A DNA stretch of 64,000 bases from a virus. The notes beneath the pieces were generated by a model. The model saw only the letters and a list, made by a program, of their open reading frames with translations, ran no database searches and was not told the DNA's origin. The stretch lies in IMG/VR virus record IMGVR_UViG_3300048548_000653, positions 1-64,000 of that record. One strand, written 5' to 3'. Each line of letters starts with the position of its first letter. Position 1 is the stretch's first letter. Of this stretch, positions 1 to 64,000 are shown in pieces. The translations under genes were made by a program, and so were the position numbers.

Positions 1-80
1 AAAAATTTGCTGTAATCAGCAGATTCTTGATGATCCCAGCTATTGTAACTTGCTTCTTTTATAATTTCTCTAAATCTCAC
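1..80 (-). CDS. Partial CDS, N-terminus only, putative head-associated protein
   Basis: Only the first 26 codons are in the window. The frame opens with GTG at 80-78, which overlaps the TGA of the next gene (79-77) as GTGA. The N-terminus reads MRFREIIKEA, close in style to the first residues of the proteins at 77-1201 and 25839-26909 and to the capsid-targeting peptide of T4 internal proteins. IKE followed by A also fits a T4 prohead-protease cleavage site (I/L-x-E, then a small residue). Function unknown; packaging in the head is inference. Confidence 0.6.
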   Translation of the reverse strand, partial: MRFREIIKEASYNSWDHQESADYSKF

Positions 81-1201
81 GCCGGTGTCCACCTTTTCCT
101 TGGTACTAATTTTACATTGCCAAACTTCTTATCCATTCCTGCATAACGAACTCTTCCTTCGCCATTTGTGTCCCAAATGTCTCCTTGTTCGCCTTCAATT
201 TGGTCTATAATTTGATCCTTCATACGTTGTATCATTTTCACAAGTTCAAATATAGCACCAATGGCTTTTGTTCTTTGATTAAGTTCGCCTATTTTGGCTT
301 GCTTTGGAGCACTTACTTTACTGCTTTGCAACCATTGAAAGAAATGCTGTTCACTTAGGCTATCTAATTGTTTTGCTTTTGCTGTTTGATTTACATATGT
401 ATAAATTATATTTTTTAAATCACTTAATCCAGGTACACTTGCTAAAAATTCATCCATTTTAGGACCTTGTGCTTTAACAAATGATTCTACTTTGTCAATT
501 GCTGTTGTATTTACTTTAACTGGCTTTGTGTTATAAACTGGCCCTAAAACAACTACATTTGGATTTAAGTTAAAGGCACTAAAGTCTTGCATAGGTTCCT
601 GTGTTGCATCAGGTGCACCAAATTCTGGAAAGTAAGCGTGTCCGACAACCATTATATTTGCTTTTGCAATTTGTCTACCTAAGTCGCTATCTGCTTTTAC
701 GTGATAGCAAGTTTCGGATTTTGGATTTGGACAAAATGTATACACGCCATTTTTTTGTGCCGGTTGATCTAAAAATAATCCATCAGCATAAACATAACCT
801 ACAAAGTCACTTGGCGTTGCTTTATCAAAATCATTGTATAGACTTGCAAATTTATTACCAAATTCTCTACGTGCAGCAACTTCTTCTGGTGTTTTAGGAT
901 TACCTGATTTATTTATTATAAAGTCTGCTACTTCATCTGCACTTGTAGCGGCAGCTCCTTTACTCCAAGCATTGTGTCCTGCTAATACAAGTGGACCGCC
1001 TTTTTCTGCTCTTCCCCAATATATCTGTGGATTACCGTCCCACTTCATACGTATGCTGTTGCTGCCTTCTTGGCTTGCAAAATCTTTTAAATGTTCCAGA
1101 GCTTCAATTGTCCCGGCACTGCCATAGAAAAATACTAGATCCTCTAAATGGTTAAATGCTCTACCAAGTTGTTTGGCTTCAACTAGTTCTGCATATCTCA
1201 T
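77..1201 (-). CDS. Ligase-like nucleotidyltransferase (DUF6267-like phage protein)
   Basis: 374 aa. Residues 53-56 are KWDG within KWDGNPQIYWGR, which resembles motif I (KxDG) of the DNA/RNA ligase and capping-enzyme fold, with K53 the candidate nucleotidyl-lysine. T4-like cyanophages have a family with the same KWDGxPxI stretch. The N-terminus MRYAELVEA fits a capsid-targeting and prohead-protease site (LVE then A). The start overlaps the upstream gene's stop as ATGA (1198-1201), so the two are translationally coupled. Ligase activity is not proven; the fold assignment is by motif only. Confidence 0.65.
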   Translation of the reverse strand: MRYAELVEAKQLGRAFNHLEDLVFFYGSAGTIEALEHLKDFASQEGSNSIRMKWDGNPQIYWGRAEKGGPLVLAGHNAWSKGAAATSADEVADFIINKSGNPKTPEEVAARREFGNKFASLYNDFDKATPSDFVGYVYADGLFLDQPAQKNGVYTFCPNPKSETCYHVKADSDLGRQIAKANIMVVGHAYFPEFGAPDATQEPMQDFSAFNLNPNVVVLGPVYNTKPVKVNTTAIDKVESFVKAQGPKMDEFLASVPGLSDLKNIIYTYVNQTAKAKQLDSLSEQHFFQWLQSSKVSAPKQAKIGELNQRTKAIGAIFELVKMIQRMKDQIIDQIEGEQGDIWDTNGEGRVRYAGMDKKFGNVKLVPRKRWTPA

Positions 1202-1941
1202 AACATTCTCACGCTGTTCAAAGTTAAGCCTGCTAGTTGTTTAATTCTATCCAACTCTACTGATTCTGTTTTCCAGTTACGATCTTGCTCTAGTTCTGCC
1301 ATTAATGCATCTGCTTCGTTAGGTGGCAACTTTGCCATTATGGTTTCTAAGCTACCAAGATCGTTAGCATTTGCGGCATCGCCTAACAATGCTTTTGCAA
1401 TATCATTTAGATCGCTAGAAATAAATTCACCTGCTTTATTTTGTTCTGTGCGGTAAAATAAACCTTTCCAAGCACTCCACAACATACCTTTGGCTTTTGC
1501 AAGTTTTGCAATAGCAAGTTGCTTGTGTATACCTTTATACTTAGAACCTTGTGGTATGTCGTGTTTATGAAATTTGCTTACAACGGCTGCATCATCAACT
1601 ACCATTATATCTAATTGATGACTTTCGCCGCCAAGTGGCATTTGTACGTGTACATTTGTGCCTATAACTTTTGTGTTGAAACCTTTTTGGGTAATGTAAT
1701 TACTCAATGCTTGTTTTGCTTCTTTAACGTTTGTGCTTTTAAAATAACTTATCACAGCATTAGCATCAACAATTACATCTAAGTCCCCAGAGCGTTTACC
1801 TGGTGTAGGTGTAGCAGCACTGCCTACAGGAATACATTCTATACCTGTGCCTTTGAGAATCTTATTGTTCACTAGATCTAAAAGTTCTTCTATAGCATTG
1901 TGATCAAAATCACTAGTACCATCAAATACTCTGCCGCCCAT
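1198..1941 (-). CDS. Pol-beta-type nucleotidyltransferase
   Basis: 247 aa. It shows the pol-beta superfamily pattern: GS at residues 40-41, then DLD at 53-55, and a third candidate metal-binding aspartate in HQLDIMVV (D111). The substrate (tRNA, nucleotide or protein) cannot be read from the sequence. It is coupled by ATGA to the ligase-like gene downstream, suggesting the two act together. Upstream lie a sigma-70 promoter (1979-2007) and a late-type motif (1961-1969), then SD AGGAG before the ATG. Confidence 0.7.
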   Translation of the reverse strand: MGGRVFDGTSDFDHNAIEELLDLVNNKILKGTGIECIPVGSAATPTPGKRSGDLDVIVDANAVISYFKSTNVKEAKQALSNYITQKGFNTKVIGTNVHVQMPLGGESHQLDIMVVDDAAVVSKFHKHDIPQGSKYKGIHKQLAIAKLAKAKGMLWSAWKGLFYRTEQNKAGEFISSDLNDIAKALLGDAANANDLGSLETIMAKLPPNEADALMAELEQDRNWKTESVELDRIKQLAGLTLNSVRML

Positions 1942-1960
1942 CTTTTTCTCCTGTTATAGA

Positions 1961-1969
1961 GTATTTATC
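1961..1969 (-). promoter_or_regulatory. T4-type late promoter motif
   Basis: GATAAATAC on the minus strand, matching the T4 late -10 element TATAAATA at 7 of 8 positions, about 20 bases upstream of the 1941 start codon with an SD (AGGAG) in between. It lies just downstream of a sigma-70 promoter, so the gene pair may be expressed both early and late. Confidence 0.55.
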
Positions 1970-1978
1970 GCCTAGTAT

Positions 1979-2007
1979 ATATTAACATAAAGAACTTATT
2001 ATGTCAA
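1979..2007 (-). promoter_or_regulatory. Sigma-70 promoter
   Basis: Minus strand: -35 TTGACA (2007-2002), 17-base spacer, -10 TAATAT (1984-1979). The TGA inside TTGACA is the stop codon of the small zinc-ribbon gene upstream. It drives the nucleotidyltransferase/ligase-like pair. Confidence 0.75.
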
Positions 2008-2162
2008 TCTTTTTCTATTTCACACTTACCTTGCTTGCCACAATGTGGACAATGGAATGTATATCTATCAATACACATTTTTTCCATTGTTGCATATGTA
2101 AACCAATTTTTACACTTGATACAAGTTAGATGCCAAATAGTTTCTTTTACTGCTCGAAACAT
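2004..2162 (-). CDS. Small zinc-ribbon protein
   Basis: 52 aa. Two knuckles are visible: CIKC near residues 14-17 and CPHCG near 38-42, plus one more Cys on each side, so it probably binds one zinc ion. The ATG overlaps the TAA of the upstream gene as TAATG, which supports the start. It fills what would otherwise be a 220-base gap. Function unknown; such ribbons often bind nucleic acid. Confidence 0.7.
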   Translation of the reverse strand: MFRAVKETIWHLTCIKCKNWFTYATMEKMCIDRYTFHCPHCGKQGKCEIEKD

Positions 2163-2386
2163 TATTTTACCCTTTTGAAAAAGCCTTCAGGTGAATGTAT
2201 AGCAGTTATAAGTTCTTCCCACATTTTTGGATTCAATTCAAGTACAAATTCGACATCTAGTGCTTCATCATCTTGTGTAATATAAACTATATCGTCGTAT
2301 GAACGTACTTTAATATCACCGTAAGTGCCGGTGTCATCCATTACAGTTATGCAAATCTCATCGTGATCAAATTCTACTGTATACAT
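2162..2386 (-). CDS. Small acidic hypothetical protein
   Basis: 74 aa, rich in Asp and Glu, no recognised domain. The start follows CTAAATAC by four bases with no SD, so it belongs to the apparent leaderless late class. It overlaps the zinc-ribbon gene by TAATG. Confidence 0.65.
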   Translation of the reverse strand: MYTVEFDHDEICITVMDDTGTYGDIKVRSYDDIVYITQDDEALDVEFVLELNPKMWEELITAIHSPEGFFKRVK

Positions 2387-2390
2387 AAAA

Positions 2391-2398
2391 GTATTTAG
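2391..2398 (-). promoter_or_regulatory. Late promoter-like motif, leaderless type
   Basis: CTAAATAC followed by TTTT and then the ATG at 2386. If it acts as a late -10 element, transcription would begin at or next to the start codon. It also lies between the acidic gene and the tRNA cluster. Confidence 0.45.
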
Positions 2399-2409
2399 TT
2401 TTCTTAGTT

Positions 2410-2484
2410 TGGCATAGGTGCAAAGAATCGAACTCTGTCTTTCGGATTTGGAATCCGACGTGCAACCATTAACACTTCACCCAT
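2410..2484 (-). tRNA. tRNA-Trp (CCA)
   Basis: 75 nt with CCA encoded. The acceptor stem ATGGGTG pairs with CACCTAT, discriminator G. The anticodon stem is TCGGA/TCCGA with loop TTCCAAA, giving anticodon CCA. It is the last gene of a four-tRNA array. Confidence 0.9.
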
Positions 2485-2488
2485 AAGA

Positions 2489-2565
2489 TGGTACTCCCCG
2501 AGGGACTCGAACCCCCAACCAAAGCGTTATGAGCGCTCTGCTCTAACCAATTGAGCTAGAGGAGT
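2489..2565 (-). tRNA. tRNA with anticodon CAT (Met or Ile2)
   Basis: 77 nt including encoded CCA. Acceptor ACTCCTC pairs with GGGGAGT, discriminator A. The anticodon loop CTCATAA gives CAT. Elongator Met and lysidine-modified Ile2 share this loop, so identity cannot be settled by eye; the unpaired start typical of initiator tRNA is not seen. Confidence 0.9.
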
Positions 2566-2573
2566 GTTATTCT

Positions 2574-2647
2574 TGGAGCGGGTAAGGAGAATCGAACTCC
2601 TGTCTTCAGATTGGAAATCTGTAATAATACCATTATACGATACCCGC
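2574..2647 (-). tRNA. tRNA-Gly (TCC)
   Basis: 74 nt with encoded CCA. Acceptor GCGGGTA pairs perfectly with TACCCGC, discriminator T. The anticodon loop TTTCCAA gives TCC. Much of it resembles bacterial tRNA-Gly(UCC). Base pair 27-43 in the anticodon stem looks like an A-A mismatch. Confidence 0.9.
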
Positions 2648-2649
2648 TT

Positions 2650-2739
2650 TGGCAGTGAGACTGGGATTCGAACCCAGGGAACGCTTTCACGTTCTTCGGA
2701 TTAGTAATCCGACGCTTTCGGCCACTCAGCCACCTCACC
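2650..2739 (-). tRNA. tRNA-Ser with rare anticodon ACT
   Basis: 90 nt, class II with a long variable arm and encoded CCA. Acceptor GGTGAGG pairs with TCTCACT including G-T pairs, discriminator G. The anticodon stem TCGGA/TCCGA is perfect and the loop TTACTAA gives ACT, where bacteria normally have GCT for AGT/AGC codons. Its 5' base is shared with the stop codon of the gene at 2739-2930. Confidence 0.9.
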
Positions 2740-2930
2740 TAATCTATTAGAAAGTTTATATCCTCTAAGTCTTCTCGTAAAACAAAATCATCAGGTAACT
2801 TTACACCATTGCCTTCTTTAATGTGTTCGACCATCTGCTTTATGTCACGAATACTAAAATTTGTATGCTTGTTTATAACATTCGTTGCTTCTACAAAGTT
2901 TGCATTTGGTTTGTATCCAATTACCATCAT
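2739..2930 (-). CDS. Small hypothetical protein
   Basis: 63 aa, no recognised domain. The upstream neighbour ends within its first codons (4-base overlap, 2927-2930). The last base of its stop codon is the first base of tRNA-Ser, so the tRNA array is probably co-transcribed with it from the promoter at 3132-3160. Confidence 0.6.
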   Translation of the reverse strand: MMVIGYKPNANFVEATNVINKHTNFSIRDIKQMVEHIKEGNGVKLPDDFVLREDLEDINFLID

Positions 2931-3112
2931 TTTGTTTTTACTCCAATATCATTGAGCATCTGTGATGCAAGTGCAGTAGTGCGCAATTGAGTTTCAAGAA
3001 ATTCCATTTCGTCACAAATACTTTGAGCTTGAATTGTTTCCCAAAGTAAACCGTGTGTCCTATAAGGCTGTGTAAATGTGTGCTCGATACTGTAAAATTT
3101 CATATAACTCAT
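2927..3112 (-). CDS. Small hypothetical protein
   Basis: 61 aa, no recognised domain, polar with no membrane segment. First gene of the unit that runs into the tRNA array. SD GTAGGAG precedes the ATG and a clear sigma-70 promoter lies just upstream. Confidence 0.65.
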   Translation of the reverse strand: MSYMKFYSIEHTFTQPYRTHGLLWETIQAQSICDEMEFLETQLRTTALASQMLNDIGVKTK

Positions 3113-3131
3113 TGTCTACTCCTACATAAAC

Positions 3132-3160
3132 AAAATACTACAAGTTACTGTATCAGTCAA
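3132..3160 (-). promoter_or_regulatory. Sigma-70 promoter
   Basis: -35 TTGACT (3160-3155), 17-base spacer, -10 TATTTT (3137-3132). It would transcribe two small genes and the four tRNAs, making the tRNAs early products. Confidence 0.65.
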
Positions 3161-3172
3161 CCGAAAAATGTA

Positions 3173-3385
3173 TTAATTATCCACCCATTCAACTTCATCT
3201 ATATCATAGATTAAATCAAAAGGCACAACCGCTTGCTCTGAAGAAGACAAATCCTGTACCTTAACAAGTTTTTTATCTACATCTCGTAGTAAAATTAAAC
3301 CAAACTTTTCTTCATCGTTTACTTTATATTTACAGGCATATGATTCACCTGGTGTAATATCTAAAATATCAATCATCTTTATCAA
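3173..3385 (-). CDS. Small hypothetical protein
   Basis: 70 aa with alternating hydrophobic and charged residues suggestive of a small beta-rich fold. No family recognised. It overlaps the upstream gene by 17 bases (3369-3385) and is probably translated in series with it. Confidence 0.6.
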   Translation of the reverse strand: MIKMIDILDITPGESYACKYKVNDEEKFGLILLRDVDKKLVKVQDLSSSEQAVVPFDLIYDIDEVEWVDN

Positions 3386-3569
3386 ACTCTACTATGTTAT
3401 CATTTCGTACTATACTTAGCTTCGGCTTTTTTACATCTTCAAAAACACGATCAAATGTTTCATCAATATCCTCAGGCAAGTCTTCAAACTCAAAGTCTAA
3501 TTTTTCTTCGATTCTTTCAAGTCTGTCTATAATATCATACAGAATTGTAAATATCTCATTGCCAGACAT
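3369..3569 (-). CDS. Small acidic coiled-coil hypothetical protein
   Basis: 66 aa. Residues 5-25 (ILYDIIDRLERIEEKLDFEF) look like an amphipathic helix or short coiled coil; the rest is strongly acidic. It shares one base with the stop of the glycine-zipper protein upstream. Function unknown. Confidence 0.6.
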   Translation of the reverse strand: MSGNEIFTILYDIIDRLERIEEKLDFEFEDLPEDIDETFDRVFEDVKKPKLSIVRNDNIVEFDKDD

Positions 3570-4081
3570 TATTTTGCCCTTAATTTTACTTCAACAGGAA
3601 TACGGTCACCAACACGGTAATCATTAAACGTGTAAGCTGTACCGCCAAATCCATTCCACTGGAATCTAATTTTATAATCTTTTATAACAGTGACTTGTTC
3701 TCTTGTCATAACTTCAGTACACTGACGTTCGTTTCTATACCCTGTAACAACTTGTTGAGATTGTTTGTTATCTGCTGCAATAACTCCACCTAAAATTGCA
3801 CCTATAGCAGCACCCTTATCTTTTCCTGTGGCACCTTTTCCTAACAGTCCGCCAATAATCATACCGCCTAGTACATCACCGCCGCTTGCGCCGTTGCCTT
3901 GAGTTTGGCCATAAATCGGAACACTTACATCTTGACATTGTGTAGTAGGTGTATTTCTATAAACTGATTCGTATCTTGGATTAATTTGGGTTACAGTTGC
4001 ATAAACTGTTTCCGCTTGAGCTGATATTGCAGTCGTTGCGATTGTTGCAAGGATAGCAGTAGTTGTTAGTAATTTTTTCAT
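3569..4081 (-). CDS. Exported glycine-zipper (17 kDa antigen-like) protein
   Basis: 170 aa. A signal peptide ends near AISAQA|E. Residues about 65-105 carry a glycine-zipper segment (GGMIIGGLLGKGATGKDKG and AAIGAILGGVIAA), as in the rickettsial 17 kDa surface antigen family of periplasmic/outer-membrane proteins. Four Cys may form disulfides. First gene after a strong sigma-70 promoter, so it is probably made early and could alter the envelope of the infected cell. The role is inference. Confidence 0.75.
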   Translation of the reverse strand: MKKLLTTTAILATIATTAISAQAETVYATVTQINPRYESVYRNTPTTQCQDVSVPIYGQTQGNGASGGDVLGGMIIGGLLGKGATGKDKGAAIGAILGGVIAADNKQSQQVVTGYRNERQCTEVMTREQVTVIKDYKIRFQWNGFGGTAYTFNDYRVGDRIPVEVKLRAK

Positions 4082-4107
4082 AGTAGCCTCCGTGTGCCTA
4101 TATTTAT

Positions 4108-4136
4108 TTTATAACACAATAAAAAATAATAGTCAA
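4108..4136 (-). promoter_or_regulatory. Sigma-70 promoter
   Basis: -35 TTGACT (4136-4131), 17-base spacer, -10 TATAAA (4113-4108), about 27 bases upstream of the glycine-zipper gene. Confidence 0.75.
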
Positions 4137-4137
4137 C

Positions 4138-4677
4138 CTAATTTTTCCAAAATCCTGATATTTGTAAGGTATACTTTGGTGTTAGTCCTGCATTAGCACT
4201 TAGATGTAAATGATCGCTATCCCAAATAAATCCGTCACCTGCACTCCAATGTGTGCTTGTTTGCCATTGTTTATCTTTGTCTTGATAGTTAATAAAATGC
4301 CCTGGTGCCCAGTCTTCTAGGTAAATGTTAGCACGAACTTTTTTTCTGTCATCACCGGGATACATATTGTTTATTTTAAAAAAGGTATCTCTGTGCATTG
4401 TGATAGTGTTACCCGGTGGCTGAAGTATTGTGCTTACAGTTATAGGCTCAATGTTGAGTTTTGCACCTATTTCATTGTAATCTATATCACCATTATCAAA
4501 CCATAGTTGTTGTATTTTGGTGTTATCTTCACTGTAACTTTCAGGAAATCCGCCAAATGTTTTATGTATGTCTTCTTGCTCACGCACCTGATAACTGATA
4601 CAACTACCTTTGTGTTGCTCATAATCTGCATTCAAGAATACATTAAAATTATAATCTAATTTAGTTGTAAGTATCAA
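4138..4677 (-). CDS. HxD...H Fe(II) dioxygenase-like protein
   Basis: 179 aa. H95-R-D97 and a distal H156 or H158, with a double-stranded beta-helix-like pattern, suggest a 2-oxoglutarate/Fe(II) oxygenase of the aspartyl-hydroxylase type. Start is TTG, overlapping the upstream TGA as TTGA; no early ATG exists. Substrate unknown. A second HRD-type protein is encoded two genes upstream (4981-5604) and a third at 60634-61155. Confidence 0.6.
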   Translation of the reverse strand: MILTTKLDYNFNVFLNADYEQHKGSCISYQVREQEDIHKTFGGFPESYSEDNTKIQQLWFDNGDIDYNEIGAKLNIEPITVSTILQPPGNTITMHRDTFFKINNMYPGDDRKKVRANIYLEDWAPGHFINYQDKDKQWQTSTHWSAGDGFIWDSDHLHLSANAGLTPKYTLQISGFWKN

Positions 4678-5021
4678 TAGTTTGCTGTGTCCTCTGTACC
4701 GTTACCATAGTACTTATCAATTTCCGTTGATGTAACACGATCGTAACGGAAACTTCTCCACGCACTTGGTTCAATATCAATTGCCCATACTACTAAAGTT
4801 TTTTCTTCTAGGTTGCGTATTTTAGTTTGACTCAGTTTATCATCACGTTGAGCAGGAGGTAACATACTAGGTATTAATGTACACTTCATTTTACGTTCAT
4901 CGCCACTGAGTTTTTTAAATGTTACATCTACAATTTCATTACCTAACATTTCTACTAATTCTTCTTTAGTAGGGATGCCTTTAAGTGCTGCTACTGTTTC
5001 CTGTACTTTGGTTGTACTCAT
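4674..5021 (-). CDS. SH3-fold phage protein (DUF2693-like)
   Basis: 115 aa. The stretch MKCTLIPSMLPP, followed by LVVWAIDIEPSAWRSFRYD, matches a small SH3-barrel family common in T4-like cyanophages. No enzymatic residues are apparent and its role is unknown. It overlaps the upstream dioxygenase-like gene by 41 bases. Confidence 0.7.
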   Translation of the reverse strand: MSTTKVQETVAALKGIPTKEELVEMLGNEIVDVTFKKLSGDERKMKCTLIPSMLPPAQRDDKLSQTKIRNLEEKTLVVWAIDIEPSAWRSFRYDRVTSTEIDKYYGNGTEDTANY

Positions 5022-5604
5022 TTACTTTCTCCAATATGTTATTCCAACTTACGTCTGGATTTCCTCTAATACTCAAAACAACTCTCAATTTATCAGTATC
5101 GTTGCGAGCTCTGTGCATAACGTCTGTGCGTAAAAGTGTAACGCCATTGATCACACAAGACTCTGCACATATATAATCATCGTGTAGTCCTTGTGGCATT
5201 GTGGCAACACCGCCGTGTACAATATTTTCATTGCCAAAATCATTTACATCATCTTCAAACCATTCATTGTAACCACATTCGCCATTTAAAATAGGAATGT
5301 TGATTGCCCATTGTCTCATTACATCACTGTCCGCTACTTTATCTCGATGTAAAAATAATTTTTTATTTGGCTTTGTTACAAATACCTTAATTGTATCTAC
5401 ATCAATGTCAAATTGATTTAAAATATTATCAATAGGCCAGTTATAATCTGTAGCATTAATCAAGTAACTAGTATAGGCATTTATAAAATTAGAATTAAAT
5501 TTAATTTCTTTTGGGTTATCTATATAGTAGCCAATATTTTCTTTATAGGTATTCAACATACCTTCTTGATCAAAATCAATATTTATTGACTTACTGTATT
5601 TCAT
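4981..5604 (-). CDS. HxD...H Fe(II) dioxygenase-like protein
   Basis: 207 aa. H86-R-D88, distal H164 and R174 (in [10 protein letters not shown]) form the facial triad plus a 2-oxoglutarate-binding Arg expected of Fe(II)/2OG oxygenases. Its ATG overlaps the ClpP stop as ATGA. Clearly diverged from the paralog-like gene at 4138-4677; substrate unknown. Confidence 0.65.
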
Positions 5605-6218
5605 CTACCATCTATAACTTTGTCTGCTAGTCCTGCATCCACTGCTTCTTGTGCTGATAGGAATGTATCAAACTTCATAGTGTCAAACAGTTCTTCAAAG
5701 GTTTTGCCTGCACTGTTATGTTTTACGTACAACTCAGTTAGACGCTTGTTAAGCCTCTTACCTTCATCAAATGAACGTATGGCATCTTCCATTTGTAGTT
5801 CTTGTACGTGTACACTACCGCTTGTGCCACGTGTACCCGAGCTTACTCTGTGAATCATTGTACGTGATTCTGGTAAAACATATCTATGTCCAGCGGCACC
5901 AGCTTGTGCTAGGAAACTGCCCATACTTGCTGCCTGTCCCATTACCATTGTATGCACAGGTGCTTTTACAAATTGCATTGTGTCATAAATTGCAAGTCCT
6001 GATGTAACACTACCACCTGGGCTGTTTACATACAACTTGATTGGCTTATTTTGATTTTGACTTTCTAAGAATAGCATCTGTGCTACAATAAGATTTGCCA
6101 TAGTGTCTTCAACAACACCTTGCATCATAATAATACGGTCTTTTAGCAGACGACTATAAATGTCATAACTGCGTTCACCTTTAGATTCACTTTCTACAAC
6201 AATAGGTACGAGTGGCAT
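5601..6218 (-). CDS. clpP: ClpP serine protease
   Basis: 205 aa, the proteolytic barrel subunit that works with a host ClpA/ClpX ATPase. GQAASMGS gives nucleophile S98, MIHR gives H123, and D184 in [11 protein letters not shown] completes the triad. The stretch between H and D is about 12 residues longer than in E. coli ClpP, in the handle region. No propeptide is obvious. Single-gene start behind SD AGAAGGA and a strong sigma-70 promoter. ClpS is also encoded, at 28134-28436. Confidence 0.93.
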
Positions 6219-6240
6219 AAATTATTCCTTCTTTTTGTTT

Positions 6241-6269
6241 ATTGTATACTATTTTTTATGATTGGTCAA
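6241..6269 (-). promoter_or_regulatory. Sigma-70 promoter of clpP
   Basis: -35 TTGACC (6269-6264), 17-base spacer, -10 TACAAT (6246-6241). The TGA in the -35 box is the stop codon of the radical SAM gene upstream. Confidence 0.75.
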
Positions 6270-7537
6270 TCATAAAGTTTTTTTAATTTATCTAATAAAT
6301 TAACCATTTGAGGGTACAAATAATCTTTATAACTTTGATTACGTGCAGCATCCAAAATAACAGTTTCTCTATATAATTTTTTCTGTTTACCTTTTTTTAT
6401 ATTTTCTGGAACATCCATTGCTTTTTCAACAAATTCTTTTAGAACGTCTAATCCCAAATACTGGTCTCTGTCTTCTGGTTCATCTATATTACTAATTTTT
6501 TTATGTACATCTTTCAACATTTTATTTGGTAAACTTGAAATATGTATTCCTCTGTGTTGTGGATATACTTCACTGTAAACAATGTTAATTTTCTTTTGCA
6601 ATTTTTTAGCCCAATTTACATAGTCAGGAACATTATGTAAGTTGTGTGCTGTCACAACCATATTTAAGTCAATTAATTCTACATTGTCTAAAGCTGCATA
6701 ATTTTTAACATTTTTGTTCAAAATATTCCAGTCAGCTTCGTGTCTGATATATTCATAAACTTTATCTGTGCCGTCGATACTAAACGTGTTAAAATTTTTC
6801 TTAAAATGTTTTATAATATCAATAACTCTGTCATCAATCATTGTTGCATTTGTATGAAAGTGTAATGTTGTATCTTGAGCAGCTCCTGTTTTAATATATT
6901 GCTCTAATAACCGTATTATATGTTTGTCATAAAATGGTTCACCGCCGCTTGCTTTTAAAGTTTTTATCTTGTGTGTATTTTCATACAACCATTCAAATTG
7001 TTTAGATTTGGCTGCTTCTTTGCGGGGATATTTGTGAGCCATAGCACCGGTGATATTGGCAAATTCATTTCTAGTGCCTTGTGCTTCTAATATATCAAAA
7101 TCTATGTTTAACCTATTACTATTTGACACATCGCACATTCTACAACGAAGATTGCACACATTGCTTAAAGTAATATCAATAGTAGCTAATTGGGGATTTT
7201 TTAGTTCCTTTTTCGGCATTGAATCTCTGCCTTGAGGTAAACTATACATTCTAAAACTTGTTTGCCCGTTATCTTCAAGTTTCCAGCAGATGTCACATAA
7301 AGGATTTCTTACACCCTTCAATGCATCTTTTCTAAGCTGCTGCATCTCTTTAGAATTAAATAATTCTTCTGGTGTTTTTAAATCCATATTTTCAATTTGC
7401 AATCCTTCATTGTATGTATTAAACATCATACAACAAGGTGAAGTAGCTGCAAGTTTTTCTCCTTCCCACATTTTAAGTGTAATTTCGTGGAAAGGATAAT
7501 AACAGAACGTATTATCCTTGTTTGGTTGATTTTTCAA
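6266..7537 (-). CDS. Radical SAM protein
   Basis: 423 aa. The cluster motif is C128-x3-C132-x2-C135 (CNLRCRMC), followed by SGGEPF, the SAM-binding GGE segment. An N-terminal region has several Cys (CC near 35, CDIC at 81-84) that could bind an auxiliary cluster, as in twitch/SPASM enzymes. Cyanophages carry similar proteins of unknown substrate. The start is TTG, overlapping the upstream gene by 26 bases. Confidence 0.75.
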   Translation of the reverse strand: MKNQPNKDNTFCYYPFHEITLKMWEGEKLAATSPCCMMFNTYNEGLQIENMDLKTPEELFNSKEMQQLRKDALKGVRNPLCDICWKLEDNGQTSFRMYSLPQGRDSMPKKELKNPQLATIDITLSNVCNLRCRMCDVSNSNRLNIDFDILEAQGTRNEFANITGAMAHKYPRKEAAKSKQFEWLYENTHKIKTLKASGGEPFYDKHIIRLLEQYIKTGAAQDTTLHFHTNATMIDDRVIDIIKHFKKNFNTFSIDGTDKVYEYIRHEADWNILNKNVKNYAALDNVELIDLNMVVTAHNLHNVPDYVNWAKKLQKKINIVYSEVYPQHRGIHISSLPNKMLKDVHKKISNIDEPEDRDQYLGLDVLKEFVEKAMDVPENIKKGKQKKLYRETVILDAARNQSYKDYLYPQMVNLLDKLKKLYD

Positions 7538-7787
7538 TATTTTGTAGCCTTGATTTCAATACCAAATTTTCAACGAGTATTTTGGTCATACTTGCCATCA
7601 TAATAGTTTCTCTATAATGTTCTGGTGTTTCATACATCTGAGTAAGTACATTGTTTGCTACCATATCATAGGCAGCGTCTTCACTCATATTTAAAAAACT
7701 ATAATCAATTGAATCTTTTACATCAATATCTTTTGCAAGTTCAATAATCTTTCCAATTGCTTCTGTTTTTGATAATTTTTCTGTCAT
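7512..7787 (-). CDS. Hypothetical protein
   Basis: 91 aa from the ATG at 7787, which overlaps the upstream TGA as ATGA; longer in-frame starts are less likely. Mostly helical by pattern, no membrane segment, no recognised domain. Confidence 0.6.
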   Translation of the reverse strand: MTEKLSKTEAIGKIIELAKDIDVKDSIDYSFLNMSEDAAYDMVANNVLTQMYETPEHYRETIMMASMTKILVENLVLKSRLQNIEKSTKQG

Positions 7788-8011
7788 TGGTTTACATACT
7801 CCGGCCAAGTAGATGCAAATTTATCTGCATCTGATTTATTTTCAAAATAAAACGTATCTTCATAGTTATCAGTATATATTGACACATCCCATTGCTGTTT
7901 AAGTAATGCTTTACAAAAGTCTTTGCCTCGACTACGCAAATCACTATGTAGCCTTACAGTATATCCAGGCTTCCAAGCTAACTTGTATTCAAATATTTCT
8001 ATAGGCGTCAA
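7784..8011 (-). CDS. Small hypothetical protein
   Basis: 75 aa, begins with TTG overlapping the TGA of the upstream gene (TTGA). No in-frame ATG near the N-terminus. Residues look like a small alpha/beta fold rich in aromatic residues. Function unknown. Confidence 0.55.
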   Translation of the reverse strand: MTPIEIFEYKLAWKPGYTVRLHSDLRSRGKDFCKALLKQQWDVSIYTDNYEDTFYFENKSDADKFASTWPEYVNQ

Positions 8012-8211
8012 TGCAAGTATCCGTAAGCTTCTTCTTTGTTGACATCAATGCCCCATTTTTCTTGTATTAAATTTACAATTGCATCAGGAATATCTTCGTC
8101 TTCGGCACCTTGAGGTACCCATATACCTTTTAAGTTGCCGTTTGTATCTAAAATAAATCCATAATCGTCTTCATCTATTGTATCTTCGAATCCTAAGTAA
8201 TCGTGACTCAT
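8008..8211 (-). CDS. Small acidic hypothetical protein
   Basis: 67 aa from the ATG at 8211, chosen because AGGGGAG lies five bases upstream; an in-frame extension to 8295 lacks an SD and would overlap the neighbour. Acidic, no recognised domain. Confidence 0.6.
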   Translation of the reverse strand: MSHDYLGFEDTIDEDDYGFILDTNGNLKGIWVPQGAEDEDIPDAIVNLIQEKWGIDVNKEEAYGYLH

Positions 8212-8221
8212 CACTACTCCC

Positions 8222-8377
8222 CTAATGTAAAGTGTCTTCCTCGCTATAATTCTCATATTCTTTGATGCAAATAATGTCTTCTGCTTTTCCATCAAATGTA
8301 TTTAATGCATCGGTCAAATTCATAGCATAGATATGATGTTCAACTTTTAAAGTATCAATTACAAATGTTTTAATCAT
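8222..8377 (-). CDS. Small hypothetical protein
   Basis: 51 aa, MIKTFVIDTLKVEHHIYAMN at the start, ending at TAG 8224-8222. It fills the gap between neighbours, overlapping the upstream stop by 8 bases. Weak SD, so support rests on position and codon use. Confidence 0.5.
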   Translation of the reverse strand: MIKTFVIDTLKVEHHIYAMNLTDALNTFDGKAEDIICIKEYENYSEEDTLH

Positions 8378-8582
8378 CCTGCGTTTCCCAATGCTTCAAT
8401 ATTTCTAGTTTTTCGCCTTGACCTTTGGTTTTGATGTAGCCATTTTTTATTAAACTATCAATGACTCCTTCAACCAAATATGCTTGATTTTCTTTATCAC
8501 CTATATAGCGTCCTACAAAAGTAAAAATTATTGCAGTACCAAATAACCAATAAGTTACTTCATTGTATAATATATCTAACAT
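8370..8582 (-). CDS. Small membrane-anchored hypothetical protein
   Basis: 70 aa with one N-terminal membrane segment (about residues 9-27) and a cytoplasmic charged tail. The ATG follows GTAAATAC by three bases with no SD, the leaderless late arrangement; that motif includes the TAA stop of the upstream gene. Function unknown. Confidence 0.6.
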   Translation of the reverse strand: MLDILYNEVTYWLFGTAIIFTFVGRYIGDKENQAYLVEGVIDSLIKNGYIKTKGQGEKLEILKHWETQDD

Positions 8583-8589
8583 AATGTAT

Positions 8590-9312
8590 TTACACCTTTT
8601 GTGATCTAAGTTTTACGTAATTCAAACGAGTCATTGGCGTTTTAGTATCACGCTCAACATCAGTGCCTTTTATACGAGCAACAATATCATATGTTTCTCC
8701 AACAGCATACAAAAGCTTGTTTGTAAAACAAACAAGGTTATTGCCAATAGCACCGAAATGCATATAAGCAGGTTCGCTTATCCAGTCACCGTTCAAAGGA
8801 ATAACTTTTAATATTTCAATCTCACTGGGTTCAAGTTTATCACCTACAAGATGTTTGCTTTCTGTAAACTCAGTTTTGATTCTTTGCTTGTATAATCTGT
8901 CCTTTACTTGTCGTTCAATAAAAGCAGGTAAGTATGCCAATAAACCAATACGTCCAATGGGCATTTCGTCACTGCTATATGCTGCAAACAAATCTGCTTC
9001 AAACTGTGGTAAATCACCCATTGCTAACAAAGTGTAACGGCGCATATGTTTCTTGCCTTCAGCAACGTCTGCACGGTCTTGATCTGTGACTACAAGTGGA
9101 GTAAAATCTTCTGGAATAAAAGGACTTTGCTCGTTGTGCGCACTAGCGGTATACGCAATAAGTTCTTTGTTGCTGTAAGTTGGCGGGTTTTCGCTGTGTC
9201 TGCGTGTATGTTTTTCATAGCCTTTGTTAGCCTTATAAGCCGCATAAGCAAGCTCTATCAAGTATTCTGTTTTGTATGCTGTCATATCAACTGATGCCCT
9301 TGTGTGTGCCAT
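8590..9312 (-). CDS. Hypothetical protein
   Basis: 240 aa from the ATG at 9312. An in-frame TTG at 9357 is rejected as start because that TTG is the -35 box of the promoter. The implied leader is only about 10 bases. Central region is rich in hydrophobic helices (residues about 120-160); the C-terminus looks like a small beta domain. No family recognised. Confidence 0.65.
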   Translation of the reverse strand: MAHTRASVDMTAYKTEYLIELAYAAYKANKGYEKHTRRHSENPPTYSNKELIAYTASAHNEQSPFIPEDFTPLVVTDQDRADVAEGKKHMRRYTLLAMGDLPQFEADLFAAYSSDEMPIGRIGLLAYLPAFIERQVKDRLYKQRIKTEFTESKHLVGDKLEPSEIEILKVIPLNGDWISEPAYMHFGAIGNNLVCFTNKLLYAVGETYDIVARIKGTDVERDTKTPMTRLNYVKLRSQKV

Positions 9313-9328
9313 ATAATGTTTATATATT

Positions 9329-9357
9329 TTTATAGCAGCTGGATTGTATATTGTCAA
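9329..9357 (-). promoter_or_regulatory. Sigma-70 promoter
   Basis: -35 TTGACA (9357-9352), 17-base spacer, -10 TATAAA (9334-9329). It decides the start of the downstream gene and predicts a very short leader. Confidence 0.75.
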
Positions 9358-9365
9358 GCTTTTTA

Positions 9366-10289
9366 TTACGTTTCTTCAAACAAATTTGTTGTAAAAAATT
9401 GTTTGTCCATTTTATCAAACATTGCTTTATCACGCTCAATCAATATTGCATTTCTGCCACAAGTATCGGCAGCAATTCCTGTGCTACCGCTTCCTGCAAA
9501 TGTATCTAATATTGTATCACCTTTGTTGCTTAGTAGTTCAATAAAGTATTGTAATAATTCTACTGGTTTTTGTGTTGGATGTATTTTGTTTACTATGCCG
9601 CCACTGAATGTAATTGTATTTGGTATAATTGCTTGTATTTTACCATTTTCAACTTTTCGTTTTGCAATCATTTGTTCTGCTTCAAACAAAGCGTCAGTAA
9701 AAATTTCATCCATACTTGTTTTGTTTATATTATTTTTTACCATTTTATAAACAATACTACTAACTTTATCAGCAACTGCATATCTATCTACAATGTTACC
9801 CCAGTCGGTGGCACTGTTAAATGTTCTTGGTCCTTTGGGCTTGATACCCCACAATATATATTCGCAACCACTTACTGGATTTACTTTCCTATTGAATGGA
9901 ACTGCTGCTGGCTTTTTCCAAGTAAAGACACGCTTAGGTTCAAAGCCATTTGCCTCCATAATTTTATATAGATAAGATACATATTGATCACTTATAAACA
10001 CTGCAAAGGCAGCACCTTTACGCATTTTAGCAAACCATAATTTGCTCCATTCATCGAGTTGTAATAAAAATTCTTCGTGTGTAACACTATCCCAATCTTC
10101 ATCAAACCCTTCGCCAAACTTTTGATTGTGTATACTATTTTTGTTTTCACCAGTTTCTTTATCAACCCATTCCGGCTTTGCGCCCTTATCGCTGATGTTA
10201 TATGGTGGATCTGTAAGTAATAAATCTATGCTGCCGTCTGCAACGTTATCAAGTTGTTCTTGCATAGCACCTTGATAAGTTGTAATCAT
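9366..10289 (-). CDS. DNA methyltransferase (N6-adenine or N4-cytosine)
   Basis: 307 aa from the ATG at 10289, which overlaps the upstream stop as TAATG. Catalytic DPPY is at residues 27-30 and the SAM-binding FAGSGST is near the C-terminus, the beta-class order. HPTQKP precedes the FxGxG motif, as expected. The recognition site is unknown. It is coupled to a nuclease-like protein upstream (10289-11488), so it may form a modification or modification-restriction pair. Confidence 0.9.
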   Translation of the reverse strand: MITTYQGAMQEQLDNVADGSIDLLLTDPPYNISDKGAKPEWVDKETGENKNSIHNQKFGEGFDEDWDSVTHEEFLLQLDEWSKLWFAKMRKGAAFAVFISDQYVSYLYKIMEANGFEPKRVFTWKKPAAVPFNRKVNPVSGCEYILWGIKPKGPRTFNSATDWGNIVDRYAVADKVSSIVYKMVKNNINKTSMDEIFTDALFEAEQMIAKRKVENGKIQAIIPNTITFSGGIVNKIHPTQKPVELLQYFIELLSNKGDTILDTFAGSGSTGIAADTCGRNAILIERDKAMFDKMDKQFFTTNLFEET

Positions 10290-11488
10290 TATAGACCTTT
10301 CAATGGCTCTACGCCCATCCAATTATGCCAAGCACTTGTAGCACGGCTCCAGTAAACTGTTTTCCAATTAGCAACATCGCTAAAGTTAGTTTCTTTAATT
10401 ATACATTGATTATTTTCAATGTCAAGTACAACAAACATAGGTTCATTAAGAAACTGTGTAGCAATAATACTTATTTCTTTGACTGCATTTTCACCCCACA
10501 AGCGGCTTACCAATGTATTGATCGTAAAATCAATAGGGTGTAAACTTCCTTCGTTCCATAATGCTTCAGGACGTCCACCTGCGTCAGGCATACCTAAGCC
10601 ATTATGTTCTGGTGTATTTTGGATATAAGTATAAAACTCTTTATATGATGTTTTAGCTACAAATTTGGATAATGCATCTCTATCAGTGCCACCTACCCAA
10701 TCAGTAATTGCTTTAACTTCAGGACAAAGTTCAGCGGCATATTTTACAAAATCATTTCTATTGTGTGTTGCTACACTATATAAAAATTTGCCTGTTGTAG
10801 TGTATGTATCAATAAATTCTGCGAATGCACTTAAATTAACTTTGCCACCAGTGCCTCTACCTTTTGCACTTACACCTTGTCCATCTACATAAAAGTCTGC
10901 AATTTTATGATTGCTACCTTTTGGAAAATATACAGTGTGTCCTTTCAATACAAAAGAATATGCACAAAGGACTTCACCGTAATCGCTTGTAATTCTGTTT
11001 ACATCTGCTTCACGTATAGCTTCTAACCCTTCAATTGGCCATTCTGTTTCTACATTGTACAACAAACTAAGTAAAAAATCGCTAAATTCACTGTCTGCAA
11101 TACCAGCTCTTACTGCTGTTGCAAACTCTTGCTTGTTATCAAATGTTTTACCATTCAATCCTAGTGCATCAGGTGTAAATTGTTTACGAGACATATTGCC
11201 TTCTTTTGGTACATTGAATTGTACACCAACTTTTTCACCTTTGAAGTTTACAACCAATCCTTGGTCTCCGTAGTCTGGACTTCTGCTGTAATATTTGTAA
11301 GGTACAGTGTTGTATGTAAGTCCGACATTGGCAAGACTTTCTTGTAACTGCTCAAATGTATTGAGTCCGCAATTACTTTTAAAACGTAAATGCACCGGTG
11401 TTTCACCGTTGTGCCTTGTAACACGATCTTTGTTCAGTGACAATTTTTCAACTAAAAAATTTCTAAGTTCAGTTTCAGGGTACTTCAT
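10289..11488 (-). CDS. Hypothetical protein with PD-(D/E)XK-like nuclease motif
   Basis: 399 aa from the ATG at 11488 (ATGA overlap with the protease gene). A central segment has YGEVLCAY, then IADFYVDG and VSAKG, resembling E...D...xxK of the PD-(D/E)XK nuclease core, though the usual Glu before xK is Ser. Sequence elsewhere gives no family. Immediate coupling to a DNA methyltransferase supports a DNA-related job. Restriction activity is inference. Confidence 0.5.
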   Translation of the reverse strand: MKYPETELRNFLVEKLSLNKDRVTRHNGETPVHLRFKSNCGLNTFEQLQESLANVGLTYNTVPYKYYSRSPDYGDQGLVVNFKGEKVGVQFNVPKEGNMSRKQFTPDALGLNGKTFDNKQEFATAVRAGIADSEFSDFLLSLLYNVETEWPIEGLEAIREADVNRITSDYGEVLCAYSFVLKGHTVYFPKGSNHKIADFYVDGQGVSAKGRGTGGKVNLSAFAEFIDTYTTTGKFLYSVATHNRNDFVKYAAELCPEVKAITDWVGGTDRDALSKFVAKTSYKEFYTYIQNTPEHNGLGMPDAGGRPEALWNEGSLHPIDFTINTLVSRLWGENAVKEISIIATQFLNEPMFVVLDIENNQCIIKETNFSDVANWKTVYWSRATSAWHNWMGVEPLKGL

Positions 11489-11883
11489 ACCTGCGTCCAC
11501 TTCTTGCTTGCTAAGTTGTTTTCTTCAGCCCAGCGAATAAACAAACCTGTTTCACGACCGTGTGCTTCAATTTCACTAGGTCTATCCCAATACTCGATAT
11601 GACTTTCACTGTTTTGTGCAAGTTGTCCTAATTCATACTGTTTTACGTGTACAATTTCGTGTGCTAATGTAGTCAATAAATCACGTAAACGCAAACTACG
11701 CTTTATATCGATTTCATATTCGCCGTTGTCTACTTGCACACATCCACCAAGACTGTGCTCATTTGTAAGTCTACGAAAGTAAACTTCGATATCTGGATTA
11801 ATTTTAAACTTGTTACACACAAACTCAATTATGCTATAGGCATATCTACGTTGCTGTTTAGTTCCGCCTTGTACATAAATCAT
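11485..11883 (-). CDS. SprT-like zinc metalloprotease
   Basis: 132 aa. HEIVH (HExxH) in LAHEIVHVKQYE and a downstream EIEAHG give the expected zinc ligands and catalytic Glu of a SprT-like/gluzincin fold. No signal peptide, so cytoplasmic. It starts behind a sigma-70 promoter and heads the unit with the nuclease-like and methyltransferase genes. Confidence 0.7.
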   Translation of the reverse strand: MIYVQGGTKQQRRYAYSIIEFVCNKFKINPDIEVYFRRLTNEHSLGGCVQVDNGEYEIDIKRSLRLRDLLTTLAHEIVHVKQYELGQLAQNSESHIEYWDRPSEIEAHGRETGLFIRWAEENNLASKKWTQV

Positions 11884-11910
11884 TGTACCCTCATACGTTG
11901 CTTATATACT

Positions 11911-11939
11911 AATATAGCACATAGTATAACGATTGTCAA
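11911..11939 (-). promoter_or_regulatory. Sigma-70 promoter
   Basis: -35 TTGACA (11939-11934), 17-base spacer, -10 TATATT (11916-11911), directly after the infA stop codon. Confidence 0.78.
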
Positions 11940-11940
11940 C

Positions 11941-12159
11941 CTATAATCTTCGGGTAATGCGACCCTTCTCAAGGTCATAAGGAGTCATTTCAATTAAAAC
12001 CCTGTCACCTGCGACTAGTCTTATCTTAAACTGGCGCATTTTACCGCCTGTATAACATATTACTAAATGTTTATTATCAAGTTCTACCTTAAACATTTGA
12101 TTTGGCAGCACATCAATTATGCTGCCTTCTACTTCTATTATATCACTATTTTTTGCCAT
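11941..12159 (-). CDS. infA: Translation initiation factor IF-1
   Basis: 72 aa, the same length as E. coli IF-1. EGSIIDVLPN, FKVELDNKH, GGKMRQFKIRL and MTPYDLEKGRITRR line up with the S1/OB-fold of IF-1 end to end. It would bind the 30S A-site during initiation. A virus-encoded copy may bias initiation to viral mRNAs, along with bS21 at 30119-30370. It overlaps the AbrB-like gene by 14 bases. Confidence 0.93.
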   Translation of the reverse strand: MAKNSDIIEVEGSIIDVLPNQMFKVELDNKHLVICYTGGKMRQFKIRLVAGDRVLIEMTPYDLEKGRITRRL

Positions 12160-12328
12160 TGTCTACTTTTGTAATGGAGATGCTGCCTTTCTCATCTTGT
12201 GTTATCCTTAAAACATCACCAGGCTTCCAGCCCATTTTTTCACTAACTTCATCTGGAATTTTCATAAGAACGTTATCAGGATTATCTGGATCATCCTCAA
12301 ATATTTCCTCAACTTTATATTCTATCAT
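12146..12328 (-). CDS. AbrB/SpoVT-type DNA-binding protein
   Basis: 60 aa. MKIPDEVSEKMGWKPGDVLR followed by a short beta strand matches the swapped-hairpin AbrB/MazE fold, so a dimeric DNA-binding protein. No toxin partner lies next to it. The ATG is three bases after ATAAATAG, so it may be a leaderless late transcript; AAGG further upstream is a possible weak SD. Confidence 0.75.
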   Translation of the reverse strand: MIEYKVEEIFEDDPDNPDNVLMKIPDEVSEKMGWKPGDVLRITQDEKGSISITKVDNGKK

Positions 12329-12335
12329 ATGCTAT

Positions 12336-13058
12336 TTATGCCTTCCATACTGAAGCATAGTAACCCTTACCGTTTGTATCGCCGCCATAGTTCTCAACTT
12401 CAACACCATCATACTCAACTTCGGTAATTGTATCTTCTCCATTTAAATATTCCGTAGTACGGATTCTCAGTTTTTTGATATCAAATTCGCCTACAGTTTC
12501 GGCTACGCCTTCAAAGAAACAGCCTTTTTCACTGCTGTACATTTGTGCAATATATTCCGTACCTTCTGGCGTATCGCTGCATACATCCATTTCGACTAAT
12601 GTTTCCCAATCTTCGTCGCTATCAACACAATCCGAAATGTTTTTATTTTCAATAACATCTGCAATCCATTTGCCGTTATATTCATCCGATTCTACTTCGT
12701 CTACAGTAATGTTTGAACTACTATATTCACCGCCCCAACTGTGTTCAAATTCAGTAGGTGCTTCGTACCAACTACTGCGCCAACTTTCTCCGTCAGCATC
12801 GGGACTCATTAAAAAGTCTGCCTCAGAAGGAATTTCAGTAATTTCGTCAAAATCAAAATCGCCGTCTTCCGAGTTGACTAGGTAATTGACAAGATCGTTA
12901 TCGCCGTGTTCCTCTACTTGTTTGTTCCAAAACTCAAATGCTGGTTTAGTCAAGCTCATATATGCCGACTCGCCGCCATATCCATTTATAATAATTTTAT
13001 AGTAACGAGGTCCAATAATCTCATCAACTAATTCTTTTTTTTCTTCACTGGTTGCCAT
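12336..13058 (-). CDS. Acidic hypothetical protein
   Basis: 240 aa from ATG 13058, chosen because GGAAG sits at the right distance; longer in-frame starts run through the promoter. Very acidic (Asp, Glu, Ser), beta-rich by pattern. No family recognised. Acidic phage proteins can mimic DNA, but nothing here proves that. Confidence 0.6.
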   Translation of the reverse strand: MATSEEKKELVDEIIGPRYYKIIINGYGGESAYMSLTKPAFEFWNKQVEEHGDNDLVNYLVNSEDGDFDFDEITEIPSEADFLMSPDADGESWRSSWYEAPTEFEHSWGGEYSSSNITVDEVESDEYNGKWIADVIENKNISDCVDSDEDWETLVEMDVCSDTPEGTEYIAQMYSSEKGCFFEGVAETVGEFDIKKLRIRTTEYLNGEDTITEVEYDGVEVENYGGDTNGKGYYASVWKA

Positions 13059-13089
13059 AGTTTCTTCCATTCTATATTCTAACACGACT

Positions 13090-13118
13090 AGTGTAACATA
13101 AATATTCTTGGAGGTCAA
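13090..13118 (-). promoter_or_regulatory. Sigma-70 promoter
   Basis: -35 TTGACC (13118-13113), 17-base spacer, -10 TACACT (13095-13090), driving the acidic gene. On the plus strand its -35 region coincides with the SD (GGAGG) of the divergent glycosyltransferase-like gene, so the two units share a very tight divergent region. Confidence 0.65.
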
Positions 13119-13125
13119 CCTTTTT

Positions 13126-14052
13126 ATGAATTCAACATTAGTTTGTGTAATATGTGATAGAGATTTATGGAACTTTGAATTACTAGTAAGATCTATAAAC
13201 AAATTTTTACAGCCTTGTAGATTAGTTTTTATTTACAATGAAGATGCAGCAAGATATCCTCATTTTAGAAAATGGTATAAAGAAACTTGTGATCCTCTTT
13301 TAGTAAAATTTGATACAAAACTATATCATAAGGATTTATTTTTTAATGATTATGACTTGAATGACATAGAATATAGGCTACATACTGAGCCTATTTATAA
13401 TCAACAATTGTTAAAGTTATTTGTATCAGATATAGTCACAACAGAAAATTACACTGTATTTGATTGTAAAAACTTTTTTGTAAAGCCTTGTAGATTAAGT
13501 GACGTAAAACAAACACATCCTGAAGATATATCATTTGCCGATCATTATTTGAGATCTTGGTGTATGGTTTGCTGTGCAAAGCTAGATGTAAGATTTAGAG
13601 GTGTGCAACATTTAAAACTTAGTACGAATATAACTCCATTTGTTATGAAGAAGAAATCAGTACAAAAACTTGTAAAACATTTCAAAGGCAAAAAAGAATT
13701 GCACAAGTGGATGCTAAGTTGGTGCGGTGAATATTCTAATATGGCTGAATTTTATCTATATGAAATATATTGCATTGCAAAAGGTATACAAGATCAAGGA
13801 AATGTACCAGGTAACACATTAACCATTTGGGAGCATTGTTTTAAAGATCCGCGAATGTTAAAAGGATTAGAATTTTATATAAAAAGTGAAGAGCATAATG
13901 CAGCTTTAATGGGATACAAATATTTTGTAGCTGGATTACATACACATACAAGAAAATATTTAGATCCTAAAGATATAAAAGAATTATTCAAATACTTTGA
14001 TATGGAAGACTGTTGGCCGGAACGAGGATGCCCTTTTATAAAGGCAGTTTAA
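13126..14052 (+). CDS. Glycosyltransferase-like protein (DUF6492-like)
   Basis: 308 aa from the ATG at 13126, with GGAGG upstream; a TTG at 13108 is rejected. The N-terminus (TLVCVICDRDLWNFELLVRS, then LVFIYNED) resembles the nucleotide-sugar-binding start of GT-A-like DUF6492 proteins found in phages and bacteria. A DxD-like metal motif is not certain. First gene of the plus-strand block. Could glycosylate virion or host surface; inference. Confidence 0.5.
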   Translation: MNSTLVCVICDRDLWNFELLVRSINKFLQPCRLVFIYNEDAARYPHFRKWYKETCDPLLVKFDTKLYHKDLFFNDYDLNDIEYRLHTEPIYNQQLLKLFVSDIVTTENYTVFDCKNFFVKPCRLSDVKQTHPEDISFADHYLRSWCMVCCAKLDVRFRGVQHLKLSTNITPFVMKKKSVQKLVKHFKGKKELHKWMLSWCGEYSNMAEFYLYEIYCIAKGIQDQGNVPGNTLTIWEHCFKDPRMLKGLEFYIKSEEHNAALMGYKYFVAGLHTHTRKYLDPKDIKELFKYFDMEDCWPERGCPFIKAV

Positions 14053-14054
14053 TG

Positions 14055-14062
14055 GTAAATAC
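14055..14062 (+). promoter_or_regulatory. T4-type late promoter motif
   Basis: GTAAATAC immediately after the glycosyltransferase-like gene, followed by a leader with a hairpin (14069-14082) and SD TTGGAG before ATG 14096. Confidence 0.55.
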
Positions 14063-14068
14063 CTATAG

Positions 14069-14082
14069 AGCGTGAGGGCGCT
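14069..14082 (+). promoter_or_regulatory. 5' leader hairpin
   Basis: AGCG-TGAGGG-CGCT between the late promoter motif and the SD of the 14096 gene. The core GCGTGAGGGCGC recurs in the leader of the large outer-membrane gene (minus strand near 21380). Confidence 0.45.
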
Positions 14083-14095
14083 TATTGGAGCAAGA

Positions 14096-14374
14096 ATGGA
14101 CTTTTTATCACTAGTAGCTGATGTTGGTTTTCCTATTGCCGCAGCGGGTGCCGCAGGGGGATTTGTTTTTTTAACACTGAAGTTTATACTAGCAGGTGTT
14201 ACTTCAAGTGTCACAACACTAAAAAATATAATTGGGCAACTGGATAATCGTGTCCAAACTATGAATAATGATCTTGTTAAGATTGATGCATTATTAAGTT
14301 ATGCATTAAACGTTAGACCAAATACAGATCGAATCGCAGCAAATGAAGGAAAAGATGATGCCAGACGGGACTGA
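14096..14374 (+). CDS. Small holin-like membrane protein (YvrJ-like)
   Basis: 92 aa from ATG 14096 (SD GGAG). One or two membrane segments (residues about 5-35) after VGFPIA, then an amphipathic helix (LDNRVQTMNNDLVKIDALLS). The GFPI-plus-helix layout recalls the YvrJ family of small phage membrane proteins. It is paralogous to the protein at 14553-14906. A lysis role is inference. Confidence 0.55.
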   Translation: MDFLSLVADVGFPIAAAGAAGGFVFLTLKFILAGVTSSVTTLKNIIGQLDNRVQTMNNDLVKIDALLSYALNVRPNTDRIAANEGKDDARRD

Positions 14375-14552
14375 TGACAAAGGCAAGTTAGAACTTGCAA
14401 TAAGAATTTTAGGAAACGAATTAGTTGCATTTAGAATGGACGTAGACGATTTCAAAATGAAATGGCTAGTTATGGGAGTAGTTGCTATAGTAGCACTAGG
14501 TTGGACTGCTGGAGAATTTGGGCCAGCACTAATTAGTATGTTCGGTGAATAA
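14355..14552 (+). CDS. Small membrane protein
   Basis: 65 aa. SD AAGGAA supports ATG 14355 rather than 14343. A polar N-terminus is followed by one membrane segment (about residues 38-58). It overlaps the upstream gene by 20 bases and sits between two YvrJ-like paralogs. Confidence 0.6.
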   Translation: MMPDGTDDKGKLELAIRILGNELVAFRMDVDDFKMKWLVMGVVAIVALGWTAGEFGPALISMFGE

Positions 14553-14906
14553 ATGGATTTAGGCAAGGTAATAGCAGAGTATGGATTTCCTATTGTTGCA
14601 ACAATGGGTATGGCCTACTTTATATTCTTTATTTGGAAATGGGTTACAAATGAAATTGACGTAGTTATTGGTCAAGCAATGGGTACACTAATTAAACTTG
14701 TTGACCGTGTGCGTATGCTAGACAATGATCTTATCCGTTTAAACAGTAAACTAAGTATGGTTTTAGAATATCGTGCAAAACTTAATCCTCAACGTCAAGA
14801 CGAGTTACAACGTTTAGTTGATGAATACAAAACCCAAAGCAATGATTTTGATTCAGGTGGCAACAAAGAAACTAAAGAGCCGTTAAAAAAGAGAACGGCA
14901 AGGTGA
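14553..14906 (+). CDS. Small holin-like membrane protein (YvrJ-like), paralog
   Basis: 117 aa. Same plan as the 14096 product: MD..., GFPIV, a membrane segment (about 12-32), then an amphipathic helix with VDRVRMLDNDLIRLNSKLS, and a charged C-terminal tail. Starts right after the upstream TAA. Candidate holin/antiholin pair with 14096-14374; not proven. Confidence 0.55.
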   Translation: MDLGKVIAEYGFPIVATMGMAYFIFFIWKWVTNEIDVVIGQAMGTLIKLVDRVRMLDNDLIRLNSKLSMVLEYRAKLNPQRQDELQRLVDEYKTQSNDFDSGGNKETKEPLKKRTAR

Positions 14907-15028
14907 GCGGTCCTGTTCGCCAGTGTAAAACTTGCGGACACGATTGCCATTGCAATAAGCCGGATTGTTCTAAGTGTGTAAATGATGTTTGCTTCAGATG
15001 TGATTGCGAAGATAAAATAAAAAAATAA
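14903..15028 (+). CDS. Tiny cysteine-rich protein
   Basis: 41 aa with nine Cys in CxxC/CxC spacing (CKTCGHDCHC, CSKC, CFRCDC). Starts with GTG overlapping the upstream TGA (GTGA). Probably binds one or two metal ions. No family recognised. Confidence 0.6.
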   Translation: MSGPVRQCKTCGHDCHCNKPDCSKCVNDVCFRCDCEDKIKK

Positions 15029-15036
15029 GTAAATGT

Positions 15037-15309
15037 ATGAGATATTATATTGGACAATGCGAATATAAATGGTCGCACGTCAACAAGCCAATGGAAGCGA
15101 TGTGGATACAACGAGAAATTGGTGCAGATATTTTTAAAACAGTAGAAGAAAATGATTGGCAGTGGGTTTGGTTACGTACTAATAGTCAAACTTTACCAGA
15201 AGACATTTATTGTCGTTGTGACATTTACGTAGAAATACCAAATAGCAAACAGGGTACTTTGTTTATGTTAAAGTATCCTAGCGCAAAACTAGTGGAGAAA
15301 GCATTATGA
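15037..15309 (+). CDS. Hypothetical protein
   Basis: 90 aa, rich in Trp and Tyr, no membrane segment. No recognised domain. Co-directional with the holin-like genes and overlapping the next gene by ATGA (15306-15309). Confidence 0.6.
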   Translation: MRYYIGQCEYKWSHVNKPMEAMWIQREIGADIFKTVEENDWQWVWLRTNSQTLPEDIYCRCDIYVEIPNSKQGTLFMLKYPSAKLVEKAL

Positions 15310-15533
15310 TGTGGGTAGACTATAATATTGATAGTATTCCTGGCGGTAAAGGATTTAAGGTGAAGGGCGATTGGGAAGGTGAAGTAATGGGTGTAGCTCA
15401 AGATGGCACACAAAAAGATCATTGGTTATACAAGCCCGGCGATGTATTTGTTGTAAATGAAAGTGGTTGGTTAGTTAAGACTGACGAAGTGAATGCACTT
15501 CTTCTGAAACACGAGAGTACGAATTCTGAATAA
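15306..15533 (+). CDS. Hypothetical protein
   Basis: 75 aa, beta-rich with several Gly-Asp turns (KGDWEGEVMG, KPGDVFVV), suggesting a small beta barrel. Its last 59 bases overlap tail-to-tail with the hydrolase gene on the minus strand. Confidence 0.6.
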   Translation: MMWVDYNIDSIPGGKGFKVKGDWEGEVMGVAQDGTQKDHWLYKPGDVFVVNESGWLVKTDEVNALLLKHESTNSE

Positions 15534-16143
15534 CTTCGGCAACCTGATGTGATACCATAGTTTCATAATGCGTGTGTGCTAGTTCTACCTTATCCATATC
15601 ATTCCTTGATTGCATACTTTCAAGTGTAACAACGCCGTCATTAGGGCCTCCGTGATATGGTACCATTCCGCTAGTAGTAATTATCTGTGTCCAAGGAATG
15701 TTTAATTTTACATCAGTTGCATTTTTTATAGGCAAACTTCTACGACCTACATCTCTAAATAATGGATAACTAGGAACAATATATTTTGCCCAGTCTGCTG
15801 TCCAGCTTCCAGCAAACGGTGTGCTAATACTTACACCTCCTACTATTCTATGCATCTGTGTTAGGTGTAAAGCATATAATCCACCCATACTGTGTCCTAT
15901 GACAAAGTGTGGTCCTTTGTTTTGAATTTGTTCGCTTATCTTATCAAGATTATAGTAAAACTTATCAGCACTACTATAATTTACAAAAATTTCATTTGTA
16001 AATTTAGTTTTATTTCGTAAATAATTAAAACTTAAACTAGTTTGGTTTGCCCCGTGTATCCAAATAACATTTATGTCATCGGTTTTACGCTTTTCTTCAA
16101 CAAAAGGCTTATTAAAATAATTCTTGAACAATAAATGCAGCAT
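15475..16143 (-). CDS. Alpha/beta hydrolase (lipase/esterase-like)
   Basis: 222 aa. The nucleophile elbow is GHSMGG; an upstream WIHGANQTS gives the oxyanion loop; a late Asp/His pair (NDGVVT... and THYETM) is consistent with the rest of the triad. Last gene of the cell-surface operon, behind the cyclase; the ATG follows GTAAATAATAT, a late/leaderless-like context. Substrate unknown (lipid or ester). Confidence 0.8.
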   Translation of the reverse strand: MLHLLFKNYFNKPFVEEKRKTDDINVIWIHGANQTSLSFNYLRNKTKFTNEIFVNYSSADKFYYNLDKISEQIQNKGPHFVIGHSMGGLYALHLTQMHRIVGGVSISTPFAGSWTADWAKYIVPSYPLFRDVGRRSLPIKNATDVKLNIPWTQIITTSGMVPYHGGPNDGVVTLESMQSRNDMDKVELAHTHYETMVSHQVAEVIQNSYSRVSEEVHSLRQS

Positions 16144-16146
16144 ATA

Positions 16147-18192
16147 TTATTTACTTGTGGCCACAAAAACGCCATTCCAATCTGAAGGCAAGTCTTGTGT
16201 TTTCATATACTCGCATCGTTCAATCCACATATCATAATATTTTTCCATTCTATGGTCAAAATTAGTGTATATTGTTTTACATAAACGTATAGCTTCATCC
16301 CAGTCCTGTGCTTTATATGCAGTATGCATATCGGCGTGTCTACGTTGGGGAACAGACCAAGCAGGTGGACCGCCATCGAGTACTGTATATATACTAAGTC
16401 CTACACTTTTGCCTTTGACTTGCAAGTCATCTACTTTGAGATAGAAGAAATCGTCTTTTGTTTGCTCGTATGTAGATTCTCCAACAAGTAGTAGACATCC
16501 GTACTCTTTACACTTGCTTTCTACTCTTGCTGCGGTGCTGACAGCGTCTCCAAGGACATCATATGAATGACGTTTAGTACTTCCCATTTCACCAAGGTAA
16601 CCCAACCCTGTGTTGATACCAGCACCCATACCAACAGCAGGACGACCATCAGGTATAATAACTTTTTCATTAAATTTTTCCACTGCTTTAAGCATATCTA
16701 AGCCACACTGTACTGCTGAACGAGCGTGGTTAGGATCATCTATAGGCGCATTGTGTATGTGCATACTTGCATCGCCTATGTACTTGATAATCATTCCATC
16801 CATATCTAAAACAGGTTGTGTAATACTGTCCATATAGCCATTCATAATTTTAGTAAGACCTTTAACATCATCACCAAAAGATTCACCTAGTGGTGTAAAT
16901 CCACGCAAATCACTGAACACTATACTAACTTCTTTTTTCATTCCTTCTTTGATTAAAGCAGGATTTTCTTGTAACATACGCACAACTGTAGGAGATGCAT
17001 ATCCAGCAAACTGTTTTTTGATAGCGTTCTTTTGTAAAAACTCGTCAACAAACTTTAATACATAACGTATTAATCCTACAAGAATTAAAAATGCAGCAGG
17101 TAAAGCACCGTCTACGAGCAAGGCATACTGTGCAAAAATATAGTTGCTACCATAAATGCTGCCGCCAACTGCAAGCACAAAAAAGGCTATACCTACATAT
17201 GTCCATCGTGCGATTAAAATTAGTACTATACCTACTGCTATAAAGGCGGCTAACTCTGCCCACTGTTCTGCGTCTGGATGTCTGCTAATATTTGATTGAT
17301 TAAACACTGTTCCTAGCATTGCTGCTTGTACTTCGTGTGGAAATACGCTGCCTGCTGCTGTTGCTAGTGGCTGTGTAAGCCCTGCTGCTGTTGGTCCTAC
17401 AAACACTATACCGCCAGCAAAGTCATCTGGTAAGTCTACTGCGCTCACGCTTTTGCTGCGTTGGCTCCAGTCTATCCACACTTCGCCTGTAGGTGATGTT
17501 TGTATTATACCAAACTGCGGTATGCGTAGTTTGTCTACACCCATAGGTGATAGTTTGATTTGGAACGAAGGATCACCTGCTAGAACACGTAGCACTTCCA
17601 TTGTAACATTTGGATACAATGTGCCGCCGCTTTCAACCACTAAAGGTATTCGTCTTGTTACGCCGTCTACTTCTGCCCAACTGTTGGTTATTCCACTGCC
17701 TACTGCCGAGAATTCCACATCAGGTACATTAGCAATAATACCAGGAACACTAGGAATGGTACCAATATAATCGCTGTTAACAATAGTAGCACCAGGATTG
17801 ATCGCTTCATTCTTATTCTCCTCTGCACCCAACATTGTAACGATAACAGGCAATTGCTGCATAGTTAAGGCTAATGTAGCATCTTCACCTGATCTGTCTG
17901 TTTCCGACATCAACACATTGAACACCACTAGTCCAGCGCCTCTGGCATATAAATCCTCTATAAGGCTACCATAATCACCTCTCGGCCACGGCCATTGTCC
18001 GTATGCCTCTAAACTTGGTTCATCGATGTTCACTGTGTAAATGTTGTTTTCAACAGGTTGTTGATTTACAATAAGTGTGTCAAAGTATCGTAGTTTAAGA
18101 CTTTCTAAAAATGGTGGATTACTTTGCATTACCCACGCAAGAATGCCCAAAACTATAATGCTCCATATTGGGGAAAATATTAGTTTTTTCAT
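16147..18192 (-). CDS. CHASE2-domain class III adenylate cyclase
   Basis: 681 aa. TM at residues 8-22, extracytoplasmic CHASE2 domain about 30-300 (NIDEPSLEAYGQWPWPRGDY), three TM helices about 310-380, and a class III cyclase domain about 420-605. Metal ligands D428 (FSDLRGFT) and D474 (IGDASM) are present, as are adenine-selecting K470 and D545 and the transition-state R556. The usual Asn of the VNxAxR motif is Ser (S552). It would convert ATP to cAMP in response to a periplasmic signal. FecR plus CHASE2-cyclase pairs are common in bacteria; here the FecR gene is in the same operon. Confidence 0.9.
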   Translation of the reverse strand: MKKLIFSPIWSIIVLGILAWVMQSNPPFLESLKLRYFDTLIVNQQPVENNIYTVNIDEPSLEAYGQWPWPRGDYGSLIEDLYARGAGLVVFNVLMSETDRSGEDATLALTMQQLPVIVTMLGAEENKNEAINPGATIVNSDYIGTIPSVPGIIANVPDVEFSAVGSGITNSWAEVDGVTRRIPLVVESGGTLYPNVTMEVLRVLAGDPSFQIKLSPMGVDKLRIPQFGIIQTSPTGEVWIDWSQRSKSVSAVDLPDDFAGGIVFVGPTAAGLTQPLATAAGSVFPHEVQAAMLGTVFNQSNISRHPDAEQWAELAAFIAVGIVLILIARWTYVGIAFFVLAVGGSIYGSNYIFAQYALLVDGALPAAFLILVGLIRYVLKFVDEFLQKNAIKKQFAGYASPTVVRMLQENPALIKEGMKKEVSIVFSDLRGFTPLGESFGDDVKGLTKIMNGYMDSITQPVLDMDGMIIKYIGDASMHIHNAPIDDPNHARSAVQCGLDMLKAVEKFNEKVIIPDGRPAVGMGAGINTGLGYLGEMGSTKRHSYDVLGDAVSTAARVESKCKEYGCLLLVGESTYEQTKDDFFYLKVDDLQVKGKSVGLSIYTVLDGGPPAWSVPQRRHADMHTAYKAQDWDEAIRLCKTIYTNFDHRMEKYYDMWIERCEYMKTQDLPSDWNGVFVATSK

Positions 18193-18359
18193 TTATTCAA
18201 ATCTATCCAAACACAATCTACAGTTTGATTTCTATCTGTCACAAGCACTGCTGCTTTACTTAATGCTGTAACACAATCTTCTTTGTCAGCATAATTAGCT
18301 AAGTGATAAAGTTCCATTTCCTGAGTGCTTGTTAGTGCTAACCATATTAGTGCCCACAT
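18189..18359 (-). CDS. Small exported protein with Cys pair
   Basis: 56 aa. Short N-terminal hydrophobic segment (MWALIWLALTS), then KEDCV and DCVW. It resembles the small exported protein at 38570-38794 (KEECV...VLC), so both may share a disulfide-linked fold. ATGA overlap with the cyclase start. Confidence 0.6.
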   Translation of the reverse strand: MWALIWLALTSTQEMELYHLANYADKEDCVTALSKAAVLVTDRNQTVDCVWIDLNK

Positions 18360-18523
18360 AATACTTTCTCCACTAGTGCTGACTTTAAATGCTCACCATT
18401 TTTAACTAGAAACTCTCTAATGTGTTTGTTGCTTGCGTCTGCTAATATCGACATTTCTTCTCCAACCATTACTGTATCTGCAGGTAATTTGTCAGCCACA
18501 GGTATTTCCTTTTCAAATTTCAT
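18347..18523 (-). CDS. Small hypothetical protein
   Basis: 58 aa from the ATG at 18523, preceded by AAGGAGAGGG. A late-type motif (GGTAAATAC, about 18541-18549) lies 25 bases upstream. No recognised domain. Confidence 0.6.
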   Translation of the reverse strand: MKFEKEIPVADKLPADTVMVGEEMSILADASNKHIREFLVKNGEHLKSALVEKVLCGH

Positions 18524-18540
18524 TGCCCTCTCCTTACGAG

Positions 18541-18548
18541 TATTTACC
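18541..18548 (-). promoter_or_regulatory. T4-type late promoter motif
   Basis: GTAAATAC on the minus strand before SD AAGGAG and ATG 18523; its TAA is the stop codon of the 18544 gene. It would give the small genes and the cyclase an internal late promoter. Confidence 0.45.
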
Positions 18549-18912
18549 AAGTTTTTTTATTTAACTTAGCTTTTAATGAATCCTGCTCTTCACGCTTCTT
18601 CCTGGCTTTCTCAACTTCTGCCATAGTATCTTCATACCAGTTTTCATTGTTTACTTTAGCAGTCTTTTTCCGTACTCTGGGTTGGGAATGTCCGGGTACT
18701 TCCAATATAGTACTGGGCTCTTTTTCTCTTTTGGTTTCAATTTGAATCCTTTGTGCTGGTGGCGGAAAATTGTTACGGAGTCGTTTGATTCGTTCTTGTA
18801 GTTCTTTTTGTTTTGACTCATAGTATCTTTCATACATTTTTTCCTTAAAACGTTTGTCTACCATTTCTATTATAAATGGTTGTAAAAAACGTGCAAGTAA
18901 ACGGCCTAACAT
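18544..18912 (-). CDS. Hypothetical charged helical protein
   Basis: 122 aa from ATG 18912 (TAATG overlap). A hydrophobic N-terminus is followed by strongly charged helices and a Pro-rich linker. Possibly membrane-associated coiled coil. No family recognised. Confidence 0.6.
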   Translation of the reverse strand: MLGRLLARFLQPFIIEMVDKRFKEKMYERYYESKQKELQERIKRLRNNFPPPAQRIQIETKREKEPSTILEVPGHSQPRVRKKTAKVNNENWYEDTMAEVEKARKKREEQDSLKAKLNKKTW

Positions 18913-19394
18913 TACCAACTTCCATTAATTTTTCCGATTATGTAAACTACAAACACAAGCAAACCTGCACCTATAATTGCTGCTATTGACCCAACTATCC
19001 ATTCTACAATAACTTGTTTGCGTTCTTCTTTTGCATAAACTTCGGCAGCACGTTTTTTACGCATTTCACCTTCAATGCGTACAATTTCGTCCCAAGCACT
19101 TGGACCGTAGTAAAAGCTGATGTGCGTTTTCATTTCTTCACGCATTTCTTTTGCTTTCTGTTTGTGTCCCCAAATTTCTAGAGCATTTTGCTCTATTTGA
19201 CTTGCGCCAAACAGTTTTTTGAACATTGGTGGATTTTGTGCTTGTTTGTGTGAAAAGTCTAAATCACTCATTGCGCCTGCCCACTGCGATAGTGTGCCTG
19301 CCATATCGTGCAGTTCTTTTCCGGTGTCTATTGCTGACTTGATTCCGCGATATGCTGCCGTGGCCAGACCAATAGCTGATACTGGATCTATCAT
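18912..19394 (-). CDS. Membrane-anchored hypothetical protein
   Basis: 160 aa. N-terminal Ala-rich helix (MIDPVSAIGLATAAYRGIKS), a charged helical middle, and one C-terminal membrane helix (about 130-152). T4-like cyanophages have proteins with the same MIDPVSA start. Role unknown. Leader carries a late promoter motif and the hairpin TAGTAG-AGGGCAT-CTACTA. Confidence 0.6.
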   Translation of the reverse strand: MIDPVSAIGLATAAYRGIKSAIDTGKELHDMAGTLSQWAGAMSDLDFSHKQAQNPPMFKKLFGASQIEQNALEIWGHKQKAKEMREEMKTHISFYYGPSAWDEIVRIEGEMRKKRAAEVYAKEERKQVIVEWIVGSIAAIIGAGLLVFVVYIIGKINGSW

Positions 19395-19406
19395 TTGCCC
19401 TCATTT

Positions 19407-19440
19407 CTAGTAGATGCCCTCTACTAAAGGTATTTATCAA
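19407..19440 (-). promoter_or_regulatory. Late promoter motif with leader hairpin
   Basis: GATAAATACC (about 19439-19430) followed by TAGTAG-AGGGCAT-CTACTA and then GAGGGCAAATG at the 19394 start. One of several late leaders that carry a short hairpin between promoter and SD. Confidence 0.5.
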
Positions 19441-21344
19441 AACTGGATTTTAAGACCAACACTTAACATATTGCTACTAGCGTCATCACTGATACTTCTT
19501 TGAAAGTCGCCTACAAACTTTACATTTTCTGTAACTTGCTTGTCAATGCCAATACCAATATTTGTAGTACCTTCGGTGGTTCTACTAATATGTGCTGTAC
19601 CAAAGTCGAGATCAAAATTAGCACCTAGTGTAGCATAACGATACGATTCATCAATTGCTTCGTGAACTATAGCACTTTGTACACTTCCTGTTTCTGTATA
19701 AGCATCTGTTGAACGCTTGCCTGCTACAATACCTAGCACTGGACGAACTTGTCCTGTGTTTGGTTCAACTTCTACATTTACCCAAGTGTCACTAATAGCA
19801 TATTCGCCTTGGTTAGTAAAGGTACCAATGTGTCTTTCATATGTAATATCTTGACTAGCACGATTGATTGTACCACGTACTGTGAATTCATCTAATGCTT
19901 TGCTTGCTCCTACGCCCATATGTAGAGTGGTCATATCACCTGTACTACAAGCGTCAGCTTTTGTAGTTATTCTGTTGATACCACCTTCAATGGTGATTAA
20001 ATCGTCTGTAGTGGTCGATCCACCGATACCTAACACACGACTTTCAGCACTACATCCGTGCCCTAAATCTGATGTAATACGGCTACCAGCTACATAATCA
20101 GCAAAACCCAAACTGTGTAAGTCTACAGCTTGTCCAATCTTTTTACCAGTGTCCATACGTCCTGTAAAGCTGCCTGGGTCAGTTACAGTTGATACTGCTA
20201 CTGAATCTGCTGCTGCGCTTGAAGTAAGTGTGCCATCAGTGTATGTATTAGTAACCATAGGTGTTGTAACTATTGTAGTAGTTTCTCTTGCTATAGTTTG
20301 CACGCCTGCTGCTGTTGTGCTATTGTGTGTAGTTTGTGACTGTGTTAGCACTGGCATACTAGTGTCTACAACAGTTTCAGTTGTAATCACTGGTTCTGCT
20401 GCTCCGGCTGCTGCGTCTGTAGCACTACCAACATCTTCTAATGTACCCCAACTACTGATGTCACCACCGCCACCTGCGCCTGCTGTAATAGCAGCATCGG
20501 CAGCATCAAACGCACTTGGTCCAAATATGTATGCGTAACTTGCTGTAAGTATATCGCCTGTGCTTACATCGGCCCAGTTCCAACTTAGTCCAATAGTGTT
20601 GTCGCCTGTGTTTGTGTTTGACTCTGAGTCAAAAGCATTTTCTGTATAAGCATCTGCCTCTGTTGACCAGCCTGTAATACCTGCATCAACGTTAGAGTCT
20701 GTAGAGTACAGTCCTAGGGCATAGCGTGATACTGTTGCTTCTGCAAATGCTACGTTACTATCTGGAATAACACCATAACCTAGCACGTTGTCTGTAGCAC
20801 TAGTATCGCCTGCTTCTGGCATAGCATCTGGATCAATAAAGCGTCCAAAGCTAAGTGCAGTAGCATCACTACCTGCTGTAATCTGTGTGCCAATCTCAAT
20901 GTGTTCTGATGTATCACCTAATGTATATGTGTTTTCTATTTCCCATCCACTGTGAGCAGAATTTGTACCAGTCCAAGTAAGTGAATTATCACCGTTTGTT
21001 AAACCATCTGCATCTACCCAAGTACTTCCGCCCTGGTTATTATTTTTGCTGTTAGTACCATCTATCTTAATAGCAAAGCCATCAAACGGTGAACCTGGTG
21101 TTAGGTAGTCGCCTTGTGCGCTATCTGCTGGAAATGTGCCTGAACCTGTGCTGTCAAACTGTAGTCCTGGACGAGTGCTTCCGCCTGATCCAAAAGTACC
21201 TGCTGTGCCATTCACTCCGGCTTTTACATAACTGTTTTCTAGTACACCCATACCTGTTGCTGTTGTACTAATGCTACTTGTATCTGCTAATGCTGTTGTA
21301 CCAAGTAGTGCTGCCATTACACTGGCAATCATTATTCTTTTCAT
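19437..21344 (-). CDS. Large outer-membrane beta-barrel / adhesin-like protein
   Basis: 635 aa. A signal peptide ends near TTALA|D. Residues about 25-400 are Gly/Ser/Thr/Asp-rich and low in charge, like a surface passenger; the last about 230 residues have alternating beta strands and end in VGLKIQF, a terminal Phe typical of outer-membrane barrels. It sits in the curli/FecR/cyclase operon. Its role (adhesin, receptor or exclusion) is inference. Confidence 0.7.
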   Translation of the reverse strand: MKRIMIASVMAALLGTTALADTSSISTTATGMGVLENSYVKAGVNGTAGTFGSGGSTRPGLQFDSTGSGTFPADSAQGDYLTPGSPFDGFAIKIDGTNSKNNNQGGSTWVDADGLTNGDNSLTWTGTNSAHSGWEIENTYTLGDTSEHIEIGTQITAGSDATALSFGRFIDPDAMPEAGDTSATDNVLGYGVIPDSNVAFAEATVSRYALGLYSTDSNVDAGITGWSTEADAYTENAFDSESNTNTGDNTIGLSWNWADVSTGDILTASYAYIFGPSAFDAADAAITAGAGGGGDISSWGTLEDVGSATDAAAGAAEPVITTETVVDTSMPVLTQSQTTHNSTTAAGVQTIARETTTIVTTPMVTNTYTDGTLTSSAAADSVAVSTVTDPGSFTGRMDTGKKIGQAVDLHSLGFADYVAGSRITSDLGHGCSAESRVLGIGGSTTTDDLITIEGGINRITTKADACSTGDMTTLHMGVGASKALDEFTVRGTINRASQDITYERHIGTFTNQGEYAISDTWVNVEVEPNTGQVRPVLGIVAGKRSTDAYTETGSVQSAIVHEAIDESYRYATLGANFDLDFGTAHISRTTEGTTNIGIGIDKQVTENVKFVGDFQRSISDDASSNMLSVGLKIQF

Positions 21345-21406
21345 TTTTTACCCTCTTGTTATGATGCCGGTTGCGCCCTCACGCCGCGGTCCATATTCTT
21401 TGATTG

Positions 21407-21754
21407 TTATTTAAGCATAATCTCCAATCCAAAAACTACGCCGATATCTTTACTTTCTATGCCTGGTGCTAAGAACATTCTCATTTTACCTACGTCATAT
21501 GTGCCTCTGACATACGGAGTAAGTGATCCATTGTTGTAGCCTGTTACAAGTGCAGCTTCAAAACCAAAGTTGTTTATTTCTTGTCTGTGTCCTGCATATA
21601 CACTTAAATTTTCTAAACTGTTATAATATGCGCCTGTGATAAAATTTTCGTGTTCAAACCTAATATGGGGATGTACACTATTGTAGTGATCGTCAAATCC
21701 AAGATGTAAACTTAAACCTAAACTTAATGTGAATGCTTCAATTATACTATTCAT
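21407..21754 (-). CDS. Small beta-barrel-like protein
   Basis: 115 aa, alternating polar and hydrophobic residues throughout, Tyr/Phe-rich, ending GVVFGLEIMLK. Looks like a small outer-membrane barrel, but no clear cleavable signal peptide is seen. Its ATG overlaps the upstream stop. Confidence 0.5.
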   Translation of the reverse strand: MNSIIEAFTLSLGLSLHLGFDDHYNSVHPHIRFEHENFITGAYYNSLENLSVYAGHRQEINNFGFEAALVTGYNNGSLTPYVRGTYDVGKMRMFLAPGIESKDIGVVFGLEIMLK

Positions 21755-22434
21755 TAGTTGTTCCTATTAACAGACAAACTACAACCATTACTGTTAGTAC
21801 AATATCCTGTGACGCTATAATGGCTAGATGCAGTTGAAACATTCTGAGTAAGTTCAAAGTTGTATGCACCGCCTGAATTTGTTAAGTCAACTTCTGCTTC
21901 TGCATATTCAGTTCCTCTTTGCATAACATCAACTGAGTGTCCGTCTCCTGTGAGTACAACATCTGCCCATTTTTGCCCACCATTGCCTCTTTGGTACAAG
22001 TTAACTTCGTTGTCATCACCTTGTATTTCTACAAAGCCATCGTGTCCTTGTTTTCCCATTTGCGTATGGTTAACTTCATTGTTATCACCATTTACTATAT
22101 TTGCAAGGTGATGTGCTGCGCCTCCACCACTTCTGTTTGTGTCTGTTTGCGCACTTCCCACTGTGTTTCCATCTCCAGTTATAGTCCAATATGCTTCGTG
22201 TCCACCTTCTTCGTCTATGTCAATAGTGCCATCTACGTGCATACCTTGACGAATTGTAATATTGTTAGAACCACCATTGCTGTTTAAACTAACATAGTTG
22301 TCCTCGCTACGCTGTTGCACTTCCAATTCAAGGTTGTCGCCTGCTTGGTTTATATAGATTTCGTTACTAAAAGCCACGTTGGGAAATATTAATACTATTC
22401 CCGCCGCCCACGCCAACACGGTAGCCGTATGCAT
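21754..22434 (-). CDS. Curlin-repeat protein 2
   Basis: 226 aa. A signal peptide ends near VAFS|N. Curlin-like strands follow, with recurring Q-x-G-x-(D/N)-x pattern: YINQAGDNLELEVQQ, ITIRQG, HTQMGKQG, NLYQRG, DVMQRG. Such repeats form the beta-solenoid of CsgA/CsgB amyloid. The C-terminus has two Cys. It overlaps the FecR gene by 68 bases. Functional amyloid formation is inference. Confidence 0.7.
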   Translation of the reverse strand: MHTATVLAWAAGIVLIFPNVAFSNEIYINQAGDNLELEVQQRSEDNYVSLNSNGGSNNITIRQGMHVDGTIDIDEEGGHEAYWTITGDGNTVGSAQTDTNRSGGGAAHHLANIVNGDNNEVNHTQMGKQGHDGFVEIQGDDNEVNLYQRGNGGQKWADVVLTGDGHSVDVMQRGTEYAEAEVDLTNSGGAYNFELTQNVSTASSHYSVTGYCTNSNGCSLSVNRNN

Positions 22435-23485
22435 AGAAGCCCTCCTGTTCCATATCTATATTATATCCATAACCTTGATCCAATGTAAGTTGGAATATGT
22501 GTTGATCGCCTTCTTGCCTACGCACTATAAAATTAGGATAATTTTCATCGTAAAAAATATTAGTTTCAGGGTCTAGTCCTAAAAGCTTTACATCTAATAA
22601 TTCTTGGTTTTGTACAGAAAGTTCGTCAATCCACTGTGCTAGTATTTCTGCCAACTGTCTCTCCATTTCGTCAATCCACACAGGATTCAAGTAAGTCATA
22701 TTATCCAAATCTGTAACCCAAATACTTTTTATATTTTCAACTAAAGGATCTCTATCTAACTCGTCAAAATTTAAAAAGTCAATGTCTAATAAATTTGTAT
22801 TTGGATAGGTTTTGGTTATTTCTTCTGTGTAAGGTGAAACTTTACGTACAAGCAACATTGCTGTAAGCATATTCTCAGGTAAATCTAATATTACACTTGG
22901 GCCTGGAGTTGCACCTCTATGTGGCACCACAGTGGTTTGATAAGCTTGATTCATTATAATTTGACCAACATCTGATTCTACTGATATTTCTCCTATAACA
23001 CAAGAACCACTAGCGTCACAACTTGGTAACAGTGTTATCATTGATCCACCTACTTCGTCAATAATCATCATAAAGTCTGTGCCTCGCACGTTTATTGTAG
23101 CACTTGGTGTTCTTATATTCACTCTTTGTCTGCTATTCTTTGCTATTTGTCCTGATGCATATCTAACTGCTCCTAGTGTGGCTTTCATACTCAGCGCACC
23201 AGTTTTTGTGTTGGGATCATATATAAATTCGTCTATGGTCATACGTGAATGTTCTGTTACATCAACACGAGTGTCATCTATAAAGTCCATACGCATTGAA
23301 CCTTTGCCTGTAACGATCCTATCGTTCATTTCAAGACCAAGTCCTACTTCGCCAGTGTATTTTTCTGCTTCACGCTGAATTGTGCTAGAACCTTTATGTT
23401 CTGCTATTTTGCCAATATTTGCATACACTGGGGTTGTTAGTAATAATGCACTAATCAGACTGCGTAATATCAACGTCTTGTCCAT
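22367..23485 (-). CDS. FecR-domain protein with curlin-like C-terminus
   Basis: 372 aa from ATG 23485 (within the end of the upstream gene). Signal peptide to about VYA|N, then a FecR domain (about 30-200: NDRIVTGKGSMRMDF, TPSATINVRGTDF). The last about 50 residues carry curlin-like strands ending NSINISQRGF. In bacteria FecR-domain periplasmic proteins pair with CHASE2 cyclases; the CHASE2 cyclase lies 4 kb downstream in the same operon. Confidence 0.8.
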   Translation of the reverse strand: MDKTLILRSLISALLLTTPVYANIGKIAEHKGSSTIQREAEKYTGEVGLGLEMNDRIVTGKGSMRMDFIDDTRVDVTEHSRMTIDEFIYDPNTKTGALSMKATLGAVRYASGQIAKNSRQRVNIRTPSATINVRGTDFMMIIDEVGGSMITLLPSCDASGSCVIGEISVESDVGQIIMNQAYQTTVVPHRGATPGPSVILDLPENMLTAMLLVRKVSPYTEEITKTYPNTNLLDIDFLNFDELDRDPLVENIKSIWVTDLDNMTYLNPVWIDEMERQLAEILAQWIDELSVQNQELLDVKLLGLDPETNIFYDENYPNFIVRRQEGDQHIFQLTLDQGYGYNIDMEQEGFYAYGYRVGVGGGNSINISQRGF

Positions 23486-24188
23486 CGCCTGAGAATGTAG
23501 CATCTACTGTGTTATCTTTTACACCACTTTGTTTAATTTTGTAGTTGCTGCCGCCGCCGGTGATATCTAGTGTTACACTGTGTCCTGCGCTGTCTCCATC
23601 GCCGTCTTGATCTATTTCGACTAACACACCGCCTTGTTCTGTTGTGTAAGTTGATGATGAGTCTGAGGTTGTAGCTGACGAAAGTGTAGAATTATTGTCT
23701 ATTGTAACATTGACTACCGCACTTGTGCCGTCAACTTCTGTGATCAATATGCTTCCGTCGCCCTCTACTGTAAAATCAATTTGCGCTCCGTCTGCATCTG
23801 CTGTTTCACCAATTTCTAAATAATACTTGTTGGTATCTCCTGTAGTTGCAATATTCAGTGTGACGTTTTCACAGTTTACACCTGAGGTATTATCGCAGAC
23901 TAAATCAACAAAATTGTTGTTGCCTGTAAAAGTCCAAGTACCAGTATATGTATTACCTTTTATTTTTGCATCAATTATGTTTGCATTACCTGTTTGAGTA
24001 ATACTAAAAGTCATATCATCGCCATCAAGCATTGCGTCGGTGGTTGAATCACCAAATTCGTTGTCAGTCCCATCTTGTGTAATATCTAAATCAAGGGTGT
24101 CACCTATTTGTGTAATGTAAATCTCGTTTGCATTTGCTGCACTTACGAGAACCAATGATAGGATGAACCCATATAATATTGCCCTCAT
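23451..24188 (-). CDS. Curlin-repeat protein 1
   Basis: 245 aa from ATG 24188 with SD GGAGGTGG; an in-frame TTG at 24215 is rejected. Signal peptide to about ANA|N, then repeats such as YITQIGDTLDLDITQDG and ITQTGNAN, later YKIKQSG and DITQSD. Asp-rich overall, no Cys except one pair. First gene after the late promoter at 24219-24226. Expected CsgG substrate. Confidence 0.7.
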   Translation of the reverse strand: MRAILYGFILSLVLVSAANANEIYITQIGDTLDLDITQDGTDNEFGDSTTDAMLDGDDMTFSITQTGNANIIDAKIKGNTYTGTWTFTGNNNFVDLVCDNTSGVNCENVTLNIATTGDTNKYYLEIGETADADGAQIDFTVEGDGSILITEVDGTSAVVNVTIDNNSTLSSATTSDSSSTYTTEQGGVLVEIDQDGDGDSAGHSVTLDITGGGSNYKIKQSGVKDNTVDATFSGDGQDVDITQSD

Positions 24189-24218
24189 ATTTTTCCACCT
24201 CCGGCTTTTAGCCAAATA

Positions 24219-24226
24219 TATTTATA
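24219..24226 (-). promoter_or_regulatory. T4 late promoter, perfect consensus
   Basis: TATAAATA on the minus strand, about 31 bases upstream of ATG 24188 and its strong SD. It drives the curlin/FecR/barrel/cyclase operon, which is therefore predicted to be late. Confidence 0.75.
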
Positions 24227-24241
24227 ATATGTTGATATTAT

Positions 24242-24249
24242 TATAAATA
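24242..24249 (+). promoter_or_regulatory. T4 late promoter, perfect consensus, divergent
   Basis: TATAAATA on the plus strand, 46 bases before the Fis-like ATG at 24295 and only 16 bases from the minus-strand late promoter. The two form a compact divergent late control region. Confidence 0.7.
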
Positions 24250-24294
24250 CAATGTTATTTAGTGTAAATATTTTTACAGTAAAGCGGGTATATA

Positions 24295-24564
24295 ATGAAA
24301 CTAAATACAGTTATGATGGCATTAAAACAAGCAGAAAAAAATCATAAAGAACAGCAGGCCTTTTGGGATGTATTTGACGAGATATGGCCGCCCGAAGAAA
24401 GACAAGATGATAAATGTTTGCACCAAGAAGTAGACGATTTTATAATAGATAGGATTGCAGCGGCTCTAAAAGAGTGCAATCACAATCGCACACACACTGC
24501 TGATAAGTTAGGAATAAAAAGAGAAACCTTATTGGCTAAGATGAAGAAGTACTGTCTTGTTTAA
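24295..24564 (+). CDS. Fis-type helix-turn-helix protein
   Basis: 89 aa. Residues about 52-88 (IAAALKECNHNRTHTADKLG, then IKRETLLAKMKKY) match the Fis/NtrC C-terminal DNA-binding HTH, without any AAA+ domain. A short acidic N-terminus may dimerise. It is the only plus-strand gene in this region, and it sits at the divergent promoter of the curli operon, so it is a candidate regulator of it. Its 3' end overlaps csgG by 29 bases. Confidence 0.8.
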   Translation: MKLNTVMMALKQAEKNHKEQQAFWDVFDEIWPPEERQDDKCLHQEVDDFIIDRIAAALKECNHNRTHTADKLGIKRETLLAKMKKYCLV

Positions 24565-25336
24565 ATTTCCATAGATTTTGTGCAGCACCTTGATAAATCA
24601 TTTCAATTACTGCGGCCTCGATGGCTTGACGCACGGCATAATTTGATGCTTCATTTACACTATATCCAGTTTCGATTTCTAATGCTTGTGTACCTAAATC
24701 AAAAAACTTGAATGCGTTTGCACCTTGTCTGTAACTAGCAATTGATTTTTCTGCTGCTACGCTTACCAATACACGACCTGTGCTTACGCTTACAAGACGC
24801 ATTGCAACTGTCACAGTATCAACTCTATATTCTACCGCAGTACCGATTCCCATATACATAGCACCATTGCCGCCTGTAGAAATATTACTGTCATATCCTA
24901 TAATACCGCCTTCTAGTAATATACCTGCAAATTTCATAGGTGATAGAGAAACTTCTTTTTCACCATAGTTTTCCCTTGTATTGCGTATAACCTGACGTTC
25001 TTTGATCACGTGATCCATTCCACCTCGTTCTACAACTTCAAACCAAGTACCGTTGCCTGCTTGCAATAGTGCATCTATTACCCAAACTTCTGCACCTTGT
25101 GTAACTGCACTACTCAAGTTTGAAATACTTTCAGAGGGTTTACGTTGCCCTGTTTTATCTGCAAACTCATAAACACCTACTGTCATTACAGGACCATCCA
25201 ATGGCTGAAGTTTATTTAATTCTTCTACCATTGGATTATCCTGCACTTTTGCAGCATTTTGCAGCATAGTTGGAACTTCTCCTTGTGTTGCACAACCTGC
25301 AACAAATAACATTGCTAATATTGCTATAAATTTCAA
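24536..25336 (-). CDS. csgG: CsgG-like curli secretion lipoprotein
   Basis: 266 aa. Lipobox AMLFVAGC gives lipidated C15. YEFADKTGQRKPS, VIKERQVIRNT, GGIIGYDSN and VDTVTVAMRLVSVSTGRV match the CsgG pore family, nonameric in the outer membrane. Start is TTG overlapping the csgF TGA. It would export the two curlin-repeat proteins encoded nearby. Confidence 0.9.
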   Translation of the reverse strand: MKFIAILAMLFVAGCATQGEVPTMLQNAAKVQDNPMVEELNKLQPLDGPVMTVGVYEFADKTGQRKPSESISNLSSAVTQGAEVWVIDALLQAGNGTWFEVVERGGMDHVIKERQVIRNTRENYGEKEVSLSPMKFAGILLEGGIIGYDSNISTGGNGAMYMGIGTAVEYRVDTVTVAMRLVSVSTGRVLVSVAAEKSIASYRQGANAFKFFDLGTQALEIETGYSVNEASNYAVRQAIEAAVIEMIYQGAAQNLWKFKQDSTSSS

Positions 25337-25806
25337 AAGTTAAATTCCCCCATTCCTGGTATCACTATTTCCGTGTAGCCATCTGGACCATCGATAATAA
25401 GTGTTATACTTCCTGTGACTTCATCTTTGCTCCAAGCAATTTCTGCTCCTTCAACTTCTGTGGTTCCTGAATTAGAACACGCAGGCTGATCATCTGCTCC
25501 GCAGGCTGCAAACATATTGTCAACTAACTGTTTACTAAGTGTAGCATATATACGTGATTCTAAGTTACGGATAAACTTATTAAGCACCGTGTTTTCAAGT
25601 TCACGCTCAATGCGTTCTGCTTCACGTTCCGCATCTTTTCTGATATCTTCTTTACGATTAAAAGTAAGTTGTTCAAGGCTCAACATATGAGCACTGTAGC
25701 CTTGTCCTGTAAATGTAGGAGATTTAAAATTGTGTACTAAATCGCCGCTGGCTACTCCGGGGGTAACCATTAATATGAAAAAAATAATTTTAAAATAATA
25801 TTGCAT
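25333..25806 (-). CDS. csgF: CsgF-like curli assembly factor
   Basis: 157 aa from ATG 25806; an upstream in-frame start is rejected. Signal peptide to about VAS|G, then LVHNFKSPTFTGQG, the CsgF N-terminal segment that plugs into the CsgG barrel. The middle is helical and charged, the C-terminus beta-rich (ITLIIDGPDGYTEIVIPG). ATG follows ATAAATAG by four bases without an SD (leaderless-like). Confidence 0.85.
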   Translation of the reverse strand: MQYYFKIIFFILMVTPGVASGDLVHNFKSPTFTGQGYSAHMLSLEQLTFNRKEDIRKDAEREAERIERELENTVLNKFIRNLESRIYATLSKQLVDNMFAACGADDQPACSNSGTTEVEGAEIAWSKDEVTGSITLIIDGPDGYTEIVIPGMGEFNF

Positions 25807-25838
25807 AAAGCTATTTATTAACAAAAAAGTTGAGAATA

Positions 25839-26909
25839 TTAAATCATTGCTTTGTTTAAAGTAAGTTGAGCCCATTGTTCTCGGCCAGCACCTGCTTGTG
25901 TTGGTATAACACTGATTGATAAGCCGCCTGCGTGTCCGCCTGTTCTGAATGCTTGTAAATCTGCTGCATTTTTTAGCATTGCAGTTTTTTGATTAGGAAT
26001 ACTCATTAGCAATAGTGCATCAAAGTCGTCTCTATTTTTATACCATTCAAAGTTTGCAGCCAAATAAGCTAGTTCAACTTGTGCTGTGTCTTCAGTTGTT
26101 GCAATTTTATCTGCAACTGATGCAGCATAATTCTCCATATCCATTTGCAGTAAATCAAGCATTAATGCTTTTCTTACCTTTTGGTTTTCTGGAACATTTG
26201 TAGGAAGGTCTTGATTTAAAGCAGCCATAAAAGGTCCTAGTCCGAGACTTCCGCCTTTTTGTCCAATGGCTCCAATTACTGACGGTATTTTTTCTTCATA
26301 CTTTTGTAGGACTGCACGTTTTGCTTTTTGACTTCCGCCACCGTAACCGATACGTCCACCACTAGAACTCATAGCTGCTTTAAGTTCTACTTTCCCAATT
26401 CCATCTATTTCTAAATCGCCTTCGCCTTGTGCAAGTCTAATTTTGTTTGATAAACAGGCTAGTCCATATTCGCCTGGACCTTTTTGTTTTTTACCTACAC
26501 CATATGCTGCTAATTTTCTAAAAGCTGCACCTCCGGCTTCGTCTCCAAACACTGCGCTAAAGGTATTGAGTGGCTTTGACAGAGATGTAATATCTACTAC
26601 GCCGCCGCCTTCTAATCTTTTAAGAAGAGCGCTCATTGTTTTATAATCGCTTTCGATTGTACTAAAAATTTTAGTCATATCTTGGCGCACTAGTAACTTT
26701 TCTTTTTGACCCATATTTTCATCTTGAAGAGGAATATCAAAAGCATTGTCAATGTTACTACTAATAGTACCACTGTTAAGTATTTTCCATATTCTATCTA
26801 ATAAATTAGCTTCATCTTGATTATCTGCCGACAATCCGGATATAGTTGATATAATTTGATCTTTTTCTTGACTTAAGTCTGTGTATTCAACAAGGTCTTT
26901 ATAACGCAT
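25839..26909 (-). CDS. PD-(D/E)XK nuclease-like protein, putative virion protein
   Basis: 356 aa. GDLEIDGIGKVELKA (about residues 168-182) is a textbook D...ExK nuclease core, preceded by a helix with Glu (GEYGLACL). The N-terminus MRYKDLVEY resembles those of the ligase-like protein and the partial gene at 1-80 and fits a prohead protease/capsid-targeting tag. A head-packaged nuclease is inference. SD AGGAG and a late-type CTAAATAC precede the gene. Confidence 0.6.
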   Translation of the reverse strand: MRYKDLVEYTDLSQEKDQIISTISGLSADNQDEANLLDRIWKILNSGTISSNIDNAFDIPLQDENMGQKEKLLVRQDMTKIFSTIESDYKTMSALLKRLEGGGVVDITSLSKPLNTFSAVFGDEAGGAAFRKLAAYGVGKKQKGPGEYGLACLSNKIRLAQGEGDLEIDGIGKVELKAAMSSSGGRIGYGGGSQKAKRAVLQKYEEKIPSVIGAIGQKGGSLGLGPFMAALNQDLPTNVPENQKVRKALMLDLLQMDMENYAASVADKIATTEDTAQVELAYLAANFEWYKNRDDFDALLLMSIPNQKTAMLKNAADLQAFRTGGHAGGLSISVIPTQAGAGREQWAQLTLNKAMI

Positions 26910-26930
26910 TTTTCACTCCTGATATTGTAT

Positions 26931-27617
26931 TTAGTCAATGTCAGGGAATAAACATTCCTGTACGAATACTCGTACATCCTCTTCGTCGAGTCCTAAACTG
27001 GTCATTGTTTTAGGAGTGTGCGGATTTTGTTTTTGATAATGTGCATAACGATTCTGTGCTGTTTTTACTTCGTCTGTATCTGCTGTATGATTATGATTAC
27101 CAATGTCTGTAAGATAAGCATCTACACTGTCTAAACTCAACTCTAACAGTTGATCAAGTTCTTCACGTTTGTTCACATTGCCTGCTGCTACCATATGCGG
27201 TGAGAAGATTGCTTGAGCCCATTCAGGTAGTTCACGTTCTTTGCGCCATTCAAGTTTGCTTACTTCGTCACCAAATGCTTCAATCATTGGATGATCGGCA
27301 TCTATAGTTCTACTGTAGTCGTGGAAGAACCCTGTAATTTTATTTTTACCAGCAATAACATCTAGTCCAAAAACAGGACCGTTATTGTCTAGTCTTGGAA
27401 AAACACAACAATGCATCATCCACAAACCTTTGGTTTCACGCACATCCACAACATCAATGTGTGCTCTACGATAGCTGTCACTTTGCCATACTCTGTTTAA
27501 CCAACCAGGCTGATTGAATCTATCCATTCCTGGCTCTTGTATTTCTGTACCCGTAGCGTCAAATGCATCAATTAACCTGTCTTGTATTTCTATTAAGGTT
27601 TCCCAAACTTCACTCAT
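26931..27617 (-). CDS. pcyX: Ferredoxin-dependent bilin reductase (PcyX-like)
   Basis: 228 aa. GPVFGLDVIAG (D86) and the segment ITGFFHDYS (D100), then ELPEWAQAIFSPHMV, match the FDBR family (PcyA, PebS, PcyX) that reduces biliverdin with ferredoxin electrons. The gene overlaps heme oxygenase by 8 bases, giving a heme-to-biliverdin-to-bilin path. PcyX-type enzymes are known mainly from marine viral metagenomes tied to alphaproteobacterial hosts; phycoerythrobilin is the reported product for that family. No bilin-binding partner is visible here. Confidence 0.85.
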   Translation of the reverse strand: MSEVWETLIEIQDRLIDAFDATGTEIQEPGMDRFNQPGWLNRVWQSDSYRRAHIDVVDVRETKGLWMMHCCVFPRLDNNGPVFGLDVIAGKNKITGFFHDYSRTIDADHPMIEAFGDEVSKLEWRKERELPEWAQAIFSPHMVAAGNVNKREELDQLLELSLDSVDAYLTDIGNHNHTADTDEVKTAQNRYAHYQKQNPHTPKTMTSLGLDEEDVRVFVQECLFPDID

Positions 27618-28137
27618 TATTTAATTCCTCAAACAATTTGGTTGCATATTTAAAACAAATATTTGCTTCCTCTGCCATTTCGTCATCCAACACAGTACGA
27701 ACTTTTATTTTAAGGTCTTCGACATTATCAAAATCATACATAACACCTTTTGTAAATGGAATACGTTTTTTAATCATTTGACCTCCATACATATCTCCAA
27801 AGTGTCTAACATAAACGTGGGCCATTAGTTCATCACTATCAAGTGTAGGAAGGTAATTAATATAATCTACAGCACTAGGTTTTAGTTTATCTTTTGTTCT
27901 TTTAAAACCATATTCGTGTTCTAATTCTTTTAAATCAATACTAATGCGTTTGGCTCTGCGTATGTCTTCAATGCCGTCTAAGTCAGCTAATGATTCAAGA
28001 GAACCGTAGATAATAAATTGATTGTACAAGTAGGTGTGATATTGTTCAGGAGTAATACCATTCATAAGTTTCCTGGCAAATGCTGTTCTTTCAGCATTTT
28101 GATGATTCTCCCAAGTAAGTTCTTTAAGTTTGCTCAT
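27610..28137 (-). CDS. ho1: Heme oxygenase
   Basis: 175 aa. Proximal haem ligand H12 in ENHQNAER, and HVYVRHFGDMYGGQMI with the distal-helix Gly motif, identify a HO1-type enzyme that opens haem to biliverdin, CO and iron. Somewhat shorter than cyanobacterial HO1. ClpS overlaps its start by 4 bases. Confidence 0.9.
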   Translation of the reverse strand: MSKLKELTWENHQNAERTAFARKLMNGITPEQYHTYLYNQFIIYGSLESLADLDGIEDIRRAKRISIDLKELEHEYGFKRTKDKLKPSAVDYINYLPTLDSDELMAHVYVRHFGDMYGGQMIKKRIPFTKGVMYDFDNVEDLKIKVRTVLDDEMAEEANICFKYATKLFEELNNE

Positions 28138-28436
28138 TCTTCCTCAATTTTTACATTTAGCTGAAACCCATTTTGCCTTGCTAAATTTACAGTTTCCGTA
28201 GCTTTTTGTTCTGCTATTTCGTAACTATATATACCTGCAACTCCGCTTCCTTCTTCGTGAATTTGAATGGTTAAAGCAGAAGCAGTTTCAAAAGAGTGTT
28301 TGAATATTTCTTGTAAAATACTTACAACAAAATCCATTGGTGTTTTATCATCATTAAGGAAAATGACTTTGCAATCCTTAGGTTCTGAAATATCAATTTC
28401 AATTTTTTCGTCAATTACTACATCAGTTTTATTCAT
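28134..28436 (-). CDS. clpS: ClpS N-end rule adaptor
   Basis: 100 aa. KVIFLNDDKTPMDFVV, IQIHEEGSGVAGIYSYEIAE and a C-terminal beta strand match ClpS throughout, including the NDDxTPMxFVV and H residues that bind N-degron side chains. It delivers substrates to ClpA. With the viral ClpP it points to redirected proteolysis. Confidence 0.92.
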   Translation of the reverse strand: MNKTDVVIDEKIEIDISEPKDCKVIFLNDDKTPMDFVVSILQEIFKHSFETASALTIQIHEEGSGVAGIYSYEIAEQKATETVNLARQNGFQLNVKIEEE

Positions 28437-28449
28437 ATTTTTCTCCTAA

Positions 28450-28474
28450 AAATGGGGGGCTGTTACTCCCCCAT
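28450..28474 (-). terminator. Rho-independent terminator after hsp20
   Basis: Minus strand: ATGGGGG, loop, CCCCCCAT then TTTTT. It ends the small heat-shock unit before clpS. Confidence 0.75.
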
Positions 28475-28479
28475 AACTA

Positions 28480-28926
28480 TTAGCCTTCAATTGCATCAAA
28501 GTTTTTGATAGAAATTTTCTTTGGTTTCTGTGCTTCTGGTACATTGCGCACCAAATGAATGTTAAGCATACCTAGTTCAAGCCCGGCTTGTTCTACTTCA
28601 ATATGCTCTGCTAGAGTAAACTCTCTACGGAAGTTGCGTCCGCCAATACCTTTGTGTAGGTAGTTAACTTCTTCATCTCCTTTAGGAGTAGTACCTTCAA
28701 CAGTCAATACATTTTTCTCCAATGTAATGTCTAAATTGTCCATACCAAATCCAGCAACCGCCAACGAGATCATATATTCGTCTTCGTTGATTTCTACTAC
28801 ATTGTATGGTGGGTAACCTTGTGATTTACTGTTTGCAAACTCTTTGTTGAGTTGGTTAAACATTCTATCAAAGCCAATAGTTGCTCTGTGAAATTCAGGT
28901 AGGTTTAGTGTTTGTAATCTTGTCAT
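28480..28926 (-). CDS. Small heat-shock protein Hsp20
   Basis: 148 aa from ATG 28926 with SD AAGGAG. An alpha-crystallin domain spans about residues 35-130 (EYMISLAVAGFGMDNLDITL, NYLHKGIGGRNFRREFTL). The C-terminal I-x-I-like tail (ISIKN) is present. Hsp20 is near-universal in T4-like cyanophages, where a role in head assembly is suspected. A late promoter plus hairpin precedes it. Confidence 0.92.
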   Translation of the reverse strand: MTRLQTLNLPEFHRATIGFDRMFNQLNKEFANSKSQGYPPYNVVEINEDEYMISLAVAGFGMDNLDITLEKNVLTVEGTTPKGDEEVNYLHKGIGGRNFRREFTLAEHIEVEQAGLELGMLNIHLVRNVPEAQKPKKISIKNFDAIEG

Positions 28927-28952
28927 TTGTTTCTCCTTATAAAGCAAGAATT

Positions 28953-28981
28953 ATATTGAGCCCTTTCGGCGCTCACAGTTA
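28953..28981 (-). promoter_or_regulatory. Late promoter motif with leader hairpin
   Basis: GGTAAATAAC followed by GAGC-GCCGAAAGG-GCTC, then SD AAGGAG at ATG 28926. The TAA in the motif is the guaC stop codon. Confidence 0.5.
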
Positions 28982-30118
28982 TTTACCAATTGTCGATGAT
29001 TCATACACCGAATTGTGTGTTTGTGAGCAACGAATAAAAGTTGCACACTTACTAAGTTGCTTGAGTTTTAATGCACCTGTATAGGTACACGCACTACGCA
29101 CTCCTCCAAGGATCTCTTGTACTGTTCTAGCTACAGGTCCTCTATAAGGCACAAGCACTGTGCGTCCTTCTGATGAACGATAATTTTTTAGTCCACCAAA
29201 ATGCTTGTCATTTGCACTTTCACTACTCATACCGTAGAATTGCACAAAATGTTTTTCTTTAAACTTTCGAGTCCTTCCATCATCCTGGAATTCATCTGTA
29301 ATATACTTTCTAGTAATTACTTCGCCGCCGCCTTCATCGTGCCCAGCAAGCATACCACCAAGCATAACAAAATCTGCACCGGCTGCAAAGGCTTTAGCGA
29401 CATCTCCAGAGCTATTACACCCACCGTCAGCAATAATGTGACCACCAAGTCCGTGTGCTGCATCAGCGCATTCGATGACTGCAGATAGTTGCGGATATCC
29501 CACACCAGTTTGTATCCTAGTAGTGCAAACAGACCCGGGACCAATGCCCACTTTAACAATATCAGCTCCTGCAAGAATAAGTTCCTCCGTCATTTCTCGT
29601 GTAACAACATTACCTGCAATGATTACCAAGTCTGGAAAATCGTCTCTTACTTTACGAACGTGTTGTGCAAAGTGATCGCTGTAACCATTGGCAATGTCCA
29701 TACATACATATTTAAGCCTGTAGTCACATTCTTTTTTCACTTTCAATAATTTGTTATAATCACTTTCGCCTGTGCCAATACTCATTGCAACATTTTCAGT
29801 ACGTTCAAGCCCAATATCAGAATTAAAATATTCTATCAACTCTTCAGCACTGAAAGTTTTTACAAGACAAGTAAACATTTCGCCTTCTGCTAATTTATCA
29901 GCCATACGAAACGTTCCGACACCATCCATATTGCTTGCCATAATAGGAATACCCATATAATGATATTCATCAGGCAATGGTTCTGCAATGTCGTGATCAT
30001 AATGCCGAAATTGAAACTTACGATTTAATTTCACTTGTTTCCGGCTATGCAATGTACTGCGTTTTGGACGTATAAGAACGTCTTTGTAATCTAATTTAAT
30101 GTCTTCTTCGAGACGCAT
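28979..30118 (-). CDS. guaC: GMP reductase
   Basis: 379 aa. [14 protein letters not shown], the Cys loop [20 protein letters not shown] and [20 protein letters not shown] match GuaC more closely than IMP dehydrogenase; no CBS domains are present. It converts GMP to IMP with NADPH, freeing guanine nucleotides toward adenine nucleotides. Adjacent to bS21 and Hsp20. Confidence 0.88.
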
Positions 30119-30370
30119 TTAATAACCTAACTGATCTTTTAATTTTATTTGATTTCTTTTGAATCGTCTAATGGCAGCTTTTTTTGCAAGTCTTTTTTTA
30201 GTGCCTTTACTTTCAAAATATTCACGCTTTCTTAGCTCTTGCATTAATCCATCTTCTGAGATCTTTTTCTTGAGCTTTCGCATTGCTTTGGTTACATCGT
30301 TGTTTATTACATTAACTTGTAAACCTTGTTTGTTCCAGTCGTCGTTATGTTTTTTTCGATTGTTTTTCAT
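30119..30370 (-). CDS. rpsU: Ribosomal protein bS21
   Basis: 83 aa from ATG 30370 (SD AAGGAC); the M at 30382 is less likely. VINNDVTKAMRKLKKKISED, LMQELRKREYFESKGTKKR and a basic C-terminus match bS21, slightly longer than E. coli (71 aa). bS21 sits near the anti-SD of the 30S subunit; viral copies are known in pelagiphages. Confidence 0.92.
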   Translation of the reverse strand: MKNNRKKHNDDWNKQGLQVNVINNDVTKAMRKLKKKISEDGLMQELRKREYFESKGTKKRLAKKAAIRRFKRNQIKLKDQLGY

Positions 30371-30755
30371 TTTGTCCTTCATTGGGTTCAGCTAGCCAAG
30401 TTAGATCATATATTCTATTAAGGCTAAGTTTAGTATAAGGTGTAACATCGTCTTTTGTCAAGTAAAAAACGTTGGGTAAACTAATTAAGTAACTAGAAAA
30501 TTTCTTTTCTAAAATTGGCATTTGATCTAAATCCAAAATAACAGTTTCGCATATTTTTGCTATTGCAAGTAACCACGCAATATCTGTTTCTTCTTCTGTT
30601 TGTGGATCATACAAATAAACATTAATTGATGTGCTTACAGTTTCAAGATATTTTTGAAAATCATTACGCACATCTGTACTGGGATTTACTAGTAATATAT
30701 TTTTGTTTTGATTGTGTAAAATATCCGGTGCTGTAATTACATTAATCTTTGTCAT
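30345..30755 (-). CDS. Hypothetical protein
   Basis: 136 aa, Rossmann-like alternation of hydrophobic strands (NILLVNPS, TVILDLDQM, NVFYLTKDD). It resembles unnamed proteins found in T4-like cyanophages. Overlaps bS21 by 26 bases, so they are probably co-translated. Confidence 0.6.
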   Translation of the reverse strand: MTKINVITAPDILHNQNKNILLVNPSTDVRNDFQKYLETVSTSINVYLYDPQTEEETDIAWLLAIAKICETVILDLDQMPILEKKFSSYLISLPNVFYLTKDDVTPYTKLSLNRIYDLTWLAEPNEGQNEKQSKKT

Positions 30756-32937
30756 TCGAACCTATTTTCTGCCATACGCTTTCTTGGTTTTGTTCATTGT
30801 TTTGTACGTAACCTGTGTATTGTTTGCCTTTGGCATCCTTTGCTATAAAAGATATATCCCAAGGCAAATTATCAATGTTACCTAATATATATTGTTCTTT
30901 TACATCTTTGGCGGTTTGATCTGGATTTTTTAGTTTCCATAACCGTTTAGCTTCTTTAAACTCTTCGTCGGTTTGTTCTTTATGTTCTACTTCTAATCGT
31001 CGTTGTTCTTGTCTGGATTCAAGAACTCTGTCGGCAACACTTCTTCCATCATAGCCGGTTCTATCATTGTTATACAACTTGGCATAGGAGACTGAATCAA
31101 AGTCTTCTCTGGTACTGGTTCCTGTTCCTGGCTCTCTGGTATTTTCTTCAAGTCGTCCAACATCGTCTCGTGATTGTGCATATTCATCATACTGATGATC
31201 ATTGCTTTTATTGTCATTGTTATTTCCCTCCGAGCCTAGCCGAAGACGCTCCTGTCTGCGCATCTCAAATGTGGCTTGGCTCGCTATAAGCAAAAGGACC
31301 GCTAATGGATCGAATACAAATATAATTACTATAATTACCCATCTTACCGCTTCCTCTAGTACATCTTTATCAGCTTCATCGTAAATGAATTCTGCAAGAT
31401 ATTTAATTGGTCCTACTTCTGCTTCAAGTTTCCTATATTCTGCTTGTAGAGTATACTTGTCTTCAGTTAAACTGTCAATAGTATTATTAAATTCTACAAT
31501 CTTTTTCTGTTGAGCATTTACTAATACTTCAACGTCTGTGTCTTTGCCTACTGTTAGGCTATCACGCAATCTTTGTATAAGATTATTGCTGGCTGCAATT
31601 TGTGACTCTGCACCGGCTCTAAGATCTTTTATAGTTTGTCTGGCAGCATTGATACGTGGATCGTCTGCTTTACGTAAGACAGTAATTTGCTCTTGAGCAG
31701 TTTGCCTTGCACTCCTATTAGAAGGAATATCAGTATTCAAAACATTGTCAATCTTTAATTGTATATTAGATTTTGTTTCTTTGGCTTCATCAATACTATT
31801 TGATCTAATTTGATCAATTGCATCTAAAAGACTTTGCTTACGCTGTAGTATAGTTTCAGTCTGCGGTCCACGCAAATCTTTTACTAGATCTGTTAGTCGT
31901 GTTCTTTCAACATCTAAGGTGCCTTGTGCTTGTGTTCTTAATTCTATTGCTTGTGTTTGTAATGTGTTTATACGTGATTGCTGTGCGTCTACCCATTTAG
32001 CAAGAGCAGTTCTAGTGTTTCCGCCAAATAGCCCGTCACTGGTAACACCTATAACCGCCTGACCTTCTTGTATCTTGGCACGTTCTGTACTTTGCAATTT
32101 ATTAGTAGTAACTACAATTGCATTTTCTATATCGGCAATCTGTTGCTGTAATGCTTCAATTGCACTGTTGTCGATACTTACTTCACTTATACGTTGTTCG
32201 TATTCATTTGCTTGTGTGTTGATACGTTGTAAATCTTCATCTAGTTGTGCAATCTGATCGTTATAGGGTTGCACTTGCTCTTCTATACTTGCAACTGTAG
32301 TAGTTTCTAATTCTCCTCTGTAGCTATCAGCTACATCTCTTAGACGCTGTAATTCGTTATCTAAACTTGTAATTTCTTCTTCGTATACAGCCACACGATC
32401 TTCTAAATTATCCAGTTGTGTTTGTATGATTACATTTTGTTCATCTATAGCAGGTTGTATACGTTCGTAGGCAGTATCGATACGAGTTTGTTCTTTATCT
32501 ATTTGTGCTTGAGTTTCGTTGTTGCCAATGCCTACACTTGCTTCAGCATCAGCAATACGTGTTTCTGCTCTACTAATCAAGTCTTGTATTCTTAGCACTT
32601 CTTTATCAATGCGTTCTATTTGTGCTAAGCCTTCTTCGGCAGCACTAGTTTGTTCGATATGTGCTTTTGATAAGAAACCAAAAATACCCATACTTGTTAT
32701 AAACATTAAAACTATTACACTGATACTGAGATAAGTTTTGAGCCACCATTTTGCTTTATCCCAATACCAATGTAGCCATACTGCCGTAACAAGTTTTCCA
32801 ACTTCAAGAGCTGTGCCCATAACTATAATAGGTATGGCGGCTGCTGCAAAAATTGCCACAAGGCCGCTTACCGAGTAGTAGATAGCAACGGCGCTAATAG
32901 TAAGCGCCGTTATCATTACAAAGAAACCAAATATCAT
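30742..32937 (-). CDS. Membrane coiled-coil protein with peptidoglycan-binding-like motif
   Basis: 731 aa. Three N-terminal TM helices (about 5-95), a long coiled coil (about 95-480) interrupted by a PG-binding-like segment (TSDGLFGGNTRTALAKW, about residue 300), then a TM near 545 and a cytoplasmic charged C-terminus. It lies between bS21 and the SleB hydrolase. It may bridge membrane and cell wall during lysis or exclusion; inference. Start is in the leaderless-like context TTAAATAATATAATG. Confidence 0.7.
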   Translation of the reverse strand: MIFGFFVMITALTISAVAIYYSVSGLVAIFAAAAIPIIVMGTALEVGKLVTAVWLHWYWDKAKWWLKTYLSISVIVLMFITSMGIFGFLSKAHIEQTSAAEEGLAQIERIDKEVLRIQDLISRAETRIADAEASVGIGNNETQAQIDKEQTRIDTAYERIQPAIDEQNVIIQTQLDNLEDRVAVYEEEITSLDNELQRLRDVADSYRGELETTTVASIEEQVQPYNDQIAQLDEDLQRINTQANEYEQRISEVSIDNSAIEALQQQIADIENAIVVTTNKLQSTERAKIQEGQAVIGVTSDGLFGGNTRTALAKWVDAQQSRINTLQTQAIELRTQAQGTLDVERTRLTDLVKDLRGPQTETILQRKQSLLDAIDQIRSNSIDEAKETKSNIQLKIDNVLNTDIPSNRSARQTAQEQITVLRKADDPRINAARQTIKDLRAGAESQIAASNNLIQRLRDSLTVGKDTDVEVLVNAQQKKIVEFNNTIDSLTEDKYTLQAEYRKLEAEVGPIKYLAEFIYDEADKDVLEEAVRWVIIVIIFVFDPLAVLLLIASQATFEMRRQERLRLGSEGNNNDNKSNDHQYDEYAQSRDDVGRLEENTREPGTGTSTREDFDSVSYAKLYNNDRTGYDGRSVADRVLESRQEQRRLEVEHKEQTDEEFKEAKRLWKLKNPDQTAKDVKEQYILGNIDNLPWDISFIAKDAKGKQYTGYVQNNEQNQESVWQKIGSNDKD

Positions 32938-32949
32938 TATATTATTTAA

Positions 32950-33432
32950 TCACTCCCACCGGTAGAATATATGCGCACCTATCCTACCTACTAATTGTAG
33001 TGTCTTTGCCCAACGTGGAGACACATATGTAGCGTGATAATGTGTTGCGCCTTCGGTAATGCCACGATATTTGTCAAACTTAATTATTCCCCAAGCAATC
33101 ATTTGTGCTTCAGCCCAACGATCTTGATCCTGTGGATTATCTGACTTACCATCACAGTACCAGCTAAATTGGCAATTCTTTTTTCCTTTTTTATATCCAT
33201 CGTGTACAACATCACAAATTGTGTTTGGATAGCGGCTGTCATTTACTCGATTTAAAACCACATCTGCCACTGCTGCTTTATCGGCAAGATTACTCCCTCT
33301 TGCTTCATAATAAACATTTAGAGCTAGACAATGTTCTTGAGGATGAGAGCCAAAGTCAAATAAGTTATTTTGTGCTTCTGCTTCTACACTAGATGCAGCC
33401 AGCAAAAAAACTGCTGTTAAAAATTTTTTCAT
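32950..33432 (-). CDS. Cell wall hydrolase (SleB/CwlJ family), putative endolysin
   Basis: 160 aa. Cleavable signal peptide (to about VEA|E). NVYYEARGSNLADKAAVADV VLNR-type region supplies the catalytic Glu (YYEARG) of SleB-like lytic transglycosylases; GATHYHATYVSP follows. Being exported by Sec, it could act without a holin. Next to the peptidoglycan-binding-like membrane protein. Confidence 0.85.
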   Translation of the reverse strand: MKKFLTAVFLLAASSVEAEAQNNLFDFGSHPQEHCLALNVYYEARGSNLADKAAVADVVLNRVNDSRYPNTICDVVHDGYKKGKKNCQFSWYCDGKSDNPQDQDRWAEAQMIAWGIIKFDKYRGITEGATHYHATYVSPRWAKTLQLVGRIGAHIFYRWE

Positions 33433-33444
33433 ATCTACCTTTTA

Positions 33445-33801
33445 TTAATTTCTGCGCATTGCGGAGATGTCTTTTGCATCTTCTTTTCTATCCGCAAATA
33501 CTGGTACCATATTGCTCTTGTGCATTGTTGCAATACCTAGTAATTGGCGTTCACCTGAATATACCATAGACTCTTTTGCTGGACCGTGTCCTGCAATATT
33601 ATTGCCTAATTTGACTGTTTCATTTGTACTGTAATCAGGTATCTCGTTTGTGTGCTTGGCTGTGCTTTTGCCAACTCCCATAGACTCAAGCCACTTTTCG
33701 TGTTCTGCTTGTTTCGCTGCAAGACGTTTATTCCTGCTAGTCTTTTGTTTACGATTATACTTTGTGGTGGTCATATAAGGACCAACTAAGTGCATCGACA
33801 T
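33445..33801 (-). CDS. Hypothetical basic phage protein
   Basis: 118 aa. Basic N-terminus; C-terminal GIATMHKSNMVPVFADRKED followed by AKDISAMRR matches a small conserved family of T4-like cyanophages. Function unknown. Single gene behind a good sigma-70 promoter and SD AGGAG. Confidence 0.75.
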   Translation of the reverse strand: MSMHLVGPYMTTTKYNRKQKTSRNKRLAAKQAEHEKWLESMGVGKSTAKHTNEIPDYSTNETVKLGNNIAGHGPAKESMVYSGERQLLGIATMHKSNMVPVFADRKEDAKDISAMRRN

Positions 33802-33831
33802 AATAAACTCCTGTATTGTTATTACTACATT

Positions 33832-33860
33832 AGTATATACAGGAGCTATTACTTTGTCAA
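33832..33860 (-). promoter_or_regulatory. Sigma-70 promoter
   Basis: -35 TTGACA (33860-33855), 17-base spacer, -10 TATACT (33837-33832), upstream of the 33445-33801 gene and the endolysin. Confidence 0.8.
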
Positions 33861-33861
33861 C

Positions 33862-34101
33862 CTAAAAACTTCGAGGTCTATTGTATTGTTTTAAATTGCT
33901 ACGATCTCTCGGCTTTGGCATTTGTTTGCCCGTCATAGAATTGTATTTCTCACTATGTTCTTTTAAATAAGCTAATCTATCTATAAGCCATTGATAGTTA
34001 GGATGAGTTTCATCTATTCGTTTCAACTGATCTTCTACATTTGAAACTGCACGATGTATCCAGCTCCTAATTTCTGCAATTGTTGTGTAATTAGTGTTCA
34101 T
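33862..34101 (-). CDS. Small hypothetical helical protein
   Basis: 79 aa, helical N-terminal two thirds, basic Arg/Pro/Ser-rich tail. No recognised domain. Downstream of the thermonuclease gene and probably in its unit. Confidence 0.6.
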   Translation of the reverse strand: MNTNYTTIAEIRSWIHRAVSNVEDQLKRIDETHPNYQWLIDRLAYLKEHSEKYNSMTGKQMPKPRDRSNLKQYNRPRSF

Positions 34102-34109
34102 TAGCTAAT

Positions 34110-34586
34110 TTACTTTCCTTCCATAAGTTTTTCAGCTTCCTCGACTGCTTCTTTACTTACCACACCTTCACGCAACAGTTTCTCTCTATTGGCCATATGC
34201 TTCATTTGTATTTCTTCTTTACTACCGCCAAAGTATGCAACGCAATGTCCTTCTGCTATCATAATATCAGTCACTAAGTCGCCATTTGGTGCTCTAAAGT
34301 CACCCAAGATGCGGCCAAACTTGCCCTTCATATCTTCGCCGTGTTTGTTTTCAGTTGTGATAAGTTTTCCACCATTCTCAAGTAATTCTTTTAATCTTTT
34401 CTTTGCAGCCAGTCCAAAAACTTTTTCTACTTTATCACTAGTGCGTGATTCTGGGGTATCAATGCCCATAATTCTTACACGCTCATCTTTTAACCATACG
34501 TTGAATCCTAGGTCAATGTCTACGTCTACTGTATCACCGTCAACGCATTTAAGTAGTATTACGTCATATTCATTTTGTGTTTGCAT
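34110..34586 (-). CDS. Thermonuclease (SNase-like)
   Basis: 158 aa. GDTVDVDIDLG, RVRIMGIDTPES and KFGRILGDF give the metal Asp, catalytic Arg, Glu and second Arg of the staphylococcal nuclease fold. No signal peptide, so it acts in the cytoplasm, perhaps on host DNA or RNA. ATG preceded by GAGAGGGC and by a late motif (CATAAATAA) about 40 bases upstream. Confidence 0.85.
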   Translation of the reverse strand: MQTQNEYDVILLKCVDGDTVDVDIDLGFNVWLKDERVRIMGIDTPESRTSDKVEKVFGLAAKKRLKELLENGGKLITTENKHGEDMKGKFGRILGDFRAPNGDLVTDIMIAEGHCVAYFGGSKEEIQMKHMANREKLLREGVVSKEAVEEAEKLMEGK

Positions 34587-34620
34587 TTTTTGCCCTCTCT
34601 AAATAATGTGCCCGTATTAT

Positions 34621-35175
34621 TTATGGAGAAGTATTCTGATGCCACACTGCTAATTCAAATATTTGTATATCTTGGGGTTGATCTAACACCCATTTAACCG
34701 TTTCTGCAACTTTACTAGGCGGCATTTTCTTAATATGCCTGAGAAACTTTATCATATCAGTGTCTGTCCAACCAATAATTAAATTTGTTACTCTACAATT
34801 AAAAGTACTAACACCGGCTCTCATACGTAATGTTTTGGCTTTAACATTTTCATCTAGTTCTTGCTTGTTTTTAACGTAGTTACCAAACCCTGCTTGGAAT
34901 TCTGGATATTTACTAGAACTATTCATATTGATAATAGTTTTATGTTTATATTTCCAATCTTCCCAAAACAAATCAAATAATTTTGTTTGATAATTTTGAA
35001 ACTGTGCATTGTTTATAAAAACATCTGCATCTTTTGCAAGCTCATATATTGCATCAGGTTCATTTATGTTATAACCATTTGTTCTACTAAAACCAACAAT
35101 TTCGTGTTCATTCTCTAACAGTTGTTTAATTGCATTGCCAATTCCTTTGGTATGGCCTGTTAATGCAATCTTCAC
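34621..35175 (-). CDS. Short-chain dehydrogenase/reductase-like protein
   Basis: 184 aa. TGHTKGIG is the Rossmann TGxxxGIG motif, INNAQ matches NNAG, and YVKNK gives the YxxxK pair. Shorter than typical SDRs (about 250 aa). Starts with GTG overlapping the upstream TGA. It may process a product of the radical SAM enzyme before it. Confidence 0.75.
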   Translation of the reverse strand: MKIALTGHTKGIGNAIKQLLENEHEIVGFSRTNGYNINEPDAIYELAKDADVFINNAQFQNYQTKLFDLFWEDWKYKHKTIINMNSSSKYPEFQAGFGNYVKNKQELDENVKAKTLRMRAGVSTFNCRVTNLIIGWTDTDMIKFLRHIKKMPPSKVAETVKWVLDQPQDIQIFELAVWHQNTSP

Positions 35176-36860
35176 GCTAACATTTCTTCCTGTTTTAATG
35201 ATTGTACGTGATTTATCAATTTAAGTTCAGTGTGATAATTATCAATCCATTGTCTGTTTTTTTGATAAACATCCTGTGGTACAACTTTAGCTGTTAATAT
35301 TTTCACTGACTCTAAATGATTGTATCCTAAACTACGTAGCCTTGGATACGCCCAGAAATTGGTGTTGTAACTAAAGTGTCTTTCAAATGCTGTCTTAGGA
35401 TGATCCACTAACATTTTTTCCCATTCGATTGCAATTTTTTGTGCATCGTGTAGGTCCATACTGTTATGCTTCCAATAGTAGTTTGGATAATATTCTAAAT
35501 GTATTCCGTATGGGTTATCAGGCTTACCTGTAAATGCAGGAGACTTACTATCGTTACCGTCACTTACAAAGAATAATTCATATTGTATTTTGTCTAGCAC
35601 TGTTTGCTCTTGGAACCATTCTGCTGTTTTTATCAAACTTTCTTTTGTTTCGCCAGGCAATCCAATAATCATACTAGCAAGAATAAAAACATCGTCTTGT
35701 GCAACTTCACGCATCCAAACTAATATTTCTTTCATACGTTCTGGATCTAATCCTTTACCTGCAAGTTTACCTGCTGTATGATCAAGTGTTTCTACACCCA
35801 AGAACACACCTTTGCAACCCATATCAATCATTTTATGCCACATTTCAGGATACTTACTAAACATATCGGGCCTACAATAACTAATCCATTCCATTTTAAA
35901 CGGCAAACTTTTTATGACACTGTGTAACATATCTATTTTTGCTGGACTGTCGTTAACTGTATCATCTGTGAGCATATATCCTGTGACACCAAAGTTTTCA
36001 TAGTTGTACATAAGTTCTTCACGCAAACAATCTTTGTCCTTAATAAGTGTGCCTCTAATGTCATAGAAACAAAACTTACAACCAAACCTACAACCTTTGC
36101 TTACCTCAAGTGGTAACCATTCGCCATTCTTAATAGCCATTGAGTGTTGATAGTTGCTTTGTAATACTTTTGCACCAGTTGATGCCATTTTTGTTTCGTT
36201 GATAAAAAAGATACCATTTTTTTCGTGTACCTTTTTTGGATCAAGATTTCCATTTAAAAATTCTACTATGGTATCTTCTGCATAGCCATTAAACACATAG
36301 TTAATGTGTTTTTGGAAAGCTACCGGAAATTTTGCCTCTGGTCTTGTTTTAAAATGTATTTTATACCATAAGTCGGTTATAGCGCCACCTAGTATAAATT
36401 CTATATCAGGATTTATATCCTTAATTTTACTAAACCATTCATCTACTTGTCGTTGTCTTGTAAACCATAGGTTAAAATCTTGTGCTCTTGGATTAAATGT
36501 ATTCAACAAAAATGTTGTGCTTAATCCAATATAAACTGTGTCTTCATTTATAAAATTTTCTAAGTAATCGTGAAAGTGCTCAATTTTTGTAAACCAATCA
36601 ATAACTACAACTTCCCAGTCAGGACAATTTTGATGTACAGCACTTGCCACTGCATAAGGACCCATATACCTACTCCAAAAAGTATATTTGTTATTAGATG
36701 AAATCATTTTGACTTCATACTTTTTGTTTGATTTTTCTTGTTGTTCAATATGCAAATTATTAAACGTGTCTTCATCTAAATCTTGCAAAGAGTCTTGTGT
36801 TTGTCCAGAGATGTCATTATCAAATATATCGTTGAGTAGAATGATTCTGTTCTTACGCAT
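35172..36860 (-). CDS. B12-binding-type radical SAM protein
   Basis: 562 aa. An N-terminal Rossmann-like region (about 60-200, with YIGLSTTF and FILGGAIT) is followed by a radical SAM core with CRFGCKFC (CxxxCxxC) and FVSDGND-type C-terminus. Resembles B12-dependent radical SAM proteins seen in T4-like phages. Substrate unknown. Late promoter TATAAATA lies about 60 bases upstream. Confidence 0.8.
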   Translation of the reverse strand: MRKNRIILLNDIFDNDISGQTQDSLQDLDEDTFNNLHIEQQEKSNKKYEVKMISSNNKYTFWSRYMGPYAVASAVHQNCPDWEVVVIDWFTKIEHFHDYLENFINEDTVYIGLSTTFLLNTFNPRAQDFNLWFTRQRQVDEWFSKIKDINPDIEFILGGAITDLWYKIHFKTRPEAKFPVAFQKHINYVFNGYAEDTIVEFLNGNLDPKKVHEKNGIFFINETKMASTGAKVLQSNYQHSMAIKNGEWLPLEVSKGCRFGCKFCFYDIRGTLIKDKDCLREELMYNYENFGVTGYMLTDDTVNDSPAKIDMLHSVIKSLPFKMEWISYCRPDMFSKYPEMWHKMIDMGCKGVFLGVETLDHTAGKLAGKGLDPERMKEILVWMREVAQDDVFILASMIIGLPGETKESLIKTAEWFQEQTVLDKIQYELFFVSDGNDSKSPAFTGKPDNPYGIHLEYYPNYYWKHNSMDLHDAQKIAIEWEKMLVDHPKTAFERHFSYNTNFWAYPRLRSLGYNHLESVKILTAKVVPQDVYQKNRQWIDNYHTELKLINHVQSLKQEEMLA

Positions 36861-36916
36861 TAATAAACCTTTTTGTATTTTTTATTATTATACTACAGAA
36901 TAGAATAATATGCAAC

Positions 36917-36924
36917 TATTTATA
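36917..36924 (-). promoter_or_regulatory. T4 late promoter, perfect consensus
   Basis: TATAAATA on the minus strand between the porin terminator and the radical SAM gene. Confidence 0.7.
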
Positions 36925-36930
36925 GACAAA

Positions 36931-36955
36931 AAAAGAGCCCGGAGGCTCTTTTAAA
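36931..36955 (-). terminator. Rho-independent terminator after the porin gene
   Basis: Minus strand: AAAAGAGCC-TCC-GGGCTCTTTT followed by T's. Because A/T runs flank both sides it could also work on the plus strand. Confidence 0.85.
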
Positions 36956-36974
36956 TTTTTGTTTATTTTATAGT

Positions 36975-37766
36975 TTAGAATGAAAATCCAACTGATACTG
37001 ATGGAGTTAATTCTTCTTTATCGATATTATAGTTCACTCCGCCTTCGAGCTCAGCGCCACCTAGCAACATAGTATATTCACCACCGATATTTTGTAGTGC
37101 GTCATCTTGATCACCGTTTGTGTATGCTGTTAAACCACCAAGTCCTGCTGTACCTTCGTATGCAAATTTACTCGCATCCATATCATATGACATAGCGCCG
37201 CCTAATACTGCTCCGCCAAAAGCAAAGTCGCTTACACCGCCGCCGATTACTGTGTTTTCACTGTCCAGGTTATAATCTAATGCGCCTGTAACACTTGCAA
37301 TACCTGCGTCTACAGTGTATGCACCTTGCACGTTACTGATATCTGTTACATCAGTTGTCCAATCAGTAAAACCAAGTGCTACACTTGCTGCACCTGCTGT
37401 AACTTTAACAGATTCAGTCATAACTGGCGCTGTCAATGTGTGATTGCCTTCTGCATCTGGCATTACACCGTTGTCGTCGCCAATTGCAATTCCAACACTA
37501 TTTACAGTTGTACCAACTGTCCAATTGTCTAGTGTAATTGAACCGCCGTCTACTGCACTTAAATCTAGATCAACAGTTGCCAATCCACTAGCATTGATAT
37601 CTAAATCAAGTGCCATTGCACCACCCCATTTGTCTGTGGTTGCATTTTCTGAGAATGTTAACTCAACTTCGCCTGATAGTGTCGGTCCCGATACTACTGC
37701 TGGCGCTTCAGCAAATGCCGCTCCCGCGACGAACATTGCTGCTATTGTGGTAAATACGTTACGCAT
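36975..37766 (-). CDS. Porin-like outer-membrane protein
   Basis: 263 aa from ATG 37766 (SD GAAGG). Signal peptide to AFA|E, then short alternating strands, Gly/Asp-rich turns, and a C-terminal SVGFSF ending in Phe, as in alphaproteobacterial porins. Its own late promoter, 5' hairpin and terminator make it a single-gene unit. It may replace or mask host porins late in infection; inference. Confidence 0.75.
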   Translation of the reverse strand: MRNVFTTIAAMFVAGAAFAEAPAVVSGPTLSGEVELTFSENATTDKWGGAMALDLDINASGLATVDLDLSAVDGGSITLDNWTVGTTVNSVGIAIGDDNGVMPDAEGNHTLTAPVMTESVKVTAGAASVALGFTDWTTDVTDISNVQGAYTVDAGIASVTGALDYNLDSENTVIGGGVSDFAFGGAVLGGAMSYDMDASKFAYEGTAGLGGLTAYTNGDQDDALQNIGGEYTMLLGGAELEGGVNYNIDKEELTPSVSVGFSF

Positions 37767-37802
37767 AATAATTTCCTTCTTTTTTGTTATGTGTTCATAA
37801 AG

Positions 37803-37829
37803 CAAAGGGCAAGTTCGACGCTTGCCCTT
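37803..37829 (-). promoter_or_regulatory. 5' leader hairpin of the porin mRNA
   Basis: Perfect stem AAAGGGCAAG/CTTGCCCTTT with loop CGTCGAA, right after a late promoter motif (AATAAATAAC, about 37845). Its place at the mRNA 5' end is like the stabilising stem-loop of ompA. It could instead end readthrough from the pseudoazurin gene, but no T-run follows. Confidence 0.55.
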
Positions 37830-37911
37830 TCGCTGTGTTATTTATTACAAGCGTTGCTGTGAGTGCAACATTTTGTTATAATCTGAAATTTATGTTGTTT
37901 TTATGCAACAT

Positions 37912-38340
37912 CTATAGATCAGCCAGTAATGCTTTCATTTTCTTTTTAGACTTGCCACGCATTTTCATATCAGTGATTGCATCTAAATTAGATGTATCGT
38001 CACCAACGACTACCATTGCAATCATTCCCATTGATTTGTGTGGGGTACATTGGTATAGGTAAATGCCTGGAGCATCAAATGTAATAGCAACTTCTTTACC
38101 ATTCTTTGATTTCTTAGGTGCATCCCAGCCATCTGGACCTGCAATAAATTCTACATTGTGACCTTTTGAAGTTGGTACCCAAGTAATTGTATCGCCTACA
38201 TCGATACGAGCAATGTCTTCGGAGTAAACCATTTTAGCTCCGTCGTCACGTTTGTTTAACATTTCAATTGTTGTGTCTGCGGCTAGTGCTGGTGTCGCCA
38301 TAACTGCAAGCAATCCTAGTGTAGTCAATAGTTTAATCAT
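37912..38340 (-). CDS. Pseudoazurin-like blue copper protein
   Basis: 142 aa. Signal peptide to ALA|A. Copper ligands are H in KGHNVEF, then C, H and M in CTPHKSMGM, the type 1 site of pseudoazurin/plastocyanin. The family carries electrons in the periplasm, for instance to nitrite reductase or oxidases. Viral plastocyanin is known from cyanophages; this is the heterotroph-type equivalent. Confidence 0.9.
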   Translation of the reverse strand: MIKLLTTLGLLAVMATPALAADTTIEMLNKRDDGAKMVYSEDIARIDVGDTITWVPTSKGHNVEFIAGPDGWDAPKKSKNGKEVAITFDAPGIYLYQCTPHKSMGMIAMVVVGDDTSNLDAITDMKMRGKSKKKMKALLADL

Positions 38341-38361
38341 ATTTTTTCCTTTTCTATATAA

Positions 38362-38580
38362 TTATCCGCCCGGTACAAATTTATTTTTTGGTTTGTACCA
38401 AATTTTTTGGTCGTGTAGTCTGCCGAGTAATTCTTGTATCTCGTGCATTTCTTTTTTGAGCATATCACTTGTTTCGCCGTTAGCAATTGCCATTCCCCTG
38501 CGTCCTGCCTTGGCTCTAAGTGCTTGCTCTATAATTTCAATATCTCTTACTGAAAGAGTAAATTTAATATTAGGCTTCAT
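38362..38580 (-). CDS. Small hypothetical protein
   Basis: 72 aa, helical, basic C-terminus. No membrane segment and no recognised domain. Upstream of the pseudoazurin gene in the same direction; overlaps the next gene by 11 bases. Confidence 0.6.
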   Translation of the reverse strand: MKPNIKFTLSVRDIEIIEQALRAKAGRRGMAIANGETSDMLKKEMHEIQELLGRLHDQKIWYKPKNKFVPGG

Positions 38581-38794
38581 CGGGTACCTCTACCACGTTT
38601 TGATTTTCTGGTAAGCATAGAACAGATGTTATTGAGTCATTGAAGCCTGCTTTTGCTATAACTTCTACTGCCAGTCTATCACTGTTATCGGGATTCATAA
38701 CATACTCCACACATTCTTCTTTGGAATTAAATTCTAGTATTGGAATTATAAAAGGGTCTGCTAATGCCATTGTAACGATAATTAAAAATTTCAT
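38570..38794 (-). CDS. Small exported protein with Cys pair
   Basis: 74 aa from ATG 38794 (ATGA overlap). Signal peptide (MKFLIIVTMALA), then KEECVEYV and SVLCLPE. Resembles the 18189-18359 product in layout and Cys spacing, suggesting a small disulfide-linked periplasmic protein. Confidence 0.6.
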   Translation of the reverse strand: MKFLIIVTMALADPFIIPILEFNSKEECVEYVMNPDNSDRLAVEVIAKAGFNDSITSVLCLPENQNVVEVPDEA

Positions 38795-38919
38795 AAACTG
38801 TTCCATTCAACCTTTACATATTGTGCGTCTAATTCATCTCTGTACTCAATTGCATCCAAAACACAATTAAATACACGTCTAACAGTACTATCTGAAAAAT
38901 ATCCTATAATTTCAATCAT
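38791..38919 (-). CDS. Tiny hypothetical protein
   Basis: 42 aa. Supported by SD AGGAG eight bases before the ATG, a TAATG overlap with the upstream gene and an ATGA overlap with the downstream one. No recognised domain. Confidence 0.6.
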   Translation of the reverse strand: MIEIIGYFSDSTVRRVFNCVLDAIEYRDELDAQYVKVEWNSL

Positions 38920-39128
38920 TACCAAACTCCTAATGTTTTAGCATTGCCTGCTATAATAAAGCAACAAGTTAATATGTGTAAGACAATCCAAAATGTTCTA
39001 AATGCTAATGCACGCCTTACATCTGTTTGTGTTATGGGTAAGAACTCTGGCTTGTCATCGTCATCAAGGCCTATTGGCATTCCTACTGTCCTTGCCCACA
39101 TTTTTAAAAAGCGTCTTTGTCCGCTCAA
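38919..39128 (-). CDS. Small membrane protein
   Basis: 69 aa. Cytoplasmic N-terminal half, one membrane helix near residues 43-62 (FWIVLHILTCCFIIAGN). Overlaps the DoxX-like gene by 4 bases. Unknown function in a run of small membrane proteins. Confidence 0.65.
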   Translation of the reverse strand: MSGQRRFLKMWARTVGMPIGLDDDDKPEFLPITQTDVRRALAFRTFWIVLHILTCCFIIAGNAKTLGVW

Positions 39129-39538
39129 GTTCTATTACCTCTTAGGGCAAAGTACATACCACCTACCCATAACAATACGTGTAAGTTATCATACAGTAAA
39201 ACGTCCCAAAAACTTGCTGGTTCTCCTATCCAAATAACTCCTGTCATAATACTTGCAATGGTAATACCGCTGAAGCGTGTAATTAAATCACCAATTTCTT
39301 TGGTCTTTTTCACATAACCTAGCAATCCGCCGATTAATATACCTATTGCTCCACCTATTTCACCAAGTACAACAAAAGTCCAAACCAACAATGTTAGTCC
39401 AAAGGATTCTGCTGTATCAACATCAATAGGCCATTTGTCTAATCCTTGCTGTAAGAAAACAACAATGATTGGTATACGTATGAGCCAATGTGTCATACAA
39501 AATTCTGGTATTTTACTTGTAATAGTTTTTAAGGACAT
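39125..39538 (-). CDS. DoxX-like membrane protein
   Basis: 137 aa with four membrane helices. IPIIVVFLQQGLDKWP and a Gly-rich third segment (GEIGGAIGILIGGLLG) look like the DoxX family, named for a quinol-oxidase-associated subunit. The assignment is by pattern, but the neighbours (COX IV-like, pseudoazurin) fit a respiratory theme. Confidence 0.55.
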   Translation of the reverse strand: MSLKTITSKIPEFCMTHWLIRIPIIVVFLQQGLDKWPIDVDTAESFGLTLLVWTFVVLGEIGGAIGILIGGLLGYVKKTKEIGDLITRFSGITIASIMTGVIWIGEPASFWDVLLYDNLHVLLWVGGMYFALRGNRT

Positions 39539-39759
39539 TTGAAATTTTTACACCCATTTAAGTTAGTAGGAGCATATACACTCCCATCATATTGCGAACC
39601 TGTTTTAGCTTCGCCTGTTTCTACACCAAAGTTACAACTGGTTACTGCTAGGAAAAAAGCAAGTGCTCCATACACTGTCCATTTGGTCCATTTCATAAAC
39701 TCGCCAAAAGTTTGCTCCGATGTAGCTTGAGCAACTGGTCGCGGATCTAGCTCCCCCAT
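39529..39759 (-). CDS. aa3-type cytochrome c oxidase subunit IV-like protein
   Basis: 76 aa from ATG 39759 (SD GAGGAG; longer in-frame starts lack one). GELD then SEQTFGEFMKWTKWTV and FLAVTS line up with alphaproteobacterial COX subunit IV (GEMD...QQATFAGFIKGATW...FLALAN), a one-helix accessory subunit. The C-terminal 30 residues with three Cys are extra; VTSC could even serve as a lipobox. If right, it would associate with host oxidase in the inner membrane. Confidence 0.55.
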   Translation of the reverse strand: MGELDPRPVAQATSEQTFGEFMKWTKWTVYGALAFFLAVTSCNFGVETGEAKTGSQYDGSVYAPTNLNGCKNFKCP

Positions 39760-39932
39760 CCAGCAAACTCCTCTTTGTTTTTCATACGTTCGTGACGTGT
39801 TGGCAGATAATGTTCGGTTATACCCAAACAGTCCCAACCTGTTTCTGCAAGCCACTCAGCTAGGTGAGTTTTACTTGTAAACTTCATAGAGAATGTTTCT
39901 CCAGATTGTCTATTTAAAATGGTATAATTCAT
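39747..39932 (-). CDS. Small hypothetical protein
   Basis: 61 aa from ATG 39932, overlapping the upstream stop as ATGA. Soluble, with aromatic residues (HLAEWLAETGWDCLG). No recognised domain; sits inside the respiratory-like membrane cluster. Confidence 0.6.
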   Translation of the reverse strand: MNYTILNRQSGETFSMKFTSKTHLAEWLAETGWDCLGITEHYLPTRHERMKNKEEFAGWGS

Positions 39933-40102
39933 TTGTTCAGTCCAAAGCAAGGTAAAATATTTAAATTACAATAACGGCCGTAATCTTCTAATCCAACCAT
40001 CATCATAAGCATTAATACGGGTAAAACAGCAATAACAAAGAATATAACTAAGAAAGCCCAGCCTAATCCTTTGGTTGTGCAATATTGTGTTTGTTCACTC
40101 AT
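39929..40102 (-). CDS. Small single-helix membrane protein
   Basis: 57 aa. One membrane helix at about residues 13-37, then LEDYGRYC. ATGA overlaps with both neighbours (40099-40102 and 39929-39932) support it strongly. Confidence 0.7.
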   Translation of the reverse strand: MSEQTQYCTTKGLGWAFLVIFFVIAVLPVLMLMMMVGLEDYGRYCNLNILPCFGLNK

Positions 40103-40461
40103 TCGTGTTCGCCTCCCGCTGCACGGCCGTTGTACTTACGACCAGACTTCATAATGTTGTTTAGTGACGCTGGATTGTTTTCTGCTTGACGGAATGTCAC
40201 AACTGTGATTGTGATACCGCTGATGAGCAATATGTGGAAGGCTGCACTAATACCAAAAGCCAAATAACTTCCTACCATTACAGCAAAGATACCACTCCAA
40301 ATAAAGAATAGACATTGAAAGATCATATGACCTACCATAGGGTCTAAGTTGCGTAGTGGTGACTTTTCTACTGTCATAACGCTGTCCCACATCTCGCGTG
40401 GCATAGTAATTAGTGATGAAATAGTTGTTGCCCAACCAATGGGTTTACTTGGTTTATTCAT
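40099..40461 (-). CDS. Two-helix membrane protein
   Basis: 120 aa. Two membrane helices (about 50-70 and 72-90) after a polar N-terminus (TMPREMWDSVMTVEKSPLRN). First gene of the small-membrane-protein operon (40461 to 38362), behind SD AGGAG and the promoter at 40487-40515. No family recognised. Confidence 0.65.
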   Translation of the reverse strand: MNKPSKPIGWATTISSLITMPREMWDSVMTVEKSPLRNLDPMVGHMIFQCLFFIWSGIFAVMVGSYLAFGISAAFHILLISGITITVVTFRQAENNPASLNNIMKSGRKYNGRAAGGEHE

Positions 40462-40486
40462 TTAAGTCTCCTGTGTGTATGTACTA

Positions 40487-40515
40487 TATATAGCAGGGTT
40501 TGACCATAAAGTCAA
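40487..40515 (-). promoter_or_regulatory. Sigma-70 promoter within an inverted repeat
   Basis: -35 TTGACT (40515-40510), 17-base spacer, -10 TATATA (40492-40487). A near-perfect palindrome (AGCAGGGTTGAC...GTCAAACCCTGCT, 40493-40522) covers the -35 and the spacer. It could end the upstream TauD-like transcript or bind a regulator. Confidence 0.7.
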
Positions 40516-40543
40516 CCCTGCTAGGGTGTGTAAAAGTGTAGCA

Positions 40544-41455
40544 CTATATAGTATTTTTTTCCTGTATAAAATTATTGTAATTACTAATTCTAAATGTAAT
40601 TCTATGTAACACACGTTCAGCAAGTATTTCTGGATCGTTTTGATCACGCTTATGTAAAGTTAATAATTGATCCATTAACACAATATCTCCTGGTTCGTAC
40701 CAATGCTGATAAATGTATTTGTCTTGGAACATATGATCATATAAACGTTGAAACAGTGTTTCGTCTTGTGTAATTATTTTACATTTATTGTTAGTGTAAA
40801 AGTAAATGCCTTTGACACCTGCGATGTTTTGTTGGAGCAACCACATTTTATAAGGACCATCTTCGCCGTCCTTTTTCATCATTTTGTACTGTGTTTCGTT
40901 TAGTCCTTTTGCCCAAACCTCTGGTGTATAGCTATATTCACAATGCACACCTTCTAATTCTTTTTTAAAGTCATCATCTAAATCATTGTATGCTAGATTT
41001 GTATTCAAATAACTTGTGCTAGTATTTTCACAACCTTCGTAACCTTGTAGTGCTACACCATCAGCACGATCCAATCCGTTTAAGTTGGCGTGCCAATCTA
41101 AAATACCACTGCTGAATATACCAGTTGTAATACCTTTTTTATTTTTTTTACCTGTCGTTCTTTGTATAGGATATAGTTCTTTGTCTTTATCCCATTTGTC
41201 AGTGTTAGGAGGAGTCTTACCAATATAAAACTCCCCTTCTTTTGTATAAATCATTTGTCTGTAGTTAGCAACTGTGCCTATACGTTCCACAAAATTAACA
41301 AACCAATATGGTAATCTTTCTTGATGCTTTAATACAACTATTAAGTCTTTGCGTAAGATATTTTTTATTTTATCAGCATCACTATCACTTAAATTTGTAA
41401 TGTCAACATTATTAATTTGTGTAGCTACACCGTTTAAACTTTCTACTTGCATCAT
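40544..41455 (-). CDS. TauD/TfdA-like Fe(II)/2OG oxygenase
   Basis: 303 aa. Overall layout fits the TauD family; the iron motif near LDWHANLNG reads HxN rather than HxD, with a distal His in LTLHKRD and a late Arg in HRITFRIS. Cyanophages have similar TauD-like proteins. The Asn may weaken or alter metal binding. Overlaps the PRTase gene by 4 bases. Confidence 0.65.
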   Translation of the reverse strand: MMQVESLNGVATQINNVDITNLSDSDADKIKNILRKDLIVVLKHQERLPYWFVNFVERIGTVANYRQMIYTKEGEFYIGKTPPNTDKWDKDKELYPIQRTTGKKNKKGITTGIFSSGILDWHANLNGLDRADGVALQGYEGCENTSTSYLNTNLAYNDLDDDFKKELEGVHCEYSYTPEVWAKGLNETQYKMMKKDGEDGPYKMWLLQQNIAGVKGIYFYTNNKCKIITQDETLFQRLYDHMFQDKYIYQHWYEPGDIVLMDQLLTLHKRDQNDPEILAERVLHRITFRISNYNNFIQEKNTI

Positions 41456-41877
41456 TTTCTGTCTGATTTCTTTGGCATTGTAAATAATGCTCTAACGTGA
41501 TGAGGATGCTCTTTACAAGGTTGTCTAGCAAATACTACCCAACGAAATCCTTGAGCAGCAGACCAGTCTGGATATTCTTGCGCTATAAACTCTTTCATAC
41601 TTGTGCCTGTGGTAAACACATCATCACAGATCATAATCTGATCATTAGGATCGCCACTTGCATATTCTTGCATTGCTTCTGCAAATGGTAATCCACCTCT
41701 TGGTATACCTACTGCTTTGTAAAAAGGTCTATCTTGGTATTCCATAACCATTCTTGCTATGGCTCGCCATTCATCTGGATGTATTGCATCACATTCTAGT
41801 TTCCAACTCAATGGCAAACCTGCGTGTGATATAAAGTCTCCTGCTTCAAATAGTCTTGCATTTGTTCTATGTGGCAA
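41452..41877 (-). CDS. Type I phosphoribosyltransferase-like protein
   Basis: 141 aa. IMICDDVFTTGTSM is the PRPP-binding signature and GIPRGGLPFAEAM the upstream loop, as in orotate or purine PRTases. Small for an OPRT (about 210 aa), so specificity is open. In line with aldolase and HAD genes for nucleotide or sugar-phosphate metabolism. Confidence 0.8.
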   Translation of the reverse strand: MPHRTNARLFEAGDFISHAGLPLSWKLECDAIHPDEWRAIARMVMEYQDRPFYKAVGIPRGGLPFAEAMQEYASGDPNDQIMICDDVFTTGTSMKEFIAQEYPDWSAAQGFRWVVFARQPCKEHPHHVRALFTMPKKSDRK

Positions 41878-42682
41878 TGCTGGCTCCTGTAATCATTTTA
41901 ATATTCGTACTTATTTTAGCATTAAATGCTTCGTCTGTCAAATCATAATATAAGCCTTCGGATAATGCTCTTGAAAAACTTGCTGTAATACCTTTGTTTA
42001 TTGATAACCTTTGACACGCTTCTGCTGTACTATATCCACCACTTAGAAATACAACCTTTTCAACATTATCAAACACTGTAAGATTATGATACAAGTTGGG
42101 TACTTCGGGTGGTGTTAGTTTGAGGATGCACTTGCCTGGAAACTCGTCCAAAAATTCATATAATTGATACATAAGAGTATCTTCAACTTGTTCTTTGATT
42201 GGATGATTGATAGGTACTTCTGGTTCAATAATAGGTACAAGTCCGTAATCAAAAATAGTACGAGCTAGTGTAAACTGTTGCTTGAGTACAGGATGTACCA
42301 TTCCCTCACCGTGTACAATACTGCGCATCTTTGTACCATAAATCTTAGGACCAATACCGTTTGTAGCAAACTCCAACATCTGCTTTACTGGAAACTGTTT
42401 GAGTGTTCCGTCAGCATCACATCCACTGTCAATCTTTAGGAACGTGTCAATACCTTTTTCATCCAAAACGTTAACCATACCACGTGTGACTGTGTCCTGG
42501 TAGAGGATTGCTGCCCAGATGTTTGAATCGTTGAAGTCAGGTGAGTTAACCATACGCATACGCATTTCGTGTACACGTTCCATTTTGTTGTCTTCTGTGT
42601 ACTCACGTCCGTAGCGTTCTAGTACGCCACCTGTCGAACCACCACTGTGATCCATTGCTGCAATAAATCTGCGATCACTCAT
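41867..42682 (-). CDS. Class I fructose-bisphosphate aldolase
   Basis: 271 aa from ATG 42682 (SD AGGAGAG). AAMDHSGGSTGGVLERYG, then CILKLTPPEVPN with the Schiff-base Lys, VVFLSGGYSTAEAC and SFSRALSEGL match bacterial class I aldolases. It interconverts fructose-1,6-bisphosphate with two triose phosphates and could steer carbon flux during infection. Confidence 0.88.
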   Translation of the reverse strand: MSDRRFIAAMDHSGGSTGGVLERYGREYTEDNKMERVHEMRMRMVNSPDFNDSNIWAAILYQDTVTRGMVNVLDEKGIDTFLKIDSGCDADGTLKQFPVKQMLEFATNGIGPKIYGTKMRSIVHGEGMVHPVLKQQFTLARTIFDYGLVPIIEPEVPINHPIKEQVEDTLMYQLYEFLDEFPGKCILKLTPPEVPNLYHNLTVFDNVEKVVFLSGGYSTAEACQRLSINKGITASFSRALSEGLYYDLTDEAFNAKISTNIKMITGASIAT

Positions 42683-43013
42683 ATGACTCTCCTGTTTCAC
42701 GGAAGAAGTTTTCACTCCAAAATGCCTTGTCGTCAATCCATACATCGTAGTTCTCTTTTTTGCCTACGCTGAGTTCGTGAAATTTAGCACCCCATTCAAC
42801 TAATTGATTGTTTGTTAAGTTAAAATAATCTACACCACTTACGCAGCCTCGTGCTGTCATATATTTAATTGTATGACCTGCATCGTACAATGCATTTACT
42901 CGTGCAATGCGTTCTGGCATTGGGATATGATTTGCATAATCCTTCTTGCCGCCGCTGTCTGGAATGATTACTTCCTTGCATATAGTTCCGTCGATGTCAA
43001 TTACATATTTCAT
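42675..43013 (-). CDS. HAD-family phosphatase
   Basis: 112 aa. DIDGTIC is motif I (DxDGT), YMTARG motif II-like, and WIDDKAF the motif IV Asp pair. Small capless HAD; phages and capsule clusters carry similar ones. Substrate unknown. Confidence 0.75.
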   Translation of the reverse strand: MKYVIDIDGTICKEVIIPDSGGKKDYANHIPMPERIARVNALYDAGHTIKYMTARGCVSGVDYFNLTNNQLVEWGAKFHELSVGKKENYDVWIDDKAFWSENFFRETGESYE

Positions 43014-43036
43014 TAAATGTCCTTTTTATAAAAGAA

Positions 43037-43075
43037 TAGCCGACCCTAGATTATAGAGACGGCTATTTGTTTTCT
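43037..43075 (-). terminator. Hairpin terminator after the QPTR gene
   Basis: Minus strand AATAGCCG...CGGCTATT followed by CTTTTAT, between the transporter and the HAD gene. Confidence 0.55.
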
Positions 43076-43083
43076 TATTTAAT

Positions 43084-43698
43084 TTATTTACTATCTTCTG
43101 AAAGTCGTCCATTAATATACTTTAGTAGTAATCCGTATGCTGGTAAGAAAATAACCAACCCTACGCCAATCTTCAGTACTGTTTGTGATCCTGCAATCTC
43201 CATCCAGTTTGCTGCCATATACTCATCTGCTGAGTTGTTGAATGCCACCCAAAAGAAAGTGTAACTATCAATAATATTGGCTGCTACTGTTGATACAGCT
43301 GGTGCTAACCACCAAGCCTTATACTTTTCACGCAAATACTGGAAGACATAAACGTCTAACATTGTTCCAATAGCATAGGCTGTTGCACTTGCAAAACCAA
43401 TACGCAGTGCCACTGATTGTGGTGCGCCTTCAAGCATTACAACTGCAATGCTTCCGATGATTGCCAACGGATATGCCGCTGCAATTGTTGCTCGAGCAAT
43501 ATTCTTACCTAACATTCTAACTGTTAAGTCAGTTGCTAAAACAACTAATGGGAACGTAAATGCTGCCCAAGTTAATTTGATACCAGCTATTTCTACTGGA
43601 ATAGCAACTAGTGCATTACTTACTGTGATAACAACTACGTGTAATAACACTAGTTTGAGCAACATACTTCTATCAATGTTTTTAAAAATTCCTATCAT
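43084..43698 (-). CDS. Queuosine precursor transporter (YhhQ/QPTR family)
   Basis: 204 aa, about six membrane helices. FPLVVLATDLTVRMLGKNIA, then DVYVFQYLRE, and NIIDSYTFFWVAF match the VUT/YhhQ family, which imports 7-deazaguanine (preQ0/preQ1) for tRNA queuosine; some phages use such bases in DNA. No other que gene is in this window. Follows the tmRNA gene with SD AAGGGAG. Confidence 0.8.
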   Translation of the reverse strand: MIGIFKNIDRSMLLKLVLLHVVVITVSNALVAIPVEIAGIKLTWAAFTFPLVVLATDLTVRMLGKNIARATIAAAYPLAIIGSIAVVMLEGAPQSVALRIGFASATAYAIGTMLDVYVFQYLREKYKAWWLAPAVSTVAANIIDSYTFFWVAFNNSADEYMAANWMEIAGSQTVLKIGVGLVIFLPAYGLLLKYINGRLSEDSK

Positions 43699-43724
43699 AC
43701 AATTCTCCCTTGTTTTGGAATGAG

Positions 43725-44008
43725 GCCCGTTCTGTTGCTAGGTGGAACCCATACCCCGCATACCTAATTAGGCTGCAATTGCCATTGCTGGCGCACGATT
43801 GTCATTTGCAATTGTGAATGTTGACCAATAACGCAGTCATCCGGTAAACTCCACTTCACTTTCACACCTGTCGATCCTAGTTCAGCCCCATCATAATTAC
43901 TCTATGCCGTAAATTTGTAGTTTTTACGCTACAAAGTAATTATGGTGGAGCTGCCGGGTACTGCCCCCGGGTCCAGTATGCGTTCACGTTGCTTCAACGT
44001 CTACAGTC
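43725..44008 (-). ncRNA. ssrA: Circularly permuted two-piece tmRNA
   Basis: The acceptor piece comes first: GGACCCGGGGGCAGTACCC, GGCAGCTCC and encoded ACCA end at 43943. An intervening loop (43942-43890, closed by TAATTAC/GTAATTA) follows, then the coding piece starts at 43889 with GGGGCTG, which pairs with CAGCTCC of the acceptor. The tag ORF (43810-43769) reads ANDNRAPAMAIAA then TAA, with ANDN start and AA end as in alphaproteobacteria. It rescues stalled ribosomes and marks their products for proteolysis. Ends are approximate. Confidence 0.93.
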
Positions 44009-44010
44009 TA

Positions 44011-44039
44011 TTTATAACATAGATTTAAGCTTGTGTCAA
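44011..44039 (-). promoter_or_regulatory. Promoter of the tmRNA gene, early and late type
   Basis: -35 TTGACA (44039-44034), 17-base spacer, -10 TATAAA (44016-44011). The -10 is part of TATAAATA (44016-44009), a perfect T4 late element, so both sigma-70 and the late sigma could use it. Confidence 0.8.
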
Positions 44040-44047
44040 CAGACAAG

Positions 44048-44260
44048 TTACCATTTAGTAGATTTAATTTTTTGAAGTTGACGCTGAGATTTTACTGCAT
44101 TAAGACAGTTTAATATTTTGCGCTGTTTTTGAAACGGTCTAGAATATCCATTCTTGTTTTGCCAAGTCTTATCTTGTTCCATTTCTTTTGACAGGGCTTC
44201 GCCTAACATTTTTTCCATAAACATAAGTTCATCGTCAGTTAGTAATTGTATCTTGTTCAT
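44048..44260 (-). CDS. Small hypothetical protein
   Basis: 70 aa from ATG 44260 (SD GGAG); the longer frame to 44329 lacks one. Charged, helical, no recognised domain. Overlaps the upstream gene by 26 bases. Confidence 0.55.
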   Translation of the reverse strand: MNKIQLLTDDELMFMEKMLGEALSKEMEQDKTWQNKNGYSRPFQKQRKILNCLNAVKSQRQLQKIKSTKW

Positions 44261-44447
44261 ACCGTTTTCTCCACTCTTGTTCAAAGTTCTCATCATATTC
44301 ATAAAGAGGTGCACCATCTGCGCCGTCACGCCATAGACGATTAAAATAACTATTGTAACTACTTATGACTGTGTTGGGTGATGCGTCGAGGTGGCCTTTA
44401 ACCATATAGAATATTCTGTATTCTTCTTTAAGGTCGTTTCTCAACAT
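44235..44447 (-). CDS. Small hypothetical protein
   Basis: 70 aa, rich in Tyr/Asp/Glu. The ATG follows GTAAATAC by three bases with no SD, the leaderless late arrangement (see 59849 and 8582). Confidence 0.6.
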   Translation of the reverse strand: MLRNDLKEEYRIFYMVKGHLDASPNTVISSYNSYFNRLWRDGADGAPLYEYDENFEQEWRKRYEQDTITN

Positions 44448-44492
44448 ACTGTATTTACAAAATTGTTATACATTGGGCGCTAACATAGGTTA

Positions 44493-45245
44493 TTAATTAG
44501 ACTTTATAAGTTCGATAACAGTGGCACTAGGGTCAACGGTTCCAAACCTGTATCTATACGGAGTTTTATGATGACTACCGTGATATAGTAAGTCAAACCA
44601 GCATAGTAAATATTTTGCCTTATCCCAATCTTGTACCTCACCGTACCAATGTCCCCAAGTATTAACTATTGAAGATTGAGTTAATACCAGTATACAATGA
44701 AAACAATACAATGAAAATAAAATTGGTGAAATGAAGAACAAACCAAGTAACACACAAACATTTATTAAGATATAGTAATCAGTAGTAAATTTCATTAATT
44801 TAGAACGTTTGTACAATAAACCGTAACTTAATTCTTGTAATTTTTTATCTTTTGGTGTAGGCCAAATAAACCAACCTACAAAAAATGCGCCTATTCTTCC
44901 GTAAATTTTTGGAGAATGAGGATCTCCATCTTTGTCACTAAATTTATGATGAGTGGTATGTGAAGAAACCCAAACAGGTATAGGACCAGCACCGGATAAT
45001 GTTGATAAGAAGACTAATGTATAATGCCAAAATTTATTAGTTTTAAAAGATTGATGAGTAAAATATCGATGATATCCAACACTTGTTGAAAATAGGGCTA
45101 ATAAATATGCAATTAATATTAATAAAATACAGACTATAAGTGGAAGTATGTAAAAAGAATATATTATTCCTATTATTGCAGGTATATGTATTACCCACAA
45201 ATGTATATAATTTTTTTGTATAGTTTGAACATTAGAGTTTTTCAT
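44493..45245 (-). CDS. Acyl-CoA/acyl-lipid desaturase
   Basis: 250 aa. Three His boxes HRYFTH, HTTHH and HGSHH, plus four membrane helices, match delta-9-type fatty acid desaturases with a di-iron site. It would introduce double bonds into membrane lipids using oxygen and a ferredoxin-type donor. ATG lies three bases after ATAAATAT (leaderless-like). Confidence 0.9.
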   Translation of the reverse strand: MKNSNVQTIQKNYIHLWVIHIPAIIGIIYSFYILPLIVCILLILIAYLLALFSTSVGYHRYFTHQSFKTNKFWHYTLVFLSTLSGAGPIPVWVSSHTTHHKFSDKDGDPHSPKIYGRIGAFFVGWFIWPTPKDKKLQELSYGLLYKRSKLMKFTTDYYILINVCVLLGLFFISPILFSLYCFHCILVLTQSSIVNTWGHWYGEVQDWDKAKYLLCWFDLLYHGSHHKTPYRYRFGTVDPSATVIELIKSN

Positions 45246-45252
45246 TTAATAT

Positions 45253-45516
45253 TTATGTAAACTGTCTTTCCAGAAGATTATAATCTTCTAATGTAGTAAT
45301 CATATCGCCAGCTAGATAAAAATTCATTTCTTTCAATAGTTCTTCGTCACTGCTATAAACACCAGCACATATATAATTATTTTTATCTATGTATTTTATG
45401 ATCTCGTCTTTGTTTTTCCAATTAGGAAACCGTATCAAACATCTTGCTGTATCTTCACAAACCATAATAGTTGTAGGAACTAATTGGTATTTGTCTTCAA
45501 ATTCATATTTTATCAT
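45253..45516 (-). CDS. Hypothetical protein
   Basis: 87 aa, alpha/beta pattern, no recognised domain. TAATG overlap with the upstream gene. Confidence 0.6.
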   Translation of the reverse strand: MIKYEFEDKYQLVPTTIMVCEDTARCLIRFPNWKNKDEIIKYIDKNNYICAGVYSSDEELLKEMNFYLAGDMITTLEDYNLLERQFT

Positions 45517-45695
45517 TATATGTCGTTCTTCATTTGCTGTATTTCTTGTCTACGATCTGTAATTAGTTTTTTTAGATCATTAAGTGCCTGCCTTGCACGA
45601 ACCGCACTAACCTTTACACCATTCTCTTCAAAGTTTTCTATTTCTTTGAGATATGTTGCAAATGCTAATTTAAGTTGTTCGTGTGTGTCACTCAT
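45516..45695 (-). CDS. Small helical (histone-H1-like) protein
   Basis: 59 aa, helical, with KVSAVRARQALNDLKKLITD, then RRQEIQQ, resembling short histone-H1-like proteins of phages and bacteria. Overlaps both neighbours (ATG within the HAD gene end, TAATG at its own end). Confidence 0.6.
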   Translation of the reverse strand: MSDTHEQLKLAFATYLKEIENFEENGVKVSAVRARQALNDLKKLITDRRQEIQQMKNDI

Positions 45696-46260
45696 CCAGT
45701 ATTATCTCGCACACTTTTTTCCAGTCATCTACTCTTTCTACTTCAGGATGATGAAACCAAGTGTTCCAAGGATGGCTAATTAGAATAGGCTTCAAACCAA
45801 ACTTCAATCCTGTTACAGCATTTTCAGGTTTATCTTCTAACCAATACAAGCCTGTTCCGTCATACTGTTCAAGTATGTGATCTTTAGGACCATTAGCCGT
45901 AACATAATGCATTTTGTCAAAAGTCTTTTTACCAAACAAGTATCTTAGATGTCGATTCCTAGTTTCTTGAACATACTCATTTGTTCCAACTGCTGTGCAA
46001 ATATCAATCTCAAAGCCATTGTCTACAAGTTTTTGCACACCTTCTTTTGCATCACGTAGATAAGCTAAATGTGATATCCAAACGCTTTCGTTGAAGTCTT
46101 TTATAAGTCCTTCAGCTTGATCTCTATTGATATCATATCGCAGATTGACTGCATAGTTGTCTGGACTTTGTATAGCAAAGCCTTCTTCTTCCATCCACTC
46201 GTTGAATTTTGTATTCCAATCCAGTAATACTCCGTCAACATCTGTAATTATTTTTTTCAT
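45688..46260 (-). CDS. HAD hydrolase, 5'(3')-deoxyribonucleotidase-like
   Basis: 190 aa. DVDGVLLDW is motif I, DICTAVG motif II-like, and WLEDKPENA motif IV. The length and VDGVLLDW start fit NT5C-type nucleotidases, which dephosphorylate dNMPs. Sits beside RNR and glutaredoxin genes. It starts after a perfect sigma-70 promoter. Confidence 0.75.
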   Translation of the reverse strand: MKKIITDVDGVLLDWNTKFNEWMEEEGFAIQSPDNYAVNLRYDINRDQAEGLIKDFNESVWISHLAYLRDAKEGVQKLVDNGFEIDICTAVGTNEYVQETRNRHLRYLFGKKTFDKMHYVTANGPKDHILEQYDGTGLYWLEDKPENAVTGLKFGLKPILISHPWNTWFHHPEVERVDDWKKVCEIILDE

Positions 46261-46279
46261 AGATCTCTCTTTCTATATT

Positions 46280-46308
46280 ATTATAGTAAATTATTACAGA
46301 ATTGTCAA
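46280..46308 (-). promoter_or_regulatory. Sigma-70 promoter, full consensus
   Basis: -35 TTGACA (46308-46303), 17-base spacer, -10 TATAAT (46285-46280): both boxes match consensus exactly. Drives the HAD/desaturase region. Confidence 0.88.
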
Positions 46309-46311
46309 GTG

Positions 46312-46659
46312 TTAACTGTTTGCGTGTACTGTTGATTGAGTCACTGAAGTAATTTTTGCACCACAGCCGTATGTATCGTCTTTACGTCCTATGTTAAGAT
46401 TGTTAGCAAATACATTTGCGCTGTGTGTAGCTAGGCCTGTTTGATGTGTGCTACATCCAGGAATGGTGTGTGCTACTTCGTTATCGCCTTTTCTAACAAC
46501 CCCTACATTTTCTACAAAAACATCGCTACTACCGTCTGCTGTTACTATGTTTTGTGGAGCAGCATCGCAAGCAATGCCGTCATCAGGATCAGCATCACCA
46601 ACACTCACGTGAATTGTGTTTACTATATCTACTCCATCTTTTCTTGCAACTAAAGGCAT
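46312..46659 (-). CDS. PAAR-domain spike tip protein
   Basis: 115 aa. Repeated Gly/Asp strands with metal-binding Cys and His (IACDAA, HTIPGCSTH, YGCGAKI) match PAAR proteins that sharpen the tail spike (gp5.4-like in T4). A structural, late product. Confidence 0.75.
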   Translation of the reverse strand: MPLVARKDGVDIVNTIHVSVGDADPDDGIACDAAPQNIVTADGSSDVFVENVGVVRKGDNEVAHTIPGCSTHQTGLATHSANVFANNLNIGRKDDTYGCGAKITSVTQSTVHANS

Positions 46660-46667
46660 AAATTTTC

Positions 46668-46961
46668 CTAAGCTAATGCAATTCCTGTGGTGCTTTGTAC
46701 ATATTGCTTTGCCATATTATCTTCTGTTTTATGGCAAAAAACCACTGCACTTTTATTTATTTTGATATTGCTTTTAGGATCTACTGTAAAAGTATATGGA
46801 CCTAATCCAATACCCTCAGGAGTAGACATTAATGCCATAGGCTTTGTAATTGTAATTGTCGTATTATCCTCTTCAACAAATCGGCAGACAATTTCATCAC
46901 CTCCTGCGGCTGTTTTAATGGTTACAGTATCATTCATTTTATATGGTGCTTCTAATAACAT
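46668..46961 (-). CDS. Hypothetical phage protein
   Basis: 97 aa, beta-rich, Thr-rich. The start overlaps the glutaredoxin stop as TAATG; an internal ATG at 46937 is possible. T4-like cyanophages have similar short proteins of unknown role near tail genes. Confidence 0.6.
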   Translation of the reverse strand: MLLEAPYKMNDTVTIKTAAGGDEIVCRFVEEDNTTITITKPMALMSTPEGIGLGPYTFTVDPKSNIKINKSAVVFCHKTEDNMAKQYVQSTTGIALA

Positions 46962-47212
46962 TATAGTGTATATCCTGTTCCTGTATAGTTTGTATTTTCG
47001 ACATATGAAAGTAATTGTTCATATCCGCCTACTTTATGTCCGTTAATTACTATTTGTGGAAATGTGCGAGCTTCTGGAAATTCTTCTAAAACTCTTTCTC
47101 TTTCAAAGTCTTTTCCCATTTCTAAATATTCAAACTCAAAGTTACTTTTTTCACAAAACATCTTTGCCTTTGTACAACTCGGACACGCCGGTTTTCCCCA
47201 AATTTGTATCAT
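46961..47212 (-). CDS. nrdC: Glutaredoxin
   Basis: 83 aa. Active site CPSC in WGKPACPSCTKAK, then TFPQIVINGHKVGGYEQL with the cis-Pro and GG motif. It supplies reducing equivalents to the ribonucleotide reductase whose beta subunit overlaps it by 4 bases. Confidence 0.9.
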   Translation of the reverse strand: MIQIWGKPACPSCTKAKMFCEKSNFEFEYLEMGKDFERERVLEEFPEARTFPQIVINGHKVGGYEQLLSYVENTNYTGTGYTL

Positions 47213-48312
47213 AGTGAAAATCCTTTTAGGCTGTCTTTGCTTACGTCTTGTTTGATACCACCAATAACATATGATTCAACTTCTGTCTCTTGTGGAGCAA
47301 CTTGTAGCCCAGAGCTACTTAACCAATGTTGTGTCCAAGGAAGTGGGTTGGTATTCACTGGTTGATCAAATATTGCTTGCATACCTAGTGCTTTTAATCT
47401 ACGGTTTGCAATGTACTCGACATATTGATTTAATAACGTTGTGTTTAACCCAATCATTGATCCGTCTTTGAAAAGGTATTCTGCCCAATCTTTTTCTTCA
47501 GCTACACATTCACGCCATAAGTCGTAAACTTCCTCTTGGCAGTCTTTTGCAATTTTGGCCATTTCTGGATCGTCTTTGCCGTTTGCCCACAACTTCAATA
47601 CGTGTGTGCTTAGTGCTAGATGCTGTGCTTCGTCACGAGCAATTAATGAGATAATCTTTGCAGACCCTTCCATTAATTTTAGTTCGCCAAAGCCAAACGT
47701 ACAAGCAAAACTTACGTAAAAACGTAGTCCTTCTAATATATTAACTGTCATCATTGCTAGATACATTTTCTTCTTAACATCATACATCGAACCTTCGCCA
47801 CGATGGAAATATGCATCTGCTGCTTCGTTGAATGCATCGTAGTGTTTGGTTACACTAGTTGCTCTAGCAATAATTTTTTCATCATCTAGAATAGTGTCAA
47901 ACACTTCTGCAGGATCAGCATACACATTTTTCATAATGTGTGTATAACTGCGTGAATGGATTGTTTCAAAGAAATCCCAAGTAACAATACAGCCCTCTAG
48001 TTCAGGAAGTGATACGTGTGGCAAAAATGCTAAACAAGGGCCACGTCCTTGTACACTGTCGAGCAGTGTTTGATACTTTAGATTTGCTGTAAAGATGTGC
48101 TTCTGTTCTGGACGGAAGTTTGCAAAGTCAGCTCTATCTTTTTGTAGACTTACTTCTTCAGGACGCCAAAAGTATCCTAGCATTGTTTGATTCAATTTAT
48201 CAAACACTGGAAATTTAAACACATCATAACGCTGTGTGTTTTGATCTGCTCCGAAGAACATATTCTGTTTTGTGAAGTCTACCTTCTCTTTATTAAAAAC
48301 TGTCTTTGACAT
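47209..48312 (-). CDS. nrdB: Ribonucleoside-diphosphate reductase, beta subunit
   Basis: 367 aa, class Ia R2. RPEEVSLQKDRADF, LKYQTLLDSVQGRGP and ETIHSRSYTHI (radical Tyr) match E. coli NrdB; iron ligands are spread in D/E and H motifs. Makes the tyrosyl radical for NrdA. Has its own promoter (48346-48374) separate from nrdA. Confidence 0.95.
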   Translation of the reverse strand: MSKTVFNKEKVDFTKQNMFFGADQNTQRYDVFKFPVFDKLNQTMLGYFWRPEEVSLQKDRADFANFRPEQKHIFTANLKYQTLLDSVQGRGPCLAFLPHVSLPELEGCIVTWDFFETIHSRSYTHIMKNVYADPAEVFDTILDDEKIIARATSVTKHYDAFNEAADAYFHRGEGSMYDVKKKMYLAMMTVNILEGLRFYVSFACTFGFGELKLMEGSAKIISLIARDEAQHLALSTHVLKLWANGKDDPEMAKIAKDCQEEVYDLWRECVAEEKDWAEYLFKDGSMIGLNTTLLNQYVEYIANRRLKALGMQAIFDQPVNTNPLPWTQHWLSSSGLQVAPQETEVESYVIGGIKQDVSKDSLKGFSL

Positions 48313-48345
48313 TTAGATTCCTCTTTCTGTGTATCTCTATAGATA

Positions 48346-48374
48346 ACTATACAGCCATTAAGGCTGTATGTCAA
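48346..48374 (-). promoter_or_regulatory. Sigma-70 promoter of nrdB with palindromic spacer
   Basis: -35 TTGACA (48374-48369), 17-base spacer, -10 TATAGT (48351-48346). The spacer holds ATACAGCC-TTAAT-GGCTGTAT, a perfect 8-bp inverted repeat, so it may be an operator or end nrdA transcription. TATAAATA also occurs at the nrdA stop. Confidence 0.75.
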
Positions 48375-48386
48375 CTAGTTTTGTAT

Positions 48387-50705
48387 TTATATTGCGCAGG
48401 CTTCGCAGTATTCTTCATACTCGTCATCTGTGCCAGTAAATTCACCACGTGCCAAAGGTTGATCTACTTGTGTTTCTTCCTGTAATTCACTTGGATCAGT
48501 TTTATAATCATAAGTGTTTTGATAATAACTAGTTTTCCATCCTAGTTTATATGTTTGTAATAGGTCTTGTATCATTACACTCATTGGAACTTCATTGTCA
48601 GGATATTGTGTAGGATTGTAACTCCAGTTGCCACTAATTGCTTGATCAAAGAACTTTTGCATAACTGCAACAACATTTATATATCCTTGATTACCATTCA
48701 TTTCCCATAACAATGTGTAATAGTTCTTTAGAGTTTGGTACTGTGGAACAATCTGCTTAAGAGGCCCTTTTTTACTCTTCTTAACGGACAGGTAACCTCT
48801 AGGTGGCTCGATTCCATTTGTTGCGTTCGACACAACGGAACTGCTCTCTGAAGGCATTTGTGCGGACAATGTGCTGTGCCTAAGACCGAATTCCAATATG
48901 TCTTTCCTAAGAGATGCCCAATCATAATTTAACTTATTCTCTACAATGTTATCGACATCTTTCTTATATGTGTCAATAGGAAGAATGCCGTCTGAGTATT
49001 TAGTGCGGTCAAAGTAGTCACAAGCACCACGTTCCTGCGCTAAGTTGTTGCTGGCTTTTAACAAATAGTATTGAAATGCTTCTGTCAAATCGTGTACAAG
49101 TTTCCACGCTCTGTCTTCTTCGTAACTCACGTGATTTTTAGCAAGGTAATGTGCAAGTCCAATATAGCCTACACCAAGTGAACGTCTTGCCTTTGTGCTA
49201 ATCTCTGCAGCCTTGATTGGATAACGTTGGTAATCAATTATTTCTTCTAAAGCTCTTACTGCTAAATCACATAATTCTTCTAAATCATCTAATGTTTTTA
49301 TTGTGCCAATATTAATAGCACTTAAAATACACAAAGCTATTTCGCCTTCACTATCATCTATATGAGTAAGTGGTTTTGTTGGAAGTGTAATTTCTTGACA
49401 TAGATTACTCATATAAACAGTGTCTTTAAATGAACTGTGCGTGTTACAATGATCAACATTCATAATATAAATGCGTCCAGTTTCTGCACGTTCTTTGATC
49501 AATGCTGAAAATAGTTCCATTGCATCAACTTTCTGTTTTTTGATGCTAGTTTTTCGCTCGTACATTTCGTACATTTCTTTAAACACGTCAGGATCCCCAA
49601 AATATGCTTCGTATAATCCTGGTACGTCGTGGGGGCTAAACAATGTAATGTCGCCGCCCCCGAGCAACCTTTCGTACATTGTTTTGTTAAGTTGAATAGA
49701 ATAATCCAACTTACGAACTCTATTATCTTCTGTGCCTTTGTTGTTCTTGAGTACAAGTATGTCCTCAATCTCTTGATGCCAAAACGGGAAGTGCGTTGTA
49801 GCACTACCGCCACGTACACCATTCTGTGTGCAACAACGCACTGTTGATTCAAACTTCTTTAGGAATGGGATGATTCCTGTGTGCGCAACTTCGCCTCCTC
49901 GAATTTTTGAATTAACTCCTCTGATGCGCCCTGCGTTAATGCCGATGCCAGCTCTCTGCGCTGTGTAACGTCCAATAGACATATCACTGGCAAAAATGGA
50001 ATCAAGCGTGTCATCCGAATCAACGAGGACACAGGAGGCAAACTGTCTGACTGGTGTGCGCACTCCGGCCATAACCGGCGTTGGGATATTGATTCTAAAA
50101 AGTGAGGTCGCATCGTAGTATCTCCTTACATAGTGCATACGTGTTTCTTTAGGATAATTTGCAAATAACGTAGCTGCAATCATCATATACATAAACTGTG
50201 GCGTTTCAAATAATTGTCCATTGGAACGATCTTGGCAAAGGTATTTGTCTACAACTTGTCTTAGTCCAGCGTAGGTAAAGTTCTCGTCACGCTTGTGATT
50301 AATATAGCTATCTAAACGTTCAACTTCCTCAGATGTATAATTATTAAAAATGTCAGAATCATAAACACCTCGTTCAATATTTTTCTCAATCATTTCTTGC
50401 AATGAACAAGATTCGTAACCTCCAAATACTTCTTTATTGGTTCCATACGAAAGCAATCTTGCTGCTGCGTATTGATAGTTTGGGTTTTCCAAACTAATTA
50501 GGTCATTTGCACTTCTAACTAAAATTTCTTGAATTTCTTTTGAGCTCATACCATTATAAAATTGAATATTTGCGTTCATTTCGATTAAACTACTACTTAC
50601 TCCAGCTAAATCCTTACAAGCGTGTTCTACTACTTTGTGGATTTTATCTATGTTTAGCTCTTCTTGTTCGCCATTACGCTTAACGATCATGGTATTATCA
50701 CTCAT
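48387..50705 (-). CDS. nrdA: Ribonucleoside-diphosphate reductase, alpha subunit
   Basis: 772 aa, class Ia R1. ATP-cone at residues 5-90 (MIVKRNGEQEELN), active-site Cys in FASCVLVD and NLCQEI, and a C-terminal redox pair in EEYCEACAI. Reduces NDPs to dNDPs for phage DNA synthesis. No intron or intein seen. Confidence 0.95.
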   Translation of the reverse strand: MSDNTMIVKRNGEQEELNIDKIHKVVEHACKDLAGVSSSLIEMNANIQFYNGMSSKEIQEILVRSANDLISLENPNYQYAAARLLSYGTNKEVFGGYESCSLQEMIEKNIERGVYDSDIFNNYTSEEVERLDSYINHKRDENFTYAGLRQVVDKYLCQDRSNGQLFETPQFMYMMIAATLFANYPKETRMHYVRRYYDATSLFRINIPTPVMAGVRTPVRQFASCVLVDSDDTLDSIFASDMSIGRYTAQRAGIGINAGRIRGVNSKIRGGEVAHTGIIPFLKKFESTVRCCTQNGVRGGSATTHFPFWHQEIEDILVLKNNKGTEDNRVRKLDYSIQLNKTMYERLLGGGDITLFSPHDVPGLYEAYFGDPDVFKEMYEMYERKTSIKKQKVDAMELFSALIKERAETGRIYIMNVDHCNTHSSFKDTVYMSNLCQEITLPTKPLTHIDDSEGEIALCILSAINIGTIKTLDDLEELCDLAVRALEEIIDYQRYPIKAAEISTKARRSLGVGYIGLAHYLAKNHVSYEEDRAWKLVHDLTEAFQYYLLKASNNLAQERGACDYFDRTKYSDGILPIDTYKKDVDNIVENKLNYDWASLRKDILEFGLRHSTLSAQMPSESSSVVSNATNGIEPPRGYLSVKKSKKGPLKQIVPQYQTLKNYYTLLWEMNGNQGYINVVAVMQKFFDQAISGNWSYNPTQYPDNEVPMSVMIQDLLQTYKLGWKTSYYQNTYDYKTDPSELQEETQVDQPLARGEFTGTDDEYEEYCEACAI

Positions 50706-50726
50706 ATTATCTCCTGTTACTTTAAA

Positions 50727-51152
50727 TTAATTATACTGAGGCAGTTTAGAATATTGAACTTCTGAAACCAATTTATTTTGCCTATAAAATCCAACACTAC
50801 CATTATTATAAATTCCAATTGTTATATTGTCAACTGAAAGTAGATACAAATACCTACTTTTATCTCTGTCTAGTGTTATGTTTATCTTAAAATTGGCCTC
50901 AGAAAAACGGTCTGTTAATTGTAATGTGTAAAAAATTGCAAGTAATTTTTTAAATTCACAATAATCATTTTGTTGAATCATTTCCCAAGGATCGGGCCAA
51001 GTTGTTTCATCATATGGATCTGTACTAATTGCATTTGTAGGAATGTTATTCCAAAAATCAAACAGAAGTTTAAATGGATCTGCACTAGTTTCTACAGTAT
51101 TTCTTAATTTTTTCCAAACGGTTATTCTCTTGTAATAATCTAATGGAAACAT
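50727..51152 (-). CDS. Hypothetical virion-associated protein
   Basis: 141 aa from ATG 51152. DPYDETTWPDPWEMIQ is similar to unnamed proteins beside tail-fibre genes of T4-like cyanophages. Starts two bases after the tail-fibre stop. Confidence 0.55.
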   Translation of the reverse strand: MFPLDYYKRITVWKKLRNTVETSADPFKLLFDFWNNIPTNAISTDPYDETTWPDPWEMIQQNDYCEFKKLLAIFYTLQLTDRFSEANFKINITLDRDKSRYLYLLSVDNITIGIYNNGSVGFYRQNKLVSEVQYSKLPQYN

Positions 51153-51153
51153 A

Positions 51154-52764
51154 TTAAAACATATAAGTGCTAGTAAATGTAAAGTCGTCTGAGCCAACAC
51201 CTTCGTCTAGTGTTAGATTTTTAACTTCAATCAAAATTTTGTTTGCAGATAAATTTGCTCTAAATTCTAAAGCATTTAATAATGTACTATTACCAGTAAA
51301 GGTGAAATCATCTCCAAAGTCAACGGTGCTAGTGCTTAATGACTTATTCCATTCAAAACGCCAAGTGCCTCTTCTTGCAACTGGACCCGGAGTGTTGTTT
51401 GCAGTATATCTATATTCTACAAGGATGACACCTTTATCCACTGGTGCAGGTAAGCCCATAAAATATTCATAATCAAGTTTACCTAAAATACTTGTACTTA
51501 CAGGAAAACTTAATTCAACTTTATTTGGTCCTTCAACTTCGGGTGGATAAAGTGCTGTGTTCAGTAAAGGATCAACTGTTAAATCTGCTGTACGTTGAAA
51601 AAAGTCACCAGTGCTAACGTTGCCATCTTTTCCAAATCTAATTACACTATCGGTTGCATTTTGGCTATTTGCTCCATCAGTGCCCACAAAATTAAATTTG
51701 TTATTTCTCGATGTGTTGTATTTGCCGTTGTCAATAATAATAGCCTGAGCATCTATATTATTAAAAAGCATATTTTCTAGAGTATTGTATTGCGGACCTG
51801 TCTGCTGACCTGCTGCACCAATAATGCTATCAATACCAAATTTAAAACCATAACCACAAGTTTCAATTCTTCCACCATCAAATTGATTATAACTAGTATC
51901 GTCATCTGACAAATATGCGTAGGCCATATTTTCAACGTTTACGTTTTTAAAAATGTTTTGATTAGAGTCTAATGAACCTATACTTCCACTACGTAATTTA
52001 AAAGCGCCATAATCAACATCAGCACTGTCTCCAAAACTCCATTGTCCAACAATTCTCAAATTAGTAAATAGACTATCTCTACAATTTTGTAATATAACAG
52101 TTCCACCGTAACTACTATGAGTTATTGTCATATCACGTAAAGTGATGTATCTTGGTTGATTTGTACTGTCGTTTGTGCTGTCATCTGCATAATTACCACT
52201 ACCAACACTTTCACCATTTTTGGTATAGAATGCATTAGCACCTGTGCAGGTAATCAATGTTTTACCTATACCATCGCCGACAATGTTTGCAAATGGAGGA
52301 ATAAAGATTGAACTAGTAACTTGATATTCGCCTGCCGGTATACGCAATGTAATATTTTTATTAGCACCGCCTATAGGTGATAAAAACAATTGATCAACTG
52401 CTCTTTGTAATGCTGCTGTTTGATCTGAGCCATCGCCTGTTGCACCAAAGTCTGTGACACTTACAATATCATCTAGTTTTTGTGCAATAGAACGCTGAAT
52501 AGGAGTTGCACCAGTAGCACCCGTCTGCACATTGTCATTAGTTCTATATGTGTATTGTCCTACTAGATCAAGAATGTTGCTTTTTAATGTAAGTATTTCT
52601 GTGTTACCTGTAGCAGGAGCACCTTCACTTACACTACCATTACCTATATAAAGTTTTTGTAGATCAACTGCCCATCCTAGTTCACCACTTGAAAGTTGCG
52701 GCACACCCGATACCCTAGCTTTACCTCTACGATTTTGTATCCTTGAAATCTGTACAACGGCCAT
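51154..52764 (-). CDS. Tail fibre/tail spike with pectate-lyase-like beta-helix
   Basis: 536 aa. The N-terminus MAVVQISRIQNRRG, then LSSGELGWAVD and LYIGNG, is the conserved attachment module of cyanophage-type tail fibres. From about residue 110 (VTDFGATGDGSDQTAALQRA) to 390 it has the pectate-lyase-like right-handed helix; the C-terminal about 140 residues form the probable receptor-binding part. Late motif GGCTAAATAC and SD AGGAG precede it. Confidence 0.85.
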   Translation of the reverse strand: MAVVQISRIQNRRGKARVSGVPQLSSGELGWAVDLQKLYIGNGSVSEGAPATGNTEILTLKSNILDLVGQYTYRTNDNVQTGATGATPIQRSIAQKLDDIVSVTDFGATGDGSDQTAALQRAVDQLFLSPIGGANKNITLRIPAGEYQVTSSIFIPPFANIVGDGIGKTLITCTGANAFYTKNGESVGSGNYADDSTNDSTNQPRYITLRDMTITHSSYGGTVILQNCRDSLFTNLRIVGQWSFGDSADVDYGAFKLRSGSIGSLDSNQNIFKNVNVENMAYAYLSDDDTSYNQFDGGRIETCGYGFKFGIDSIIGAAGQQTGPQYNTLENMLFNNIDAQAIIIDNGKYNTSRNNKFNFVGTDGANSQNATDSVIRFGKDGNVSTGDFFQRTADLTVDPLLNTALYPPEVEGPNKVELSFPVSTSILGKLDYEYFMGLPAPVDKGVILVEYRYTANNTPGPVARRGTWRFEWNKSLSTSTVDFGDDFTFTGNSTLLNALEFRANLSANKILIEVKNLTLDEGVGSDDFTFTSTYMF

Positions 52765-52791
52765 TCTTAACTCCTGAATTATTGTTAGTAT

Positions 52792-53676
52792 TTAGCCGTT
52801 GATTAAGTTAAACTGATTCTTCAACTGTGCAACTACCGCTTGCCTAGTAATGCCCATCCTTTCAGCTATCTCATTATTAGATAGATTTGCGTGATAAAAG
52901 TCAAGTAATTGTTTTAATCTTTCTTCTGTCCAACCCTTCCTTTTGTTCATATAGTCACGGTGTTCCTTATTATATTTCGCTCTTAAAACAGGATCTTTCA
53001 TACGCTCTCTTCGCTGTTTAGCTCTGTGTATTGGATCACCAGTCAACCCGTGCTTGTAATTAGCATTACCAAATCCGCTACGATTTTTGCTGTAATTTGC
53101 TTTAGTTTCTTCGCTATGACGGAACCCAAGACCGCCATTTAATTTTGCACGTGACGCCACTATTTTTTCAATAGTTTCTTTTGGTTGCTTTTTACCTAGC
53201 AAATGTGGAACTAATTCGCCGCTTGCAAACATACGTTTTTTTGTTTCGCTTTGTCTTTTGTTCATTTCAGCTGTAGGCTTCCAGCCTTTCCTACGTGTAG
53301 CCCACTCGTTTTTCATCCATTGACGTTTAGCTTCTCTTTGTTCCTCTGTCAATTTTCTGCCATACATATGATTATTAGGTCCTGATTGATCTATGTATCT
53401 TGGATCGCCTATTCCAACATTGTAATATCTATTCCAACATCTTTTTTTCCTGTTCTTTAGATATGTGTGCTCTACAAATGCTATTTCTTCTTTAGTGCCT
53501 GTAAAAATAATTCTACGTCTAAATCCTTGAGGAATGTTATCCTTTGTAAAACTCTCCATCAACGTAGATGAATGAGTATAACTATTGTCTGGACTGCCTT
53601 GATGCTTTCCTATGTAATACATTTTGTTTTTTGCATCATACCAAATGTAAACAAAGCCGTCATCCGTGTTTTTCAT
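52792..53676 (-). CDS. GIY-YIG homing endonuclease
   Basis: 294 aa from ATG 53676. FVYIWYDAKNKMYYIGKH is the GIY-YIG core with the catalytic Arg region after it; NUMOD-like repeats (LTEEQREAKRQ, HSEETKANYS) and a C-terminal HTH (NEIAERMGITRQAVVAQL) bind DNA. Free-standing, inserted between exonuclease and tail fibre genes, overlapping the former by 17 bases. Confidence 0.85.
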   Translation of the reverse strand: MKNTDDGFVYIWYDAKNKMYYIGKHQGSPDNSYTHSSTLMESFTKDNIPQGFRRRIIFTGTKEEIAFVEHTYLKNRKKRCWNRYYNVGIGDPRYIDQSGPNNHMYGRKLTEEQREAKRQWMKNEWATRRKGWKPTAEMNKRQSETKKRMFASGELVPHLLGKKQPKETIEKIVASRAKLNGGLGFRHSEETKANYSKNRSGFGNANYKHGLTGDPIHRAKQRRERMKDPVLRAKYNKEHRDYMNKRKGWTEERLKQLLDFYHANLSNNEIAERMGITRQAVVAQLKNQFNLING

Positions 53677-54343
53677 AATACTGCCTGCATCTATTCCACC
53701 ACTCTTGTTCCCACTCTGCGAACTCGTCTGGCCACAAATCAAACTGCTGATACTCCAAGCCTCTACTGCACATAAAAATGTGTCCTTCACGTATGTCTGT
53801 GCCGTGTACTTCGTTGTGCCCTAATGCATATGCTGTAAGCTGTAAATAATAATCCTCTACCCATTCAGGCTTTTTGGGTTTATTGGTTTGCTTAAAATCC
53901 ATAATACAAGGATTGCCTTTGTATTGTCCTACCAAGTCAGTAGTACCTGCATAAATGTTAGGAACATAAAGGGGTACTTCGCTTCCCCATATCTCATCTA
54001 CGTGTACCATTGCTTCATCACGTATGACACAAGCCATTTGATATGCTTGTTGTGCATAAGGATTACTACCTGCACTTTCTGTCCACACGCCGTTGTCAAC
54101 ATAGTCTTCAAGATACTTGTGCATACGTGTGCCTACGCCGCTGGCTTCGGTTACAATCTCTTGTGCTTTTTGTTCACCTACACGTTTTTTCCACGCAATA
54201 AGATGACTCATATCTTTGGTACCGCTAAGAATAGTAGTTACGCTTGCTACTGGTGCACCACCTGGTGCAGCGTAACGGCGTTTGCCATTTACTTCTACAC
54301 GTTTTAATTTTTCGTATGTATACTTAGGTTTGATTAATGTCAT
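53660..54343 (-). CDS. PD-(D/E)XK exonuclease
   Basis: 227 aa. GTTDLVGQYKGNPCIMDFKQ gives D...DxK, and QLTAYALGHN is the RecB/Cas4-type QxxxY motif. T4-like cyanophages carry it as a single-gene exonuclease. It probably works in recombination or DNA processing. Its own sigma-70 promoter lies just upstream. Confidence 0.8.
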   Translation of the reverse strand: MTLIKPKYTYEKLKRVEVNGKRRYAAPGGAPVASVTTILSGTKDMSHLIAWKKRVGEQKAQEIVTEASGVGTRMHKYLEDYVDNGVWTESAGSNPYAQQAYQMACVIRDEAMVHVDEIWGSEVPLYVPNIYAGTTDLVGQYKGNPCIMDFKQTNKPKKPEWVEDYYLQLTAYALGHNEVHGTDIREGHIFMCSRGLEYQQFDLWPDEFAEWEQEWWNRCRQYYEKHG

Positions 54344-54348
54344 ACGTT

Positions 54349-54377
54349 ATGATAACATTAAAGATCGGATAAGTCAA
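54349..54377 (-). promoter_or_regulatory. Sigma-70 promoter of the exonuclease gene
   Basis: -35 TTGACT (54377-54372), 17-base spacer, -10 TATCAT (54354-54349), overlapping the last codons of the upstream frame. Confidence 0.65.
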
Positions 54378-54654
54378 CGGCTCGTTTTGCCATTTTTCCT
54401 ACACTGTCTCCATCAGCACCGCCTTTTGGTGCTTTGTCAACGAAACTTACTTCTTCCTGTGTGTAGTGTCCAATTAGTCCTTTGATTCTTTCGTCTGCTT
54501 GGTAAGCTGCATCAAATGTTTCATAGTTAAACTGTGGAACTTCATTGTTGTCCATCATTTTGTCTAAATCTTCAAATGAAATAGACTGGACACCTTCTGA
54601 CTTCAATAGTCGAAGTAATCGATAAAGATTGTCGCTGTTTACTTCTTCAGTTAC
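54358..54654 (-). CDS. Extension frame of the prohead-core-like gene (possible -1 frameshift product)
   Basis: 98 codons in the -1 frame directly after the slippery A AAA AAG at 54660-54654, starting VTEEVNSDNL and ending DLSDL. The frame has no ATG or GTG near its 5' end; the first possible start is a TTG at 54606 with no SD. Acidic and helical, like the scaffold protein it would extend. Either a frameshifted C-terminal extension (total about 492 aa), a separate TTG gene, or the result of an error in the A9 run. Confidence 0.5.
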   Translation of the reverse strand, partial: VTEEVNSDNLYRLLRLLKSEGVQSISFEDLDKMMDNNEVPQFNYETFDAAYQADERIKGLIGHYTQEEVSFVDKAPKGGADGDSVGKMAKRAVDLSDL

Positions 54655-55835
54655 TTTTTTTTTGAAAGTGTACGTGCTAGTTTACGTGAGTCAACACTTT
54701 CACTCGGTGCTGCTCTACGATCGCCTCTCATAGCTTTTAATTTTGCAAGTGCTTGTGGATTTAATTTCAATACACCTGCATCAATCATCATTTTTACAGC
54801 CGGATCATCTAGCATAAATTCTGCAGGAACTTTGTTTCCATCTTTATCAAATGTCCAATATTGTTTACCTTTGATATTTTGTTTTGGTCCTGAACCAAAC
54901 TTATTTTGAATACTTTTTTGTAAATTTAGATCTGCAGGATCGTTGCTGTCCATTCCACCAAACTCGTCTAGTTCAACACTTTCACGTGTCTCTCTGCCTG
55001 CTGGTTCTTCGCCGCCTGCTGCTGCTGGTGCTGCTGCAAAATCATCATCTGCGGGTGGCACAACACCTGCTGCATCATCCATATCAACGGTTGGCTCTAA
55101 GCCTGCAGCCATATCGTCGCCGCCCATTGGAGGCTGCATTTCACCTTCGCCTGTCAACATCATAACACCACTACTCAGTGCGCCTCTAGTTGACTCTAAT
55201 GAAGCATAAAGTTCGTCCAAGCTTGCTTTGATTGTTTCAACATACTGGTTACTTTGATCTACGCCCATTTCGTCTCTAACAGCATCAGCAAGATCCAACA
55301 TTGATTCTGTTTTCATTTCTGCTGTATCTTCCATCCAACCTGTTACTCTGTCAACCATATCCTTAGCTGCCATAACAATCTCTGCTTGGTCTTCTGCACC
55401 TTCACGTACAACAGATTCTTTTGCTTCTGCATCTGCTTTTTTGTTACCAGCATCGACCATTGCTTTGATACCTTTAGACTTTTTGTCTTTGGCTGCTTTT
55501 TTCATTGGCTCTTTTTTGTCGCCATCTTTATCCAAATCAAGGAAATCTGGCTTTGCACCTTCTAGCATATCATCATCAATGTCACCACGTTCACTAATTT
55601 CAGCATTTAACACATCTAAAAATAATTTAGATTTTTGATACTCATCGCTTTCAACTACATTACTAAAACTTTCGTTCATTTCGATTTGACTTAGTCTTGT
55701 TCTAAGTTTGTTACGAGCATTATGTAATTGTGCTAGTGTAAAAGATTCTAATGCAATGCGTTTTCCGAAACGTTTTGCAAGGCTTTCGTTTAATTTTTTT
55801 GCTGTTACTGGTTTAGCGAACTCTGAAATATTCAT
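54651..55835 (-). CDS. Prohead core/scaffold-like protein
   Basis: 394 aa. The start MNISEFAKPVTAKKLNESLA and LHNARNKLRTRLSQIEMNES match head-assembly proteins of T4-like cyanophages. The middle has FLDLDKDGDKKEPMKKAA (EF-hand-like), long acidic Pro/Ala-rich linkers and several I/L-x-E sites for a prohead protease. The gene ends CTT TCA AAA AAA AAG TAA, a slippery site next to the stop. Late-type GATAAATAC precedes it. Confidence 0.65.
   Translation of the reverse strand: MNISEFAKPVTAKKLNESLAKRFGKRIALESFTLAQLHNARNKLRTRLSQIEMNESFSNVVESDEYQKSKLFLDVLNAEISERGDIDDDMLEGAKPDFLDLDKDGDKKEPMKKAAKDKKSKGIKAMVDAGNKKADAEAKESVVREGAEDQAEIVMAAKDMVDRVTGWMEDTAEMKTESMLDLADAVRDEMGVDQSNQYVETIKASLDELYASLESTRGALSSGVMMLTGEGEMQPPMGGDDMAAGLEPTVDMDDAAGVVPPADDDFAAAPAAAGGEEPAGRETRESVELDEFGGMDSNDPADLNLQKSIQNKFGSGPKQNIKGKQYWTFDKDGNKVPAEFMLDDPAVKMMIDAGVLKLNPQALAKLKAMRGDRRAAPSESVDSRKLARTLSKKK
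54654..54660 (-). promoter_or_regulatory. Candidate -1 frameshift site A AAA AAG
   Basis: Same heptamer as E. coli dnaX, inside A9, with the zero-frame stop TAA immediately after it. A weak hairpin (ACTTC-GACTATT-GAAGT, 54616-54600) lies 38 bases downstream, too far to be a typical stimulator. Confidence 0.45.
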
Positions 55836-55869
55836 TGGTGATTTCCTATGTTATTAAAAGTATTTATCT

Positions 55870-56283
55870 CTAGTAAAAGATTATTTGTTCTAATTTATTA
55901 TTAATTGCACGTAGTTCGTCGTATGCAACACTTAATCTAATATCTAGCACATCTTTTTTGTGGTCATCTTTAGTTTTATCTATTGTATGTTGATAAAATC
56001 TTGCATCTAATTCGTGTTTTTGTATTTTTTGATCTAAAACTAGGATGTAATTTATCTTTTCATTTTCATTATATAATTTTGCTATTGCAAGAGCACTATG
56101 CTTACTATAAACTGATCCTATTTGTTCTTGTTTTTTACTATCAAATAAAATAAAGCTTTTGTCTTTTAGTTGGCGTATAACAACAGGTCCAATGCGTATA
56201 GAGTTACCTACCTTTACAGGCAAAGGATGTTTCTTCACTCCACAAGAAATGAGAGTTTTTAATTCATTAATTAGATGCTGCAT
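55870..56283 (-). CDS. Hypothetical protein
   Basis: 137 aa, Lys-rich, helical. Residues 25-75 look like a small beta domain (IRIGPVVIRQLKDKSFILFD). No recognised domain. Overlaps the upstream gene by 17 bases. Confidence 0.6.
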   Translation of the reverse strand: MQHLINELKTLISCGVKKHPLPVKVGNSIRIGPVVIRQLKDKSFILFDSKKQEQIGSVYSKHSALAIAKLYNENEKINYILVLDQKIQKHELDARFYQHTIDKTKDDHKKDVLDIRLSVAYDELRAINNKLEQIIFY

Positions 56284-56476
56284 TATTAACCAGATACTGC
56301 TTTCCTTGATATAAGACTTTTTTAATTATATCTTTTCTTATCAAATTGTCAAGAACATATTGCTGTCTTTCTGTAAATTCTTCGTAATCACATAATGTTT
56401 CCATTTTTGCAAGTAATTTCTTTTCCTCTAAAGAAATTTGTACTCTAAGTTCATTAGTGATTTGTTTAAAATTCAT
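56267..56476 (-). CDS. Small helical hypothetical protein
   Basis: 69 aa, with a possible winged-helix-like tail (QQYVLDNLIRKDIIKKVLYQ). No recognised domain. Shares one base with the upstream stop. Confidence 0.6.
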   Translation of the reverse strand: MNFKQITNELRVQISLEEKKLLAKMETLCDYEEFTERQQYVLDNLIRKDIIKKVLYQGKQYLVNNAASN

Positions 56477-56742
56477 TAGACTGCTGTGCTACCAGTTGTA
56501 TTAGCAGCACCCATCGTATCTGGTTGTTGCGCTTGTTGCGCTTTTGATTTTCTTGCAGCGGCAACAGCTAGAGTCGCTGCTCTAACTTGTTCGTCTGCTG
56601 ATTTTTTTTGTAAGGTAAGTTGACGCATTTGGTCTTGAATAGAAACTACACCGTCTTTTGCCTGTTGCAATGCATCTTGTGCTTGCTTAACCGGATCTAC
56701 CATTGGTGCCTCATCTAGTTTTTGTAAATCAGTGATTTTCAT
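56476..56742 (-). CDS. Small coiled-coil protein
   Basis: 88 aa. The N-terminus MKITDLQKLDEAPM contains LDE then A, a prohead-protease-type site. Gln/Ala-rich coiled coil follows. Possibly a head-internal protein. ATGA overlap with the upstream gene. Confidence 0.6.
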   Translation of the reverse strand: MKITDLQKLDEAPMVDPVKQAQDALQQAKDGVVSIQDQMRQLTLQKKSADEQVRAATLAVAAARKSKAQQAQQPDTMGAANTTGSTAV

Positions 56743-56999
56743 CTATTCATTGCCTTTACTCTGATACTCGCTGCATTAGTCTTTTTTGTACGTTTTGCTT
56801 TACGAGTCATTTTGCTTCCCATTCTTGCTTTGGTTATTGCTAACCTAAGTCTTTTCTTTACGTCTGGTGGAGCAAAACATTGGGCTACATTTGTAACTGT
56901 TCTACCTTTTCTTGGACCGGAGGTACATCGGTATTTTCTTACTACCTTATTTCCTCTTTTGGCGAATACCTGTCTTTCAAAAAGTTCTCTAATTAACAT
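56739..56999 (-). CDS. Small basic phage protein
   Basis: 86 aa from ATG 56999; MLIRELFERQ at the N-terminus, then RKYRCTSGPRKGRTVTNVAQ and CFAPP, and a Lys/Arg-rich C-terminus. Conserved in T4-like cyanophages without known function; the charge suggests DNA binding, and the N-terminus again looks like a capsid tag. Confidence 0.7.
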   Translation of the reverse strand: MLIRELFERQVFAKRGNKVVRKYRCTSGPRKGRTVTNVAQCFAPPDVKKRLRLAITKARMGSKMTRKAKRTKKTNAASIRVKAMNR

Positions 57000-57000
57000 T

Positions 57001-57231
57001 TTACAATTGCATAACGATAACAACTATAGTTGATAATAAACCTGCTACAATTGTGCCTGCTGCTCCTATAATAACTTTTACAAGGCTTTGTTGTCCTGAT
57101 GCCATTTGTTCGGCAATGCCGTCTAGTTTATCTTCAACAGTGCTTAGACGCTTTTCAAATTGTTCGTAGCGTAATGCACACAAATCTACGTGTGCTTCTA
57201 AGCTCTCTTTTTCGATTGATTTAGTCGACAT
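57001..57231 (-). CDS. Membrane-anchored coiled-coil protein (XhlA-like)
   Basis: 76 aa. A coiled coil (residues about 15-48, FEKRLSTVEDKLDGIAEQM) and a C-terminal membrane helix (51-75), the layout of XhlA haemolysin-like phage proteins. Could take part in lysis. Confidence 0.65.
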   Translation of the reverse strand: MSTKSIEKESLEAHVDLCALRYEQFEKRLSTVEDKLDGIAEQMASGQQSLVKVIIGAAGTIVAGLLSTIVVIVMQL

Positions 57232-57307
57232 TCATTACTCCAATATATTTACGACAGGAAATAGCCTTTTCGTTACCTAATAAATGCCTAAGTGTTCTAC
57301 CACTGTA

Positions 57308-57682
57308 TTATTTATCATCAACTATACCAAAAAGAATATTAATTTTTTCTCCTTTTGTAATAAAAATTGGCTGATCGAAATTCGCAGTTTCATTTAATTC
57401 GGTCACAAAAGGAACCAGCATAAAATCTTTGCATAGCATTTCTAAATTTAAAGCGTCTTCATATTCAACAGTAAAATTCAATTGCCAAGCTTTATTGTCG
57501 CCAAATACATCGTTTTTAGTTATAAAAGGATCAAAGTTAATAGTTGGGTTTACCCTAAGTCCAATTGTGTTTATCACTGTGAGAAAGTTTTGTTTTTGTC
57601 CATATAAAATTTTGTCTTCTCTTGAAGTCCTTGGATGATTTGTAATATCAACTGTGGTTATTAAATAAAAGTTAGTATGCAT
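57308..57682 (-). CDS. Hypothetical protein
   Basis: 124 aa from ATG 57682; the first four residues of the longer frame come from a TTG and are rejected. Beta-rich. No recognised domain. Overlaps the sulfotransferase end by 11 bases. Confidence 0.55.
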   Translation of the reverse strand: MHTNFYLITTVDITNHPRTSREDKILYGQKQNFLTVINTIGLRVNPTINFDPFITKNDVFGDNKAWQLNFTVEYEDALNLEMLCKDFMLVPFVTELNETANFDQPIFITKGEKINILFGIVDDK

Positions 57683-58226
57683 AGCCGTATTCAATAATAT
57701 CCTTTAGGAATATATCCCAAACCAAGTCTCGTAATTCTGGTGTATATAAATCTTTATAATTGTGTTCTCTAGATAAGTTTAACACAGGCAAGGGCTTATT
57801 GCAACCTAATAGTTCTTGTATCTGTACAAAGTCATCTTCCAGTGTTTCGTATTTGAGTATAATAGTATGTGTACCAAACCAACTGTGCTGTGGAGTATGC
57901 AATCTATACCAATTACGAGCCCAAAGTAAAAAGGGTTGATAACTTAAATTAGTTTCAAAGTTGCTTACTCTACTCAACAACCACTGCTTGAAGTTTGTTC
58001 TGCCGCCGTCGCTGAACATATACCAACTTGCCATCCTTGCCCAAGGATTGCGTACAACACCAAATGTTTTTTGTGTGCGTGGAAAGTATTCGTTGACTTC
58101 TACAATGTGTCCGTGCTTACGGCCTTCAATAGTGGTAAAGTTTGTGTCTAGCCAATTCGAAATACTGGTGCCAGCAGTTTTAGGATTATGTATAAATGTG
58201 ACTTGCTCATTAGGTAGGTGTCGCAT
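57672..58226 (-). CDS. Sulfotransferase-like protein
   Basis: 184 aa. FIHNPKTAGTSI is the 5'-PSB loop that binds PAPS, and VVRNPWARMASWY the 3'-phosphate loop. Small for the family but both signatures are intact. It may sulfate a surface glycan or virion part. ATG lies three bases after GTAAATAT without SD (leaderless-like). Confidence 0.75.
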   Translation of the reverse strand: MRHLPNEQVTFIHNPKTAGTSISNWLDTNFTTIEGRKHGHIVEVNEYFPRTQKTFGVVRNPWARMASWYMFSDGGRTNFKQWLLSRVSNFETNLSYQPFLLWARNWYRLHTPQHSWFGTHTIILKYETLEDDFVQIQELLGCNKPLPVLNLSREHNYKDLYTPELRDLVWDIFLKDIIEYGYAY

Positions 58227-58240
58227 ACTATATTTACAGT

Positions 58241-58272
58241 CACAAAAAAAGGCCCACTTAAAAAGTGAGCCT
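58241..58272 (-). terminator. Rho-independent terminator
   Basis: Minus strand AAGGCTCACTT...AAGTGGGCCTT followed by seven T's, ending the 58298-58645 transcript. Confidence 0.85.
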
Positions 58273-58297
58273 TAATTATTATTAAGTTAATTAAAAC

Positions 58298-58645
58298 TTA
58301 TGCTGCGTCGAACGCATCCAAATCACGGATAAGAACAACTTGTGATGATAAATCAATACCGTCTACTGTTCCTAATGCTTGGTGTCTAGCTGTCAAAGAC
58401 GCTGCATCTGAATGATGTCCGTCGATGATTGCAAAGATTTTACCTGCTGTACCTGTTGATTTGTACATTAATGGTGAAAACTCACGTACGATTGTTTCAA
58501 TCGCTCCGCCAATTCCGTCTTTTGCTGCTAATGAAGCACCAGCGTCGATTTCGATCGCTGTAATTTGTGATGTGCTGTACTGTTCGCCGTGATCATAACC
58601 TGATCCTGTTCCCGCTACTGGGTTTACTCTTGTGAAAGCTGCCAT
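58298..58645 (-). CDS. Hypothetical virion-type protein
   Basis: 115 aa, beta-rich and Ala/Gly-rich, few Cys or Lys. Single-gene late unit with promoter CTAAATAC, leader hairpin, strong SD and terminator, the pattern expected for a highly expressed structural protein. Identity not recognised. Confidence 0.65.
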   Translation of the reverse strand: MAAFTRVNPVAGTGSGYDHGEQYSTSQITAIEIDAGASLAAKDGIGGAIETIVREFSPLMYKSTGTAGKIFAIIDGHHSDAASLTARHQALGTVDGIDLSSQVVLIRDLDAFDAA

Positions 58646-58660
58646 TTTAATCTCCTATGT

Positions 58661-58708
58661 TCTCTAATGACCACTCCATTCTCTATGGAGTTTCTTATAT
58701 TGTATTTA
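58661..58708 (-). promoter_or_regulatory. Late promoter motif with leader hairpin
   Basis: ATACTAAATACAATATAAG followed by ACTCCAT-AGAGA-ATGGAGT (7-bp perfect stem), then SD TAGGAG at ATG 58645. The clearest case of the promoter-hairpin-SD layout. Confidence 0.6.
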
Positions 58709-58728
58709 GTATATTGAGATAAAAACGG

Positions 58729-59598
58729 TTACTTACGGGCTTTTTTTGCACGATTATGCAATATTTTAAGTTGATCTATATATGCAGGACCTGCTTTTAC
58801 AATGTCGTGAACTATCATAACCAACGGAAAGTACGCTGATGCAATGCTTGCAGGTATTGTTTGACCTTTGCTGATCATATTTAAAAAACGACTTACAAAA
58901 GGTAAACTGTTTACTGGCAGTATCAATCTATACATTTGTACGTCTGCCATACCCATTTTATCCGGTGTGCTTATTTTTGGTTCTGGATCAGTAGCATTAA
59001 AATCTTCTAAGTTATTATCACCAGCAAACTTGCTGAACATAGGCATAACATCACTATCACTTAATTTACTTCTAGCCGCAAACAATAAACGTGTAATGGT
59101 TGTTTTTCTTTCTGCTTGTGTGTCAGTGTTAAATGTATTCAGCCTTCTACGTATTTCTCTATATTGAGGATTAGATATATCTAAATCGGATTCTATCAAT
59201 GCTAATGCTTTAATGTCTTCCGGAGTAACACTATCGCCGCTTGCAAGACGTCTAAGGAAGCCATTTAGTTTTCCTACACTAATGACTGTAGTTTTTCTTA
59301 ATTTTGCAGCTGAATCAAAATCTTTTAATTTTTTTAGAGCAGATTCATCACCCATTATAAAATAATAAAGATTGAACAAATCTGTGCTGTCAATTCTAAA
59401 ACGATTATATTCTCTAAACATTACAGTTTTGTATGCATATTTCATAGCATCAGTTTTATGTTTGCGATAAAAACGCATAGCTTGTAAACAAAGGATTGTG
59501 AGGTATGCTTTTTCTTTACAGTCAGTGTAAGATAGCAAACGCTGATTTCTTGCATCACGAGTCATTCTTGACTCCTGTAAATCTTTTATGAAATTCAT
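58729..59598 (-). CDS. Hypothetical phage protein (conserved in T4-like cyanophages)
   Basis: 289 aa. MNFIKDLQESRMTRDARNQR at the N-terminus, with LQE then S as a prohead-protease-type site. Helical, with a late hydrophobic stretch (residues about 230-265). Overlaps the upstream small gene by 4 bases. Probably virion-related. Confidence 0.65.
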   Translation of the reverse strand: MNFIKDLQESRMTRDARNQRLLSYTDCKEKAYLTILCLQAMRFYRKHKTDAMKYAYKTVMFREYNRFRIDSTDLFNLYYFIMGDESALKKLKDFDSAAKLRKTTVISVGKLNGFLRRLASGDSVTPEDIKALALIESDLDISNPQYREIRRRLNTFNTDTQAERKTTITRLLFAARSKLSDSDVMPMFSKFAGDNNLEDFNATDPEPKISTPDKMGMADVQMYRLILPVNSLPFVSRFLNMISKGQTIPASIASAYFPLVMIVHDIVKAGPAYIDQLKILHNRAKKARK

Positions 59599-59849
59599 CT
59601 TCGCTTGCTTTCTTTTATTTTTTCTACACCAACTTTAAATTTTTTACTACTACCAGCTTTGATGCTATTGATCAATCTTCTTTCAAGATCAATAGCTTGC
59701 TCAGTATCATATATTTTATGCACTTGTTCAAGTAGATTTACTGCACTATCAATAATGTTAGTGCCTGTAGTCTGAATAAAATCATCACTGCGTTCTTCAA
59801 CACGTAGATTACTTAATTCTTCTAATATACTTCTAGTGCGTTTTCTCAT
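59595..59849 (-). CDS. Small hypothetical phage protein
   Basis: 84 aa, helical. Start MRKRTRSILEELSNLRVEER resembles a short family in T4-like cyanophages that precedes the 58729-type gene. ATG is three bases after ATAAATAC, with no SD. Confidence 0.65.
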   Translation of the reverse strand: MRKRTRSILEELSNLRVEERSDDFIQTTGTNIIDSAVNLLEQVHKIYDTEQAIDLERRLINSIKAGSSKKFKVGVEKIKESKRR

Positions 59850-59856
59850 ACTGTAT

Positions 59857-60615
59857 TTATATCATTTTTTCTATGTTGGCAATATAGTTGACCATACTAT
59901 GATCAGAGAAGCTATCAATGCCACCTTGCTTGATACCCATCCACATACCACGCCAGCGATCTTTTGTACGCTGCCAAGTTGTGAGTTTACGCTCTAAGCC
60001 GTGTGCATTCATATAATGTTCTGTGCCGTGATGCACATAACCCATAGCTCTTAATGGCACTCTAGTAACAATATCATTATTGTTTACCCAACGATGATGT
60101 GCTACATTTAAACTACGACAGTAACCACGCCATCCTACTCTTGGCGAACCGTATGTGTACACTTCCTGTATATCTGGCATATCAACATCGCAGTTGCATC
60201 TACTAGCCATAATAGTTGTCATAGCAGCACCTAAACTATGTCCGCAAAACCAAATGTTCTTGTCTCGGTTAGTTTTACGTGCTAGGTCTTCAGATACCAT
60301 AGGCCATAGCTCATCTACTTCTGCTTTGAATCCTCTGTGTACTCTACTGACTGTTTCTGCTATCACTGGTGTTGCTTTCAAATCAGCCTTAATATCGTTA
60401 AACTCACTTGGTTGCGTTCCTCTACAAGCAATTACTAAATCTATCTTATTCATAAATCGATATGCCTGTGCTCCGTCTTTGTTGTAAAATTCTACTGTAG
60501 TAAACCCTAATTTTCTAACATCTTTTTTTACTTGGTCTATATTGTCATTGTATGCTATACTTGCTAGTTTTGCAAATAGTAAACTTCGTTCCATAAATTT
60601 CATTTCTGTAATCAT
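59857..60615 (-). CDS. Class 3 lipase
   Basis: 252 aa. Nucleophile elbow GHSLGAAM, upstream CRGTQ oxyanion region, and late NNNDIVTRVP (Asp) and HHGTEH (His) make a complete triad of the class 3 lipase family. No signal peptide. SD AGGAGGG at ATG 60615. Could help membrane breakdown at lysis or modify lipids; inference. Confidence 0.85.
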   Translation of the reverse strand: MITEMKFMERSLLFAKLASIAYNDNIDQVKKDVRKLGFTTVEFYNKDGAQAYRFMNKIDLVIACRGTQPSEFNDIKADLKATPVIAETVSRVHRGFKAEVDELWPMVSEDLARKTNRDKNIWFCGHSLGAAMTTIMASRCNCDVDMPDIQEVYTYGSPRVGWRGYCRSLNVAHHRWVNNNDIVTRVPLRAMGYVHHGTEHYMNAHGLERKLTTWQRTKDRWRGMWMGIKQGGIDSFSDHSMVNYIANIEKMI

Positions 60616-60633
60616 TTTGCCCTCCTAAATAAA

Positions 60634-61155
60634 TTACATCGGTGTGAACCTCACGTTTTCAATTACCCAGTCGATAGGTTCTTCATATGCAAATTGCAGC
60701 ATATACCTATCGTGTTCATTGTTTGTTACACTATGAATCCACTCTCCTGTATTTAATATCACAGCGTTCTCTTTGTAATAGTATGTATGCCTTTTTTCAT
60801 CTGCATCAAAGAAGTCAACAGGAGCAAACACATCCAGTGACGGAGACAGATACCAACTTACACTGCTACTCTTTTTTGTGTATTGGACAAAGTCAATATG
60901 CCTTGGAACTGGGTCGTATGGCGGATTATGTAATAGATAAACATTGTGGGGAAGTATATTCACACATTTTAACAAAGGCTTCATATCAAGGTACGGAACG
61001 TTCCTACTAATGCCGTGCATAGTTCTTTCTTTGTCTTTTTTAGCGTACTGGCCGTATCTAGTATATGTTGCCTTTTTAGCAACCTTTAGCATTTTTTTCC
61101 TAAAGTCGTCTGTGATAAAATGTTTTAGTTCGTGCCAAAAAGGTCCTTGATGCAT
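60634..61155 (-). CDS. HxD...H Fe(II) dioxygenase-like protein
   Basis: 173 aa. PRHIDFVQ gives HxD, GEWIHSV the distal His, and RYMLQFAYE a late Arg. Third such enzyme in the window, again with no obvious substrate. SD GAGAGG before the ATG. Confidence 0.6.
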   Translation of the reverse strand: MHQGPFWHELKHFITDDFRKKMLKVAKKATYTRYGQYAKKDKERTMHGISRNVPYLDMKPLLKCVNILPHNVYLLHNPPYDPVPRHIDFVQYTKKSSSVSWYLSPSLDVFAPVDFFDADEKRHTYYYKENAVILNTGEWIHSVTNNEHDRYMLQFAYEEPIDWVIENVRFTPM

Positions 61156-61189
61156 AATGTCCTCTCTACTTACTATTAATTATACAAAA

Positions 61190-61219
61190 TAAAAAAAATG
61201 GGTGCTAACCTTGGCACCC
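61190..61219 (-). terminator. Rho-independent terminator after the phosphate transporter
   Basis: Minus strand GGGTGC-CAAGGTTA-GCACCC followed by A and eight T's. Confidence 0.85.
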
Positions 61220-61256
61220 GGCGTGTGTATTACGTCACAACCCGACCCTATGGGTA

Positions 61257-62228
61257 TTAAAGGCCGTTAGGCACAATAATATAATGGATCATCAACACAA
61301 GTGCAACACTTGCACCCAAGCCTACCATCATCTTACCAAAATCCTTTGCAACAAGTGGAAACACCGACTTGGTTTTCTTCTTGCCAAAGTATGTTGCCAT
61401 TGCCAACTCACGACCTGCTAACAAACCAACAAATACCCAAGTTGTACTCATTGGAATGTCATTCAACTCTTTGAAGAAGTAAAGACACAACCAATAAAAC
61501 AAGTCAATCAAGGTTGCACTTCTAACGTAGCGTGTGTTGTGTTTCTCTAGTACAATCTTTTGGATCTTACCACCACGTTCTCTAAACATAAAGAACAAGC
61601 CTGCAACAAACACAACGCTGACGAACACCATTAAGTCTGCTGGTACTTCACGTGGAAGAAACACTGCAATATTTGCAACATCGTGTGACAACCAAGTGAA
61701 CCACAATCCGCCTGTTGCTACCCATTGTGCAATACGCCAAAACTTTTTATTGCCTTCGCTCACTGGTTTTGTTTCGTCATACCACTTGCCAAAGTATTTG
61801 TGTATAGCAAACCATACTGCATAAGCAAATGCGGCTGCTACACCATAACCCATAATGCTTTTCATCAGCATCTTCTCTAGCACAAAGGTACTAGCAAACA
61901 CTGACAGCACCAAGAAACTTGTGCTAACTGGCACACCCATCCTTGTAAGTGCTACAAGTATAGCAGGTGCGGCTGCGTGATACCATTGTACTTCTTGGAA
62001 AGGTATTTTGTTTAAGCGACCATAACTGATATCGCCTCCGTTCATATACCATCCATACCAGAGTGTATATAATAAAACAGCCGAAGCGGCTGCCCATAAT
62101 ACTTTAAAGTTGAATCGCTCGTTGTTTGATGCCATCCAAGTACCGAGCGTTTGTACTGAATCGTTTGCTATAACTGCATAGGCAGCTAGTAAGAAGCCAA
62201 CAAGGCTCCATAGTGTGAGTAGTTCCAT
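61257..62228 (-). CDS. PiT-family phosphate transporter
   Basis: 323 aa, about nine membrane helices. IANDSVQTLGTW corresponds to the PiT signature GANDVANxxGT and RMGVPVSTSFLVLSVF to its second repeat (GxPVSTTH). Shorter than E. coli PitA (499 aa). It imports inorganic phosphate, the limiting element for phages in the ocean. The leader holds a hairpin (GACGG-GGTAAAG-CCGTC, 62247-62263). Confidence 0.8.
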   Translation of the reverse strand: MELLTLWSLVGFLLAAYAVIANDSVQTLGTWMASNNERFNFKVLWAAASAVLLYTLWYGWYMNGGDISYGRLNKIPFQEVQWYHAAAPAILVALTRMGVPVSTSFLVLSVFASTFVLEKMLMKSIMGYGVAAAFAYAVWFAIHKYFGKWYDETKPVSEGNKKFWRIAQWVATGGLWFTWLSHDVANIAVFLPREVPADLMVFVSVVFVAGLFFMFRERGGKIQKIVLEKHNTRYVRSATLIDLFYWLCLYFFKELNDIPMSTTWVFVGLLAGRELAMATYFGKKKTKSVFPLVAKDFGKMMVGLGASVALVLMIHYIIVPNGL

Positions 62229-62283
62229 TTCGTTCTCCTTTGTTTGACGGCTTTACCCCGTCGCTCACAAATGTAACTTTTAT

Positions 62284-62312
62284 AAGTTACAATTTTAATT
62301 ATCATTTGTCAA
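62284..62312 (-). promoter_or_regulatory. Probable sigma-70 promoter of the phosphate transporter
   Basis: Perfect -35 TTGACA (62312-62307) with a weak -10 TAACTT (62289-62284) at 17 bases. No clear Pho box was recognised. Confidence 0.5.
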
Positions 62313-62427
62313 CCTGATCATAAATAAAACGGCCAGAAAAGAGAAGTTATTCACACCTTCGACCTGACACGTTGAAAAGACAACGGGCGTCCGCCATATA
62401 AGACAGCATTACATATTGGAGAAAACA

Positions 62428-62619
62428 ATGACAACTATAGCAAACCTGCTTGGTAGTGTAATGACTGCGGTCAGACTACCAAGAAGAAAATCAGGATTGA
62501 TGAAGATCAATCACAACCTTGAAACTTATGTTAAGACAGAATTTAACAAAGGTGATCAGGCATACGTCTTAGACTGTATGCTACGTGGAGACACTCTCGA
62601 CAGACGTAACATAATATAA
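62428..62619 (+). CDS. Small hypothetical protein
   Basis: 63 aa from ATG 62428 (SD TTGGAG). Basic, helical, no recognised domain. Single-gene unit closed by the terminator at 62631-62656. Confidence 0.65.
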   Translation: MTTIANLLGSVMTAVRLPRRKSGLMKINHNLETYVKTEFNKGDQAYVLDCMLRGDTLDRRNII

Positions 62620-62630
62620 ACTAAAATAGT

Positions 62631-62656
62631 AGGGCAGCTTCACAGTTGCCCTATTT
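62631..62656 (+). terminator. Rho-independent terminator
   Basis: AGGGCA-GCTTCACAGT-TGCCCT followed by ATTTTT. Confidence 0.85.
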
Positions 62657-62666
62657 TTCTGGGTGC

Positions 62667-62699
62667 GCAGATATGCACAGTTGCATTGTACGCATATCG
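62667..62699 (+). repeat. Inverted repeat upstream of the DUF1127 operon
   Basis: GATATGC...GCATATC arms around a 15-base spacer that itself holds TGCA repeats. Lies before the promoter at 62722-62750; a possible regulatory site. Confidence 0.4.
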
Positions 62700-62721
62700 G
62701 GTTTTTGCTATTTGCACTTGT

Positions 62722-62750
62722 TTTTCACGGTTATACGTGTTAAATATAAT
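62722..62750 (+). promoter_or_regulatory. Probable sigma-70 promoter
   Basis: -10 TATAAT (62745-62750) is consensus; -35 TTTTCA is weaker at 17 bases. Drives the DUF1127/AtpE-like operon. Confidence 0.55.
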
Positions 62751-62819
62751 TGTAGAAGGAGAAAAACTAACGCAAGTTAGACTCGGATCACACATACATA
62801 TATAGATAGGAAAAAATAA

Positions 62820-63080
62820 ATGACTACTTTAGTAGCAAATACCTTTGAGATTGTTGGATTACACGGCATCGCCAACTTTTTCAAAAAACTAGGTGCCGAA
62901 CTCAAAAGACGTAGACGCATTCGTCAAACAATTAACGAACTATCAAGACTTACAAACCACGAACTAAACGACATTGGTCTTAGTCGCGGAGACATTTGGT
63001 ATGTTGCAAACCAGTCATACCCAAAAGCACTAAGTGGCGAAGCTGTAGAAGCAAACCGCAACTTGAGAGGTTGGGTATAA
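62820..63080 (+). CDS. DUF1127 (YjiS-like) protein
   Basis: 86 aa. Residues about 38-62 (INELSRLTNHELNDIGLSRG, then DI) match the DUF1127 motif of alphaproteobacterial proteins linked to RNA and phosphate regulation. N-terminus is a short hydrophobic helix. First gene of a plus-strand operon with overlapping starts. Confidence 0.8.
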   Translation: MTTLVANTFEIVGLHGIANFFKKLGAELKRRRRIRQTINELSRLTNHELNDIGLSRGDIWYVANQSYPKALSGEAVEANRNLRGWV

Positions 63081-63271
63081 TGGAAGCAGTAGGAAACACC
63101 CCCGTACCAACACCAAAGTTTATCAAAACACTTGGCAAATATGTCGTTGCATTTGCAATGGGCGTATGGGCATTTGGTGAATCGGCAGGCAGAGCAAGAG
63201 CAGCCGCTGAACTATCACGCCAAGGCTACTACAAAGAAGCCAAAGCACTTATGTTGGATGACAACAGATGA
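63080..63271 (+). CDS. Small membrane protein
   Basis: 63 aa from ATG 63080 (TAATG overlap). One membrane helix (about 20-36), then a C-terminal [14 protein letters not shown] motif that recurs as ELRSRGYYKKAEEI in the 63712 product. Unknown function. Confidence 0.65.
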
Positions 63272-63489
63272 CAGGTGATATAGCAACAATGGGCGCAATG
63301 ATTGGCGCCGGACTAGCAACATTCGGAATGGGTGGCGCTGCCATCGCAGTAGGAATGATTGTTGGTAGTGTACTCAAAGTTATGCCTAAGAAGCCTGACA
63401 ATGGTACAATGTTTGTCGGTGTTGCATTTGCAGAAGCATTAGGTATATTCGCATTCTTAGTAGCACTCCTACTAATGTTTGCTGTCTAA
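63268..63489 (+). CDS. atpE: ATP synthase F0 subunit c-like protein
   Basis: 73 aa, two membrane helices. Helix 1 has the Gly/Ala-rich pattern ([17 protein letters not shown]) and helix 2 reads [20 protein letters not shown], with the ion-carrying Glu in FAEALGIF, nearly as in Rhodobacter-type subunit c. The loop is about five residues shorter and lacks the conserved Arg of R(Q/N)P, showing PKKPDN instead. It could join or block the host c-ring in the inner membrane. ATGA overlap with the previous gene. Confidence 0.85.
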
Positions 63490-63710
63490 TGGTAGGCGAT
63501 CAACACATAGAGATATCAGCACAGGTAGTACAGAAGCTAGGGTTTTATATGTTTGTAGTAATGACTTCATTGCTTATTATATGTATAGCCTTTGGCTTCT
63601 ACGCTGTGATTGATCAGTTCAAACAACCAAATTGGCAAGAAGCGTGTATCGCACAAGGCGGTGTACCAGTACAAATAGAAAAGTCAACATACGACTGCAA
63701 AGGAATATAA
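63489..63710 (+). CDS. Small membrane protein with periplasmic Cys pair
   Basis: 73 aa. One membrane helix (about 17-42), then a tail with CIAQGGVPVQIEKSTYDC, two Cys probably in a disulfide. TAATG overlap with the subunit c-like gene; same operon. Confidence 0.65.
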   Translation: MVGDQHIEISAQVVQKLGFYMFVVMTSLLIICIAFGFYAVIDQFKQPNWQEACIAQGGVPVQIEKSTYDCKGI

Positions 63711-63711
63711 T

Positions 63712-63846
63712 ATGTTTAAGAAGTTTATGAAAGCAATGGAATACAGAAGTTATTGTATGGCAATCAGGGAACTTAGAAGCAGAGGCTATTATAAAAAAGC
63801 TGAAGAAATCTCTGAGTACAAACACAAAATGTTTCCGACCTACTAA
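63712..63846 (+). CDS. Tiny basic protein with RGYYKKA motif
   Basis: 44 aa, ATG 63712 to TAA 63846. ELRSRGYYKKAEEI repeats the C-terminal motif of the 63080 product. No domain recognised. Confidence 0.6.
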   Translation: MFKKFMKAMEYRSYCMAIRELRSRGYYKKAEEISEYKHKMFPTY

Positions 63847-63850
63847 TAGG

Positions 63851-63879
63851 TTGACAAACGCTAAATAATACGTTAGATT
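63851..63879 (+). promoter_or_regulatory. Sigma-70 promoter
   Basis: TTGACA (63851-63856), 17-base spacer, TAGATT (63874-63879), upstream of the gene that begins at 63914. Confidence 0.75.
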
Positions 63880-63913
63880 AATAACACTACACACATACAC
63901 ATAGGAGAATATA

Positions 63914-64000
63914 ATGAGCGTAGACACAAAGTACGGCGAAGCCATCTTTAAACAAACACAGGAAGTTGCTGAAATGTTTAAAGCCGCAATGCCTAAAATC
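63914..64000 (+). CDS. Partial CDS, N-terminus only
   Basis: 29 codons, starting MSVDTKYGEAIFKQTQEVAE, SD AGGAG. Helical and amphipathic; a phasin-like protein is possible but cannot be settled from this fragment. Runs off the window edge. Confidence 0.6.
   Translation, partial: MSVDTKYGEAIFKQTQEVAEMFKAAMPKI

Follow-up and report, generated by a model that had tools for sequence, protein, structure and literature searches.

In a large family of uncultured marine phages, T4-related and probably jumbo, a gene for a virion structural protein very likely ends in a programmed −1 ribosomal frameshift; slippage at the heptamer A AAA AAG would yield a 394-aa protein and a 492-aa fusion. The window, a 64,000-nucleotide stretch from an IMG/VR virus record of 76,977 bases, carries the gene on its minus strand (Table 1). 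A share of the ribosomes would terminate at the TAA adjacent to the heptamer and release the 394-aa protein, while the rest would slip one base back and add a C-terminal domain of 98 residues. Such a slip would set the dose of the extension and attach it to the upstream protein by a covalent bond; on this reading, the downstream gene of the marine clade has lost its own start and depends on the slip. Computation shows conservation of the site, synonymous constraint limited to the lineages that have it, a coding −1 frame, and replacement of the slip site by an ATG in at least three lineages; the efficiency of the slip and the entry of both forms into the virion we infer.

The zero-frame ORF has the C-terminus ...RTLSKKK, with the gene end spelled TCA AAA AAA AAG TAA. 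From the slip onward the −1 frame reads VTEEVNSDNLYRLL...DLSDL and terminates at a TAA (54360–54358), and the predicted fusion has a peptide of the SKKKVTEEVNSDNLYR type across the junction. An earlier note on this DNA had given the coordinates, the heptamer, the A9 run, the 98 open codons and the adjacent TAA, all of which were correct on rereading. Its remark that the −1 frame has no ATG or GTG start holds upstream of the conserved part of the extension: the earliest possible start is a TTG at 54606, 17 codons in, and in the window this falls after the start of the conserved first helix. The acidic character that it ascribed to the extension was borne out by a hand count (about 20 D/E against 14 K/R). 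Fourteen bases separate the extension stop from the ATG of the next gene, which encodes a PD-(D/E)XK exonuclease; the other neighbours encode a tail-spike-like protein and NrdA. A second contig (L001) carries the identical gene.

Table 1. Features of the frameshift locus, in window coordinates
Feature	Position	Strand	Basis or remark
Upstream zero-frame gene, virion structural protein (short product 394 aa)	54651..55835	−	ORF
A9 run containing the heptamer	54655..54663	−	read directly
Slippery heptamer A AAA AAG	54654..54660	−	zero-frame phase needed for tandem −1 slippage
Zero-frame stop TAA, directly 3′ of the heptamer	54651..54653	−	read directly
Extension in the −1 frame, 98 codons and stop	54358..54654	−	would complete the 492-aa fusion
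V-T-E, the three residues that follow the slip (candidate site for a prohead protease, [V/I/L]-x-E)	54646..54654	−	motif
Region 3′ of the slip with reduced synonymous divergence (may act as an RNA stimulator)	54550..54653	−	pS comparison

Scans of IMG/VR turned up relatives by the hundred; we retrieved the 80 best for each query and added four from bacterial genome bins. Removal of exact duplicates, the sole dereplication applied, and of two cut-off copies left 132 classifiable loci, whose counts are not phylogenetically independent. A locus was called frameshift type if it had an in-phase slippery heptamer, a zero-frame stop 0–6 codons on and a long open −1 frame. The heptamer is found at 106 loci and is missing from 26; L107, which combines a heptamer with an ATG for the extension, was kept apart, so that 105 loci are of the frameshift type. 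The extension has its own ATG in 27 of the 132 relatives, among which L107 alone retains the heptamer; in the other 26 the ATG lies anywhere from an overlap with the stop (TAATG, in L019, L033, L036 and L077) to 13 bases past it. An in-frame fusion of the two parts was found at none of the 132 loci. Independent starts, which the earlier note had listed as evidence against slippage, thus do occur in homologs, cultured phages included, but with the heptamer gone from every marine one except L107 they support the case for the slip site.

The heptamer is A AAA AAG at 92 of the 106 loci, A AAA AAA at 12 and A AAA AAC at two. The A run that contains it is nine long at 77 loci and eight to ten long at 91, with a range of six to ten, and the two-frame relation is kept throughout; a run of ten or eight that simply joins the frames, as the earlier note had allowed for, was found in no relative. 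One clade (L078, L169–L178) has a run of only six and still retains the heptamer, the stop and the open −1 frame. In L155 the peptide is still SKKK, yet its codons are TCA AAG AAG AAG and the extension has its own ATG, which indicates that the slip codons relax when an ATG is present. L107 (3945–3990) is in a mixed state, with an in-phase A AAA AAG, an open −1 frame and, just downstream, an ATG (MLVSDIL), and may represent a switch between modes.

Chance does not account for this arrangement. We compared 1459 distinct ORF ends (ORFs of at least 100 aa) from the fetched loci: an in-phase slippery heptamer near the end together with a −1 frame open for at least 70 codons was found at 88 copies of this gene and at seven other ORFs, one of which (in L073) is a second copy of the same gene. 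That copy (L073:5091–6295) is a partial tandem one, comprising the end of the upstream gene, the slip site and the extension, and is fused in frame to a truncated exonuclease; it is either a real duplication or an assembly artefact.

Codon usage and divergence also mark the site. The P-site codon is AAA at all 105 frameshift-type loci and the A-site codon is AAG at 91, while elsewhere in the gene only 28% of Lys codons are AAG. In codon-aligned comparisons (62 frameshift-type pairs, 37 own-ATG pairs), synonymous divergence over the last four zero-frame codons of frameshift lineages is 0.083, against 0.31–0.48 in the preceding codons, and reaches 0.708 at the corresponding codons of own-ATG lineages. 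Purifying selection continues past the stop, with a median dN/dS of 0.155 for the extension (136 usable pairs); by this measure the extension is evolving as a protein. ATG, GTG and TTG are all missing from its first six codons at 101 of the 105 loci. The earlier note's proposal of programmed slippage to a longer form, which it supposed to be minor, is thereby strongly supported as regards the slippage itself, on four counts: conservation, synonymous constraint, purifying selection and the natural replacements by an own ATG.

Some lineages may add an RNA stimulator. The first 35 or so codons of the extension have a pS of 0.28–0.44 in frameshift lineages against 0.58–0.66 for codons 35–75, a reduction not seen in own-ATG lineages. 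Predicted folding of the 60 nt after the heptamer has a mean z of −1.11, compared with −0.14 to −0.54 well away from the site, and z falls below −1.5 in 38% of cases after the heptamer, compared with 14–18% well away from it. Clear hairpins are found in L144 (z −6.8), L014 (−4.6), L178 (−4.2) and L078 (−2.2). The last two belong to the clade with an A run of six, where a strong hairpin begins ~5 nt downstream of the heptamer. The window's own downstream structure is predicted to be weak (z −0.44). Upstream Shine-Dalgarno-like matches of at least five bases were not above background, with none clear in the window; four-base matches numbered 45 against 23 expected, from which we claim no stimulator.

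Slippage by RNA polymerase, adding or dropping bases in the A9 run so that some of the mRNA carries the fusion as a single frame, would produce a similar outcome. Runs of nine A or T make bacterial RNA polymerase slip efficiently, for example in Thermus dnaX (PMC5009743), and the prevalence of runs of nine, or of eight to ten, at our slip-type loci fits such a process; so does the codon before the Lys run, which is TCA in 79 of 89 TCN codons against 69% elsewhere, with A9 somewhat favoured over A8. This explanation does not sit well with the clade that has kept heptamer, stop and open −1 frame on a run of six. Moreover, the A-site AAG is the optimum for tRNA slippage, whereas a polymerase would favour unbroken A, and a downstream hairpin better suits ribosomes. 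We therefore consider polymerase slippage unlikely and favour the ribosome.

The downstream frame could instead be translated alone, by re-initiation or from an unusual start, with no fusion made. Own-ATG forms exist, some of them as TAATG, and four slip-type loci have a GTG exactly at the junction; nevertheless, nearly all slip-type extensions begin with six codons free of any start, the window's TTG lies inside the conserved part, and the synonymous constraint on the slip codons is confined to slip-type lineages, all of which makes this reading very improbable. As homopolymers are error-prone, a sequencing or assembly error, or else a decaying gene, also had to be weighed. The 105 loci come from many separate assemblies and all keep the two-frame relation while their runs vary from six to ten, which excludes a miscounted homopolymer; the identical gene on the second contig and the purifying selection past the stop also speak against error or decay, whose likelihood we put as negligible.

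A tree built from the upstream protein puts the frameshift state at the base of the marine clade. An own ATG has arisen three or more times (in the L019, L046/L041 and L099 groups), and the frameshift-type L110 nests within an own-ATG group. The root as drawn is a midpoint root and lands between the cultured and the marine rows. Since the cultured outgroup has separate genes, the first change was probably toward frameshifting, and the order was probably from separate genes to a frameshift and back several times.

The upstream protein is a structural protein of the virion, probably of its head. PHROG 14154, 'virion structural protein', matches the window protein and 66 of 72 family members; its other profile matches are unnamed families, and no further named family was found. 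A model (AlphaFold2) has a helical N-terminal domain (residues 1–83), a helical hairpin (145–228) and a disordered acidic linker; a fold search with this protein gave no matches. A module of ~96 residues near the C-terminus of the 394-aa protein (54696–54983, minus strand) is missing in nearly all relatives, but L105 (3391–3648) has a 50% identical copy elsewhere within the same gene, and the module looks like one that inserts into disordered linkers.

The closest relatives in culture are Rak2-like jumbo phages. Searches of cultured phages (tblastn) with the window protein and with the extension gave no matches; the link was found through a divergent relative and through the neighbouring exonuclease. 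The divergent member L046 aligns with CBB gp298/GAP32 gp293 (29% over 42%, E = 3e-3), the extension with CBB gp299 (hhalign E 0.008, probability 5%), and a C-terminal V..MA..A motif is common to the last two. The marine family and the Rak2-like phages also have in common the gene order before the PD-(D/E)XK exonuclease and NrdA. The sequence similarity is low, so the case for homology to the CBB proteins also draws on gene order and the motif. In the cultured phages the pairs are separate genes with their own starts (CBB gp298–gp299, GAP32 293–294, RaK2 135–136 and XbC2 294–295). Both proteins have been detected in CBB virions, CBB_298 with 10 peptides and CBB_299 with two (PMC5259590).

Fused and own-ATG extensions align as one family, in which M91, A92 and A95 are invariant. 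Sequence searches of Pfam, PHROG and PDB with the extension returned scattered weak matches of no consistent kind. Its model (AlphaFold2, mean pLDDT 71.5) runs helix-strand-helix-helix-helix-strand-strand. Against PDB folds the resemblance is to winged-helix proteins and is weak (best E 0.024, TM 0.46–0.48), so that a winged-helix-like fold is suggestive only; against viral folds the best match (E 0.0019) is an uncharacterised protein.

The earlier note had called the upstream gene a prohead core gene, a label that we find unsupported. No sequence or profile match links the gene to a T4-type core family (gp21, gp22, gp67, gp68), the matches being to PHROG 14154 and unnamed families. In a 335-kb relative with a frameshift-type copy, the frameshift gene is at ~27 kb, and gp21 and gp23, identified by profile, are at 235.9–238.7 kb; the whole portal-gp21-gp22-gp23 cluster, its portal and gp22 assigned by position, is thus ~209 kb away. 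That relative (G001:C57 and C77; L219, L226, L227) is binned in a Neomarinimicrobiota genome and looks like a T4-related jumbo phage. The bin has a second contig with identical matches, which suggests a duplicate or a closely related sibling.

A lambda-type tail assembly chaperone was also rejected: no tape-measure gene lies directly downstream, and the adjoining genes are those for the exonuclease, the tail-spike-like protein and NrdA. The earlier note's term 'dnaX-type' is right for the heptamer, which is identical to that of Escherichia coli dnaX, but not for the outcome, as the dnaX shift truncates its product and the shift here extends it; neither a DnaX match nor any other relationship to the dnaX product was found.

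The first residues after the slip suggest a use for the fusion. A hydrophobic-x-E motif, [ILVMAF]-x-E, is found in the first 16 residues of all 132 extensions, compared with 15% of later 16-residue stretches. Own-ATG extensions begin MKVFELYE, MRVSDIILE or MLMSDIINE, and fused extensions have lost the start while keeping V-T-E or a similar sequence at the junction. In the upstream protein, L15-N16-E17 and E145 are invariant in the marine set and also lie in a hydrophobic-x-E context. A simple pattern for targeting-like N-termini, applied to the other genes of the window, was found in 8 of 51 ORFs and revealed no general excess. The precise cleavage motif of T4 gp21 is L/I-x-E. In T4, gp21 cleaves head proteins after the Glu of a short motif, and internal proteins are brought in by an N-terminal targeting peptide of ~10 residues that is then removed (PMC9026906, PMC9958956). 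The [V/I/L]-x-E after the slip suggests, as a motif, cleavage by a prohead protease of the gp21 type. Delivery as a fusion followed by proteolytic release has been described for retroviruses and totiviruses by Atkins and colleagues (PMC5009743). A comparable loading is a tentative proposal here, and one we hold as less likely than its alternatives taken together: the fusion would carry a winged-helix-like cargo into the prohead at a set dose, the protease would release it inside the head, and this route would stand in for the targeting peptide of own-ATG forms. Retroviral Gag-Pol, where frameshifting joins a cargo domain to a component of the virion that the particle's own protease may later cut, is an analogy only: there is no homology, and we infer cleavage and packaging here from the motif.

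Most known frameshifts in phage structural genes concern tail assembly chaperones and major capsid or tail proteins. In T7/T3 gene 10A/10B, the major head protein of Lactobacillus phage A2 and Listeria A118/A500, a virion gene ends, as here, at a −1 slip, and a share of the product is extended at its C-terminus. Those shifts act on the major capsid protein, several of them adding an Ig-like extension, whereas the carrier here is not the major capsid protein and its extension is still a separate gene in relatives. Tail assembly chaperones, lambda gpG/gpGT among them, likewise join two ORFs at a set ratio through a −1 slip close to the end of the gene, which very divergent phages have kept. They differ in that lambda virions contain neither gpG nor gpGT (PMC5009743), while homologs of both halves of our fusion are found in mature CBB virions, and there is no tape-measure neighbour here. 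The CBB, GAP32 and RaK2 (ORF135–136) pairs match the marine genes in order, as virion proteins and in a similar V..MA..A motif, but are two ORFs with no slip site and are very distant in sequence.

Our literature search, mainly of open-access journal papers, found no report of a frameshift in this virion gene or in virion genes of T4-related jumbo phages, an absence that is weak evidence. The frameshift acts on a different virion gene, in T4-related phages that are widespread in marine metagenomes, and has been kept across deep divergence. An ordinary start codon has replaced the slip site several times, and these cases serve as naturally occurring paired controls. If the cleavage is real, a DNA phage loads a protein into its head by fusion and proteolysis, as retroviruses do. 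In most of these phages, the last ~100 residues of a virion protein would also be overlooked by automatic annotation.

Elsewhere, ARAGORN found a permuted tmRNA gene of the two-piece type (43677–44036, minus strand; tag ANDNRAPAMAIAA) and four tRNAs (2410–2739), with no tRNA-Lys in the virus record. Slippage on A AAA AAG is most efficient where there is a single tRNA-Lys. Metabolic genes lie on the minus strand at 40544–41455 and 27610–30118 and include one for a taurine dioxygenase-like protein; the same regions, by eye only, also encode heme-oxygenase-like, ClpS-like, Hsp20-like and IMP dehydrogenase/GMP reductase-like proteins.
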